This document shows positions 1 through 64,000 of a DNA stretch of 64,000 bases, one piece after another. The notes under the pieces were generated by a model. That model saw only the letters and a list, made by a program, of their open reading frames with translations. It did no database searches and was not told the DNA's origin. Every line of letters begins with the position of its first letter. Within the stretch, counting starts at the first letter, position 1. Source of the DNA: Liolophura sinensis (taxonomy: Eukaryota; Mollusca; Polyplacophora; Chitonida; Chitonidae); contig NC_088296.1 in the NCBI RefSeq assembly GCF_032854445.1, positions 17,661,485-17,725,484 on the forward strand, written 5' to 3'. The position numbers and the translations under genes were made by a program.

Positions 1-417
1 AGTAAGTATAGCTGGGTTATCAAAACACATATGCTATCTGAATGCAAGAACTGTAACGTTTATATAAACATCATCTCAAACCTGACAAGTGGCATTTTGA
101 AATTGAGTATAGCATCTGTAAAGTGCGCTAAAGAAATCAGGTCAGCCACCAATTTTAGAAGTGAAGAAGTGATTTAATTAATGTGGATGACTGAAAGTTC
201 TTTAAATTTGCTGAAGTCTCGGTGAGTTCTTGAAAGAGTTTGTCAACAAAGTTAATGGGCAGCTGATCCGTGGCAGTGTAAGGCAGTGTTGTAGTGCCCC
301 TCATCTATACATTTTTGTTTTTCTTAAATATACACATACGCTGAATGTATTATTATATTTAGTAGTCCGATTCCGCTAACTCTCTGTTGTGTAAGTTACG
401 AATTTGCAACAATTGTC
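1..417. other. No gene seen
   Basis: AT-rich sequence without recognised features. Confidence 0.6.
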
Positions 418-505
418 GGCGCACTCGCCGGACGTTGATTTCGGAAGGAACAACGTGGCTTTGCCATCTCTGTTTCCTTACTGGAAATATTACTGTTGCA
501 GGTAT
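418..505. repeat. 86-bp duplicated block, copy 1
   Basis: Runs from CGGCGCACTCGCCGGACGTT to CTGTTGCAGGTA and is about 97% identical to 908-994. It ends in CAG|GTATGT, which resembles a 5' splice site on the plus strand. No protein similarity is recognised. Confidence 0.85.
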
Positions 506-907
506 GTTTATCATTGTACTATGTGCCAAATATGAGATTTAATGGTTCCCGAACGAAATGTAACGTGATTTTGGTTGTTTCATTGAGTAAACTGTAGTAT
601 TTTGACATAACAGAAGTTTCAGGCGATTAGCGATCGTTACCATGGTAGCGCCATTGTAAAAACTTTGTGTTGTCTAGATTTGATAAACTATCGCTTTTTG
701 TTTGCTTATTATATTGAGAGTTGCTTTAAATAATGTTTCTTGATACTGGTAATTAACCACTGTGACATTGAGAGAACTAAATGGATAAGATTTATGTAGC
801 TTTGGACTGTACACAAAATACCAAGTCACAGAGTATGAAAGCCCGTTATGTTCTTATTGTGTCACTACTTTGATTAAAATGTAAGTTTGAACTGTAATAA
901 ATATTTT

Positions 908-994
908 CGGCACTCGCCGGACGTTGATTTCGGAAGGAACAACGTGGCTTTGCCATCTCTGTTTCTTTACTGGAAATATTGCTGTTGCAGGTAT
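908..994. repeat. 86-bp duplicated block, copy 2
   Basis: Direct repeat of the block at 418-505, with two base differences plus a small indel at its left edge. It also ends GCAGGTAT. The 400 bp between the copies show no obvious duplication. Confidence 0.85.
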
Positions 995-1329
995 TTTCAG
1001 AGGATATATGGGATATATATCCATATATGATGTCCTGTACATCTAGTGGGCTTGTGTATGAGCTGCCTCATTCCCTCATATATTATATCCGTGTTACAGC
1101 AGAAATTGAGGTGGAACGTGCCATTTGAGAAGGATGCACCCTGGGAAATTCCAACAGTTGTACATGTTCTAGTGGCATCGTTTACATTGTGTGTTAAATT
1201 CTGTAAAACGAACAGATCATTCTGTACTTTAGAAAATGATGGGACAGCTGCATCAATTTCTGTGGATGTACTGGGTTGGGGAGGAAGAGTTGCGCTCGCA
1301 GCGGAAGGCTGTGTGACTGGTGCATTTGA

Positions 1330-1740
1330 AATGATGTGGCTCATCTTTTCCAGCATACCATGAGAAAAAAACAGCGTAATTTTCTATACTTGCAACATTT
1401 TTGTGGCCAGTGAGTTGCATAATAGTAGTGCGAGCTACGCCAGCATGAAGGAGACGGTTACATGTTGTTTTTGCGGGCACTGTGGTTTGTAAAACAGCCA
1501 GGTAATTTCGATCGTTTTGCCATGGTTAATTGATTTTATGGTGTGCTCTCCCATTGGTTGGCATTTGTACCATACATTACAGCAAGCTTTTCTTTTGTAA
1601 TTGAGGTTGTCGGCTGTTCACATTTTTGGTGGCCTGTGGTCCTTGTAGACTTTGTACGCCTCTACCGGGCAGTCATACAGTTTGACATCGAGAGCTACCA
1701 GCGTGGCGGAATGTAATTTGACGCCAAAAATCACGAAGCA
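1330..1740 (-). pseudogene. Crypton-type tyrosine recombinase C-terminal domain, broken
   Basis: Minus-strand fragments in successive frames read CPVEAYKVYKDHRPP, then TNHSARK, then a piece containing IMQLTGHKNVASIENYAV, then MLEKMSHIIS. The GHKNV...NY block is the recombinase core with the catalytic His and the Tyr near the end; NHSARK holds the upstream catalytic His-x-x-Arg. This arrangement is typical of the metazoan Crypton-derived recombinase domain (DUF3504 type). At least one stop and two or more frameshifts, one at an A7 run, show it is dead. A DIRS- or Ngaro-type source is the alternative. Confidence 0.65.
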
Positions 1741-3550
1741 GACGACACAAAAAAATGACGAAAATATTTGATTATAACCTCTTTGCCCATGATGTTGGCA
1801 TGTAGACAGTGTAGAAAAAAATTTATTAGTTTTTCTGGGTCTTATTTTTAGGGAGAATAAATCGCATGTTTGTGTAAGCAGGTCAGCACCGCATGGAAAT
1901 CCCCGTCAAGGACCGCAGGGCTTCCCCAGGGAAAGGTCACTCGGTGCGAAAGTAGTTCCGCGCGGGCAAAATGTTCAGAGGATGGGGGCTCTGTATCAGG
2001 CGGGTAACACGCATAGGTATATGATAAATTAAGCTACACGACAGCTGGAACAGGCAAGCTTTTCGTCACTTTGCCGATCCTTCGTAAGCACGTGAACCAA
2101 GCTAAATGTTTGGTGTACGAAAGGTTTATTATAAGCTCATGATCACGTCACAAGAAAAAAAAACAGAGCTTACATGTGAATACCAAATTAGCCTTTGTAC
2201 ATTAGCACATCATCTACACTGTATACAAAAAGCTCAGTTAGATCTGATTTGATGTGTGCATTTGTCGTCACATTCAGTACATAAACTTATAAAAAACACT
2301 GCCAGTGACACTTGGCGTTGCATTTATTCGAAGATTAATCGTGCGCAATATATTTTTCTGCTGGACGCCTACATATCTGAGCTCGTTTCTAGTGGTAACT
2401 CCCATGGCAATGTCACTCACTATTTACACATGTGTGGCTTAATAAGTCACACATAATTCTTTTGAACACGCAATCTGAGCTGTTTGACCACATACAACCC
2501 AAAGATGAGGAATATTTCATTACAAACACAATGGTGAATTCCTAAAACTCCGAACCGCCTGTATTACGACGGTTCACTCATTTCTTCTTTTGTTTATTAC
2601 GTCACATTTATCAGTGTACGTGCGCTCATAGAACATATGTGAAGTGCACACGCACTGCAACGTCACAGAAGAAAACAATGCGCTGTACAGTCATCTGGAC
2701 TTTCTGTGTAGCTCGTCCTCGTGTCTCCCATTGCTGAAACAAGACAAACTGTAGGAATGACTGTATATATGCAGATAAGCCAGCGAAATCAGGAAGTGAC
2801 TGTTACACAGCTGGCCTAATGAACATATTATCCGTGGACACATAGATCATTAACGAATCTAGGCGTTAAAACAGACATTCGTATACCAGCCGTCATTCAA
2901 AATGGGCGTTACGGGTCAATAATCTCAAGGCCAATTTTCAACTTTCAACATGAACAACAACAACGTTCAACATGAACCAAAACAGATCTAAGAAAGTATA
3001 TAAAGTACACGTAGGACATTGGGACGGATTCATGCAGTGAAGCCGTCAACAGTTTTCTATGATGACACAAGGAATGTTCAAGGCAAATGATTAAATCAGT
3101 AATCAAATCCCGTGTCAGGCTGGTGTACAAATTGTCGATAATCACAAGCATCACATTTGTTCTGATGTTGCAACTCTGCATATAGCCACAGACCCCCATT
3201 AATTTTCCATAAGCGACAATGTTAACGTCTAGCGCTGAAGCTCAGTCCCAAACATTCCGTGGCCAATAAGCTTTTTGTGCATACCCGGCCCAGCTTGGGA
3301 GAAACAAGCCATAAAAATCTTGACATAGGTTGACCGTCAAAATCTGGACCTTTCCATGCCGGCAGCTGGGAGGCGTGCCTAGCAACGCCAAGGGGACGTC
3401 ACTCGCAGCCTCATCACTACCTCACACCTTGTGTCCTCTCACCCAGAATTTCAAACTTTCATCAATAAAGCTCATACCTCCTCAAAGTTTTGACAGTACA
3501 CCAAAAATGGACGCCTGGGAGTAAAAAAAAGACTCTACACCCTAAAATTT
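1741..3550. other. No gene seen
   Basis: Only short stop-bounded frames without recognisable motifs; may include the rest of the dead Crypton. Confidence 0.5.
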
Positions 3551-3757
3551 ACAGAACTACAATCGTCCCTACCGAAAAACGAAAGTTGTAATGGGGGTCT
3601 GTGTCCATATGTTCAACGCGGCCATCTAATTACACAATTATGAAGCTGAATTCACAGAACTACAATCGTCCCTACCGAAAAACGGAGGTTGTAATGGGGG
3701 TCTGTGTCCATAGGTTCAACGCGGCCATCTAATTACACACAATTATGAATCTGAATG
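3551..3757. repeat. Two tandem copies of a ~105-bp unit
   Basis: The unit starting AGAACTACAATCGTCCCTAC occurs at about 3552 and 3657 with few differences. Both copies end in AATTATGAA or a variant. Confidence 0.85.
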
Positions 3758-4429
3758 CCAGAGATCCTGGACACTCTGTCCGTATCTACTTAAGAGAGAA
3801 TTGCCTACTATGAATAAAACTTAAGAAAATTAGAGTGAAGATGGTTGACGCAACAGCCTTGACAGAATAGGTATTGCTAGTGACCTTAATTGAAATCTTC
3901 ATATAACAAAGAGGGTCTACCAAATGCTACAAGGCGACATTGTATGAGTGCAATATTCCGGCATTGTATTTACTTACAAGAGAATTCCAGCCTTCATAAA
4001 ACTTAATAAACTTAGACGGCGAAATGACCTTGACAGACCAGGTTTTGCAGTGACAACTTGTAACGTTGAATGAAATCGTCACGTGACGTTATATGAGTAC
4101 ACTAATGAGATAATCCCTCAAACATATAATGACGGAATGCTTGAAACAAAGTTGACATTGTAGAATAGGCCTACCTCAGCATACCATGTAAATTATAAGG
4201 AGGCCCGCGAGATAACCGCTTTGTTGCTCCTTTGGTCTGCGTGAAAACTTAACATGAAAGTTATAGGTCAGACAACCGCAATATTTTAATGTAAAATGGA
4301 GTGTTCCTGTCATTTTTGTGTAAATGAAATCAAAACGCTGGAAGGCGATAACACGACTTCTGATTTGTAAAACGTCGCCTTCTGGTAACAGATTTGCGCA
4401 TGACTAGAAGTTTTACATTAAGTGAACGA

Positions 4430-5160
4430 GAGCCTGAGCATCACAACAGTTTACAGAAAATGAACCGAAAACCAGAGAGAATCACGACATTTTACAGAAA
4501 ATGAACCGAAAACCAGAGAGAATCACGGCATTTTACAGGAAATGAACCAAAAACCAGAGAGAATCACGACATTTTACATTAAGTGAACGAAAAGCTTGAG
4601 AATCACAACAGTTTACAGAAAATGAACCGAAAACCAGAGAGAATCACGACATTTTACAGGAAATGAACCGAAAACCAGAGAGAATCACATTTTACAGGAA
4701 ATGAACCAAAAACCAGAGAAAATCACGGCATTTTATAGTAAATGAACCGAAAGCCAGAGAGAATCACGACATTTTACATTAAGTGAACGAAAAGCTTGAG
4801 AATCACATTTTACAGGAAATGAACCGAAAACCAGAGAGAATCACAACATTTTACAGGAAATGAACCGAAAACCAGAGAGAATCACGACATTTTACAGGAA
4901 ATGAACCGAAAACCAGAGAGAATCACGACATTTTACATTAAGTGAACGAAAAGCTTGAGAATCACAACAGTTTACAGAAAATGAACCGAAAACCAGAGAG
5001 AATCACAACATTTTACAGGAAATGAACCGAAAACCAGAGAGAATCACGACATTTTACAGGAAATGAACCGAAAACCAGAGAGAATCACGACATTTTACAT
5101 TAAATGAACCAAAAGCCAGGGAATCACATTTTAGGTTAAATGAACCAAAAACCAGAACGA
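4430..5160. repeat. 41-bp minisatellite (~18 copies)
   Basis: The consensus unit contains AACCAGAGAGAATCACGACA and TTTTACAGGAAATGAACCG. A second unit type with TTAAGTGAACGAAAAGCTTG recurs every few units, suggesting a higher-order pattern. An A-rich tract follows at 5180-5210. Confidence 0.9.
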
Positions 5161-6073
5161 ATCATGTAATTTTAAATGCAAAAAAAAAAAAAAAGAAAAA
5201 AAAAAGTAAACTACAATACTGTCATTAAACGAAATTTTACATAATAGGAACCAAAATGCCAGAGGATCACGACATTTTAGCGAGACCGGTAGGGAAACAT
5301 TTTAACGTAAGACATGTTGGGTCGTGTTGTTGAGTCAAGTATTTCGCCAGGAGACAGATAAGCCACATAACCTACAAAAAGGAAAAAAGCACATAGCAGG
5401 CGAAGCGATGGCAGAAGTGGGCTAAGAAAAATTAGGCATTGCGCCGTCTTTCTCGCTTTTTTAGAATTCCAGGTTATAAAATACGTAGAAATATTTTTTC
5501 AGTCAGCGCTGGAATGTCACGTCAGGGAGGAGGATGGAAGGGAAGTATTGCCTATGATCGCACAAATAATATCAATGTCGATGCAACTATCATATACACA
5601 TTTCTTTCATTTGCTCTTTATTTTCAACGTTTTTTCTAAATCCCACAATTTCATACGATCTCAATAATTCTCAGCTGTGGCATCGATGGAAATCACTATA
5701 AATGGTGTATGCTGATATCAGTATGTAAAATGATAACTCCTGCATATGTTCATTTATACAATATATATGAATCATAAACCAAAATGCAGCTATGATTGAA
5801 ATAAAGTATAAATAAAGCTGTGATTTGATGATATGCACGATATACGCCAAAAGAAGTGATCCCCAAAACAGTACGTGGTAAAAATCGCCATTAATCTAGT
5901 TATTATGCTTGCCTTCGACCATAACCTAATTCGTCGTATACGCACTTATAAGTGGACAACGGTATGTAGGCTGTTCAAATGTAGTTAAGTATGAGTATGT
6001 ATGTCGTGGGCATGTATATACTTCCAAGGATTGTATACCTAATATATGTTATTATACGGCGTTTTTGTTTTTG
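5161..6073. other. No gene seen
   Basis: Poly(A)-rich start, then unique sequence with no motif recognised. Confidence 0.55.
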
Positions 6074-6083
6074 TTTTACGTTA

Positions 6084-6353
6084 TTTATTTATTTATTTTA
6101 TTGGTGTTTTATCCCGTACTCAACAATATTTCTCTTATACGACGGCGCCCAGCATTATGGTGGGAGGAAACCGGGCAGAGCCCGGGGGAAACCCACAACT
6201 ATCCGCAGGTTGCTGACAGACCTTCCCACGTACGGCTGGAGAGGAAGCCAGCATGAGCTGGACTTGAACTCACAGCGACCGCATTGGTGAGAGACTCCTG
6301 GATCATTACGCTGCGATAGCGCGCTAACCAACTGAGCCTCGGAGGCCCCTTGA
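6084..6353 (-). mobile_element. SINE-A, full length, with target-site duplication
   Basis: tRNA-like head at the right end (GGAGGC...), core, then the (TTTA)n tail at the left. TTTTACGTTA flanks it at 6074-6083 and 6354-6363, consistent with LINE-driven insertion. Confidence 0.85.
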
Positions 6354-6569
6354 TTTTACGTTACACTTCCATTTATGTGTGTATACGAATGTGTGCATGT
6401 ATATACAAAAACGTAAATATTTTTAGTTCAAGGCCGATTTCCTTCGGTGAGATTGACGCTTTAGCTGAATAAACCGGCGAGGTCAAGAAGTGAGTGTGAT
6501 ACACTTGTTACCATCGGTAGGCCCCCCACAGTATTATCATCACTGGACACACAGATTTTTAAAAAAAGA

Positions 6570-6700
6570 GCTGCAGGGACACCCACAACCATCCGCAGGT
6601 TACTCGCAGACATTTCAGCATATATTATGTATACGGCCGGAGAGGAAGCTTACACGAGCTATACCAACAGCCACCGCATTAGTGAGAGGCCCAAGGGGTA
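6570..6700 (-). mobile_element. SINE-A, degraded fragment
   Basis: Retains ACAACCATCCGCAGGTTACT, GGCCGGAGAGGAAGC and ACCGCATTAGTGAGAGGC; the 3' end is lost. Confidence 0.65.
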
Positions 6701-8235
6701 TATACCAAATTGTGGTCCCAAATACCCACCATATTTTCACATACCCTTTTTCTCCTGAAAGAAAAATATATAAAAGACCATATTTGCAAATAAGATTTAA
6801 GGCTCTTTCTACTGATCATGGCATCATTTTTATGTTTTCTTTTCCTTTAAATGACATACCAGTATGCGATCTTGGAGAGGTTAATTTCAGCAGAGTTTGC
6901 TCAGAACTATCAATATAAACACAAAGTTACGAAATCATGAAGCATGTTTAAAAGTTTCTCTGATTTCTTAAACAGTTTTCTCTTATTATCCCCAATACTT
7001 AAATTAGTTTTTTTTTGTTTTAATTCAGCACAAGGCAAAATGAGAAATTTTGCTCAAGAGGAATTCTAGTATCCTTAAGAGTAATCGGTTTCAGCTGAAC
7101 GTACACTTCAATTTTGACGTTCTTTCATAAAGCGGTTTGTCTTCAATTCCGCGCACGTCTCTTCAATGAATACATTAGTCAGTTCCTATGGAAACCAGGA
7201 ATTGCATCCAATTAATCGCAGTTTAAATAGGGATCTGTAAGTCATTCAGAACTAAACAGAGACCGAATTCCGAGTTGCAAACTTAACCTGATGTGGTTTA
7301 GCTTCTGTTACTTGGACACCGTTTAAATTACCACAATTTTAGGGTCAGTTGCCATGAAAACCAGAAATTTCAGAAAAAGAACAATTTAAATATGAATATA
7401 GTTCAACATCAACAGAAGCTGTAGACCAAATTTGAAGTTGCTATCTGCTTTTGTTGGGCTTCTGTTGCCTGCACGCCCGTTCAGATTAACAGATTTTATA
7501 GTCAGTTGCAGCTGACTAATTATTAATTTCATCCAAATAAGTTCATCTTAATTAAGAAAGTATTGTTTCATTTACTAAACATATAGATCAGATTTGAAGT
7601 TCCTGTCTACTTTGGTTTGATTTCCATTGCCCACTCATCCTGGTTTCCTCTCCTGTCGCACGTGAGAAGCCATGCTAGTAACCTGCCGATGGTCGTGGGT
7701 TTCCCCATGGCTCTGCACGGTTTCTTCCCACTATGATACTGGCCGCCGTAGTATAGGCAAAATATTCGTAACTACCGTTTATAGTGCCAGAAAATGTTGT
7801 GAAATTGGCTCTAGGGTCACGTCGTTCCAATATCCAAATCACCACACAAGCGACGTCGACAGCTTGTCGCCACCAATGTCCCCAAAGCAATGAGAACAGG
7901 CGAATCCAGTGCTGGTTTTGAACCCGTGCCACGTTTGTTTCAGTGATTGTTAGACAGGCACATTTTAACCACTGGATCACGGCCCGCTCCGGCTGTACAT
8001 ACTCATGTACTTTCGGCGACGACACTTTGCCCACAACTGTCCAACCTGGATCGCATTTTGTCGTCTCCGTGTGCATAATAAAAAAACAAAGAACAGACCA
8101 TTATATCCGTCTGATTTATTATTTATCCCCTCTATAAAAAATAAACGTGTACAGATCTGTCCTTGATATGTTAAAAGAAAAGCAAACCGAGTATTTATAT
8201 TACACAGGCCTATGCCAAGTAGGCTGTATGGAGTA
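6701..8235. other. No gene seen apart from one SINE fragment
   Basis: A tRNA-like B-box sequence (GGTTTTGAACCCGTGCC) near 7912 may belong to another decayed SINE. Confidence 0.5.
7644..7768 (+). mobile_element. SINE-A core fragment
   Basis: Shows GATGGTCGTGGGTTTCCCC and a diverged GGCCGCCGTAGTATA end; both termini are missing. Confidence 0.65.
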
Positions 8236-9482
8236 TATGGAGGCTGTAACAGACCGACCTACCATACATGTATATCTATGGCGTATGACAGACGGACACT
8301 TGGGCCTACCATACATGTACATCTATGGCGCAAGATAGACAGACACTTGGGCCTGCCATACATGTACATCTATGGCGTATGACAGACGGACACTTGGGCC
8401 TACCATACATGTACATCTATGGCGTATGACAGACGGACACTTGGGCCTGCCATACATGTACATCTATGGCGTATGACAGACGGACACCTGGGCCTACCAT
8501 ACATGTACATCTATGACGTAAGATAGACGGACACTTGGGCCTGCCATACATGTACATCTATGGCGTATGACAGACGGACACTTGGGCCTACCATACATGT
8601 ACATCTATGGCGTATGATAGACGGACACTTGGGCCTACCATACATGTACATCTATGACGTAAGATAGACGGACACTTGGGCCTGCCATACATGTACATCT
8701 ATGGCGTATGACAGACGGACACTTGGGCCTACCATACATGTACATCTATGGCGTATGACAGACGGACACTTGGGCCTACCATACATGTACATCTATGGCG
8801 TATGACAGACGGACACTTGGGCCCACCATACATGTACATCTATGGCGTATGACAGACGGACACCTGGGCCTACCATACATGTACATCTATGACGTAAGAT
8901 AGACGGACACTTGGGCCTGCCATACATGTACATCTATGGCGTATGACAGACGGACACTTGGGCCTACCATACATGTACATCTATGGCGTATGATAGACGG
9001 ACACTTGGGCCTGCCATACATGTACATTTATGGCGTACAGCAGATGAACACTTAAGCCTACCATACATGTACATCTATGGCGTACGACAGGCAGACACTT
9101 GGGCCTACCATACATGTACATCTGTGGCGTATGACAGACAGACACTTGGGCCTACCATACATGCACATCTGTGGCGTGTGACACACGGACACTTGGGCCT
9201 GCCATACATGCACATCTGTGGCGTACGACAGATGGACACTTGGGCCTGCCATACATGTACATCTATGGCGTACGACAGACGGACACTTGGGCCTACCATA
9301 CATGTACATCTATGGCGTACGACAGACGGACACTTGGGCCTACCATACATGTACATCTATGGCGTACCACAGACGGACACTTGGGCCTACCATACATGTA
9401 CATCTGTGACGTATGACAGATGGACACTTGGGCCTACCATACATGTACATCTATGGCGTACAACAGATAGGTATTTTGGCCT
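8236..9482. repeat. 47-bp minisatellite (~26 copies)
   Basis: The unit contains CCATACATGTACATCTATGG and CGTATGACAGACGGACACTT. Variants with GACGTAAGATAGACGG recur at 8512, 8653 and 8888, spacings of three and five units. The long open frames across it (up to 174 codons) arise only because the unit lacks stops. Confidence 0.95.
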
Positions 9483-9509
9483 ACCATCTAGCATCTATCG
9501 TGTATAATA

Positions 9510-9510
<1 letters not shown>

Positions 9511-9573
<63 letters not shown>
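9511..9573. repeat. (TA)n microsatellite
   Basis: About 30 TA dinucleotides immediately after the 47-bp array. Confidence 0.95.
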
Positions 9574-9574
<1 letters not shown>

Positions 9575-9778
9575 ATATGTACCATATATATTGATATACA
9601 TATATTCACAGGTCAATGCCATGTAACCAAACACATAATTTACTGACCACGAGACACTTCGCATCACACGATCGTAAACAAACCAGCTGTTTGCTAAGAG
9701 ATCATATCTAAAGAAAACATATTTACTACCGGTATGATAATTGAGAAATGTTAGTCCAGATCTGCTATTTGCATGGAT

Positions 9779-9917
9779 TACCCAGCAACCTGTGGATGGT
9801 CGTGGTTTTCCCCCGGGCTCTGCCCGGTTTCCTCCCACCACAATGCTGGCTGCTGTCGCATAGGTGAAATATTCTTGAGTACGGCGTAAAACATCAATCA
9901 AGTAAATAAATAAATAC
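9779..9917 (+). mobile_element. SINE-A, 5'-truncated
   Basis: Begins at CAGCAACCTGTGGATGGTCG and runs to the AATAAATAAAT tail. Confidence 0.85.
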
Positions 9918-10159
9918 ATGGATTTCCCAACATCTCTTCAACTCTTATTTTATAGTGGCATCGAGATGTCTACATCTGACACTTTTCTGACATGCAGGAA
10001 GGACTGATCGCTGAAACTTTTACGAGGTATGAACAACTTCCGCACATGTAGGAGTACTGTTGTCCTTGTGGTTGGCGTATTACAGCACGCAGGATACAAG
10101 CTGCATTTGATGTTAGGAGAACTTCAACATGTACAAGAATTGTTGCATTTCATATAAAC

Positions 10160-10475
10160 AGACTTGTTACATTTTACAGAGTAGTTACCGTTAACAGACT
10201 AGTTACATTTAACAGAGTAGTTACATTTAACAGACTAGTTACAGTTAACAGAATAGTTCTGTATGGTATATAAAAAAAAGACATCCGACACGGAGGAAAC
10301 ATGTTGTATTGCCTATTTGGAAAATCCAAATCCATTAAAAAAAACTTGATATATTTCATATATGGAGAATCGAGACCTACAGAAAAATTAATAAATTTCA
10401 TATTTAGAAAACCAAGACCTACAGAAAAATTGATGTATTTCACATTTGGAGAATCAAGACATGTTGGAAATTTGG
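10160..10475. repeat. Short tandem repeats (16-20 bp and ~47 bp)
   Basis: ACAGAGTAGTTACATTTA-type units fill 10160-10258. Three ~47-bp units with AGACCTACAGAAAAATT follow at 10310-10470. Confidence 0.8.
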
Positions 10476-10752
10476 AATCTAGCACACTGCAGATAGATAC
10501 ATAATACTGATAACCATGAATTTTTTTTTTTCAATTTCTAGAAATTACTTTTCTCAGGAATAGTACATTTTAACTGTGCTAAGCACTACATTGTATTTGC
10601 CTTCAAAACACATCTCAAAAACAATTTTCCAATGTGAACCAGGTTTCTATGGTTACCAAACTGGACACTGGAAACTTGCTTTAATACAATAAAAACTAGT
10701 TCTGTAATAAAAATAATAACAACTTGGAAAAGTTTAAACATTCTGCACATTC

Positions 10753-10808
10753 AACATATTCTGCACATGTTGTGTTTTAAGTTAAACACAACATGTGCAG
10801 AATATGTT
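10753..10808. repeat. Perfect 25-bp inverted repeat (hairpin)
   Basis: The left arm begins AACATATTCTGCACATGTTG; the right arm is its exact complement, separated by TAAGTT. Confidence 0.9.
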
Positions 10809-11530
10809 AAGAAAGATGCACATATGCATTATATATGAGCATTGTACCAAACTCTTTTGGATTTCAATGCAAATTGTAATATACAGTTCACAAAAGAAAA
10901 CCCGACAAAAAAAAATTAAGACAAATGTGACTTGAATTCTTTCAGATCTGAACGCTGTACACACAAACAATTCATCAGATGTTTTCATGACTGTTTGGCA
11001 TAAACTACGTAAGTATTTTAACCTAAAGATTGTAAAACACTGTTTTTTTGGTCTGAAATTTGCGTTGTTCCACTAGAATATCATCCTGCTTTTCTATCAC
11101 ACCACAGATCACTTTTCTACCATAAATAGAACTCATAAAAAATGAGAAATCAGCCAGTGCACGTAATGAATGGGAAATGTAAAATTATAGCTTAAATTAT
11201 ACCCGAACAAGCTAAAATGAAAGTAGAATACTTAGGACTTTGTATGATCCTATCAAAACCGGATATTTTAAATCTGGCAAATTTCCATGGGAAATTCTTC
11301 ATTGGAATACGCATTCAAATTATGAAATTAACACCGTGGGAAAAAAACAGCCCATTCCTCATCAAGCAAAATTTTCAATGAGGTTAATCAATTTGACAAA
11401 AAGACAGTGCCTTATATCACACTCAACCAAAACAACCGACACAATTCCTCTCTCTCTCTCACTCTCTCTTGTAAACTGTAGTTTCTTCCTGCCATCAAAA
11501 CCATATAACTGACACCATACGTTATTTCTT
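10809..11530. other. No gene seen
   Basis: AT-rich; a short CT repeat at 11445-11470. Confidence 0.55.
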
Positions 11531-11682
11531 TAGTTATTTACCTGCTTGATTGGTGTTTTACGGAACACTCAAGAATATTTCACTTATACGATGGCGGCCA
11601 GCATTATGGTGGGATGAAAAAGAGACAAGGCCCGTGGGAAACCCACGACAATCCGCAGGTTGCTGCCAGACCTTGGCAGCAC
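11531..11682 (-). mobile_element. SINE-A, 5'-truncated
   Basis: Tail and core up to CAGGTTGCTGCCAGACC are present; the tRNA-like head is absent. Confidence 0.8.
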
Positions 11683-12336
11683 AAGCACTGCTGTCAGGGA
11701 TTACCACCAAGGTGCCACGATCAGTGAGAGCAAAGGAAGCTTCCAAAATAACTTTGTTGTTCTGTGGAATTTGACACAGTCAAATGTCAGAGATCAAAGC
11801 TCACCACTAATGTTTGCCAATATGGAATGCTATATAATAAATGATCCTAAACTATCATAAAATAACAAAAACAAAAACAAAACATACATGAAGAGTACAT
11901 GTAGTACTAATGAATGGCCTCTGTGTAAGAGCAAAAAAGCAAAAAGTATCTCTGCTACCAGCAGAAAAAACAACCCGAACAACAACAACAACAACCCCCC
12001 CCCCCCCCAAACAAACTGAACAACAACAACAAAGAATGCCCCTGACATTCTATATGGCAAAAGTTTAACCTTACTATTGTAGCTAAAATATAACTTATTG
12101 CAAAAATACATTCAGAAAATCAATAACGTGGGGAGGGGGGTTGGGTTTCCCATTTTTCAATTCCCATTGATGTCAGTTAAAGTAGGCAACGGTATATGGA
12201 TAGCGATACCTTAACCCATGTCAGCTGATCGTGCAAGAGATCTTTACTGCATAGAAACATCACGCTGATGCTGCATTACGGATATCAACATGCACAAAGG
12301 GAGGTTACTCTCCAACCAATCCAGAAGGAAGTCTGC
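11683..12336. other. 3' flank of the SLC22 gene
   Basis: Contains a C-run at 11996-12008 and CAA repeats. The 3' UTR must lie here, but its end is not marked by a canonical AATAAA on the minus strand that I can find. Confidence 0.5.
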
Positions 12337-12510
12337 TCAGAGTTGTTCCCCTTGATCTATCCGTCCGGCTTTCCTATCCCAGCCTTCGACTTCCTCAATG
12401 GTTTCAGGAAGGGGTTTACGATGCGTCTCTGGTAAGACTAGGCACAACACCCCACCTATTATTGTCAGCACCCCGAACACTGTAAGTGGAAGTCGGGGGA
12501 TGGTCTTTGC
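12337..12510 (-). CDS. SLC22 gene exon 10: TM12 and C-terminus
   Basis: Reads AKTIPRLPLTVFGVLTIIGG, then VLCLVLPETHRKPLPETIEE and a short cytoplasmic tail ending GEQL before TGA. LPET-x-x-KPLPETIEE is the diagnostic C-terminal signature of SLC22 carriers. The acceptor is TTTATTTCCAG|GCA, phase 0. Confidence 0.93.
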   Translation of the reverse strand, partial: AKTIPRLPLTVFGVLTIIGGVLCLVLPETHRKPLPETIEEVEGWDRKAGRIDQGEQL

Positions 12511-15500
12511 CTGGAAATAAAGAAAACTGAAATTCACAGTTTTTCGTTCTGAGTCTCAACAGGCTATATGGTCACATGGATGACTGGTAAGTATTACGGA
12601 GGAAGGAAACCGTGCAGAGCCTGGTGGAAAACTGACAGGCTTTTACGTGTACAACCAAAGGAAGGCACATGGACTTGAACCCACAATGACCGCACTGGTG
12701 AGAGACTCTCCGGGTTTTGTTCATGGGTAGCATGGTGACCCCTCGGACCACGACCCGCAGTTACATTTCATGAGAAAACTCTCTACATCAACTGCAAGAG
12801 GGTAATGGTAAGTGCAGCTTTGGCCTGCATCGCCATTACGATGGAAATTGGATCATGTTATCTTGTAAAAAATGGCAAATTCACAACTTATGTTATGCTG
12901 TATAAAAATTCACCAATGTTTTTCAATCAGGTCCTTAATTCAGCGAATGACCTATGTTACAAGACAGGGCGTCAAAAAATATTCTTTATTTATTTCTTTA
13001 TTTCATTGGGGTTTTTCGTTGTACTCAAGAATATTTCCCACGTGAGATCAGAAAGGAAGCTAGCATTAGTGACAAGCTCAGTTGTCAATGACTTGTGATG
13101 GCATGCTAACCACTAGGCCACTGGCCCCAAACACGCCGACTAACCAGCCATCTATTTGGCACACAGACTGAGTGGTTAGAATTGAAATTTCGACCTGCAA
13201 GACACGTGGGTCAACATACTGTACAGTATACATGGGAAATATTACGCAACTTACGCTGGAGGCAATGAATGGGGCTGCCACAGCACCAGCAGTTTCAAAG
13301 GCTGAAGCAATGCCTATGCCAAGGTTCCTGTAAACAAGAGGAAGTAAATGGATGTAGCAGGAAAGAAAAAAAATTACTGTACACATGCAAATTAAAGGTA
13401 TTCATAAACCTGTACAGGTACTTTCCATCACATATATTTATAACACAGAGAATTACAGGCCAGGGGATCCAAACCAAGGCGCGAAGGATGAAGACCAAAT
13501 AGAGCATATTAAAAGAACCAAACACAGAGACCAGATGAAACCAGACATGCACGTAGGCTGGGGAAACCAAAGAGAAGCTGGAGACATCCTCGCAACCTGA
13601 ATGGTTGTACAGTGCTAGCCAGAGTTGTGTATCCCTTTAAAACCTCTATCGTGGTATAGGGCTACACAGAGCTGGATATAACCTCATACACTCCATCATT
13701 ATACAGAGCTAGTATATCCCTACATACCCTGGCTATCCCTACATACCCTCTATCATTATACAGAGCTAGTATATCCCTACATACCCTGGCTATCCCTACA
13801 TACCCTCTATCATTATACAGAGCTAGTATATCCCTACATACCCTGGCTATCCCTACATACCCTCTATCATTATACAGAGCTAGTATATCCCTACATACCC
13901 TGGCTATCCCTACATACACTCCATCATTATACAGAGCTAGTATATCCCTACATACCCTCTATCATTATACAGAGCTAGTCACAGCTGGATATCACCTCAC
14001 AGGCTCTATCATTATAACACAGCTAGTCACAGATGGATATCACCTCATAGCCTCTGTCATTATACAGAGCTAGTCACAGCTGGATATCACCTCATAGCCT
14101 CTATCATGATACAGAGCTAATCACAGCTTGATATCCCTGCTTATCCTCCATCATTATACAGAGCTAGTCACAGCTGGATAGCGCCGCACACCCTCTATCA
14201 TTATACAGAGCTAGTCACGGCTGGATATCAACCCTTACCCTCTATCATTATAAACAGGGCTAGTCACAGCTGGATATCACCGCATACCTTCTATCATTAT
14301 ACAGAGCTAGCCACAGCTGGATATCACCACACACCCTCTATCATTATACAGAGCTTGTCACAGCTGGATATCACCACACACCCTCTATCATTACACAGGG
14401 CTAGCCACAGATGGATATCCCTGCATACCCTCTATCATTATACAGAGCTAGTTACAGCTGGATATCACCACACACCCTCCATCATTACACAGGATTAGAC
14501 ACAGCTGGATATCCCTGCATACCCTCTATCATTATACAGAGCTAGCCACAGTTGGATATCACCGCATACCCTCTATCATTATACACAGGGCTAGTCACAG
14601 CTGGATATCACCGCATACCTTCTATTGTTATACAGAGCTAGCCACAGCTGGATATCACCACACACCCTCTATCATTACACAGAGCTAGTCACAGCTGGAT
14701 ATCACTGCATACCTTCTATCATTATACAGAGCTAGCCACAGCTGGATATCACCATACACCCTCTATCATTGCACAGAGCTAGTCACAGATGGATATCACT
14801 GCATACCTTCTATCACTATACAGAACTAGCCACAGCTTGATATCACCTTATAGCCTCTATCATTACACAGGACTAGACACAGCTGGATATCCCTGCATAC
14901 CTTCTATTGTTATACAGAGCTAGTTACAGCTGGATATCACCACACACCCTCTAACATTACACAGGATTAGACACAGCTGGATATCCCTGCATACCCTCTA
15001 TCATTATACAGAGCTAGCCACAGTTGGATATCACCGCATACCCTCTATCATTATACACAGGGCTAGTCACAGCTGGATATCACTGCATACCTTCTATCGT
15101 TATACAGAGCTAGCCACAGCTGGATATCACCACACACCCTCTATCATTACACAGAGCTAGTCACAGCTGGATATCACTGCATACCTTCTATCACTATACA
15201 GAACTAGCCACAGCTTGATATCACCTTATAGCCTCTATCATTACACAGGACTAGACACAGCTGGATATCCCTGCATACACTCTATCATTATACAGAGCTA
15301 GCCACAGCTGGATATCCCTGCAAACCCTCTATCATTACACAGGACTAGACACAGCTGGATATCCCTGCATACCCTCTATCATTATACAGAGCTAGCCACA
15401 GCTGGACATCACCTTATAGCCTCTATCATTACACAGGACTAGACACAGCTGGATATCCCTGCATACCCTCTATCATTATACAGAGCTAGTCACAGCTGGA

Positions 15501-17318
15501 TATCACCACACACCCTCCATCATTACACAGGATTAGACACAGCTGGATATCCCTGCATACCCTCTATCATTATACAGAGCTAGCCACAGTTGGATATCAC
15601 CGCATACCCTCTATCATTATACACAGGGCTAGTCACAGCTGGATATCACCGCATACCTTCTATTGTTATACAGAGCTAGCCACAGCTGGATATCACCACA
15701 CACCCTCTATCATTACACAGAGCTAGTCACAGCTGGATATCACTGCATACCTTCTATCATTATACAGAGCTAGCCACAGCTGGATATCACCATACACCCT
15801 CTATCATTACACAGAGCTAGTCACAGATGGATATCACTGCACACCTTCTATCACTATACAGAACTAGCCACAGCTTGATATCACCTTATAGCCTCTATCA
15901 TTACACAGGACTAGACACAGCTGGATATCCCTGCATACCTTCTATTGTTATACAGAGCTAGTTACAGCTGGATATCACCACACACCCTCTATCATTACAC
16001 AGGATTAGACACAGCTGGATATCCCTGCATACCCTCTATCATTATACAGAGCTAGCCACAGTTGGATATCACCGCATACCCTCTATCATTATACACAGGG
16101 CTAGTCACAGCTGGATATCACCGCATACCTTCTATCGTTATACAGAGCTAGCCACAGCTGGATATCACCACACACCCTCTATCATTACACAGAGCTAGTC
16201 ACAGCTGGATATCACTGCATACCTTCTATCACTATACAGAACTAGCCACAGCTTGATATCACCTTATAGCCTCTATCATTACACAGGACTAGACACAGCT
16301 GGATATCCCTGCATACACTCTATCATTATACAGAGCTAGCCACAGCTGGACATCACCTTATAGCCTCTATCATTACACAGGACTAGACACAGCTGGATAT
16401 CCCTGCATACCCTCTATCATTATACAGAGCTAGCCACAGCTGGACATCACCTTATAGCCTCTATCATTACACAGGACTAGACACAGCTGGATATCCCTGC
16501 ATACCCTCTATCATTATACAGAGCTAGTCACAGCTGGATATCCCCACAAACCCTCTATTGTTACACAGGGCTAGTCACAGCTGGATATCACTGCATACCC
16601 TCTATCGTGATACGGGGCTAGCCACAGCTGGATATCCCTGCAAACCCTCTATTGTTACACAGGGCTAGTCACAGCTGGATATCACTGCATACCCTCTATC
16701 ATTATACAGAGCTAGCCACAGCTGGATATCACCTCATAGCCTCTATCATGGTAGAGTTCTGCAAGGCTAGCCACAGCTGGATATACCTCTGCCATCAAGG
16801 TTGTCAAGACTACAGGTGAGAAGTGATATAAAGTGGCACACACCTGACTACAGTGGGAAAGATCTCTACACACAATAGGTACACTATCATCTTGCGATCC
16901 CAAAACCTACTTATCAAGACTACAGGTGAGAAGTGATATAAAGTGGCACACACCTGACTACAGTGGGTAAGATCTCTACACACAATCAGTACACTACCAT
17001 CCTGAGATCCCAAAACCTACTTATCAAGACTACAGGTGAGAAGTACATGTAATTTGGAGGAGCTCACCTGACCACAGTGGGAAAGATCTCCAGGCAAAAC
17101 AGGTAGACGGTCACATAAGATCCTGTGATGCCAAATTTGCTGATCATTGCCAATGTTGTTTTTAACCAGGTAAGATCCGCACCTGAATCTGTAAATCATA
17201 GATTTATAGAATGATAGATTTCCAGTTGTACAGGTGGGTATATATATAATTCTTCTTCTTTTAGTCCATATAATTGTATATGTACATGTATGTGTATCAC
17301 AAATGTCAATAGTTTCTC

Positions 17319-17357
<39 letters not shown>

Positions 17358-17366
17358 ATATATATA

Positions 17367-17409
<43 letters not shown>

Positions 17410-20400
17410 TTATGTTTATAAAATCATTGATCAACTTTGACCTGGTAAGACCAGACAAGGTGCGGGTTCAAACCGGGCTTTAGACAGCAAATCTGTTGAT
17501 ACCCCTACTCTAACTGCTTGTGGGCGTACAATGTAAGTGATAATAAGCGATGGGTGAGGGCCGTGTGAATGTTTGTGTGGCTTAACCACCAGTATGATGT
17601 GCACATGTGCAAGTCGCATGTGGGAAAGTTCATCAGTAACTTGCCAAAGGTTTGTGGTTTGGGTTGGACACTGGTTTCCTGCACTCATGAAAATGACCAC
17701 CTTTGGTTAAGTCAAAGATTCTTGATTATGGCAGTGAAGAACAATCAAATACTACTAACTAACAAACTAAATGTAACTAACTGGATAACTGACTAAATAA
17801 ATAAATAATACTGTGTACCTGTGGAGGTGGGTATGAAAATAGCTATAACACTGTTTACCTGTGGCGGTGGGTATGAAAATAGCTATAACACTGTTTACCT
17901 GTGGCGGTGGGTATGAAAATAGCTATAACACTGTTTACCTGTGGCGGTGGGTATGAAAATAGCTATAACACTGTTTACCTGTGGCGGTGGGTATGAAAAT
18001 AGCTATAACACTGTTTACCTGTGGCGGTGGGTATGAAAATAGCTATAACACTGTTTACCTGTTGAGGTGGGTATGAAAATAGCTATAACACTGTTTACCT
18101 GTGGCGGTGGGTATGAAAATAGCTATAACACTGTTTACCTGTGGCGGTGGGTATGAAAATAGCTATAACACTGTTTACCTGTGGAGGTGGGTGTGAAAAT
18201 AGCTAAAACACTGTTTACCTGAGGAGGTGGGTATGAAAATAGCTATAACACTGTTTACCTGTGGCGGTGGGTATGAAAATAGCTAAAACACTGTTTACCT
18301 GAGGAGGTGGGTATGAAAATAGCTATAACACTGTTTACCTATGGAGGTGGGTATTAAAATAGCCAAAACACAGTTTTACCCGTTGACTTGGGTATGAAAA
18401 TAGCTACTGTATAACACTGTTTACCTGTTGAGGTGGGTATGAAAATAGCTACTGTATAACACTGTTTACCTGTGGCGGTGGGTATGAAAATAGCTACTGT
18501 ATAACACTGTTTACCTGTTGAGGTGGGTATGAAAATGGCAATAATACTGGCACAGCCGCAGACCAACATAAACACGCAGAGTGGGCGTCGTCTTCCGAGG
18601 CTGTAAATAATCCACAAATCTTGATGATCTCCGAGAAATGACTGTCAGTAATCTCCAGGAATCAAAATATAGCATCACTGAATAGACCACTTAAAATTAT
18701 GCATAAAGAGTTTAGCAACTCTGACGTCACAGGAAGTTTTTCCAATTCTCATCACGACACAGTATGTTGGAATACCTCTTTTTACCCATAAGTAAAAGAT
18801 TACTGAAATAATGCTCCCAAAAATTCCTTCCTTCTGGTGAACACCAGGAAAAAAATCTGATGTGATGTCAGAGTTCCTAAATGTTGTCGGTATTGCTCAT
18901 GTATCCACCTACTATTCAAATACGTGAATGCTTTTCAACACTCTTTAAAAAAATCGGAAAATATTTTTATGCACAGTTCTCATGTTGTCTTCATATTTTA
19001 GACTCTTTTTTTTTTTGCCACAACACAAAATATTCAACCAAGATCTTGACTGATAACTAGTGCCAAGGAGGTTAGGTTTGGAGTCTGTTTGACTGTCCGT
19101 CTGTCTGACTGTCCGTCTGACTGTCCATCTGTCTGACTGTCCATCTGTCAACTGTCCATCTGTCTGACTGTTCGTCTGTCTGACTGTTCGTCTGTCTGAC
19201 TGTCTGCCTGCCTGCCTGACTGTCCGTCTGAAACTATACAGATTAAGTTATGAAGCGACGTGGACAAAAGTTTGTTAACAATCTACTCTTGGACTAAAGA
19301 TAGAGCCATTAAATTTTAGAATTTTTGTGGCCACTGAAAATAGAACAGGGTACTCTCCCCTTGTCTGTTGTGCAGGAATTTGTACATTCACCTTTGTAAG
19401 AGGTGTGTGCCCCCAAGAGCACTTACTAACTGACTGACCCCTTAAACATCGGAGGCAGTGCAGAATTTTTCCCTTAACCTGTGACTAAACCAATACTTTG
19501 AATCTCTGAACAATATGTGTGCAGAAACTACCCCGGCTTTACTCAAAGGAATAGGGTGGCTGCATACTTTTAATTTTCGTTATGTGGTGAAACAGTGAAG
19601 CAGCACCAGGCTCTATTCTTACGTCACAACTTGGCTGCAGAGAAATGTCTAGAATGTTACGATGTATTCGTTTCTACTGTAACATTATTTTGTCTTTTTC
19701 ATGTGAAGTCATTATGATTAAGTTTGAAAAGTAACGTTTTCAGAGTCAGGCTGCCAGCAGTTTACCGAAACATGGTGGGAGGAAACCGGGCAGAACCCGG
19801 GAGGAAAACCAAGACCATCCACAGGTTGCTTGCAGACCTTCCCACTTATGGATGGAAAGGAAGTCAGCATGAGTTGGACTTGAACTCACAGTGACCGCAT
19901 TGGTGAGAGGCTCCTGCTCAAAAATTACAGTGCTTTAATAGTACAGTTTCCCCTCACCATTCAACAGTCCCCATACAAATGAGATAGGCGGGGATTTCCA
20001 CAAGTCCACTGATGAACAGGTTGAGAAAGATGTCCCCATGTAGTGTGGGCACTGAAAAGCTGATCCCAAAGTAACTCAAACTATTGACAAGCCTGAAAAT
20101 AGAAACAGAATGAAACGTCTATATCTCTTTTCATATGTTGAGGAATCCCAACAGACACGACAGAATCTTTATCTTTACTCCAGTTGTCAATTTTTACGCC
20201 TCTGAATGCACTCTTCAATCTTCCAAAAAAAGTGACCAGTATTGCTGGATGTACTTTGAAAATATAAATCTGTAAGACTTTTGAAGACTAAAATGTGTGG
20301 TTCAGGTAGGGTCATATATGAAAAAAATTATAGAATAACCTATCCCGATCAGATATCAATCCCTTAATCAGACCAAAGATGGGTCATGTTTGTGGTCGAA

Positions 20401-23400
20401 TTTGTACAGGATATAGGGTAGTCAGATCCAGGAAATCATAAGCAATCCATGTGGTTGTAATCTTTAATTTAAATTTATTTGATTGGTGTTTTGCGCCAAA
20501 CTCAAGAATATTTCACTTATACGACAGCTGCCAGGATTGTGATCGGAGGAAACCGGGCAGAGCCCGGTGGAAACCCACAAATGTCCACAGGTTGCTGGCA
20601 AATCTTTAATTTAAAAGTTAGGATTTTAAAAGGAATGGAATTTGACGGTTGGGAATTTTGAAGGGGTCTGTATGGTAGATTTTCTAGTCACCTACCTTGT
20701 GATGTCACCCCATAAACTTGTCTACCTTGTACTGCTCTGTACACAACCTTGTTCAGTTGACTCAAATACATGGTATCAAATTGACTAAAACCACAATGGA
20801 GTTATTAGTCAAATGAAACCTTTGATATTTATATGTATTTAAGTCTTGACCCTGGACACAATTAATTTCATTACCTAGTTGAAATGAATTCGAAGTTCCA
20901 ATACTCTGCTACTGGCACACTTTGAACAGGCTAACTGTTACCTGTACTAGTCAATCTGAGTATCTTACTATATGTAGCACTGCACACAGTCTTTGTGCAG
21001 GCTACTAGCACACTTTTTGCAAGCTACTAGCACACTTTGAACCAGCTACTAGCACACTTTGAAATATCTATGAGCACACTTAGTGCAGGAGGGGTAGCAC
21101 TAGACTTTGTGCAGGCTACTAACACACTTGGAAATCACTACTAGCCCATTTTAAAATAGCTACTAGCACACTTTAAGCATACTTGTAGCACAATCAGACA
21201 GCTGCTTGCACACCCTGAGCAGGCTTCCACCACTGCAACCAGATAGCCTGTATCTGCCGCGGGTGTGGTGTAATGGATGTGGTTTGCTGATACAGTGGTA
21301 AGTATCCAACGGTAAAGATACTGTGACAAGGGTAGTTACAGGACATGATGCTGACATGATGGTAATTACTATACACAGAAGGCTTCAATGACGCAACATC
21401 CCCCTTGTGTTATTGTACATGTAAGCAAAATCTCAGCACTACTTTTGAGGAACAACCTTAAACACTTACCTGAGCAGTGATTCCAACACACAAGGACTAC
21501 TTTTTGAGAAATAACCTTAAACACTTACCTCAGCAATTATTCCAACACACAAGGACTACATTTTGAGAAACAACCTTAAACACTTACCTGAGCAGTGATT
21601 CCAACACACAAGGACTACTTTTTGAGAAATAACCTTAAACACTTATCTGAGCAGTTATTCCAACACACAAGGACTACTTTTTGAGAAACAACCTTAAACA
21701 CTTACCTGAGCAGTGATTCCAACACACAAGGACTACTTTTTGAGAAATAACCTTAAACACTTACCTAAGCAGTTATTCCAACACACAAGGACTACTTTTT
21801 TGAGAAACAACCTTAAACCCTTATCTCAGCAATGATTACAACACACAAGGACTACTTTTTGAGAAATAACCTTAAGCGCTTACCTCCACACTGATTCCAA
21901 CACACAAGGACTACTTTTTGAGAAATAACCTTAAACACTTACCTCCACACTGATTCCAACATACAAGGACTACTTTTTGAGAAACAACCTTAAACACTTA
22001 TCTCAGCAGTGATTACAACACACAAGGACTACTTTTTGAGAAATAACCTTAAACACTTACCTCCACACTGATTCCAACATACAAGGACTACTTTTTGAGA
22101 AACAACCTTAAACACTTACCTCAGCAGTGATACCAACACATGAGGGATTAAGTTTGCAATTTCCTCACTTACAATAATTAACAGTATTACTGTGCTTTAC
22201 ATGATGCTTTGGGTATCACTAAATTTTTTGTATTTATGTATTTATTTATTTATTTGACTGGTGTTTTATTTTATTCTTTGATTGGTTTTACACCGCACTC
22301 AAGAATATTTTACCTGTACAACACCGTCATTATGGTGGGAGGAAACCCACAACCATATGTAGGTTGCTTCCAAACCTTGCCCACGTATGGTCGGAGAGGA
22401 AGCCAGCATGAGTTGGACTTGAACTCATAGCGACCACATTGGTGAGTGGTTCCTGGGGCACTACACTGCGCTAGCACGCTAACCAACTGAGCCACGGAAG
22501 TCCTGACTAGTGTTTTACATTGCACTCACAAATAACTGACTTTATATGACGACGGTCAGCATTATGGTGGGAAGATAAACACTGTATCTGTAAGAAAGCT
22601 AAAAAATTCAGCATCTTTACCATAAATAGAAGGTAATAAGAGAATATATCCTTATGCGTGGCGTCCGGAATAAGTCTATCACCGTGTAGGAGCGTGGGGG
22701 TCTCACATCCGGAGTAAGCACACCCCCTGGAGGGGTTGCTACAACATCAGGATCTGACACGGTGTGATAGTTAGTCAAAACTGGAGCACCTGAGTTGTTT
22801 CTGTCAGTCCAAGCTCCATTTGTTAACCCTTTACCACCAAACCCTCTCTGATCAGTCCAAGCTCCATTTGTTAACCCTTTACCACTCTCTTCAGATTCTG
22901 AGTGGTTGTGAAATTTGGAAGGTTTCACAGTCTGTGTATTATCAGAGTCCACATCTGGAACTACAGTCTTTAAAGGGCCATTCTGGTTTTTCTCAGTGTT
23001 TGTTTTGACTTTCTTTTGATCGCCTTTGATCAGTTTCATGGAACTGTGGAAAGAGGACAGATTCATAATCTCAGGTGGCAGAGTTACTCTGTTCAGCCTC
23101 GCCGCTTTCCTGATGACGACTTCGGCTTCCTTATACCTCTGCTTTGCCATCAGCCAAGGTAAAGATTCTGGTAAAATCCTGCAACAGAAGGAAAGAGGTT
23201 AATGAGTGAGTGAGTGAATGAGTGCTTGAGGTTTAACGTCGTACTTAACAATTTTTCAGTCATATGATGACGAAGGAATCCTTTAGAGTGCATGTAATGT
23301 GCCTCCTTATTGCAGGACGGATTTCCACCAGTCTTTTATCTAGTGCTTCTTCGCCAAAAATACTTACCGAAGTAAGCTGCCCCATCCGAGCCATTATGCT

Positions 23401-26400
23401 GATACTAGTCAACCAGTCATTGCACTATACCCTTCATGCTGAATGCCAAGTGAAGAAGTTACAACTTCCTCATTTAAGGTTTTAGTTCTGACTTGACCCA
23501 GGATTGACACTGGATCTACCGCTCCTGAAGCGGACGCTCGACCAACTGTGCTATCGAGGCCGATGGGAGGTTAATAAGGCATGTCTAGTCAATGCCATTA
23601 TAATACAGAAAAGTTCAAGAAAAATATTCCTAGTTTGCATTTCATAGTCTTGGCCTGGTTGTTTGAAACTGTTTGGAGACCTTATACCAGATTTAACTTG
23701 TCTTTCAATTTTGTACTTAACCCCCAAAAAATTTCATAACAGCATATTAAATATGAACTAAGCCTTCTGCTGTTTTAATGCTTTAATGCTTTAAATTTTG
23801 GCCAACTGTATTGGCTGCTGAAGTTGGCTAAAATATTAATCATAATATCTGACTTAATACCAGTATTAACAAATACACTTTTGCACAACTTGGTTCTAAT
23901 TTGTCACATTTTGTATCATAGTTGACAACATTTGGAGATGAACATTTTTATTAACAGGTGTTGAGAATTTGCTAAAACATCAACGATCCATCACAACAGG
24001 CATGCATGCATATTTAAATTCTTTACCCTGGTCACTATTACAAAATTATTTATTTATTTATTTGATTGGTGTTTTACACCGTACTCAAGAATATTTCACT
24101 TGTACTACGGCGGCCAGCATTATAGTGGGGGGAAAACGGGCAGAGACCGGGGGAAACCCACGACCATCCGCAGGTTGCTGTAAGACCTTCCCACGTATGG
24201 CCAGAGAGGAAGCCAGCATGAACTGGACTTGAACTCACAGCAACCGCATTGTTGAGAGACTCCTGGGTCATTACGCTGCGCTAGCGCGCTAACCGCCTGA
24301 GCCACAGAGGCCCCCTACTATTATAAAATATTAACCTTAGGACATGAAATTACTTGTGAAAAATAATATCAATTCACCTGCATAGTTCAACGCAGTATCC
24401 AGCAGTAAACACTTAAAACTAACATTGAAAATCAAATGATTTATTTATTTGATTTATTTGATGTGCCAGTTTTATTCCGCACTCATGAATATTTGACTTA
24501 TACAACGGCGTCCAGCATTATGGTGGATGGAAACAGGGCAGATCCCTGGGGAAACCCACAACCATCCGCAGGTTGCTGATAGACCTTCCCACGTACGGCC
24601 GGAGAGAAAATCAAATGAGTTCGCTACAATGATGACCCAGATACTTATCACAACACAACTAAGTTATCACAACACAAGTTATCACAACATGTTATCACAA
24701 CACAAGTTATCACAACATGTTATCACAACACAAGTTATCACAACACAGAATTGTCTCTGTCATCATACAAACTACATTCCAAGCATTATGATTATTACAG
24801 AGACGGAAGAGGATGGGCAGTGGCTCAAGTCCTTACCTTTCTGTCTCTAAGACACACGGCATGATTTCAAACCCAGCACTGGGCAGGGAATTCTGAATTC
24901 ATGGGGCTTTAATTGAGAAATTTAAGACCTTTGAGGTCTTACATATAAGGTGGCCATCCACTAATATGGGCTGTATGTGTGTGCATCAAATGTGGGAACT
25001 TTTGTCTATAACTGAATGTGCATCAAATGTGGGAACGTTTGTCTATAACTCTGTGTGAATCAAATGTGTGAATGTTTGTCTATAACTGTGTGTGAATCAA
25101 ATGTGGGAATATTTGTCTATAACTGACTGTGGATCAAATATGGGAACGTTTGTCTATAACTAAGTGGGAATCAAATGTGGGAATATCTGTCTGTAACTGA
25201 GTGTGAATCAAATATGGAAATATTTGTCTCTAACCGTGTGTGAATCAAATGTGCGAATGTTTGTAACAGTGTGTGCATCAAATGTGGGAATGTTTGTCTG
25301 TAACTGTGTGTGCATCAAATGTGGGAATGTTTGTCTATAACTGTGTGTGAATCAAATGTGAGAATATTTTTCTATAACCATGTGTGAATCAAATTTGTGA
25401 ATGTTTGTCTATAAATGTGAGTGCATCAAATGTGGGAAAGTTTGTTTATAACTTGCCAAAGGTTTGTGGTTTACTCCGGTTTTCCTCCACTCATAAAACT
25501 GACTTAATTCAAGCAACAATTTTGAGTATGGCATCAAATTAATAAATTAATTCAATAAATATATAAATCAATGAATAAAATAAATAAAAAAATGTAAAGA
25601 GAGGAAAAAGAAATTAGCTTACCAGTAATACACCAAGGTAAGAAAGTTAGGGATGGATATGGCCAGCTCCAGATGTGTCCAGTCACGGATTAGGTATCCT
25701 AGCAACGCCAGAACCATAATTCCGAAAGCCCAAAACAGGAAGAGAGCGATGTAAGGCATCGTGCGGCTGGAAGAGGGAAAAGCCTCTGGGACCATTACAT
25801 AAGCGACTAATCCAATAGTCTGAAAAATACAAATTTGAAAATTGCCCTTTATTTGAAATACATGTACCTGATGAGACTCTAGCAACACTGAAATGAAGAT
25901 GGTAAATTATGTTGGAAAAGGGAGATAACTGGAGCTGTGCTCCATTCATTCTAAAATAGAAATGTACCTCCTGCCTCCGTATGGATTACATCTCTAACAG
26001 ACTTGGGCACCATACTTTTTACAACAGTGACGTTGAAAGCGAGGTTCGTGCATTACGCCACCTGATCTGAGATGGCTACTTTAACCTTATGTAAACAACT
26101 GCACACGATGGTGAACATATCGAACTGTTGAGCAGTGCGCTATTTACTGTTGCTTGTGGGTATTATTAACATCTGTGCCCACGCTCGAGCTAAACCATGG
26201 CATTTCAAATATATTTCCACACTTATCACTTGATTTTGCGTAACGGAATTCACAGGGGACAAAACAACAGTTCTCGCGAGTTCATAAGCTGATATACAAG
26301 ACTTTTACCATACCCAGTCGATAAGAATGCACTGACCTCTCTTTTCTCACATCGTGCACAAAGTGCGGTGACCTGCTTTGCCTTTAACTCTACAGAAAAG

Positions 26401-29400
26401 CCGGGGCTTACCTTGGCATACGCCATTACTTCTTTGAACTCTTATCATGACGTCTTTTGTGGGCGCCGCCATGTTGAATAAATTAATATTCATCTCCTAA
26501 TACATGAGTAAATAGTTCATATTTATCCTGGATATTTTTTGATGAATTCAGATGCAGGTAGTTGCTTGATTCTATACCATAGATAAAGAATTAGGCTAAA
26601 GGAATCTGAAAAGATATTAAATATCTGATACTCCTCTATCAACAATTATCCCCAAATTTGGGGGGGGTGGGTGGGGAATCACTGCGCTGATGGCGCCCAT
26701 CTATACACGGGCCTTGTCTCCGTACCACAGGATCACGTAGAAGGGCGTGTGATCTTGAACATACTCCACTGTGAACCACTGGAGGCAAGGGGTGACATTT
26801 TTTGAATGAGGGCCAATATAACTTGATGTTTAACCCTATGAATTAGTAAAAAAAAAAAAGAAAAACCCCAAAAACACAATAATGTTACAGTCACAGGAAG
26901 CCATATACATATAAACCAGGGTTATTACATAGCTCAAAGCTTTCTAGACAGTTTAACGGTGACATAACTTAGGCAAAAAGGAATTAACCACATTTCTTTA
27001 CGTACAGTGACAATTTATTTATTTGATTGGTTTTTTTTTATGCAGTACTCAAGAATAGTTCACTTATACAACGGCGGCCAGCATTATGGTGGGAGGAAAC
27101 AGGGCAGAGCCCCACGACCTTCTGCAGGTTGCTGGCTGACTTTTCCACTTACGGCCAGACAGGAACATACAAAAACAATAAGTTTTCCACAAGAAATATG
27201 ATATAAAACATGTGACAAGATAAGGTGGGGTATATATTTAGATCATATGCTAACTTAGACAATAATCAATGTGTTAACTCCCACTGACTTAGGACATCAA
27301 CAGATTGTGTCAGATTAACATTTGATCAAAGATATATTTTTATGATAAATTAGGCACAATTTCAAAAGTTTTTGGAGGAAACTTGACCTAATAAAAAGTA
27401 ATATATTCTTTTAAGCCTTTTTACTTTTTTAAAATATTTATATATTTTATGATTCAAAGCTTCCTGCAGTTGTGATATTATACAACTAAATTATGTGGAT
27501 TTACAATAAATATATATATTATTGTATTATTATTATCATCATTATTATCATCATTATTATATAATTTATCTGTATAAATTACCTGGAAATTTAATTGAAG
27601 ACTTTATTAAATCATAAATAAGGATTCTTTGTAAAAATATTCATCTGTAGCACCAACAGAATAAATTCTCCAGAACAAAAAAAAGCTGATGTTATAACAA
27701 GTACATAAACCTTCAACCTTTAATTTTCTTTTCTACCAAAAAATTCCACATTTGGGTCATTTCTTAGTGAATTCTGACTATGCAGCATGCTTGTGGGGTT
27801 AATCCCTTTGCACTGTTTTAGTCTTATTTTTATGCTTATTTTTATGTGATGACATGGCAGCATTCTGAGTCATTCTAGACTGCTAACACCTAATAAATTC
27901 AATAAATATCACTGCATTTTTTTTAGCTTATTCTACTTAAGCCATGGTGATAGCGGGTGTGAAATTTGCTACTATTTAAGCAGTTACATAAAACCCTACC
28001 CAAAGTAAATTTATTAGAGGTTTCACTTCAGCGGTTATGTGTAACCATATGTCAACATCGCACTGTTATCACTGCTCTGGTTTAACTCTCCTGGCTGTCT
28101 AAGGTTTTTTACCCTAATTCACAGGTTCAAATCCAACTCTGGCTTATTCAGTTGTAGATTTAAGTCTGGGGGTTTGTCATGTACCTGGCAAGAAGTAGTG
28201 GTTTCTCCAGAAGGCTAAGTGAAATTTTCCATCCACTGATTTATTTAGTTATTGAATTGTTGTTTTATGCCGTACTTAAGAATATTTCATTTATGTGACG
28301 GCGGCCAGCATTATGGTGGGAGGAAACCGGGCAGAGCCCGGGGGAAACCCACGACCATCCACAGGTTGCTGGTAGATCCTTTGAAACATTTCTGGATATA
28401 ATATAAAATGTCAATAATGTCAATACCTGATTTAGCGCTCCCAGAAAAAACCTGATCACCATAAACACAATGTAGTTATTCACAAACGCAGCTCCGACAC
28501 CGAGGGCACCTTGTATCCATAATGCTCCCAGGAGGATCTTCTTCCGGCCAAATTTGTCAGCAAGTGGGCTGATGAACAAGGAACCAATGATCATGCCGGC
28601 CATGAAGAGAGACGAACTAAGATCTACGAGGTACACCCGGTCACAGACAAAATCCCACTGGAAAGCGGAAATGAAATGATGGATTGGTTGACAGAGTGCA
28701 AATGTGAGCAAAAGAGTGAGTGATTGGTTTAATGAATGTCTTATCCTTGAATAAGTGATACATTAAGTGATTTAGCTTAGAGCAGAGCTCCCTAAGTTTT
28801 CTTGCTTAAGTGAAGGCATTTTATTTACACAACATCATCCCTATACTTAAGTAGTGTTTGATTACGAAATTTTCGAAAAAACAATTGACGCTGGACTCAA
28901 CCAACCTAAAGCAATTTACTGAACTTGGCAACTGCTGTGCCGAGCCCTCTTTTAAGCTTTAACAAACAAACTTTTTACAACAAAACTGAATGTATAATTG
29001 CTTGAGCTGATTGATTGGTTGTTTTTTTCTTGAATTAAGAGCAAGACACACCTGAGTTAGGAACGTAGAAGAGAAAGTGTCTCCATACACCCATCCATAC
29101 TGACACGGTTGAGTGGAGTTCACTTCTCCCGGGACTGGCATGCGACACTGATCTGCCTCCTGCTGCCTCCAGGGGGCGCTGTCGTTTACGAGGCTGAGGT
29201 TTGTGGCAAATGTCATGTTTTCCGGGATGTAACAGTGATGACCCGGATCTGCACCCAGGAAGATTGGGCCAAACAAGTGCCAAACTCCGCGCATACAGAC
29301 CATACTGACAAGGAAGAACACAAGTGCCTGATAATTTCCACATTTTCCCAGCAGGCAAAGAATGTCCTCAGCCTCCATCGGTGAATCTGCAGCAGGGCTG

Positions 29401-32400
29401 GAAAAGATAGAGACAAACAGAAAGAGTGAGTGAGTGAGTGCTTGGGGTTTAACGTCATGCTCAACAATTTTTCAGTCATATGACGACGAAGGAATCATTA
29501 GGGTGCATGTACGTGTAATGTGCCTCCTTGTTGCAGGACGGATTTCCACCGCTCTTTTATTTAGTGCTGCTTCACCGAGACGACTTACCGAAAGCAAGTA
29601 AGCCGCCCCGCCCGACCCATTATACTTATATCGTTGCACTATCCCCTTCATGCTGAACACCAAGCGAGGAAGTTACAACTTCCTCTTTTAAAGTCTTAGG
29701 TGTGACTCGATCAAGGATTGATCCTGGATCTACCGGTCCCGAAGCGGATGCTCTACCAACTGTGCTATCCGGGCCGGTCAAACAGAAAGAGAGAACAGGA
29801 TTTTAGTGTGCTCAATAAAGAAGAAAATTTGTTTGATCCAGTGCATGTTTCAAAGGTTTCAAAGAAAGTCACTACACTGCAAGTCACTAACGCTGTCACA
29901 AGCAGAAATGGTTTACATACAACCAGGTCAAGATCAGTATACTGATTTATTTATTTATGTGATTGGTTTTTTTTCATATGCTGTACTCAAAAATATTTCA
30001 CATATGCCACAGCAGCCAGCTATGATGGGAGGAACCCATTCTCCATGACCATCTGCAGGTTGCTGCCAGACGTTCCCACGTACAGCCAGAGAGGAAGCCA
30101 GCATGAGCTTGATTTGAAGTGAAGGCGCTCGCATTGGTGAGAGGTGACTGGGTCATAGCAGCATGTCGAGGACAGGACACTGAGAGAAGGAGTGCAGGGA
30201 AAGTCAATGTTTACAGGTATGTTTCTACATACATGCAAACATAGCCTCAAACAGCTGTTGCAGAGTAATGACCCAGGACCTCTCACCAACGCGGCCGCTG
30301 TGAGTTCAAGTCCATCTCATGCTGGCTTCCTCTCTGGTCGTATGTGGGAAGGTCTGTCAGCAACCTGCGGATGGTCCAGGGTTTCCCCTGGGTTTCTTCC
30401 CACCATAATGGTTCCCCATCTGTCCTACCAATATGTTAATTACACTGGCTGCAGGGGTGAGTGCGTCTGACACATATATCAGTCTGAGATTAACCCTTGA
30501 ATTAACCCTCGGGCTTGAATAACACGCATATAATCTCATTGCCATAACCACACTAGTCCTGCAACACAACGCCCTTCGAGCCTCAGATAGCCATGGATCA
30601 GCCTCCTTTAGCCATGTCAGCCCAGAAGGATAACTGTAAAATTTCGGAAAACAGTTGATCACTATCCTGCATCGCCTATCCAGCCACTCCTTTACAATGC
30701 TTAGGGTCCAAGGGCATCTGACTGTTAAAATCCCCAGATGTTTATCATTCCAAAGGTAAATATCCATCCATATTTATTAAATTTATTATTTATTTATTTG
30801 ATTGGTGTTTTACGCCGTACTCAAGAATATTTTACTTATACGATGGCGGCCAGCATTATGGTGGGTGGAAACCTGGCAAAGCCTGGGGGAAACCCACAAC
30901 CATCCGCAGGTTGCTAACAGACCTTCCCACAAACGGCCGGAGAGGAAGCCAGCATGAGCTGGACATGAACTCACAGCGACCGCATTGGTGAGAGACTCCT
31001 GGATCACTATGTTGCGCTAGCACGCTAACGGACTGTGCCATGGAAGGCCCCATATTTATCAAAGTCTTCCCCTTTGTTGACTTCTCATTTACGAAATGGT
31101 CGTCATCTACACGTAGAACGACACAAGGTGGTTACAAAACTCCTTACCACCAAAATTGGGTCAGTGTGTTAAGAAATTTACTTATCCTGAATAAAATACC
31201 CAAAGTCAATCATTCTTGGAGACAGTGTTTTTTTCTTTTTTTTTTTTTGCACGTGACATGTGGGCCTAACATTTTTTTAAGTGAGAGAGCGATAATATTC
31301 AAGGACATTACCGGTATCTACAGGTCATGCCGGTGCATATTGATTTCTGAGCACGAACATGTATGGCATCGTTGATGTTAGCACATGGATTAAACTGTAC
31401 CTTCTTACGCTTCACATGCACCAGGATATGACTCTGTGACGAGACAGAACTGCTAAACAGCGAGGCATTGTTTATAACTCAATGTTACGGTACCGGCACT
31501 AGCATGTGACAGTCTGTAACCAACAGACCAAACACATGTACGTACATTCATTCGAACTTACAAAAAAACGAACAAAAGTCGGAGAAGAGTTACAGACTTC
31601 AGGACAGCGAACTGACTTACTGTCGTGTTATCTCATCTTTGCCGAATAACTGGAAAGGATCTGCGGTGTCTCGCATGTTACATCAGTCGTGAAGGGCACA
31701 TGTTCAATTCTCGCATCATTTTTTTGTTTTATTACCGAACAATGTGGAAGAGCTATCTACCAAGGGAGGTAACGCTCAGACAACTATCGATCGTTCGCTT
31801 CTTAAATTTCCAAAATATCGCACCTTAGGGGAGATATTGTCCGTAAGATTATATTTTTAATTAACATACAAAGAGATTTGTATCAGAAATACTTAATAAA
31901 CGGCGTTAACGCGTAGGTGTGTCAAACGCATTAACGCGATTTATTAAGTATGTCTGATACAAATCTCTTTGTACTGTAATTAAAATTTATGGATTTTAAA
32001 TTTTCGATTTGGCTGGCCGGCATGCAGTTAAGCCAACACATGCATATATTGTTAACATTAATTAACACAAATCTCTTGTGTTTGGAAATTATTTAAGCAA
32101 ATGACAGATTTAGGTGTTATTGTAATTTTGAGATGCCAGATCGAGTGAAAAAAGCAATAACTTGCTGCAGTACAAGGAGTAGTTTTGACCGACCCATAGT
32201 TGCAAGATATAATAAATAAATAATAGATAGGTGCATAAATACTGTTATTTCATATAAATATAGTACCTAAAAGTCTAATCAATAATGACGATTGTACACT
32301 TTCTAAATGACATCTACCGGTCAGAAACGTTGAGCTAAGAAAGGTGTAAGTGTGAAGATCGAGTGATTCAATGTATATTCGCCGTAGAGTACCAGATATT

Positions 32401-33029
32401 TTGTCGACAAAATGGTCTAGACGGTTTTCATGCACTGGGGGCAATGATTTAAGCTGATGACTGAGAGGTCGCTGGCTCGAAACTCAGTGTGGTCTATTCT
32501 CCGCTATAACTTTGAGAAAGTAAATAACGATCATAGCTTTACTTATAAAAAAACAACAAACACTCTATTACATACATGTACATTTATCTACTAATCTGAT
32601 ACATAAATATTTGCTTTTTTTCCCCACCTACCTGGATACATTACTGCCTGTCATGGAGTATTTCCCTTCTGTCGGATTCGTTGGACTGCTCTTTGCTTCT
32701 TTTCCATTCACTTGTATGACATGTGACGTCATCGATTCATCATTCGACGGAAAGGCCATGGCGTCATTGGTTTTCGTATTGACCCATCCGTCTAGAGCCA
32801 CTTTTGAATGTGACACTTGCTTCTCGACTTCCGCTTCGGTTTCGTCTACAGCTGTTAGAACTCTGTTGGTTTCATCAGCCGTTGTGGGAGTGGTTTCGTC
32901 AGTCGTTGTGGGAGTGGTTTCTTCAGTCGTTGTGGGAGTGGTTTCCTCAGTCGCTGTGGGAGTGGTTTCGTCAGCAGTTGTGGGAATTATTTGGTCTCCA
33001 CCAACCCTTGTGTAAGACGGGTTATCCAT
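12337..33029 (-). CDS. SLC22-family (organic ion transporter-like) MFS transporter, complete 10-exon gene
   Basis: Predicted plasma-membrane carrier of the SLC22 group of the major facilitator superfamily, which moves organic cations, anions or zwitterions; the substrate cannot be told from sequence. CDS joins 33029-32632, 29397-29052, 28657-28427, 25819-25623, 23178-22621, 20092-19958, 18600-18515, 17188-17068, 13327-13255 and 12510-12337. All introns are GT-AG and phases match, giving 772 residues against about 550 usual for the family. Seen: TM1 near residue 155, a Cys- and sequon-rich first extracellular loop, MFS motif LADKFGRKK near 280, LIRDW after TM5-6, PESLPWL near 394, DLFRTP before TM7, EIFPTVVRN, and the C-terminal PETHRKPLPETIEE signature. 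The extra length is a Thr/Glu-rich N-tail and an enlarged TM6-TM7 loop. An in-frame TGA lies 15 bases before the ATG. AGTAAA at 12247-12242 might be a weak poly(A) signal. Family call is confident; subfamily is not. Confidence 0.9.
12591..12757 (-). mobile_element. SINE-A fragment in intron 9 of the SLC22 gene
   Basis: Diverged head and core (GGACTTGAACCCACAATGAC, GGTGAGAGACTC), same orientation as the gene. Confidence 0.6.
12984..13129 (-). mobile_element. SINE-A remnant with internal deletion in intron 9
   Basis: The tail CTCAAGAATATTTC joins a short head remnant GAAAGGAAGCTAGCATTAGT; most of the core is missing. Confidence 0.5.
13255..13327 (-). CDS. SLC22 gene exon 9: TM11 segment
   Basis: A 73-bp exon completing Arg then NLGIGIASAFETAGAVAAPF and IASS. 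The acceptor is TTGTTTACAG|G and the donor AGC|GTAAGT, phase 0. It corresponds to the RN(x)GVG... region that follows the PTVVR motif in SLC22 proteins. Confidence 0.9.
13650..16790. repeat. 3.1-kb minisatellite in intron 8 (~47-bp units)
   Basis: Roughly 65 units built on CTCTATCATTATACAGAGCT and AGCCACAGCTGGATATCACC. The left end (13680-13975) uses ~56-bp units with CCCTGGCTATCCCTACATA. Blocks of several units recur together (for example near 14500, 14960, 15530 and 16000), a higher-order structure. Confidence 0.95.
16810..17067. repeat. Two decayed tandem copies of the exon 8 3' end and donor
   Basis: On the minus strand the ~110-bp units keep GAGATCTTTCCCACTGTAGT CAG|GTGTGT, matching exon 8 GAGATCTTTCCCACTGTGGT CAG|GTGAGC. 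One copy still reads VYLLCVEIFPTVVR against VYLFCLEIFPTVVR in the exon. Donor-equivalent positions fall at 16954 and 16844. Confidence 0.85.
17068..17188 (-). CDS. SLC22 gene exon 8: TM10, EIFPTVVR motif
   Basis: Reads GADLTWLKTTLAMISKFGIT, GSYVTVYLFCLEIFPTVVR, matching the conserved AMIGKFGIT and ELFPTVVRN regions of the family. Two acceptors six bases apart (TTTACAG|ATTCAG|GT) are both in frame; the first adds Asp-Ser. The upstream one is used here, and the alternative start is 17182. The donor is GTCAG|GTGAGC. Two decayed tandem copies of the 3' half of this exon lie just downstream in intron 8. Confidence 0.9.
17325..17404. repeat. (TA)n microsatellite in intron 7
   Basis: Interrupted TA run of about 80 bp. 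Confidence 0.95.
17420..17800 (+). mobile_element. Possible third SINE-like element, intron 7
   Basis: GTGCGGGTTCAAACCGGGC resembles a tRNA B box. The right end ATTCTTGATTATGGCAGTGA and following A-rich units resemble SINE tails. CTTGCCAAAGGTTTGTGGTT recurs at 25452, and related tails are seen at 45350-45480 and 47530-47635. Confidence 0.5.
17815..18538. repeat. 40/45-bp minisatellite spanning the exon 7 donor
   Basis: About 18 units of GTGGGTATGAAAATAGCTAT AACACTGTTTACCTGTGGCG type. On the minus strand each carries ATTTTCATACCCACC...CAG|GTAAAC, that is, the end of exon 7 and its 5' splice site. The units nearest the exon are 45 bp, the rest 40 bp. Confidence 0.95.
18515..18600 (-). CDS. SLC22 gene exon 7: TM8-TM9 segment, tandem donors
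   Basis: Completes a Cys codon, then LGRRRPLCVFMLVCGCAS and IIAIFIPTST, ending after the first base of the next codon at CAACAG|GTAAAC. The LGRR motif is the second MFS-type loop motif. The last ~24 bp plus the donor are repeated in the downstream minisatellite. The next three donor copies (after 18470, 18425 and 18380) keep the frame open and could extend the exon by 15, 30 or 45 residues. The inner donor gives the family-typical length. Confidence 0.88.
19075..19235. repeat. Short tandem repeat TGTCTGACTGTCCGTC
   Basis: Twelve- to sixteen-base units of CTGTCTGACTG type in intron 6. Confidence 0.9.
19769..19916 (-). mobile_element. SINE-A, 3'-truncated, intron 6
   Basis: Core and head from ATGGTGGGAGGAAACCGGGC to GGTGAGAGGCTCCTG; it lies about 40 bp beyond the exon 6 donor. 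Confidence 0.85.
19958..20092 (-). CDS. SLC22 gene exon 6: TM7-TM8
   Basis: A 135-bp exon completing Trp then LVNSLSYFGISFSVPTLHG, the family's TM7 signature. It continues through GDIFLNLFISGLVEIPAYL and ends GTVE plus two bases of the next codon. The acceptor is ATTTTCAG|G and the donor GAATG|GTGAGG. It begins and ends with split TG codons, as do the neighbouring junctions. Confidence 0.92.
20473..20603 (-). mobile_element. SINE-A, 5'-truncated, intron 5
   Basis: Tail and core, ending CACAGGTTGCTGGCA. Confidence 0.85.
20985..21185. repeat. Degenerate ~19-bp tandem repeat, intron 5
   Basis: GCTACTAGCACACTTTG and variants repeat about eight times. Confidence 0.75.
21430..22140. repeat. 59-bp minisatellite with donor-like sites, intron 5 (~12 copies)
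   Basis: The unit contains ACACACAAGGACTACTTTTT and AACCTTAAACACTTACCTGA. On the minus strand several units read GCTCAG|GTAAGTG, a strong 5' splice consensus; others have GAG|GTAAGT or a broken GATAAGT. Confidence 0.93.
22231..22502 (-). mobile_element. SINE-A, full length with doubled tail, intron 5
   Basis: The left end carries two tail starts (GACTGGTGTTTTA and GATTGGTTTTACACC). The head ends AACTGAGCCACGGAAG. Confidence 0.85.
22503..22576 (-). mobile_element. SINE-A 3' fragment next to the previous copy
   Basis: TGACTAGTGTTTTACATTGC to CAGCATTATGGTGGGAAG; it ends about 45 bp before the exon 5 donor. Confidence 0.75.
22621..23178 (-). CDS. SLC22 gene exon 5: PES motif, expanded central loop, start of TM7
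   Basis: The longest exon (558 bp). It completes the Trp codon, then reads ILPESLPWLMAKQRYKEA, the conserved region after TM6, and ends YTVIDLFRTPRIRIYSLI and the start of TM7. Between these, roughly residues 440-555, is a hydrophilic Lys-, Asn- and Ser-rich insert longer than usual for the family. The insert contains a 16-residue tandem duplication of GKGLTNGAWTDQRGFG (residues about 490-521). The acceptor is TTCTGTTGCAG|G; the donor is TTATG|GTAAAG. Confidence 0.92.
23204..23566 (-). mobile_element. SINE-B copy 1, upstream of the exon 5 acceptor
   Basis: tRNA-like head at the right (GGCCTCGATAGCACAGTTGG on the minus strand), tail (CACT)n at the left. GAGGTTAAT at 23195-23203 and 23567-23575 is the likely target-site duplication. 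The element ends 25 bp from the exon 5 acceptor. Confidence 0.8.
24046..24313 (-). mobile_element. SINE-A, full length, intron 4
   Basis: Head to tail complete. Flanks ACTATTACAAAATTA and ACTATTATAAAATATTA are an imperfect target-site duplication. Confidence 0.88.
24438..24608 (-). mobile_element. SINE-A, 5'-truncated, intron 4
   Basis: Tail and core up to GTACGGCCGGAGAG. Confidence 0.85.
24648..24750. repeat. Short tandem repeat TTATCACAACACAAG
   Basis: About seven 13-15-bp units in intron 4. Confidence 0.9.
24965..25445. repeat. ~36-bp degenerate minisatellite, intron 4
   Basis: About 13 units of GTGTGAATCAAATGTGGGAA TGTTTGTCTATAAC. Confidence 0.9.
25623..25819 (-). CDS. SLC22 gene exon 4: TM5-TM6
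   Basis: Encodes residues 326-390 and the first two bases of a Trp codon. It begins TIGLVAYVMVPEAF at the acceptor TTTTTCAG|ACT and ends LTLVYYW at the donor TG|GTAAGC. The segment GYLIRDWTHLELAISIPN matches the family pattern after TM5. The phase 0 start is also compatible with a candidate internal first exon in intron 3. Confidence 0.92.
26412..26480 (-). promoter_or_regulatory. Candidate internal promoter / alternative first exon, intron 3
   Basis: On the gene's strand the order is CAACATGGCGGCGCCC (fits the YY1 site at animal start sites), AAGACGTCAT (near-CRE), then ATGGCGTATGCCAAG|GTAAGC at 26426-26412. That last piece is a start codon with purine -3 and G +4, followed by a good donor. 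From this ATG the exon is phase 0, matching exon 4, and would yield a carrier lacking TM1-TM4. From the upper ATG (AACATGG) it is phase 1 and would not fit exon 4. No transcript evidence is visible. Confidence 0.35.
27010..27165 (-). mobile_element. SINE-A, 5'-truncated, intron 3
   Basis: Tail and core; a short deletion removes the GGGGGAAACC segment. Confidence 0.85.
28238..28376 (-). mobile_element. SINE-A, 5'-truncated, 50 bp from the exon 3 donor
   Basis: Runs from GATTTATTTAGTTATTGAAT to CCACAGGTTGCTGGTAGA. Confidence 0.88.
28427..28657 (-). CDS. SLC22 gene exon 3: TM2-TM4 with MFS motif A
   Basis: A 77-codon, phase 0-0 exon beginning WDFVCDR, a hallmark of SLC22 proteins. It covers TM2, the MFS motif A loop (PLADKFGRKK), TM3 and TM4, ending FLGALNQ. 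The acceptor is TTTCCAG|TGG and the donor CAG|GTATTG. A SINE-A copy lies about 50 bp beyond the donor inside intron 3. Confidence 0.93.
29052..29397 (-). CDS. SLC22 gene exon 2: TM1 and large extracellular loop
   Basis: Encodes residues 133-248 (starting SPAADSPMEAEDIL). The acceptor is CTTTTCCAG|C and the donor CAG|GTGTGT, phase 0. It includes the family-typical LLGKCGNYQ lead, hydrophobic TM1, then the long loop between TM1 and TM2 with Cys residues and four N-glycosylation sequons (NMT, NLS, NDS, NST). The loop ends with CQYGWVYGDTFSSTFLTQ, which leads into the conserved WD of exon 3. The acceptor tract is abutted by a SINE-B insertion. Confidence 0.92.
29427..29778 (-). mobile_element. 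SINE-B copy 2, inside the exon 2 acceptor tract
   Basis: Head GGCCCGGATAGCACAGTTGG at the right end (minus strand), (CACT)n tail at the left. A perfect 13-bp target-site duplication, CAAACAGAAAGAG, lies at 29414-29426 and 29779-29791. The insertion is 29 bp from exon 2. Confidence 0.9.
29943..30165 (-). mobile_element. SINE-A, diverged, intron 1
   Basis: Tail, core and part of the head (GCATTGGTGAGAGGTGACTG). Confidence 0.75.
30258..30411 (+). mobile_element. SINE-A, 3'-truncated, intron 1
   Basis: From GTAATGACCCAGGACCTCTC to TTCTTCCCACCATAATGG; opposite in orientation to the copy 100 bp to its left. Confidence 0.82.
30782..31051 (-). mobile_element. SINE-A, full length, intron 1
   Basis: Flanked by CCATATTTATTAAA (30767) and CCATATTTATCAAA (31049), a near-perfect target-site duplication. 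Confidence 0.88.
31052..31854. other. Intron 1 sequence, nothing recognised
   Basis: Unique sequence between a SINE-A and the inverted repeat. Confidence 0.5.
31855..31986. repeat. Long inverted repeat (~59-bp arms, 13-bp loop), intron 1
   Basis: The left arm contains ACAAAGAGATTTGTATCAGA and ACTTAATAAA; the right arm is its complement with few mismatches; the loop is TAGGTGTGTCAAA. Confidence 0.9.
32632..33029 (-). CDS. SLC22 gene exon 1: N-terminal cytoplasmic tail
   Basis: Encodes residues 1-132 and ends with two bases of a Ser codon at the donor TCCAG|GTAGGT. The start is MDNPSYTR; the ATG has G at -3 and G at +4, and an in-frame TGA five codons upstream rules out extension within this exon. 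Residues about 15-50 are an octapeptide tandem repeat of the type TEETTPTT, encoded by a 24-bp repeat. SLC22 proteins normally have only a short tail before TM1, so this hydrophilic tail is unusual. No signal peptide is seen. Confidence 0.85.
32875..32995. repeat. 24-bp coding repeat in exon 1
   Basis: GTTGTGGGAGTGGTTTCGTC AGTC repeats about 4.5 times, in frame, and encodes the Thr/Glu/Asp octapeptides. Confidence 0.93.
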
Positions 33030-33299
33030 TTCTAGCAGTTTTCAGTATATGCTGGAATATCCTACAATAGCATATATACACTACATCAAGGATACTGCAG
33101 CAAAATCTAAACGTATATACAATAACCACACGATTGATTGATTGGTTAACCGATTGATTGACTGATTTAACAAATGACGGATACATTCACCAGAACTATT
33201 CCAATCTATATATGATGTTGTGTTAAGGAAAATCTAAGAACGCACCTGCAGTATTCACACAGAGTTCATTCTGGTTCTGCCTAAAATCATTAATACTAT
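33030..33299 (-). promoter_or_regulatory. Immediate 5' region of the SLC22 gene
   Basis: Contains the 5' UTR and perhaps the core promoter. No convincing TATA box or CpG cluster is seen; the ATG-proximal sequence has TGA AAA CTG CTA GAA. Confidence 0.4.
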
Positions 33300-33314
33300 A
33301 CTTAAGAATAGGCT

Positions 33315-33575
33315 GGGCCTCCGTGGCTCAGTCGGTTAAAGCGCTAGCGCAGCGTAATGACCCAGGAGTCTCTCACCAATGCGGTCGCTGTGAGTTCAAG
33401 TCCAGCTCATGCTGGCTTCCTCTCCGGCCGTACGTGAGAAGGTCTGCTGCAACCTGCGGATGGTCGTGGGTTTCCCCCGGGCTCTGCCCGGTTTCCACCC
33501 ACCATAATGCTGGCCGCCATCGTATAAGTGAAATATTCTTGAGTACGGCGTAAAACACCAATCAAAAAAAAAAAA
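33315..33575 (+). mobile_element. SINE-A, full length, young, 5' flank of the SLC22 gene
   Basis: Starts GGGCCTCCGTGGCTCAGTCG (A box) with GAGTTCAAGTCC (B box) and ends in a poly(A) run. The perfect 15-bp duplication ACTTAAGAATAGGCT at 33300-33314 and 33576-33590 fixes both ends. It lies about 290 bp upstream of the start codon and opposes the gene. Confidence 0.95.
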
Positions 33576-33839
33576 AACTTAAGAATAGGCTAATATGCCA
33601 CCTTTTTTGTATGGTAGCTTTCTTTGAGACCATTATAGGGGTCAATTTGATTTAATTGTTTGTTACCGCCGAGAAAGATTTTTTCATGATGGTAGTCTGT
33701 TTTATTGGAGGAGAAATTAAACCGGGGTGGCCAAGTGTAAACCATTAACTTTCCTACATCTTACGAACAGACATTCTCATCATATTCTGGGACGTCAGAA
33801 GTTTTTAATGACCATTCTATGAAGGCGTATATGCACTGA

Positions 33840-33950
33840 CTAATATGCTAATGATTAAATTTTAAAATTAAAATTAAATTAAATTTTAAAATTAAATTAA
33901 ATTTTAAAATTAAATTAAATTTTAAAATTAAATTATTTTTTTAAATTAAA
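33840..33950. repeat. AT-only tandem repeat AAATTTTAAAATTAAATT
   Basis: Low-complexity ~20-bp repeat. Confidence 0.9.
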
Positions 33951-33967
33951 AATCAGTTTCGATCTAA

Positions 33968-34078
33968 TTTGTGTTCTTATACCCCGTGCTCAGAAATATA
34001 TTTTACGTAGAAAATAGCAGTCAGGGCTTACCAGTGGAGGAAACCGGGCTGAGTGCGACCGGATAAAACCACCGTAAA
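33968..34078 (-). mobile_element. SINE-A remnant
   Basis: Diverged tail (CCCCGTGCTCAGAAATAT) and core piece GGAGGAAACCGGGCTGAG. Confidence 0.5.
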
Positions 34079-34599
34079 CAGTTAAATACAACATCTTGTC
34101 AGTTTGCCTCACTGACTGTTCACTGTAAATGTCTGAATAATAGCAACCTCCTCCCGTTCTTAATATATACATATAGCATGGTAGGGTCCTGTATACGTAA
34201 ACATAGCAGCAAAAATAAAACGAATTAAGAGCCAGTAAAAGTGTCACTTAAAAACTATTCCCTTAACTATTTTTATTTAGAAATTTACAATTTTGCTCTG
34301 CCAAAGAAATTATTTAAAATAGGTTAAAATACGGTGGAGTTTTCGACCACGTCATTTTTTTCACTGTATTGGTCAAGTGAATATTTTGAATGTATTTAAT
34401 ATTCTTAATTAACATTTAATGGATTTGTAGGTTTCCTAAATAATGTAAAAAAAAAAAAAGGGAAACATGTGGTTTTTAAAAACCCACCTTAGAAAATAAC
34501 TCAATTTGTAACGTTTCAAAGGAAGAAAAATATTTAAAAAAAAATTGAAATCATTTCTAGACACATTTCTCTATTATATATCCCTAGAGGCAAACGGTA

Positions 34600-34763
34600 A
34601 GTGTGATGGTCTGGCAGTATCCTGTGGATGGTCGTTGGTTTTCCCCCGGACTCTGCCCGGTTTCCTCCTACCATAATGCTGGCCGTCGTCGTATAAGTGA
34701 AATATTCTTGAGTACAGCGTAAAACACAAATAAACAAATAAATAAACAAATAAATAAATAAAT
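34600..34763 (+). mobile_element. SINE-A, 5'-truncated, long AAAT/AAAC tail
   Basis: Core from GTATCCTGTGGATGGTCGTT to a tail of AAATAAACAAATAAAT units. Confidence 0.88.
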
Positions 34764-34819
34764 AGATGCAAACGTAATTTTGTAGCTCATATACATGTAT
34801 CAGCATGCTCAAATAAAAT

Positions 34820-35000
34820 GTAGCCTATTCATTTACAGCAGGCTATTCATCTACAGTAGTCTATTCATTTACAGTAGACTACTAATCTACAGTAGCCTAC
34901 TTATCTACAGTAACCTGCTCATCTACAGTAACCTATTCATCTACAGGTTCCCTATTCATCTACAACAGCCTACTCATCCACAGTAGCCTACTCATCTACA
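34820..35000. repeat. ~18-bp tandem repeat CTATTCATCTACAGTAGC
   Basis: About nine degenerate units, directly before another SINE-A. Confidence 0.88.
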
Positions 35001-35001
35001 A

Positions 35002-35178
35002 GGCCTCAGTGGTAAGTAGACTTAGCACGGCGCAATCACGCGTTAGCCTCTTATCAATGCTGGCTTCCTCTCTGGTTGTGCGATCGAAAGTAACTCGCGA
35101 TTTTCTCCCACCGTTATGCCGGCCACCGTCGTATAAGAAAAGTATACTTGAGTACAGGGTAAAACATCAATCAAAAGA
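35002..35178 (+). mobile_element. SINE-A with internal deletion
   Basis: Head AGGCCTCAGTGG, deleted core, tail GTATACTTGAGTACAGGGTA AAACATCAATCAAA. Confidence 0.75.
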
Positions 35179-35469
35179 ACAAATACATAAGTATTTATCT
35201 ACCTGCATGTTTATACGTAATAGTATCCATGGTAACGGGCTATGTGGTGTCAAGATATAATTTAGGTATGTACATGGGTGTACCAGGTGTTTAACAGATT
35301 TTTGCCCCGTGTGAAAAGAAACAAGCATTCTGGAAATACTCCGGTTGGAGCCATCAGAACAGCAGCTATGCCCAAGTTCATAAGAGAACAAAAATAGCCG
35401 TATCTTTAGACACAACAGCCAGGCGAATAATAATAAATGGCACAAGACAGCAATCCCCAGGGGTTCTTA

Positions 35470-35613
35470 GAGGCCCAGGTAGCGTGTCAGCAAAGAGCAA
35501 TGAACCAGGAGCCTCTCACAAGGGCGATCGCTGTGAGTTCAAGTCCAGCTTACACTGGGTTCCTTTCCGATAGTACGTGTGTGCAATCGGCGGTTAGTCG
35601 TGGCTGTTTGTAA
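35470..35613 (+). mobile_element. SINE-A head fragment
   Basis: AATGAACCAGGAGCCTCTCA and GCTGTGAGTTCAAGTCCAGC; the 3' half is absent. Confidence 0.75.
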
Positions 35614-36028
35614 ACTGGGGATCCTGTGTACATGTATGTGTACCTCTGTATAATACGACATTGTGATAATAAATATGACCCATATACGCATTTCAATGGA
35701 CATCTTTTCAGGGTAAGAGCTCGAACATTTTGGTTACGTGTTAAATGAACACATAACCTTTACACATGGTTATGAATGGCTTTGCCCATTTCTTTCAGCC
35801 GCAGTCACTCGATGCGATTTGTCGAGTGTCACGTATAAATTACAGTGTAGGAATATTTGTACGTCACGCGTGATAAAAGTTTGTTGCGCTTTCATCACCA
35901 TAGTCTGTTAGCCTACTCTCATAACCTTGTGCTACGTAAAAGCACATTTACGACAAAGGATCCCCTGGGGTCCAGCTGTTTTACAAGTTCACGAAGCAAT
36001 AATTACCTGTACACATAATGATCATGAC

Positions 36029-37505
36029 TGGGCTACGCTTTCGCCATGACCGTCGTCTGTGGCCCGGCTCTCTAAAAAGCTCACGACGCGCTGCGTTCAC
36101 TTAACGTTCATAATGAGGCTACGCTTTCGTCATGACCGTCGTCAGTGGCCCGACTCTCTAACAAGCTCACGACGCGATGCGTTCACTTAATGTTCATAAT
36201 GAGGCTACGCTTTCGCCATGACCGTCGTCTGTGGCCCGGCTCTCTAACAAGATCACGACGCGATGCGTTCACTTAATGATCATAATGAGGATACGCTTTC
36301 GCCATGACCGTCGTCAGTGGCCCGGCTCTCTAACAAGATCACGACGCGATGCGTTCACTTGATGATCATAATGAGGCTACGCTTTCGCCATGACCGTCGT
36401 CAGTGGCCCGGCTCTCTAACAAGATCACGACGCGATGCGTTCACTTGATGATCATAATGAGGCTACGCATTCGTCATGTCCATCGTCAGTGGCCCGGCTC
36501 TCTAACAAGATCACGACGCGATGCGTTCACTTAATGATCATAATGAGGCTACGCCTTCGTCAATGACCGTCGTCAGTGGCCCGGCTCTCTAACAAGCTCA
36601 CGACGCGATGCGTTCACTTAATGATCATAATGAGGCTACGCTTTCGCCATGACCGTCGTCTGTGGCCCGGCTCTCTAACAAGATCACGACGCGATGCGTT
36701 CACTTAATGATCATAATGAGGCTACGCTTTCGCCATGACCGTCGTCAGTGGCCCGGCTCTATAACAAGATCACGACGCGATGCGTTCACTTAATGATCAT
36801 AATGAGGCTACGCTTTCGCCATGACCGTCGTCAGTGGCCCGGCTCTCTAACAAGATCACGACGCGATGCGTTCACTTAATGATCATAATGAGGCTACGCT
36901 TTCGCCATGATCGTCGTCAGTGGCCCGGCTCTCTAACAAGATCACGACGCGATGCGTTCACTTAATGATCATAATGAGGCTACGCTTTCGCCATGACCAT
37001 CGTCAGTGGCCCGGCTCTATAACAAGCTCAAGATGCGATGCGTGCACTTAATGATCATAATGAGGCTACGCCTTCGCCATGACCGTCGTCAGTGGCCCGG
37101 CTCTCTAACAAGATCACGACGCGATGCGTTCACTTAATGATCATAATGAGGCTACGCTTTCGCCATGACCGTCGTCAGTGGCCCGGCTCTCTAACAAGCT
37201 CACGACGCGATGCGTTCACTTAATGATCATAATGAGGCTACGCTTTCGCCATGACCATCGTCAGTGGCCCGGCTCTCTAACAAGATCACGACGCGATGCG
37301 TGCACTTAATGATCATAATGAGGCTACGCTTTCGCCATGACCGTCGTCAGTGGCCCGGCTCTCTAACAAGCTCAAGACGCGATGCGTTCACTTAATGATC
37401 ATAATGAAGCTACGCTTTCGCCATGACCGTCGTCAGTGGCCCGGCTCTCTAACAAGCTCACGACGCGATGCGTTCACTTACTGATCATGAGGCTACGCTT
37501 TCGCC
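36029..37505. repeat. 86-bp satellite-like array (~17 units)
   Basis: The unit holds AACAAGATCACGACGCGATG, CGTTCACTTAATGATCATAA and TGGCCCGGCTCTCT. It is GC- and CpG-richer than its surroundings. Diverged relatives flank it at about 35965-36030 and 37590-37665 (GGTCCAGCTGTTTTACAAG and similar). Confidence 0.95.
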
Positions 37506-37951
37506 ATGCCTGACTCTTTTGCAGTGTAACAAAACATTACGTAAACGTAATGACCATTATACAGTAGAGTATACTTTACTATATGTAGCCTGGAGTCCAG
37601 CTGTTTTACAAGCTCAGAAAGCGTTACGTACACGTAGTGATCACGATGAAGTTATGCTTTCGCCTAGCCTTATGAATTAGACGTTGTATGCTAACGAAAC
37701 AATGTCTAGCAAAGGTCCATTCACAAAACCATTGATATTTTCCTATCTGCTTCTTGAACCTCCGTAACGTTGCCTACCAGACAAATTCTCAATCGGCACT
37801 CGATTGTACTTTTACTGGCTGACAATCGGCTTCTGTTATGCTCAAATCGGTCAGCTTAAGACGGAAAGGAAGGGAAAAGTTTGACAGCCGTGTTAAATGG
37901 CCCCCTTTTTTTAAGCATACATGCATGTCAGTCTTTTACTTGCTTTCATTT

Positions 37952-38096
37952 ATTTATTTATTTATTTATTGATTGGTGTTTTGCGCCGTACTCTAGAAAG
38001 AACATTTCACTTATACAACGGCGACCAGCATTATGGTGGGAGGAAACTGGGCAGAGCCCCGGGGGAAACCCATGACCAGTTTGCTGATAGACCATC
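37952..38096 (-). mobile_element. SINE-A, 5'-truncated
   Basis: TTTATTTATTTATTGATTGG to GACCAGTTTGCTGATAGACC. Confidence 0.85.
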
Positions 38097-38800
38097 TCTT
38101 TCCCTTTAAACAAAGCCTGAGTATCTTTTCTACGACGACGCTACGTTACATACACTGGGTATCTATCTTACTGTTACGCAGTTCACACCTGACAAACACA
38201 ACGCCTAAAACTTCAAATTCCACCGCAAATGCGGTAGTAACATGACATGCTGCGTGTAACTTAGTCTAAAATAGGTATTTATAACAGGACAAAAGTTAAA
38301 AATCTCCATTAACAGCGGTCTTGTGCTTACCTGTACACTCTGTACACTCGTTCTGGGTGCAAAGATGGACGACAGTGGTGTATGTGGGTCGCTTGAGGAC
38401 CGAATCCGGTTGAAAATATAAACAGATAAGAAGTGCTCATGCATAAGGTACAAAAGACGCATGTGAGAGCATGGAGATCTATGGGGTATGCACTAAGCCA
38501 ACTTAACCACAGGCCAATAAAGAAGGAAATAGGACATCCCCCCCCCCCCCAGCTCTATAAAGAAGGAAATACTCCTCCCCCCCCCTTCGATGAAAGACAC
38601 GTTATTGACGCAGATTACCTCCATGTAGAGGGAAAGAAATCGTAGAACGAAATATAGTCACCTTAGATGTCTTGAGCCGACTAGATCCTGGGAGAAGTAT
38701 TAATGCCGCCTGTCCACGAGTTAACTTACCCTGTTCTCTTCTGGGGAAGCTATGCATGTGCATTGTTTACAGATCTGTGTTTTGGATGAAGTTGTTTGGG

Positions 38801-38801
<1 letters not shown>
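38097..38801. other. No gene seen
   Basis: C-runs near 38540 and 38578; no coding motif recognised. Confidence 0.5.

Positions 38802-38873
<72 letters not shown>
38802..38873. repeat. (TA)n microsatellite
   Basis: About 35 uninterrupted TA units. Confidence 0.95.
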
Positions 38874-38875
<2 letters not shown>

Positions 38876-39063
38876 GCAGAGGTTTCTTTACTTTACACTT
38901 TTTGAGGTCTGGAAAATTACTTGAGACGCTGAGCACAATGCAGTCGTGGAATGTGCAGTTCTGTGCAAATAAGCCAGACCTTCCCTAATAATTCAAGACC
39001 CGTTATCCTTCCAGATGGTTTTGGTGCGTAATGCCGATCTGTATTAGTTTGAGAGTAATTCTG

Positions 39064-39089
39064 CAAAAAAAAAAAAAAAAAAAAAAAAA
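39064..39089. repeat. Poly(A) tract
   Basis: About 26 A residues. Confidence 0.9.
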
Positions 39090-39149
39090 CTGAACTGGAT
39101 GCATATTGTTAACCACTTTTCGTTGCGACAATCAGCTCTGTAGAAGTTG

Positions 39150-39295
39150 TTCTGTGTGTCATGCTACCGGTCGGTGAGTGATTAGACCAGTCGTCCTTCC
39201 AGACGGTCGGTGAGTGATTAGACCCGTTGTCCTTCCGGACGGTCGGTGAGTGATTAGACCCGCTGTCCCTTCCAGATGGTCGGTGAGTGATTTGT
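39150..39295. repeat. ~37-bp tandem repeat (4 units)
   Basis: GGTCGGTGAGTGATTAGACC with CGTTGTCCTTCC between copies. Confidence 0.9.
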
Positions 39296-39681
39296 CGGTG
39301 AATTGGTGACTTCCTAGTTTTAACTTGGATAACTCGGTCAAAAGCTCGACTTGCTGATCAGCTCGACTGTAGATGCGGCAACTCTACACGATAAAATATG
39401 TGTTTAGACCCTAAACACAAAGCTCCACACAAGCTTGCTTTTATTTTTTAAGAACATGGTTTGCTAAACATATAGTGATAGAAGGTATATAGGCTGAAAT
39501 GTAGAGGCATTAAAGATGTGGAGGGAACACAATATTTTTGGTTTTTTAATCCTAAACATGTTTACCCCAAGACACATAGTATACTAAAAATGTTTGATAC
39601 CTATGCACAAAGCAATAGCAAACCTCCACAAATTACCTGCTTCCACTTCATTAACATGTCATCATCTAAGCAAGTATAGTC

Positions 39682-39733
39682 GCCATATGACTGAAAAATG
39701 CTGAGTACGACGTTAAACCTCAAGCACTCATTC
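39682..39733 (+). mobile_element. SINE-B 3' fragment
   Basis: CATATGACTGAAAAATGCTG AGTACGACGTTAAACCTCAAG, the tail end of the SINE-B family. Confidence 0.7.
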
Positions 39734-40168
39734 TAAGCATGTATAGAAAAGGACATGTTTAGTTTGTTGTGCTGGGGAATTAAATGTCTTCATTCCCACC
39801 AGTCTTTAAGGGAGGCCTGTAAATATATGCAACATTTAGCCATTCATTATAAAGCATTGAAATAATGTTGAAAAAGACAATAAACCGTAACCAACAAACA
39901 GATCTCTCACAAGACCTGCAACCGTTCTACCTGAATAGTACACTACTATCGTATTACAAGCAATCAGAGGACTGTTTTGCTGTAAGTTACTGTTTTCATA
40001 TAAAAGCGTGATAATTACTGCATCGAGAACTTAAAAATAGACCCAAAGGTATAATGTATTGCAGCTTTAATACTGGGAAAGTAATAAATAAACATTTCCA
40101 TGGAATCATGTTACTATGGAAACAACGATAATGAAGAGGGACACATGTATACTCTGTGCACCCGAACA

Positions 40169-40232
40169 CTTAATTTATTTGACTGGTGTTTTACGCCGTA
40201 TTTAAGAATATTTCACTTATACGACGGCGGAA
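40169..40232 (-). mobile_element. SINE-A 3' fragment
   Basis: TTTATTTGACTGGTGTTTTA to TATACGACGGCGG. Confidence 0.8.
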
Positions 40233-40488
40233 CTCATAGTCATTGTCAAGGATAACGTTATTTGCAGGTAATAAAACAGTGAAGCTGTAAGCTTGTCATG
40301 ATATTATGATAACGAACCGACTTTCTGTCTGCAAAGGTTACCACCTTCACAAATCCAACGCCACGTTCGCTTCCCTGCAGTATGTAAGGCCATTGCTTGA
40401 ACTGAGCACTACTGGTACATGTAGTTCAACTTATATACAGGTGAACAACATGACATGTGAGTGAGGATTTGAGTAGGTGAAATGACCT

Positions 40489-40757
40489 ATATTTATTTTT
40501 TTATTTGATTGGTGTTTTACGCCGTTCTCAAGAATATTTCACTTATACGACGGCGGCCAGCATTATGGAGGGTGGAAACCGGGTACAGCCAGAGGGAAAC
40601 CCACGACCATCCGCAGGTTGCTGACAGACCTTCCCACTTACGGCAGGAGAGGAAGCCAGCATGAGCTGGACTTGAACTCACAGCGACCGCATTGGTGAGA
40701 GGCTCCTGGGTCATTACGCTGCGCTAGCGCGATAAACGACTGAGCCACGGAGGCCCC
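40489..40757 (-). mobile_element. SINE-A, full length
   Basis: Complete from the TTATTTGATTGG tail to the head ending GAGCCACGGAGGCCCC. Confidence 0.9.
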
Positions 40758-41454
40758 TACTCTTTTCAAGGAGGAAGTGCAGTCATAATGGCATGCAAAT
40801 GTACAACCGCAAAATAAGATGGAAAACGCTAAATAAACTAATAAATAAGTATATAATGATACATGGATATATCACATATAAATAAAAATAATATAAAAAT
40901 CAATAATATACTGAATGCATCTGCGATACACAGTAATACCGCCTACCAGATTTACCTCCCCTGCATGGGATAATACATGTAGATACCAGCATTCGTGTAA
41001 TGTTACATGTAACTTGGAAATGGCACCAAATTAATGTATGTTAATATGAAAAACAAACAGCATGAATGAGTTGCACACAGTCTGATTTTAGGTATATTGC
41101 TGTTGACAATGAATGTCAGTATTTTGCTATCCAGTACACATAAATACACAGGGGCATTAGAGACCGACATGTATCCCTCCGGTAAGCTAGTGATCCAGTA
41201 CACGCTGCAATGGACATTCACTAGTATGTTGTTAGATTCTAGCTACGATTTCGCTTCGATTCCCAAAAGTATCTGTTCTGTGTTAGTATTTTTTTACAAA
41301 TCAAGTAAAACACACCTCATGTTAAGATGTTAAATTCAAGCAGTACCTGCAAAGTTAGGAGATGGAGTCAGCACCATAACTACGCTAGGAATAAAGCCCT
41401 AACTGGGGTACACTGACAGAGGTTTTTTCACCGATTTTTCAGATATCACACTGT

Positions 41455-42260
41455 CGTCACTGCTCATGTTCTACTCTCTATGCTGTACGTCAATCACACA
41501 CTGTCGTCCCTGCTCATGTTCTACTCTCTATGCTGTACGTCAATCACACACTGTCGTTGCTGCTCTGGTTTTACTCTCTATGCTGTACGTCTATCACACT
41601 GTCGTTGCTGCTCTGGTTTTACTCTCTATGCTGCACGTCTATCACACTGTCGTTGCTGCTCCGGTTTTACTCTCTATGCTGCACGTCTATCACACTGTCG
41701 TTGCTGCTCTGGTTTTACTCTCTATGCTGTACGTCTATCACACTGTCGTCCCTGCTCATGTTCTACTCTCTATGCTGTACGTCAATCACACACTGTCGTC
41801 CCTGCTCATGTTCTACTCTCTATGCTGTACGTCAATCACACACTGTCGTCCCTGCTCATGTTCTACTCTCTATGCTGTACGTCTATCACACTGTCGTTGC
41901 TGCTCTGGTTTTACTCTCTATGCTGCACGTCTATCACACTGTCGTTGCTGCTCTGGTTTTACTCTCTATGCTGTACGTCTATCACACTGTCGTTGCTGCT
42001 CTGGTTTTACTCTCTATGCTGCACGTCTATCACACTGTCGTTGCTGCTCTGGTTTTACTCTCTATGCTGCACGTCTATCACACTGTCGTTGCTGCTCCGG
42101 TTTTACTCTCTATGCTGTACGTCTATCACACTGTCGTCGCTGCTCTGGTTTTACTCTATATCCTTTACGTCTATCACGCTGCCGTCGCTGCTCTGGTTTT
42201 ACTCTCTACGCTGCACGTCTATCACACTGTCGTTGCTGCTCTGGTTTTACTCTCTCTAAT
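41455..42260. repeat. 48/50-bp minisatellite (~16 units), open in three frames
   Basis: The unit contains ACTCTCTATGCTGCACGTCT and ATCACACTGTCGTTGCTGCT. The 50-bp variants carry an extra CA and shift the frame. All three plus-strand frames stay open (259-317 codons), which argues that none is a real gene. Confidence 0.95.
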
Positions 42261-43539
42261 TATATCATATCACATACACATGCGAGTCATCAAGCTAACA
42301 TTGTATGTGGCTGTAGTAATGTTATTTCGAAGCGAAGTAAAATATATCAGAATTTTGGTTGATTTGAACAGAACTGTAAACTGTTTGTCAAGGGCCTTTT
42401 TACTCACTCTTCTTGAGGTCAACATGATTCTTGGTGACAACTGCCAGGTTCGTACTAGTAGCTCCAACACTGGCGCATGGTAACACTATCGCTGGGTACG
42501 TGTAGGCCTGAATTTTCCATATGTCATAGAGAAAAATTCAAGCTGCAGGCGGTGGTATGGTACCACGCGAAAAGATTACGGGTATATACAAATTGTTTCA
42601 ATGAAATATGACAGATTTACCACGTGAACAATACAATGGAAAATCACATGAAAAGAAAATCCTCACTTAACCCGGGACTCATATCAGACGTAAGCCTACA
42701 ACTAGCCTACAACACACCTGCCACTTGCATCCACAATACTCGCCACAACAACCACGCACGTATATGATGATGCACAACACAACACGAATTGTGCAGGAGA
42801 CACAAACTCAAGCAATTTTATTAGAAAAGATAAAAACAATCTGTACATTCAAGTACCGCCAGTACAGAGACATTTCTCGACATCTTCTCTTCCTAACATC
42901 AGCAGACGACCAGCCTTATTTTCAATAAGATCACGTGTACTCTGGCGAGCATGCGCAAATAGAACGTGAAGGGGCGTACACATGTTTAGACTAAAGACGT
43001 TCGGTTAGCAACTGAACTAAATGATAGCGTCATTAAAATCGTCATACAGACATGTTTAGCTGTTACGTGTGTTCTTAAAAATGTGCTGACTTTCCGTGAA
43101 GCAATTCTACATGTTTAACTCGCTAAGTGCTTAGCTCTCATCTTTGTGCTTAGCTCGGATATGGTAATACAAATGCCCCATGGCCAATAAAGGACGATTA
43201 CGTGTTTACACTTTTTGCGTAAAGGATTTTGCATGAATGTATAAATAGGTATATAGGCCAGTCCATGTATGTATTGTTATATACAATGCACATGCTTATT
43301 TACTTGACACGTCTGGATATGTAGGGCATTCGTACTTGAAGTGTCTCTTGAGCGAGATCACATGTTCTCGAGTACACGCTCAACTCTGTGTATATGCCAG
43401 ACCTTCTCTCTCAAGGCTCATTTGTAATACTTACACAAACTTGAGGTCGTTTCATGTCAAAGTTAGTACTGGTTGCTGTCTCGCTTAACTTAGCGCTTAG
43501 TACTGAGGGGCTTAAAGTAAAGAAACTTGCGTGGTTGGC
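42261..43539. other. No gene seen
   Basis: The open frame leaving the 48-bp array continues to 42483 but has no recognisable motif. Confidence 0.5.
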
Positions 43540-44420
43540 TTAAAACCCTATATTTTAACAAAGGGTAGTTTGTTCAGATTTTAACGTAAAATTTTGAAAT
43601 CTTCCCTTTTAACGTGGACTGCTTGACCAACTGATGAAATTCTATCTCTTACCATCTCTTAATCTGTCAAATTTTGAAATCCTATCTCTTAACATGGGTT
43701 AGCTGGTTGCGTGTGGAAATCGTATCTCTTAACATTGGTTAGCGGGTTGCATGTGGAAATCCTATCTCTTAACAAGGGTTAGCTGGTTGCATGTGGAAAT
43801 CCTATCTTTTGTGCTGGGCTAATTTGTCAAATTCATGAAGTCTTATCTTTTAACGTGAACTGGTTGGTCAGGTTTTTGAAATCCTGTCTTTTAACGTGGG
43901 CTTGTTGGCTTGGAGTCAATATAATGTGACTGGGTTGGGTGATACTTCAGTGGCGACAGCGCTTTAGCGGCATGAACTGGCCTTCCTACACGAAAACCAA
44001 GTATATTTACATCTAATGACTTGTGTTCTAACGGTTAGTCAGATTGCAGACTGTCTTTTAACGTTATTGCCCTATCGGTAAAAGTTTTAACAAACTGTAT
44101 GATAACGTGGGCTGGATGAGCAGATTTTGAAATCCTATCTTTTAACGTGGACTGGTCACTCAGGATTTTAAAATCTTCTCTTTTAAGATGGGCTGGTTAG
44201 CTAGATTTTTTGAAATCCTATCTTTAAATGGGGGCTGGTTAGCTAGGTTTTTGAAATCCTATCTTTTAACGTGGGCTGGTTAGCTAGATTTTTGAATTCC
44301 TGCCTTTTACCGTGGGATAATTGGTCAAATTTTGAAATCCTGTCTTTTTTAACATGAGCTGGTTGGTCAAACTTTGAATCTTATCCTTTACCGAGGCTGA
44401 CTGGTGAAAGTTTGATATGC
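43540..44420. repeat. ~40-bp degenerate minisatellite
   Basis: TTTTGAAATCCTATCTTTTA ACGTGGGCTGGTTAGCT and variants, about 18 units. Confidence 0.88.
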
Positions 44421-44692
44421 TTTCTTTGTTCTTTCCTTTTACATTTCATACCTTGATTACTGTACACGTTCAGTAGTAATCTATAACCTGATGACACAGT
44501 AGTTCTATATGCAATTTCAGGTCTGTTCTTACTTTCCTGTCTGACTGATCAGACGCTCCAGCCCTGTCTTGCACACTGGGTTAAAACACCACAACTGGCA
44601 GTAAACTGTAACCATGGACATATCTGTAGTTTAGGTTTACCGTTACGTTGTAAATGATAATGAAGAAGAAGAAGAAGAAAGAGAAGAAGAAA

Positions 44693-44849
44693 ATATTTAT
44701 TTGATTTATTTATTTATTTGATTAGTGTTTACGCTGTGCTCAAGAATATCACTCGTACAACGGCGGCCGGCATTATGGTGGGAGGAAACCGGGCACAGCC
44801 CGGGGGAAACCCACGACCATCCGCATGCTGCTAACAGACCTTCCCACGT
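44693..44849 (-). mobile_element. SINE-A, 5'-truncated
   Basis: Follows a GAAGAA-rich tract; tail to CTAACAGACCTTCCCACGTA. Confidence 0.85.
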
Positions 44850-45568
44850 ACAAGAAGAAAGTAAAAACGCTGTAACTACTTACCATCAGTTCTTCGCACA
44901 CATATCACGGAAATAATGTTCAGTTTAAAAAAGATAAATTTGTTCAAAAAGCAGATTTATATTTTTTTAATAAATAATATTACGCAATAAAACTCAACAC
45001 ACAACCGCTGTGAAATTTACGCAAATTTACCTCCGCCGGTAACGCCGTCAAATGATCTAGGCTGCTTATGCATGCCCAAGTTAAGTGAGCACGTAGGAAA
45101 TTTCGTCAGCAACCTATCATAAGTTGTGCGGCTTCGTCCTTAAACTTGGACGTGTGCGTTTTTCATGCCGACATTTAGCTGAGGCAGCATGTGTTGTGCT
45201 ACCTGAGTGGGGGATATCTGGACGCCATCTTGTCACACGACGAGATGTCTAGCAAGACAGTTCTGGTACAATGTAGTCTTGGCTACAAGCCAGCAGCTTG
45301 TATACCCTTATGTCTTAACAAAAGACACATTATCTGCAATAAGTTACAGGTGGGAAGGATTGTTAGTAACCTGACAAAGTTCGTTGATTTATTCGGTTTC
45401 TTCAACCCATGTATCTGACGGCTATTGTTTTTTGGCTGGAAACTTTTTGAGTATGGCGTTAGGCTACAACAAAATATAAATAACTAAAGACACCAAGTAA
45501 CGACATACTGAAGTTTTATTCACAAGTCGATCTTGTAATTCAAAGCCTTGCTTGACCCAGCAAGGTAA

Positions 45569-45805
45569 AGATTTATTTGATTCATTTTTTTGACTGGTGT
45601 TTTACGCCGTATTCAAGAACATTTCACTTATAGAACTACAGCCAGCATTATGGTAGGATAAAACTGAGAACAGCTCGATTGAAACCCACGACCATCTACA
45701 TGTCACTGCCAGACCTTCTCCTGTTCTCTCGTACGGCCGGAGAGGAAACCAGTAAAAGCTGGACTTGAAGGCAGGGATCGCATTGGTGAAATGCTCCTAG
45801 GCCAG
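45569..45805 (-). mobile_element. SINE-A, diverged, nearly full length
   Basis: GACTGGTGTTTTACGCCGTA to GCATTGGTGAAATGCTCCTA. Confidence 0.75.
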
Positions 45806-45869
45806 GCGCTGCCTGACTTCTGAATCAACAGCTTGTGTTACCCAGCGAATGTATCAACACCGTCCCTCA

Positions 45870-46765
45870 GTGATTAAACAATCACTGGGTGTGTCCCAGA
45901 GATTCAACGAACACTGTGTGTCTCAACGAGTGAGCCAACAACTTGTGAGTCTTGGCAATTGAAGCAACACATTGTGTGTCTTGGCAATTGAAGCAACACC
46001 TTGTGAGTCTTGGCAATTAAACCAGCGCCTTGTGTGTCTCAGCGATTAAACTAACTCTTTGGTTGTACCAGCGATTCAACCAGTACCTTGTAGCTGCGAT
46101 TGAACCAACACATTGTGTGGCTCATCAATTGAACCAACACCCTGTGTATACCAGCGATTAAACCAAATCTTTGGTTGTACCAGCGATTCAACCAGTACAA
46201 TGTAGCAGCGATTGAACCAACACCTTATGTGTCTTAACGATTGAAACATCTGTGTCCCAGCGATTGGACCAACATTTTGTGTGTCTCCGTGATTGGACCA
46301 ACATTTTGTGTGTCTCAGCCATTGGTCCAGCATTTTGTGTGCTTCAGTGATTGAACCAGCAATTTGTGTGTATCAGAGATTTGACCAGCATTTTGTGTGT
46401 CCCAGCCATTGGTCCAGCATTTTGTGTGTATCAGCGATTGGACCAGCATTTTGTGTGTCTCAGCGATTGGACCAGCATTTTGTGTGTCCTAGCAATTGGA
46501 CCAGCATTTTGTGTGACCCAGCGATTGGACCAACATTTTGTGTGTCTAGGTGATTGGACCAGCATTTTGTGAGTCTCAGCGATTGGACCAACATTTTGTG
46601 TATACCAGCGATTTGTCCAGAATTTTGTGTGTCTCAGCGATAGGACCAGCATTTTGTGTGTCCCAGCCATTGGTCCAGCATTTTGTGTGTCCCAGTAATA
46701 GAACCAGCATTTTGTGTGTCTCAGTGACTGAGACAACATTTTGTGTGTCAGTGAAATGATTGACA
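45870..46765. repeat. 29-bp minisatellite (~30 units)
   Basis: GCGATTGGACCAGCATTTTG TGTGTCTCA. The left third is more diverged. Open frames on both strands are by-products. Confidence 0.93.
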
Positions 46766-47769
46766 AGTGATTTTTAGCGACTCACAGACAAGCATTTTTA
46801 ATCACTCTGCCATGCGCTGCCGCCTTAAAGAAATAAGAAATATCATGGATATACATGCATCCAGCTCTCGTCCAACGTTCTGTGTGCCCCTTCCAACTCC
46901 CTGCTCGGTGTGTTTATGTTGTTTTCTATATTTGGACTTTACGACTGCATTTAGGTAGAGCTCTAAAGTAAATACGCTAGTATTAATTGTAACTGGCTAA
47001 CTTCCTGTCCCCTGATTCACCCTGAATGGCATCAGGTTCCTGTAAAGCCTGCGCATATGACAGCATCTCACATTGTCGACATTAGATGTGCAGGTGTATT
47101 ACAACCGTATTCCTAGAGTCAAAATATGTCCAACATATTCTTTCTAAAAGCGTTAATCTTTAACTTCGTCATCACTTCATCGAATGTTCCAGGTGAATAA
47201 AATAGTTTGATTGTCTTCCTGGCTTTTTTTTGCAGAAATGCGAAAATGGCTTCCATCTTTTATTGTCCAGTGTAAATCAATGTACCGTTTCCATATCTGT
47301 GGATATAAATAGTAATAAGTATTTCAAGCAAGGAATAACGTGTACCATGTAATATTGTTGATAACAAAGAAGATACTGGCTTATACCCAGGGAACTCTTA
47401 CATTTGCCCGCTCTTAAAGTTCATGGGGCTTTAGTGACAATAAGCGGCCTACATCATCTGTATTGCTGTTTGCGTAGTCTAACGTTCGTTGAAGGCCATT
47501 TGCCTTCTACCAACCAACACCAATGTTTGATGGTTTACGTCGGACACTCAGGTTTCTTCCTCCCAATAAACTGACCGCCCTTGAAAATGTGAAAAGTTCT
47601 TGATAATGGCGTTAGGCAACAATCAAGTAAAGGAATAGATAAACACTAACCTCTCAAACAGTACGACCTCTGTGAGGTTTAGTTCAGCTCATGCTGCTCA
47701 ACGGATTCTCTCTTGTGATTTTCCCCCCTCTTGACGATGTGTGTTTCGGCAATGCTTTTGCTATCTTCT
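46766..47769. other. No gene seen
   Basis: GATAATGGCGTTAGGCAACA near 47600 looks like the tail of a diverged SINE. Confidence 0.5.
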
Positions 47770-47857
47770 CCCTACGCCGCACTCAAGAATACTTGACTTA
47801 TACCACGGCGGCCAGCATTGTGGTGGGAGGAAACCCATGACCATCCGCAGGTTGCTT
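47770..47857 (-). mobile_element. SINE-A fragment
   Basis: CGCCGCACTCAAGAATACTT to CCATCCGCAGGTTGCTT. Confidence 0.8.
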
Positions 47858-48007
47858 CATTCTATTTCACATTTATCTATTTGCCGGCCTGCTTGTTACG
47901 CTTCATCTTGTAAAAGTTCTTCAATTTTTATGAAACATGGTGCGTGTTCCTGTGCGTGAGGGATCTGTTGTGATATATATTATCTAATCTGATTATGATA
48001 TAGTTCA

Positions 48008-48123
48008 TATTTATTTATTTAATTATTCAATTATTAGATTGCTTTTTGACGCCTTGCCCAAGAATAACTTACTTACTCGATGAAGCCGGACAGTGCCCCC
48101 TACGACAGTTAGCAGGTTGCTGC
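48008..48123 (-). mobile_element. SINE-A remnant, diverged
   Basis: TTTATTTATTTAATTATTCA to AGTTAGCAGGTTGCTG. Confidence 0.6.
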
Positions 48124-50212
48124 ATGTTTATCATGAATGACAGTTCTATTCGCCGTTAATGGTGTCCCTTGTGTAAATTTACATATTAAAAAGATATGAC
48201 CATTCAATGACCTCTTTGTTTTATATTCAACTTCAACAGAAATTTTCTTTAGACTTATTTAAGTAATATCTCACTGATGGACACACAGAAGTCGAACCAC
48301 TATTATCAACAAAGCGTTACGAACAATGAGAGGTGGGTTGGCTATTCCTTGCCCACGGCCGGGTTTGAACCCACACCCTACTCGAGCGACTACAAATCTG
48401 CACAATCGACAATGACCACAAGTGTATGTGTGTTGGACGAACTGTGTATCACTTTAACTGCTTTAGTTGTTATGGATACGTTAAAGAAATTATTCAGTTT
48501 GTGAAATGCAGCGAAATTTTCACAATGAACCGACAGTTTTATGGGGGACTATTCTTATTCCTACCACCGACATGCTTGGACATTTTTTTTTTATTTCTGG
48601 TACAAAAGAAACATGTGGAAGTACATTTTTCGCCATGCGTAATATACTGTGAAGCACTGGCACACAAGTAGTTTTTACAGTGTTGTTACTGAAATGCACG
48701 CGGCTTTAACCACTTTACCTGTTAGTTGCTTGTGACGTTGTGGCCTGTCTGTGCAAAGGGAGATAACTAATGTTCAGTGACATGTGACCTGGTAAATTCA
48801 GTAAATCAAGCACATTGCAGAAGCAGCAGCTCTTCGTGTTTTATTATTCATTTTGAACTGAATACTGTCCAAGCGAAGTACCAAAGTCTACAGACGGTCG
48901 GTGGTTGGTAACGGTGAATGTCAGCAGTGGCCGATATAGATATGAAGGACTCGATACAGCATTTATAAAGAAGGTACAGAGCTACTGGTATTGTGTACCT
49001 ATTTATCGCAGCTTATGGATCGACACCACTGTAATAAAAGACCAAATCCCCCGCATTGACGTGTTTCTTGTTGATATCTACAATACCAGCGTTCGTTGCG
49101 CGTGCGCATGCACCGAATAACAGCTGTAGTACAGGGAAGTGACTTGGGTAATCGGGAGACGCCACCACCACTGGACATTACACATAACTACACCCACATA
49201 ACTACATCCACATAACTACATCCACATAACTACCATGGTGACCCAATGCCCACAGCACTGGTCACCATGAAAGTCCAGTGCACGTGACGTTACATATATA
49301 AATCATTTACACGCAGTTATGAAAGAATGCTTTACAACGGATATCATATTTCTATATAAAAAGAAAGACATAACGAGAAATTGTTTGTTCCACATTCTGA
49401 CTATCCCCCAGGGGAGAGTTGTTCAAAAATGTGTTATAACTTAAACGAAGCTGAGATGTTAATACAAGGGACTGGTTTCATGAAGCTAACTTGGCTAAGT
49501 TTGCCCTTAACTACCACCACAGCGTATGTTGTAGAGATATAAAGTGCTATCCGCAGTTCAACGGTTTATATTTTGTACTGTATCTGGGAAAGAGTGGTTT
49601 GATCTCAACGGTCTGTGGTAGATTTTGTCTGTTCATAAACCGTATGTTTGGAGTGGGTGACAACGAGAAGGGGGTGCTGCTTTTGGCAGATCACGTGATG
49701 AAGTTCATTAGGCACTTGCCAAATAGTGACTTCCACTAAAAAAACCTTTTTTTAGTTTTAATTGCAAGTTTTTTGGAATGGCGTATACATCACTGTTGTC
49801 CCGCATTCAAATGCATTAGCCCAGTCCGACAGATGTTTCAGTAAACGCTCAACACAAGGCCTCAATCGATCCATGCAAGTGTATTACAATTCCTAGGACC
49901 CACCTCTTCTGAACGTATCCTCTCCTGTTTGACTGCTTCAACTGCGGCTTTAAGTCATAATGTTTCCCAGGTAATAGGCGAAGGGCGGCGTTTCACATCA
50001 ATTCCCTCTACACGTAAACCCGACAAAGTCAAAGTAGGGTATACGGTACTTACATGTAAAAGTCAGGAAGGATTGAGTTCGTGGTCAACATGTCCGGGTG
50101 GTGGAGATCAGCAGTCTGATGTGACGTAATGGTGTCACGTTGAGAAGGATTTCTAGCTTTTGACCTCATAACTCAAAAGTGCGTAGGGCCATCTTGGTGA
50201 TACGTATATAAG
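48124..50212. other. No gene recognised
   Basis: Short frames at 48905-49120 and 49491-49739 lack known motifs. CACATAACTACATCCA repeats at 49180-49235. A tRNA-like GGGTTTGAACCC sits near 48360. Confidence 0.5.
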
Positions 50213-50440
50213 AAGAGATAACTAAATGATGTATCGTAATGAGATAACTAAATGATGTATCGTAATGAGATAACTAAATGATGTATCGTAATGAGATAAC
50301 TAAATGAAATGAGATAACTAAATGATGTATCGTAATGAGATAACTAAATGATGTATCGTAATGAGATAACTAAATAATGTATCGTAATGAGATAACTAAA
50401 TGATGTATCGTAATGAGATAACTAAATGATGTATCGTCAT
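50213..50440. repeat. 26-bp tandem repeat (~9 units)
   Basis: GAGATAACTAAATGATGTAT CGTAAT; one unit is shortened at about 50300. Confidence 0.95.
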
Positions 50441-52731
50441 GAATAATCTTTCTCTGTTATATCTCAGAGACAATTTTGAGTCCTGGCTCAAGACCAAACT
50501 ATCGATAACGGTATCTAGATATGTCTCCGTTAAACAACGTATTACTCAGTTATGTAGTCCAATGAGAAACGTGGATTCGTGTAATTTCTGTGTTACCTTA
50601 CCAATGAGCTGGTGCTGACTTCTTTTCGCTCTCTCCATTGCCTCTTGCCAGCATACAAATAACGATTTGGCAATTATGTCCAGCTTAAGTGGTTAAACAA
50701 TGCATTTTCTTGAATTCAGTTGATAATATTTTGCCACACAAGTTTTTTTCCCCTGAATTAATCATAATGCCTTTCCGGAGACCACGTGTATAAATAGTTT
50801 AATGTGAAGATGTTAACTTAAAAGCATGTGACAAACCGGTTTATTACACACACATTTTAAGATCATTTCCGTCATTATTGTTAAAATAGAATTAGTTCTC
50901 TGGCTAAATATAAGGGGATTCGGTGGATCACCAGTCACACTTCCGGAACCACAATGGCGCTGAAAATGGACAGCATAATCGTCGTTTTCTTACCCTGATA
51001 ATTATCTCTGGGTGAGTTAATTTTCCTTAATATTATCTTTTGCACTTTAACACTCGAATATCGTCCCTGTCAGTGACCTCGTAAATCACTACAACAACAA
51101 CAACAACACTTGAATGTTCTTCCACTTCAACCGACATTCAATGCTACCGCATTTCCAAGGAGAAAAGCAAACTCTGACAGAAAAGAGAATGTCCTTGAAA
51201 GAACAGTGTTCCGATCTTTAAAAATTTGTCCCCAAACAAAATATACATTAATTTAATGGTGCCGTTTTCAAAAGGCATTTACCATAAAAACCTAACTGAG
51301 GTCTAGATCGATCGGATTTCAATCGGTTATTTGTGACCATTTGCAAATTTTGACCCTGTCGCCGCCGGTCTGATTTTCTCTCTGTGCTGCTGTCTTTTTA
51401 CATTTTTTTGAACAGATTTTGATTCACTTTTGCACAAATGTACCATGTTTTATCCTGTTGTATCAGAAATCAATCAGTCCGTTGCTGTGAACGCGCGGGC
51501 TTCGCTGAGGTGTAAATGTCTTTACACTGCGCTTGACTTTGAATCCCATGACCTTTCACAGTACATCATTTTTGGTTCACTCTGACGTTCTAACACGTTC
51601 CGACGTGTAAATGTCCTCAATGCCAATCTGCATATGCACTCAGTGACTTCTCGCCGTTCATTATTGCTCGGTTGATGCCTTTCCAACATATGTCGGCGCG
51701 TGAGTATCATTACATGTCTACCATATGCACTTCGACTCGATGACATTTTTACCAAAGGATAGCTTAAAAGCGCGACAAACTAAGACCTGAATAGTTTGAG
51801 CAGTTTATACAAGTAACTTTTATAACGTCCAGCAAAAAGCCTTAAAAAGCCCGGCAAAGGAACAATAACTGTTATTCTGCATCCTATAAATATTTTAGAT
51901 CAGGGAGCACAAAATGTCGTTCTCAGACAATATTGTGGGTAATACATGCTACCAATGCCCAACGTTTTCTGTCACTTTGTAAAGACAGTTTATAAAGGTT
52001 CGTTCTCCACTTTCTTATCTTGTAGTGGGGAGATTATAGCTTACACATCGGCAGATTTGAAAATAAAAATGCTGTTAGAATGAAAAACATCAGAAATGTT
52101 AAATGTATCGCAAACCCAGACGATTCCGTGGAACGATACACTATCTTTAGCGTTCGTCTGGAAACTCAGTGGATTCAAAATATTTTTTTCTCAAAGCAAC
52201 AGAATCTTGATCTAGGCTTTTGATTTTGCTTTTCTTAAAAAAGACCTGTGATATTGAGGTAATACTTTGAATAATTTAAACATTAAAAATCCAGCAAAAA
52301 CAAAATACAAAAGCAAAAAAAAAAAAACAACAACAAAAACAAACCCACCAAAAACCCTCAGCTCTTTGATAAGAATTACGTCACCAGGGGAAAGGCAGCG
52401 ATCGAAATCACCTGATGGTTTTAATGGCAAGGATGTAGGCGTGCAAGTCTTTAACGGAGCTTTCTCACATGATATTACGCTCCATTACCCTGAAACTTGA
52501 AAAGCTTGTCTTCCTGGAACTGACTATAACTACGCGATTAGAAATGATCTTTGTGCCATGATTGTCGACATCTGAAACACATATGTTTTGTGGAATACAA
52601 TATCGAATATGTAATCTCAGTCGCCATCTAAGTCTTGATGCGCCAAAAAGCTCTTCAAAACTTTGTGTACTATTAATTGATGAATATTTTTTTTATAAAA
52701 AGGTTTCTAATTTTTCTTTTTTCTTTTCACG
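50441..52731. other. Old dispersed repeats, no gene seen
   Basis: The segment near 52120-52230 is a diverged relative of 55420-55560 (GGTGGATTCAAA... and TTTTGATTTT...). Confidence 0.5.
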
Positions 52732-52958
52732 CTAGTGCAGTGTAATGACTTAGGAGCGGTCGCTGTGAGCTCAAGTCTAGCTCATGCTGGCGTCCTCTCC
52801 GACCGTCCGTGGGAAGGTCTGGCAGCAACCTACGGATGGTCGTGTGTTTCCTCCAGGCTGTGCCTCGTTTCCTCCCACCATAATGCTGGCCGCCGTCGTA
52901 TAAGTGAAATATTCTTGAGTACAGCGTAAAACACGAATCAAAGAAATAACTAAATACA
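52732..52958 (+). mobile_element. SINE-A, near full length
   Basis: A deletion after AATGACTTAGGAG removes part of the head; it ends AACACGAATCAAAGAAATAA. Confidence 0.85.
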
Positions 52959-53531
52959 TGCTGAACTATCACACCGAAGTGTTTGGCTTATAAAGGCGAG
53001 TGAACGAAGAGTTCGTGTGTATGTCAGTTCAAGTGGGTGCCACGTTTATATACAAATACATAGTGGGGGGCTCTATATCTGTATGAGTTTGAGTGGATAA
53101 GCCTATTGCCATCAAGTCTGCACACGTCGTGTGTTATAGCGCTTCACTGACAAGCGTTGTATAACCCATGTGAGTTTGTGTGAACACTGGTTGACCTAAT
53201 CTTGTTGCCATCACGTTTCCAAAAACATCTGATGCGAGCATATGTAACTGGATACATTTGGATGAGATGAAAACAGTTACCGAGCTGGCAAAGGCATATA
53301 AAATGCTACCACTTTCTTATACAGGTTTAGAAAAAATGATCAGCTACACATGCAATGCAAGATGGACGTAGGTATTGAGAACCGCAAAACTTTTAACTTT
53401 TATTGGTTAATAAGACTTTTGACGTTCTTGTGTAAATTTTCGGTCCGTTTGGAGAGATAATTATGAAAATCAGTTTTCCCCTACTTGCTTACATGGATTA
53501 TAGTAAGTATGTCCGAAAAACAGGGAAAGAT

Positions 53532-53617
53532 CCCCACACCATAATGCTGGCCGCCGCCGTATAAGTGTAATATTCTTGAGTACGGCGAAAAACACAAATC
53601 AAATAACTAAATAAATC
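53532..53617 (+). mobile_element. SINE-A 3' fragment
   Basis: CACCATAATGCTGGCCGCCG to an AAATAACTAAATAAATC tail. Confidence 0.8.
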
Positions 53618-53699
53618 AATCATTTGAACTGTGTGGCACGAACAGATAATTTTGTTACACGATACATACTTTTTACCGTTTGTATGAGAACGCAGTGTG

Positions 53700-54470
53700 C
53701 TTTTACAATGGTTAACATTTTTGGGCTGTTTCAGGTCCATCGAGAAGCTTGAATTTCCCATTAATCGAGTCTATGTAAATTTCGGGAAAACCATGCATCA
53801 ACGGAGTATAGGTATTCTACAGGAGGAAATTGCGGTCACTTTCTGGCTGACCATTACGTGTTGTCGTATGAATGCGACTATATGCAGAAACTATTAAGGA
53901 TCAGTCCTCACCAAGTCCGATCTTTTTCGTTCACTAAATGGTTTAATGATGATGCTTTTAACAATCCATATATAGAAAAGTCTGTGAAGCCCTTTCTGAT
54001 CGACTTATATCTGTTCTCGAATAAAAGTAGAAACTATTAAAGAGCAATCTTCACCAGGTCAGATCTTTTCCACTCAATAAACGATATATTGATGATCTGC
54101 TAGTTTTAAATAATCCACATACAGCAAAGGCTGCGAAAAAAATATATATCCACCTTTCGTGAATTTAAGGGAAACAAGGCTCTGAAGGTGGTACATCTCA
54201 TCTGGACCCACATTTGTACAAAGACCAAAGTTGGTTTCTTTTCTTGATAAGAAGGGGATAGTTTCAATTTTGATACAATAAATTCTCCGTACTTAGACAG
54301 CGATATACCGAAAGGCGTGTACTTATCTTGCCTTATGGCATTTGTTTGATCCTGTGTGTTATGAGAAGATTTGAACCAGGTTATTCCATCAAACGCCGTC
54401 ACTCTAAATTTTGTACGATTTACAGTTAGCATACCTCTCTTGTAAGCAAAATGCTGACTTTACTCATAAC
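53700..54470 (+). pseudogene. Decayed reverse transcriptase fragment (Penelope-like or related retroelement)
   Basis: Broken frames show LSYECDYMQKLL near 53860, RYIDDLLVLNNPH at about 54080-54118, and FNFDTINSPYLDSDIPKG near 54260. YIDD is the RT motif C catalytic box. The surrounding pieces resemble the SYE..F...LL / RYIDD / F.I..FP.LD.D.P series of RTs common in invertebrate genomes. The stretch starting AAACTATTAA is present twice (about 53888 and 54032); the first copy has NDD where the second has YIDD. Stops and frameshifts are many. The clade is a guess. Confidence 0.5.
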
Positions 54471-54689
54471 ATTCCCACAACATTCTTAGCGTGTTTCCAG
54501 CGTCACTGAACGTCCCTGACTGCTTCATTTTGCATACTTAATTCCAGATTTCGTTCTTTACTTGTGTATACTTTCTTAGTTTATCGGGGGTTTGCATTAG
54601 ACGCTGTTTTGGGAATTGACCCTGCAGTTAGTACCTGGCACTTCCATATTGGTTGACAGGTGCTTACTTATGTCTATTGCGTTGCAAAG

Positions 54690-54815
54690 GGGGGCCTCCG
54701 TGGCTCAGTTAGTTAGCGCGCTGGAGCAGCGTAATGGCCCAGGGGTCTCTCACCAATGCGGTCGTCTTGAGTTCAAGCCCAGTTCATGCTGGCTTCCTCT
54801 CCGGCCGTAAATGGG
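54690..54815 (+). mobile_element. SINE-A head, 3'-truncated
   Basis: GGGGCCTCCGTGGCTCAGTT to CTCTCCGGCCGTAAATGGG. Confidence 0.85.
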
Positions 54816-56489
54816 ATTATATTTGGCCAGCAAGAGAGCCAGAGAAAGAACATTCAGAGTCCAGTAAAGCGTTAATCAACCGACTAACACAAAATCATAC
54901 CATGGCTATGTGCAGAACACAGTTATCGGAAAGATGTTGCCAGTTTTTGATGCTAAGGGAGCATTTTGATATGCTTTTGGAGCTTCATTATCTATAAGCC
55001 TGTGAAACACCTACGTCCTTGTGGCTGCGTGGGTAAACACCTATGTCTACATGTACGTCCTTGTAGATAAGCGATCACAAAGGATGTCTTTTCCAATGTT
55101 GTCTTCGTCTGAGGCTGAAACATTTTTTGGGGTTTAATCTGACGCCAAAATATACCACTGTCTAACAGACTAAACCCTCGTCCAAGCGTAGAGTATAGTA
55201 TACGCTGTTGATTTATTTTCGAAAACAAGTGAACGTACATTTCACTTGGTTATTGTCATTGAATACTTAGGATGATGTATTTTGGCCTTGGAAATTTCGA
55301 GACGGAAAACATGGTTGAGCTCACATATCGGATTACGCATTTTCGACTGAAAGAGAGGCACCTTCTGCACTCCGCCGCTTTTGTTCAAAGATTCTCAATC
55401 AAAAATCTGTTACATCCGAAGGGTTAAAAATATCGCATGCGAATCTGTAGCGATCGTCTGAGAGCTGGGTGGATTCAAAGCGATTTAAATCGAAGCTACA
55501 ATAAAATAGTAGTTTTGATTTTCTATAAGATTGCCTGGAATATTTGCAAAGTGCGGAAGTGTCCAGGTAACCCAGTTCCTTTTTCAAACGTGTGAAAGCT
55601 TTCATATCAAGCAGGTTTCCAAGCGTAGGGCTAGGAGTATAAAAAGAAAATGTTGTTTTGAGAGTTCTTGTCTAAAACGTGCTGCCAACATCTGAAGTTA
55701 AAATACAGCGTGTTCGCGCCCTGTTAAGGTTCATTAGCCTGGAACTTTTGAAACACTGGCTACTTCTAGAAATAATCCACGTGACAAGATTATCGTCATT
55801 CGAAGCACAATATTTTTAGGGTAAAAAGAGGAATACGTAATGATGAAGATTCCGTACTAATTTCGTGTTTGAAAAACTTTCTTCCTTTTTTGGTGGTTTG
55901 TGGTAAACGTGATTTTGGGAATTGGCCTTGCGATTATTGACCCGGAACATCCATACTAGTTGACGGGTGGTACAGGAGTGTATGTTTCGACGCATGGATT
56001 CAATAGCTGTGAAAGCTATGAGAATGGAGTTAGGAACTGTATTTTAAAGAGTAAGATATCCCGACGTGTAAATGTCCTCACTCCTCACCTGTGTCTGTAC
56101 CCCATGACTTCTCTCTGTACATCATCATTGATTTGATGTGACCCTCTGACATATCCTGACGTGTAAGAGTCCTTACTCCCCACTTGTGTCTGTACCCCAT
56201 GAATTCTCTGGGTACAATATGAGTGGTTTGCCGTGAATCTCTAAGATATCCCGACATGTAAATGTCCTCTCTCCAAGTCTAGGGTATATTCTCTGGCTTT
56301 CTCTGTTTGTGGAGCTCTGTTGACAATTAGCGCCCAAGGACGTTCCTTTGGTCGTTTGCAAGGCCAAATGTTCGCTATAGTCCATTTTTTTCTCACATGT
56401 GGAAAAGTTTGTTAGTAATTTGTCAAAGGTTGGTTAAGGAATTTTGTTTCAGCATGTTTTATTCCTAAAGTCTACCTTCGTACGTGACC
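54816..56489. other. Old dispersed repeats, no gene seen
   Basis: 54600-54670 and 55905-55980 are related (TTTGGGAATTG...GTTGACGGGTGG type). The segment near 54950 resembles 58560, and GACGTGTAAATGTCCT is shared with 51604. Confidence 0.55.
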
Positions 56490-56757
56490 GAGTCAATTAG
56501 CACGCAATGACTCAGGAGTCTCTCACCAATGCGATCGCTGTGAGTTCAAGTCCAGCTCATGCTGACTTCCCCTACGGCCGTACGTGGGAAGGTCTGCAAC
56601 ATGCGGGTGGTGGAGAGTATTCTCCGGGCTCTGCCCGCTTTCCACCCATCATAATGCTGGCTCCCGTCATATGTGAACTGTTCTTGAGTACGCCGGAAAA
56701 CATCAAATAAATAAATAAATAAATATATATATATATATAAATAAACAAATAAATATA
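56490..56757 (+). mobile_element. SINE-A, full length
   Basis: Diverged A box, intact GAGTTCAAGTCC B box, tail of AAATAAATA merging into a short TA run. Confidence 0.82.
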
Positions 56758-57339
56758 GTCTACCCTTATTGTGTAATTTTAGGCCTAACTCTCACTTGAC
56801 CATCAGGGTCAGGGACTCGACTGCAGCACTACGTTGTATCCGTCTTCACGTCATGTACCTAGTAACGTCCTTGGGAGCCATTTGGAAAATATTCAAGTAA
56901 TATTATAGGCTTAGCATGAAAGTAGAGGTAGACAAATACTATAGATAAGGACTGAAATACAGGTTATCATGATTTAATTGTATGTTTATTTGATGCTTAA
57001 CGACATTTTGAAACATTATTTACAGACACTATGTCCGTCAGTTGTGTGGGTGAAGGAAACCAGTATATCGGTAAAAACCACATACTTTTGGCAAGTGGCT
57101 GAAGAAGTCTCCTCAGATCTGCCGTACATGTGTGTACACCACACTGGTGGTTATAAACAGTCTTCAAAGACCGTTTAAATCCGTTTGAATCGCCACGGGC
57201 TTTTCTAATCACACATTGTCACCATCTCTCCACAGGCAGGGATAGCAAAGGAATCTACAAATCCCTTGCCCACGACCGGATTCGAACAGTCACCATGTCT
57301 CCTCGGGAAGTAATAGCAAGCGACACCTTCTGTGTATCT

Positions 57340-57545
57340 TTGCTCACCCCATACAGCTTTCCAGATCTTACTGGACATCTTCTGTTGATCACTGCTCACC
57401 ACATACAGCTCTCCAGGCCTTATTAGACAACTTTTACATCTCTACAGATCTTACTAGACATCTTCTGTTGTGGTCTGCCCTCGACATACAGCTCTCTCGA
57501 GCTTACTGGACATCTTCTGTTGACCTCTGCTCACCACATACATTG
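57340..57545. repeat. 52-bp array, short copy (~4 units)
   Basis: CAGATCTTACTGGACATCTT CTGTTGATCACTGCTCACCA. Same unit and orientation as 60780-62690. Confidence 0.9.
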
Positions 57546-57559
57546 TGCCAAAGGGGTAA

Positions 57560-58420
57560 TTGTATATCCTGATCAGTCAAACACCGCTTGTAAACACTTA
57601 GAGATCAACAGGCTTTGGGCTATCCACAATCGTTATCTGCCCAAGACCGCTCATAAATACCGAGAAATTTCCAATCCCCAGGTTTTGTAACGTTCACTGG
57701 CAGAAAATACTGGTACATAATGTATTACAAATACTGTTGACAATGTGGTCGATAATCCCCCTCTGACTATTGCCCAGAGCATGCGCATAAAGCTGTACGG
57801 CCATTACGTAGTAGTACCATACATGTATGTAAGTCTACATCGATTTTCTGTAGGCAGTCGTTTTGATTTTAAGATCAAGATGGATCAATTTTCAGAAATG
57901 GCTTTCCCATATACGTCGTTTTAATTGCTTATTACTGTTGTAAATAAGTATGATCACCTGGCAGGTGTATGCATAGAGGAAGTGCATTGTAACTATTCGA
58001 CTGAAACGAATAAACGCCTGGAAGAATTCATTGGGTCATTTCTCACACATGAGCTTATTGCAGCCAATGGGAGCTTCACACAACTGAGCAACTCATCGCT
58101 ATGCCATAAAAAAGTTGTCAGAGCTTCGGAAGCCTTTATCATTACTAACCAGATTGTACAGCCTATTGACAAACTTTCGAAGCAGAATCCTTATACTAAT
58201 TAGTCATATAGACTTGACAGCCTTAACAAGCGTAAATTTTGCGGCAAGCTCGTAATTAGTCCTTGTTTTAAGGTGTGTATTTTAGTATGGATTGGAGTTA
58301 AAAAAGATTTTAAAGGAAGGAATCAATTTGCCATAGATTATCGTAAATAACTGACTCTGAAAAGTTTGCAAGAGCATTTAATGTTGTGAAATGAAGTGTT
58401 AACTCATATTTAATATACAT
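57560..58420 (+). repeat. Duplicated element, copy 1 (with 92-codon frame)
   Basis: TATCCTGATCAGTCAAACAC at the left, and a stretch from GTTGACAATGTGGTC (57736) to beyond 58400, match copy 2 at 62720-64000 almost base for base. The frame 57925-58203 begins MLITVVNKYDHLAG and has no recognised domain or clear signal peptide. Confidence 0.85.
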
Positions 58421-58704
58421 TTTAACGTAATGTATTCTGTTTCGCAGAAAATTCCTTTATCTTAACTATCAATTCCATGTCAGGTGTTCGTTTGATGCGG
58501 CAATTTTGAGATGATGACTCTAAGCGCTGTTTGTTTAGAAAAGCGTAGTTAATATTTGATGTTCAGGGAGCTTTTGTATGTACTTTTGGGCTTTATTAGC
58601 CATTAACCCTTGACAAACTTATGCCTCTGTGGTATCCATGTGAAATGGTCAGAAACTGTGTTCTTTCAAAATTACCGTCATTTGAAGCTGAGACGTTTGT
58701 AGCG

Positions 58705-59215
58705 GTCCGTGACGGGTATCGTAACCACAGGGGTAACCAATGGTAAACCACACACCCATTTAGGCCATGTCCGATAAGTCCTTTTTAAACAATGGCTGCG
58801 GTCCAAAACTGGAGTCAAATTTGGCTCTTGCCTGTCAGCTCGCCCGCACACGCAATATCTCATGTGTATTCCACAAGGTAAAGACACACAAGCTCATCTC
58901 AGAATCACTGCTAAAGCCTGCACCACAGGGTGTTGAAAAAGTTGTTGTTCTCAGATCTTGCATGTGCGTTTAACCTGAAAATGGAATCCTTTTTTTGAAA
59001 TGGTTTGCTGTGTTGTGAATACTGGGCACGTGTGCCATTAATGAATAGAATATACTGGAGATGTTGCGTGTGCGGGCGAGGTTAGAAGTAAGAGCCAAAG
59101 TTGACATCAGTTTTCGGCCGCAGACATTGTTTAGAAAGAATTTATCGGACATGGCGTGAATCGGTGTATGGTTTACCATTTGTTGTCTTTGTGACTGCGA
59201 TACCAGCCAGCCCTG
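58705..59215. repeat. Imperfect inverted repeat (~135-170-bp arms)
   Basis: 58741-58872 and 59044-59178 are complementary copies sharing GGCCATGTCCGATAA, CTCGCCCGCACACGCAA and other blocks; weaker similarity extends outward. Confidence 0.8.
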
Positions 59216-60779
59216 AACAAAGAGGAGGGTTGAAGTAGCCATCTGGGAGCGAAGTGTGGGTCATTTACTGTGTTGGCATAAGGTTTTTACTAGTTTTTTT
59301 TTGTAAAAATATACATTAAAACGTAATGCATTCTTCTTCGCTGAGTTTCCTTTAACTTGAATATTTATCCCATGTAAAGTGTGTGATGAGGCAATTCAAG
59401 ACCACAACGTGGGCGTTTACTTTGATGTCTTAAAACGCTGTTTGTTTACATGCCATTTAACTGTGCTAGAAGATCAAAAGGAAAAGTTGGGAACGTGCAG
59501 ATGTGATTAAGACGACTGAGTTTTGCTTAAAAGATAATCTGTCAAATTTCCTCGAAACTCCGTTATCTTAAATCTTAGTTTTGGTATAAACTTTGTATAT
59601 CAAATGGTAATGCATCAAATTAAGTTCAAATCTACAAGACCTTTGTTTAAGTGATTTCCACAAGCCATTTTACGGTTTGTTACATCCACATTAAAAGTGT
59701 TAGAAGATGAAACAAAACGGCTGGAATGTGTAGGTGTTTGACAGGTGTATGGATTTTGTTTTAAAAGAGGAATTCACACCGGGTAAGTCGTCATTTCCGT
59801 CAGCACATGTGGAGGACTCGTAGAGACATGACTTCCAGCTGAAGACAGATTCTTTGGCGCGTAAAGGTAAAGCTTGTTAAAATTATTGTATTGTTGTTAC
59901 AATTTACTGATCATTATATTTTTTTATGCATTTATTTATTTGGTGTTTTACGCAGTACTCAGGACTATTTCACGTTTATTTCACTTTCACTCATGCAATA
60001 ACCTGCGGATGGTCGTGGTTTCCCCCCGGGCTCTGTCCAGTCTCCTGCCACTATAATACTGGCTGCCGTCGTATAAGTGAAATATTCTTAAGTACGACGT
60101 AAAACAGCAGCCAGATAAACAAATAAATAAATAAATAAAACATCTGTATCCTGCTGGCCGCCTTGTTAAATGCTGTTTCTTTTCAAAGTGTCGTCAAATG
60201 AAGCTCTCCTCAAGTTATCGGGGCCGTCGTACTTTCTCACATCCACACTGCGTGGTCAGCAATCAAAAAATTTCTGTGGCATGGCGATCAGCGTGCTTTG
60301 TTTGATATATTACATTTGATTACTGATGTATTTTGGAGAGGAATAGACATATATCTGGCCTAAATAGGATTCTTGTGAGGTTTAAAGAATAATGAAGCAG
60401 TTGGTTTCGTAATAAAGATTGCCTTGCAACAAGCTCATATAACGGTTTCAGCGACGACTGGATTGCAGGCCAGAGATGTTGTGTCAAATTTTCAACTATA
60501 TCTTTTCCCGTTAGGGCAAATGATTGAGACTCGGCTACTGATGGTATTTTTTTCTTCTACTCAGAGATCAGGACAATTAGTTTTCATTGAGTTTTCCTGC
60601 AGGAAACATGACGTTCACATTGTTTGAAGTTGTTCATTAAATCCACTTCTCCGTCAAAAAATCTCCATCCTACAGGATTCTGTGACACGTGACAGGCAGA
60701 CGATAGGCTTGAGCAGTGTATACTCAGTCGCCCACAGTATAACGCTGACAGGAACAGGCTCAAAGAACTGTGTCTAGTT
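59216..60779. other. Old repeats and SINE fragments, no gene seen
   Basis: 59310-59460 is a diverged copy of 58420-58545 (TTAACGTAATG...GCTGTTTGTTTA). Confidence 0.5.
59929..60138. mobile_element. Two SINE-A 3' fragments in inverted arrangement
   Basis: 59929-59975 is the minus-strand tail; 59998-60138 is plus-strand core and tail ending in AAATAAATAAAT. Confidence 0.75.
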
Positions 60780-62690
60780 TTGGAACAGGGGAACTTTCAC
60801 AGTATAGACATCTTCTGATGATCTCTGCTCACCAGATACAGCTCCATAGATCTTACTGGACATTTTTTGTTGACCACTGCTCACCACATACAGCTCTCCA
60901 AATCTTACTGACATCTCCTCTTTATCTTTGCTCACTACCTGAGACCATACTGGACATCTTGTGTTGACGTCTGCTTGACATACAGCTCTCCAAATCTTAC
61001 TGGATATCTTCTGTTGACCTTTGCTCACCACATACACCTCTCCAGATCTTAATGGACATCTTCTGTTGACCTCTGCTCACCACATACACCTCTCCAAATC
61101 TTAATGGACATTTTCTATTGAACTCTGCTCACCACATACTGCTCTCCAAATCTTACTGGACATCTTCTGATGATCTCTGCCCACCACATTCAGCCCTGCA
61201 GATCTTAATGGACATCTTCTGATGACCTCTGCTCACCACATTCAGCCCTGCAGTTCTTACAGGACACCTTCTGTTGACCTATGCTCACCACATACTGCTC
61301 TCCAGATCTTACTGGACATCTTCTGATGACCTCTGCTCACCAGATTCAGCCCTGTAGATCTTACAGGACACCTTCTGTTGACCTATGCTCACCACATACT
61401 GCTCTCCAGATCTTACTGGACATCTTCTGATGACCTCTGCTCACCACATTCAGCTCTGTAGATCTTACAGGACACCTTCTGTTGACCTATGCTCACCACA
61501 TACTGCTCTCCAGATCTTACTGGACATCTTCTGATGACCTCTGCTCACCAGATTCAGCCCTGTAGATCTTACAGGACACCTTCTGTTGACCTATGCTCAC
61601 CACATACTGCTCTCCAAATCTTACAAGACACCTTCTGTTGACCTATGCTCACCACATACTGCTCTCCAGATCTTACTGGACATCTTCTGTTGAAAACTGC
61701 TTACCACATACAGCTCCCCACACCCTATTTGACATCTTCTGATGACCTCTGTTTACCACATACAGTTCTCCAGATCTTACTGTACATCTTCTCTTGACCT
61801 CTGTTCACAACATACAGCTCTCTACGTCTTACTGGACGTCTTCTGCTGAACTCTGGTCACTACATACTGCTCTCCACTGGACACCTTCTGTTGAACACTA
61901 CTCACCATATACAGTTTCACAGATCTTACTGGACACCTTCTGTTGAACACTGCTCACCACACACAGCTTCACAGATCTTACTGGACACCTTCTGTTTAAC
62001 ACTGCTTACCACATACAGCTCCACAGATCTTACTGGACATCTTCTGTTGACCTCTGTTCACCAATCGCAGCTCCACAGATCTTACTGGACATCATTTGTT
62101 GACCTCTGATCACCACATACAGCTTCACAGATCTTACTGGACATCGTTTGTTGACTTCTGCTCACCACACACAGCTCCACAGATCTTACTGGAACATTCT
62201 GTTGAACACTACTCACCACATACAGCTTCACACATCTTACTGCACATCATTTGTTGGCCTCTGCTCATCCCCTACCCGCTCTCCGGATCTTACTGGACAT
62301 CTTCTGTTGACTTCTGCTCTCCAATCGCAGCTTCACAGATCTTACTGGACATCTGTTGACCTCTGCTCACCACACACCTCCACAGATCTTACTGGACATC
62401 ATTTGTTGAACTCTGATCACTACACACCTCCACATATCTTACTGGACATCTTCTGTTGACCTCTGCTCACCAATCGCAGCTCCACAGATCTTACTGGACA
62501 TGATCTTTTGACCTCTGCTCACCACACACCTCCACAGATCTTACTGGACATCATTTGTTGAACTCTGATCACTACACACCTCCACATATCTTACTGGACA
62601 TCTTCTGTTGACCTCTGCTCACCAATCGCAGCTCCACAGATCTTACTGGACATGATCTTTTGACCTCTGCTCACCACACACACTCAGATC
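60780..62690. repeat. 52-bp minisatellite, long copy (~36 units)
   Basis: CTCTCCAGATCTTACTGGAC ATCTTCTGTTGACCTCTGCT. Sub-families with CCACAGATC dominate the right half, and two-unit blocks recur. Confidence 0.95.
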
Positions 62691-62719
62691 TTGGTAATCC
62701 GATTTCACCAAAGCAGTAC

Positions 62720-64000
62720 ATGTGTATCCTGATCAGTCAAACACCGCTCATGAACCCCTAGGAGTCTTCAAACCCCAGGGTATGGGTTACCCCTATCGTG
62801 AACAAGCAAATACTTGCCATAAGCAACTAGAAATTTGTAATGTCCAGGATTTGGCTACCTTTAATCGTTATCGACCAAACACCTCCCATAAACAACAGAA
62901 ATTTGTGATCCCCTGGTTTTAATCATAATCGTAAGCTATAATCGTAATAAGCCTTTCGCTTTTTATAGGGCGGGAGGGAGTGGGGGTGATGGGATGGGTG
63001 AAGTGTAATGGTCGGGTATCTTATCGGCGAGCCGGGTCATGAATGATATAGCTGCGTCAGGTGTGCCAAATACAGAAGTTGAAAAACAATATTACAGTTG
63101 AGCTCCCAAGGAAGATAGACTGTCGTGAACAAAAGAGGAGATACATGCGCTCATTGCTGAGTGATTGGGTCGAACATTATTTCGCGTTGTTCCTGTTCCA
63201 TTTACTAAGAGCAAACCATTCTATTTTTTCCGAGAAGATTTTGTCACTGGGAAAACTATGGCACACTATGGAACTCAACCGGTTATTTTTGTCACGTTCA
63301 CCAGCAGAAGCTAGTGGTATATAATCTGTTACGATTAACGTTGACAATGTGGTCAATAATCCCCCTCTGACTATTGCCCAGAGCATGCGCATAAAGCTGT
63401 ACGGCCATTACGTAGTAGTACCATACATGTATGTAAGTCTACATCGATTTTCTGTAGGCAGTCGTTTTGATTTTAAGATCAAGATGGATCATTTTTCAGA
63501 AATGGCTTTCCCATATACGTCGTTTTAATTGCTTATTATTGTTGTAAATAAGTATGATCACCTGGCAGGTGTATGCATAGAGGAAGTGCATTGTAACTAT
63601 ACGACTGAATCGAATAAACGCCTGGAAGAATTCATTGGGTCATTTCTCACACATGAGCTTATTGCAGCCAATGGGAGCTTCACACAACTGAGCAACTCAT
63701 CGCTATGCCATAAAAAAGTTGTCAGAGCTTTGGAACCCTTTATCATTACTAACCAGATTGTACAGCCTATTGGCAAACTTTCGAAGCAGAATCCTTATAC
63801 TAATTAGTCATATAGACTTGACAGCCTTAACAAGCGTAAATTTTGCGGCAAGCTCGTAATTAGTCCTTGTTTTAAGGTGTGTATTTTAGTATGGATTGGA
63901 GGTGAATAAAGATGTTGAAGGAAGAATTCAATTAGCCATAGGTTATCGTAAATAATTGACTTTTAAAAGTTTGCAAGAGCATTTAATGTTGTGAAATGAA
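62720..64000 (+). repeat. Duplicated element, copy 2 (with 92-codon frame), runs off the window
   Basis: Begins with the same TATCCTGATCAGTCAAACAC as copy 1, carries about 400 bp of extra sequence (62930-63340), then matches copy 1 through 63529-63807 (frame MLIIVVNKYDHLAG...) to the window end. Six differences in the frame are all amino-acid changing. Confidence 0.85.

Follow-up and report, generated by a model that had tools for sequence, protein, structure and literature searches.

Tandem copies of an exon end and its splice donor in a predicted SLC22-type transporter gene of the chiton Liolophura sinensis

A minisatellite that begins inside a coding exon and runs across the 5' splice site into the next intron raises the questions of where its units came from and which of the copied splice donors are used. 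Such an array is present in a stretch of 64,000 nucleotides from the chiton Liolophura sinensis (assembly GCF_032854445.1, contig NC_088296.1, positions 17,661,485 to 17,725,484), which is referred to here as the window and in whose numbering all positions are given. The array lies in a minus-strand gene (12337..29378), for which a model of nine coding exons (29378-29052, 28657-28427, 25819-25623, 23178-22621, 20092-19958, 18600-18515, 17182-17068, 13327-13255, and 12510-12337) has consistent phase at the joins and yields a protein of 631 amino acids. Judging from its matches, this protein is an SLC22-type transporter of the animal type, with a predicted role in transport. SLC22 members made up 26 of the 30 distinct sequences among the solved-structure matches listed, the top match being an OCTN2 chain (9pdq, E 5.2e-84), and the Pfam families MFS_1 (PF07690, 82.5 bits, cut-off 33.4) and Sugar_tr (PF00083, 78.3 bits, cut-off 22.3) were recognized, with MFS_2 as a third match under its cut-off; an Rfam search gave no matches. 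The similarity to SLC22 proteins (OCTN2, OCT1-3, OAT1, and URAT1), which belong to the MFS superfamily, is present in both six-helix halves of the encoded protein, which differs from SLC22 transporters in the long loop that separates the two matched halves. A long loop insert with an internal repeat, GKGLTNGAWTD, present twice, is encoded by coding exon 4 (22621-23178, minus strand).

Coding exon 6 (18515..18600, minus strand), as placed by alignment with SLC22 chains, ends in phase 1 at the donor CAG|GTAAAC. It had been called exon 7 in a previous reading made from the sequence alone, a number that would hold if there were an upstream non-coding exon. The minisatellite across this donor occupies 17804..18549 on the minus strand (17805-18549 according to TRF), and thus the array reported in the sequence-only reading is real, but is longer than the interval given there (18378..18600), extending from 18549 to about 17804. 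It contains 18 AG|GT junctions followed by a partial copy, CAGTATTATT, so that, as that reading had noticed, the exon end and its donor are repeated downstream, with about seventeen copies in the next intron. When the array is split at AG|GT, the spacings counted from the end of exon 6 are 45 bp three times, 41 bp once, and 40 bp thirteen times, the last junction being at 17819; the exact 45-bp distance between the exon ends at 18515, 18470, 18425, and 18380 was therefore correctly read. CAG|GTAAAC is found at 15 of the 18 junctions, the first three donors being identical over all nine scored positions, and the deviating junctions are CGG|GTAAAA (18380), TAG|GTAAAC (18339), and CAG|GTACAC (17819). 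The end of exon 6 is itself a full 40-bp unit, the first of the array, and it is identical without gaps to the thirteen 40-bp units at 34-37 of 40 positions and to the three 45-bp units at 35, 37, and 34 of 40 positions after the five bases ACAGT are taken out. On the minus strand, CAGTATTATT occurs exactly twice in the window, once at the exon edge of the array (18540..18549) and once at its intron edge (17804..17813).

The likeness between the array and the exon end is not due to chance. When the last 60 exon bases and the first 20 intron bases at each donor were compared with the rest of the following intron, using random stretches of the same length from the window as the null, the end of exon 6 with its donor reached 85, where the highest of 173 random stretches was 28, and the end of exon 7 with its donor reached 53, where the highest of 163 was 23. 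At the six remaining donor junctions of the gene, no match to the following intron went beyond the null, and the same held for all of its 8 acceptor junctions. The strength of the individual donors was graded with a matrix based on human frequencies, whose scores grade sites and exclude none. On this matrix CAG|GTAAAC scored 3.46, which ranks it fifth of the 8 donors in the gene (range 0.29 to 8.31), and the deviating junctions at 18380, 18339, and 17819 scored 0.8, 1.25, and 0.7, respectively. The proposal of four tandem in-frame donors was thus right with respect to the frame of all four, but the fourth, CGG|GTAAAA, is a poor match (0.8 versus 3.46 on the human matrix). This low score does not rule out the site, because two of the gene's own donors, those of exon 2 (0.29) and exon 4 (0.78), scored no better on the same matrix. 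Donor-like sequence alone says little, since the same array has 17 sites scoring 4 or more on the human matrix on its plus strand, and the weight of the array junctions rests on their copying a real exon end.

Use of the donors at 18470, 18425, and 18380 would add 45, 90, and 135 nucleotides, respectively, all of which are open and keep the phase, giving proteins of 646, 661, and 676 amino acids in which the remaining protein is unchanged. The three in-frame 45-bp units (18380..18514, minus strand) translate to GKQCYTVAIFIPTAT, GKQCYTVAIFIPTST, and GKQCYTVAIFIPKST, 15 residues each, as had been claimed along with the lack of stops among the first four donors. The claim that the farther repeats, of 40-41 bp, break the frame also proved accurate: the frame is kept by only 3 of the 17 extra donors, and the remaining 14 (junctions 5 to 18, 17819..18339) are non-productive, because every donor from 18339 onward leads to an in-frame TAA (18356-18354, minus strand) and a truncated product of 564 amino acids. 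We considered the 45-bp spacing as a possible sign of selection for the frame and rejected it. Of 20,000 random insertions of 5 bp, 85.9 percent left one unit open, and so did 228 of the 232 short tandem duplications or deletions by which the unit becomes a multiple of three. Since a suitable length arises in one case out of three and most changes leave the unit open, chance alone would yield an open in-frame unit in about 3 of 10 cases. The open frame is therefore no evidence of selection; it neither supports nor excludes it.

The extra residues would be placed in a turn between two helices. A hydropathy scan of the protein gave 13 peaks as a rough count, two late ones overlapping the next, and the joint of exons 6 and 7 follows the ninth peak (residues 490-508) and precedes the tenth. 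The gap in the alignments falls at the TM9-TM10 turn in five printed SLC22 alignments. The placement of the joint at the TM8-TM9 turn in the sequence-only reading was thus wrong, and was rejected, as the motif GRRR lies between the eighth and ninth peaks and the joint after the ninth. For the encoded protein, we take the helix numbering, and the position of the TM9-TM10 turn on the outside, as presumed. In alignment coordinates, the stretch at the joint is 4 residues shorter in all 23 SLC22 chains of solved structure that were matched, representing a few genes, than in the form made with the 18515 donor. Each added unit would lengthen it by 15 more residues that repeat the end of TM9 (AIFIPT), and with one added unit the match to SLC22A3, the best chain, fell from 72.8 to 62.4 bits, as it would with any insert. 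Together, the shorter stretch in the solved chains and the drop in bit score favour 18515 as the main donor, with longer forms possible as minor products. The acceptor on the other side of this joint is doubled (17182-17188, minus strand; CAG ATTCAG|GTGCGG), with two AGs 6 nucleotides apart, which could give an in-frame variant of two residues at the same joint as the donor array of exon 6.

A second array of this kind is found in the same gene. The end of coding exon 7 and its donor are copied at 16954 and 16844 (array 16804..17090, minus strand), with spacings of 114 and 110 bp, in a sequence unrelated to that of the exon 6 array. Both copied donors are CAG|GTGTGT and scored 6.03 versus 8.31 for the real donor on the human matrix. 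Reading through the real donor meets a TGA immediately behind the joint codon (AGG TGA). This array serves as an internal control, in that copies of an exon end arise without coding benefit; because it cannot be read through, such arrays need neither a frame nor use in order to form. A general rule that the arrays in this region come from exon ends was rejected, as only exons 6 and 7, out of 8 donor junctions, exceeded the null.

The array, its source, its limits, its frame, and its stop are directly established, and from these we infer its seeding by a direct repeat, the order of events, the choice of donor, and the decay of messages. The explanation that we consider moderately probable as a whole is a tandem duplication that crossed the donor, a 40-bp ancestral unit with a later gain of 5 bp, and splicing mainly at 18515. 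The 10-bp direct repeat now found at both ends of the array may have aided a tandem duplication spanning the donor of exon 6, which would have copied a unit of 40 bp that consists of the last 35 exon bases plus GTAAA, and the copies would then have spread along the intron. Because such a unit copies the exon end and donor, each would carry a donor equal to that of the gene itself and an acceptor-like AG. The unit adjoining the exon would subsequently have gained 5 bp (ACAGT) and been copied, giving rise to the three in-frame units. The 40-bp unit is probably ancestral and the 45-bp unit the result of a later insertion, a judgement based not on identity but on the ACAGT gap that the 45-bp units need in alignment; a 45-bp ancestor with a later loss of 5 bp is a possible, less simple alternative. 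The occurrence of CAGTATTATT at both array edges suggests that it was the seed of the duplication, but the terminal one may instead simply be the last copy, incomplete and with the spelling of the exon preserved, and on both readings the limits of the array are fixed. With the preferred explanation, most splicing would most likely use 18515, splicing at 18470 or 18425 may account for a minor share and lengthen the outer TM9-TM10 turn by 15 or 30 residues, and use of any donor from 18339 onward would lead to the stop and probably to decay of the message.

A similarly arranged minisatellite, with a unit of 12 bp, is known from a human gene, IFI6. Turri, Cuin and Porter in 1995 reportedly described, as their title has it, a minisatellite of this gene with multiple splice donor sites. 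According to PMC4526556, downstream donors in the repeat units of IFI6 (G1P3, 6-16) are used, resulting in three mRNA species. The likeness to the chiton array is that several donors are supplied by a minisatellite lying at an exon-intron joint; 5' splice sites carried by the units and some extra units in frame are features that the chiton array shares. The gene and the sequence are unrelated, and use in mRNA is reported there, whereas the extra donors of the chiton array are candidates, its first three extra units being in frame and the later ones reaching a stop. By analogy, the chiton locus joins the known donor minisatellites, with IFI6/G1P3 as a close precedent. In passages of PMC2812944, human segmental-duplication genes are described that have variable internal tandem repeats at exon-intron boundaries, with 27 intron modifications; a boundary minisatellite expansion alters gene structure in these cases as in ours, but novel introns are described there, whereas the chiton array multiplies a donor into an existing intron. 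For potato RdRp, it is stated in PMC4974935 that a tandem duplication crossing an exon-intron boundary creates an intron, following the Rogers model with AGGT segments. Tandem copies containing AGGT are common to both, but the chiton array copies an existing donor, and a new intron is described only for potato. An intronic tandem array is also found in an abalone TSSK1-like gene, in which the number of repeats of the minisatellite differs among individuals and the GT-AG boundaries are conserved, as described in passages of PMC6905558 that are silent on a splice site in the unit. Our literature search found no title on the array of this gene, and nothing wider is claimed. What is added to the known kind is the occurrence of the process at two exons of one gene, together with array limits that point to a seed.

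Other readings of the array have to be weighed against predominant use of 18515. It is unlikely that the in-frame donors at 18470, 18425, and 18380 are substantially used, with the array's copy number altering the transporter between individuals. Because the first three donors are identical at nine positions, the spliceosome has nothing in the sites to choose by, and the frame is open through three units. When equal duplicated donors compete, the downstream site can be favoured, which would predict use of the array donors and thus argues against the explanation with 18515. The precedent of IFI6 (PMC4526556) speaks for such use, and the variable abalone minisatellite (PMC6905558) for changes in copy number between individuals. 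Against substantial in-frame use stand the turn, which is already 4 residues longer than in all 23 solved matches, the loss of SLC22A3 bit score with an added unit, the 14 non-productive donors among the 17 extra ones, and the open 45-bp frame, which chance would produce in about 3 of 10 cases. Quite unlikely, in our estimate, is a splicing dial, in which the in-frame donors would compete with the 14 that lead to a stop, so that the repeat number would set both the length of the turn and the share of messages destroyed, the exon 7 array being a second dial that could only lower output.

AG|GT with an acceptor-like context in every unit is the sequence form of a fused acceptor and donor, or of the AGGT-duplication type, and the units might accordingly be stepped through by recursive splicing, or pieces of several units might be removed as mini-introns, leaving the protein unchanged. 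Counted over the 16 leading bases of the 20 that precede the joint, the pyrimidine share is 0.75-0.81 in 17 of the 18 units and 0.625 in one, all of which lies between the extremes of the 8 acceptors in the gene (0.56-0.94), but this similarity to acceptors follows from copying an exon end, and a 40-bp unit would make a short intron. Recursive splicing is highly improbable in our view, and intron gain by AGGT copies, although formally possible on the form of the units, is likewise rated low. That the array or its copy number is a product of the assembly is barely credible: one sequence was seen, and tandem arrays are easily miscounted in assembly, but the units differ in an ordered way, with blocks of 45, 41, and 40 bp and variant spellings, and the window contains many other arrays.

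The locus amounts to a natural experiment in competition among identical donors at a fixed spacing, in which steps of 15 residues serve as a ruler and the stop marks the use of far donors. Even with silent extra donors, it would reveal the amount of donor duplication that a gene can bear. Two adjacent exons with independently copied ends also raise the question of whether exon ends seed minisatellites more often than has been noticed, which is countable genome-wide.

Several other repeats were observed in the window. No exon origin was seen for the donor-like minus-strand arrays at 21438-22140, 13942-16749, and 60807-62682, the upper edges having been viewed for two of them and the null test covering the two in the gene. 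The first is a 59-bp array in intron 4 whose units carry a strong donor-like site, CTGAG|GTAAGTG, with 9 sites scoring 4 or more (best 8.5) on the human matrix and no exon found at its edge; the last is a 52-bp array with 30 donor-like sites of at least 4 on its minus strand by the same matrix, beside which no coding exon was seen. Of 22 array units examined, AGGT is present in 6 on the minus strand and in 2 on the plus strand, and AGGT as a whole is commoner on the minus strand (271 versus 184), from which no inference is drawn. The whole window has 72 TRF rows, several of the arrays being longer than 1 kb, and a dispersed element with a translation trace like YSRIFHLYDGGQHYGGRKPGRARGKPTTIRRLL is present in many copies. 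Furthermore, a duplicated stretch carries near-identical open frames of 92 residues at 57925-58200 and 63529-63804 (both plus strand), 5.6 kb apart, which contain VVNKYDHLAGVCIEEVHCNY.
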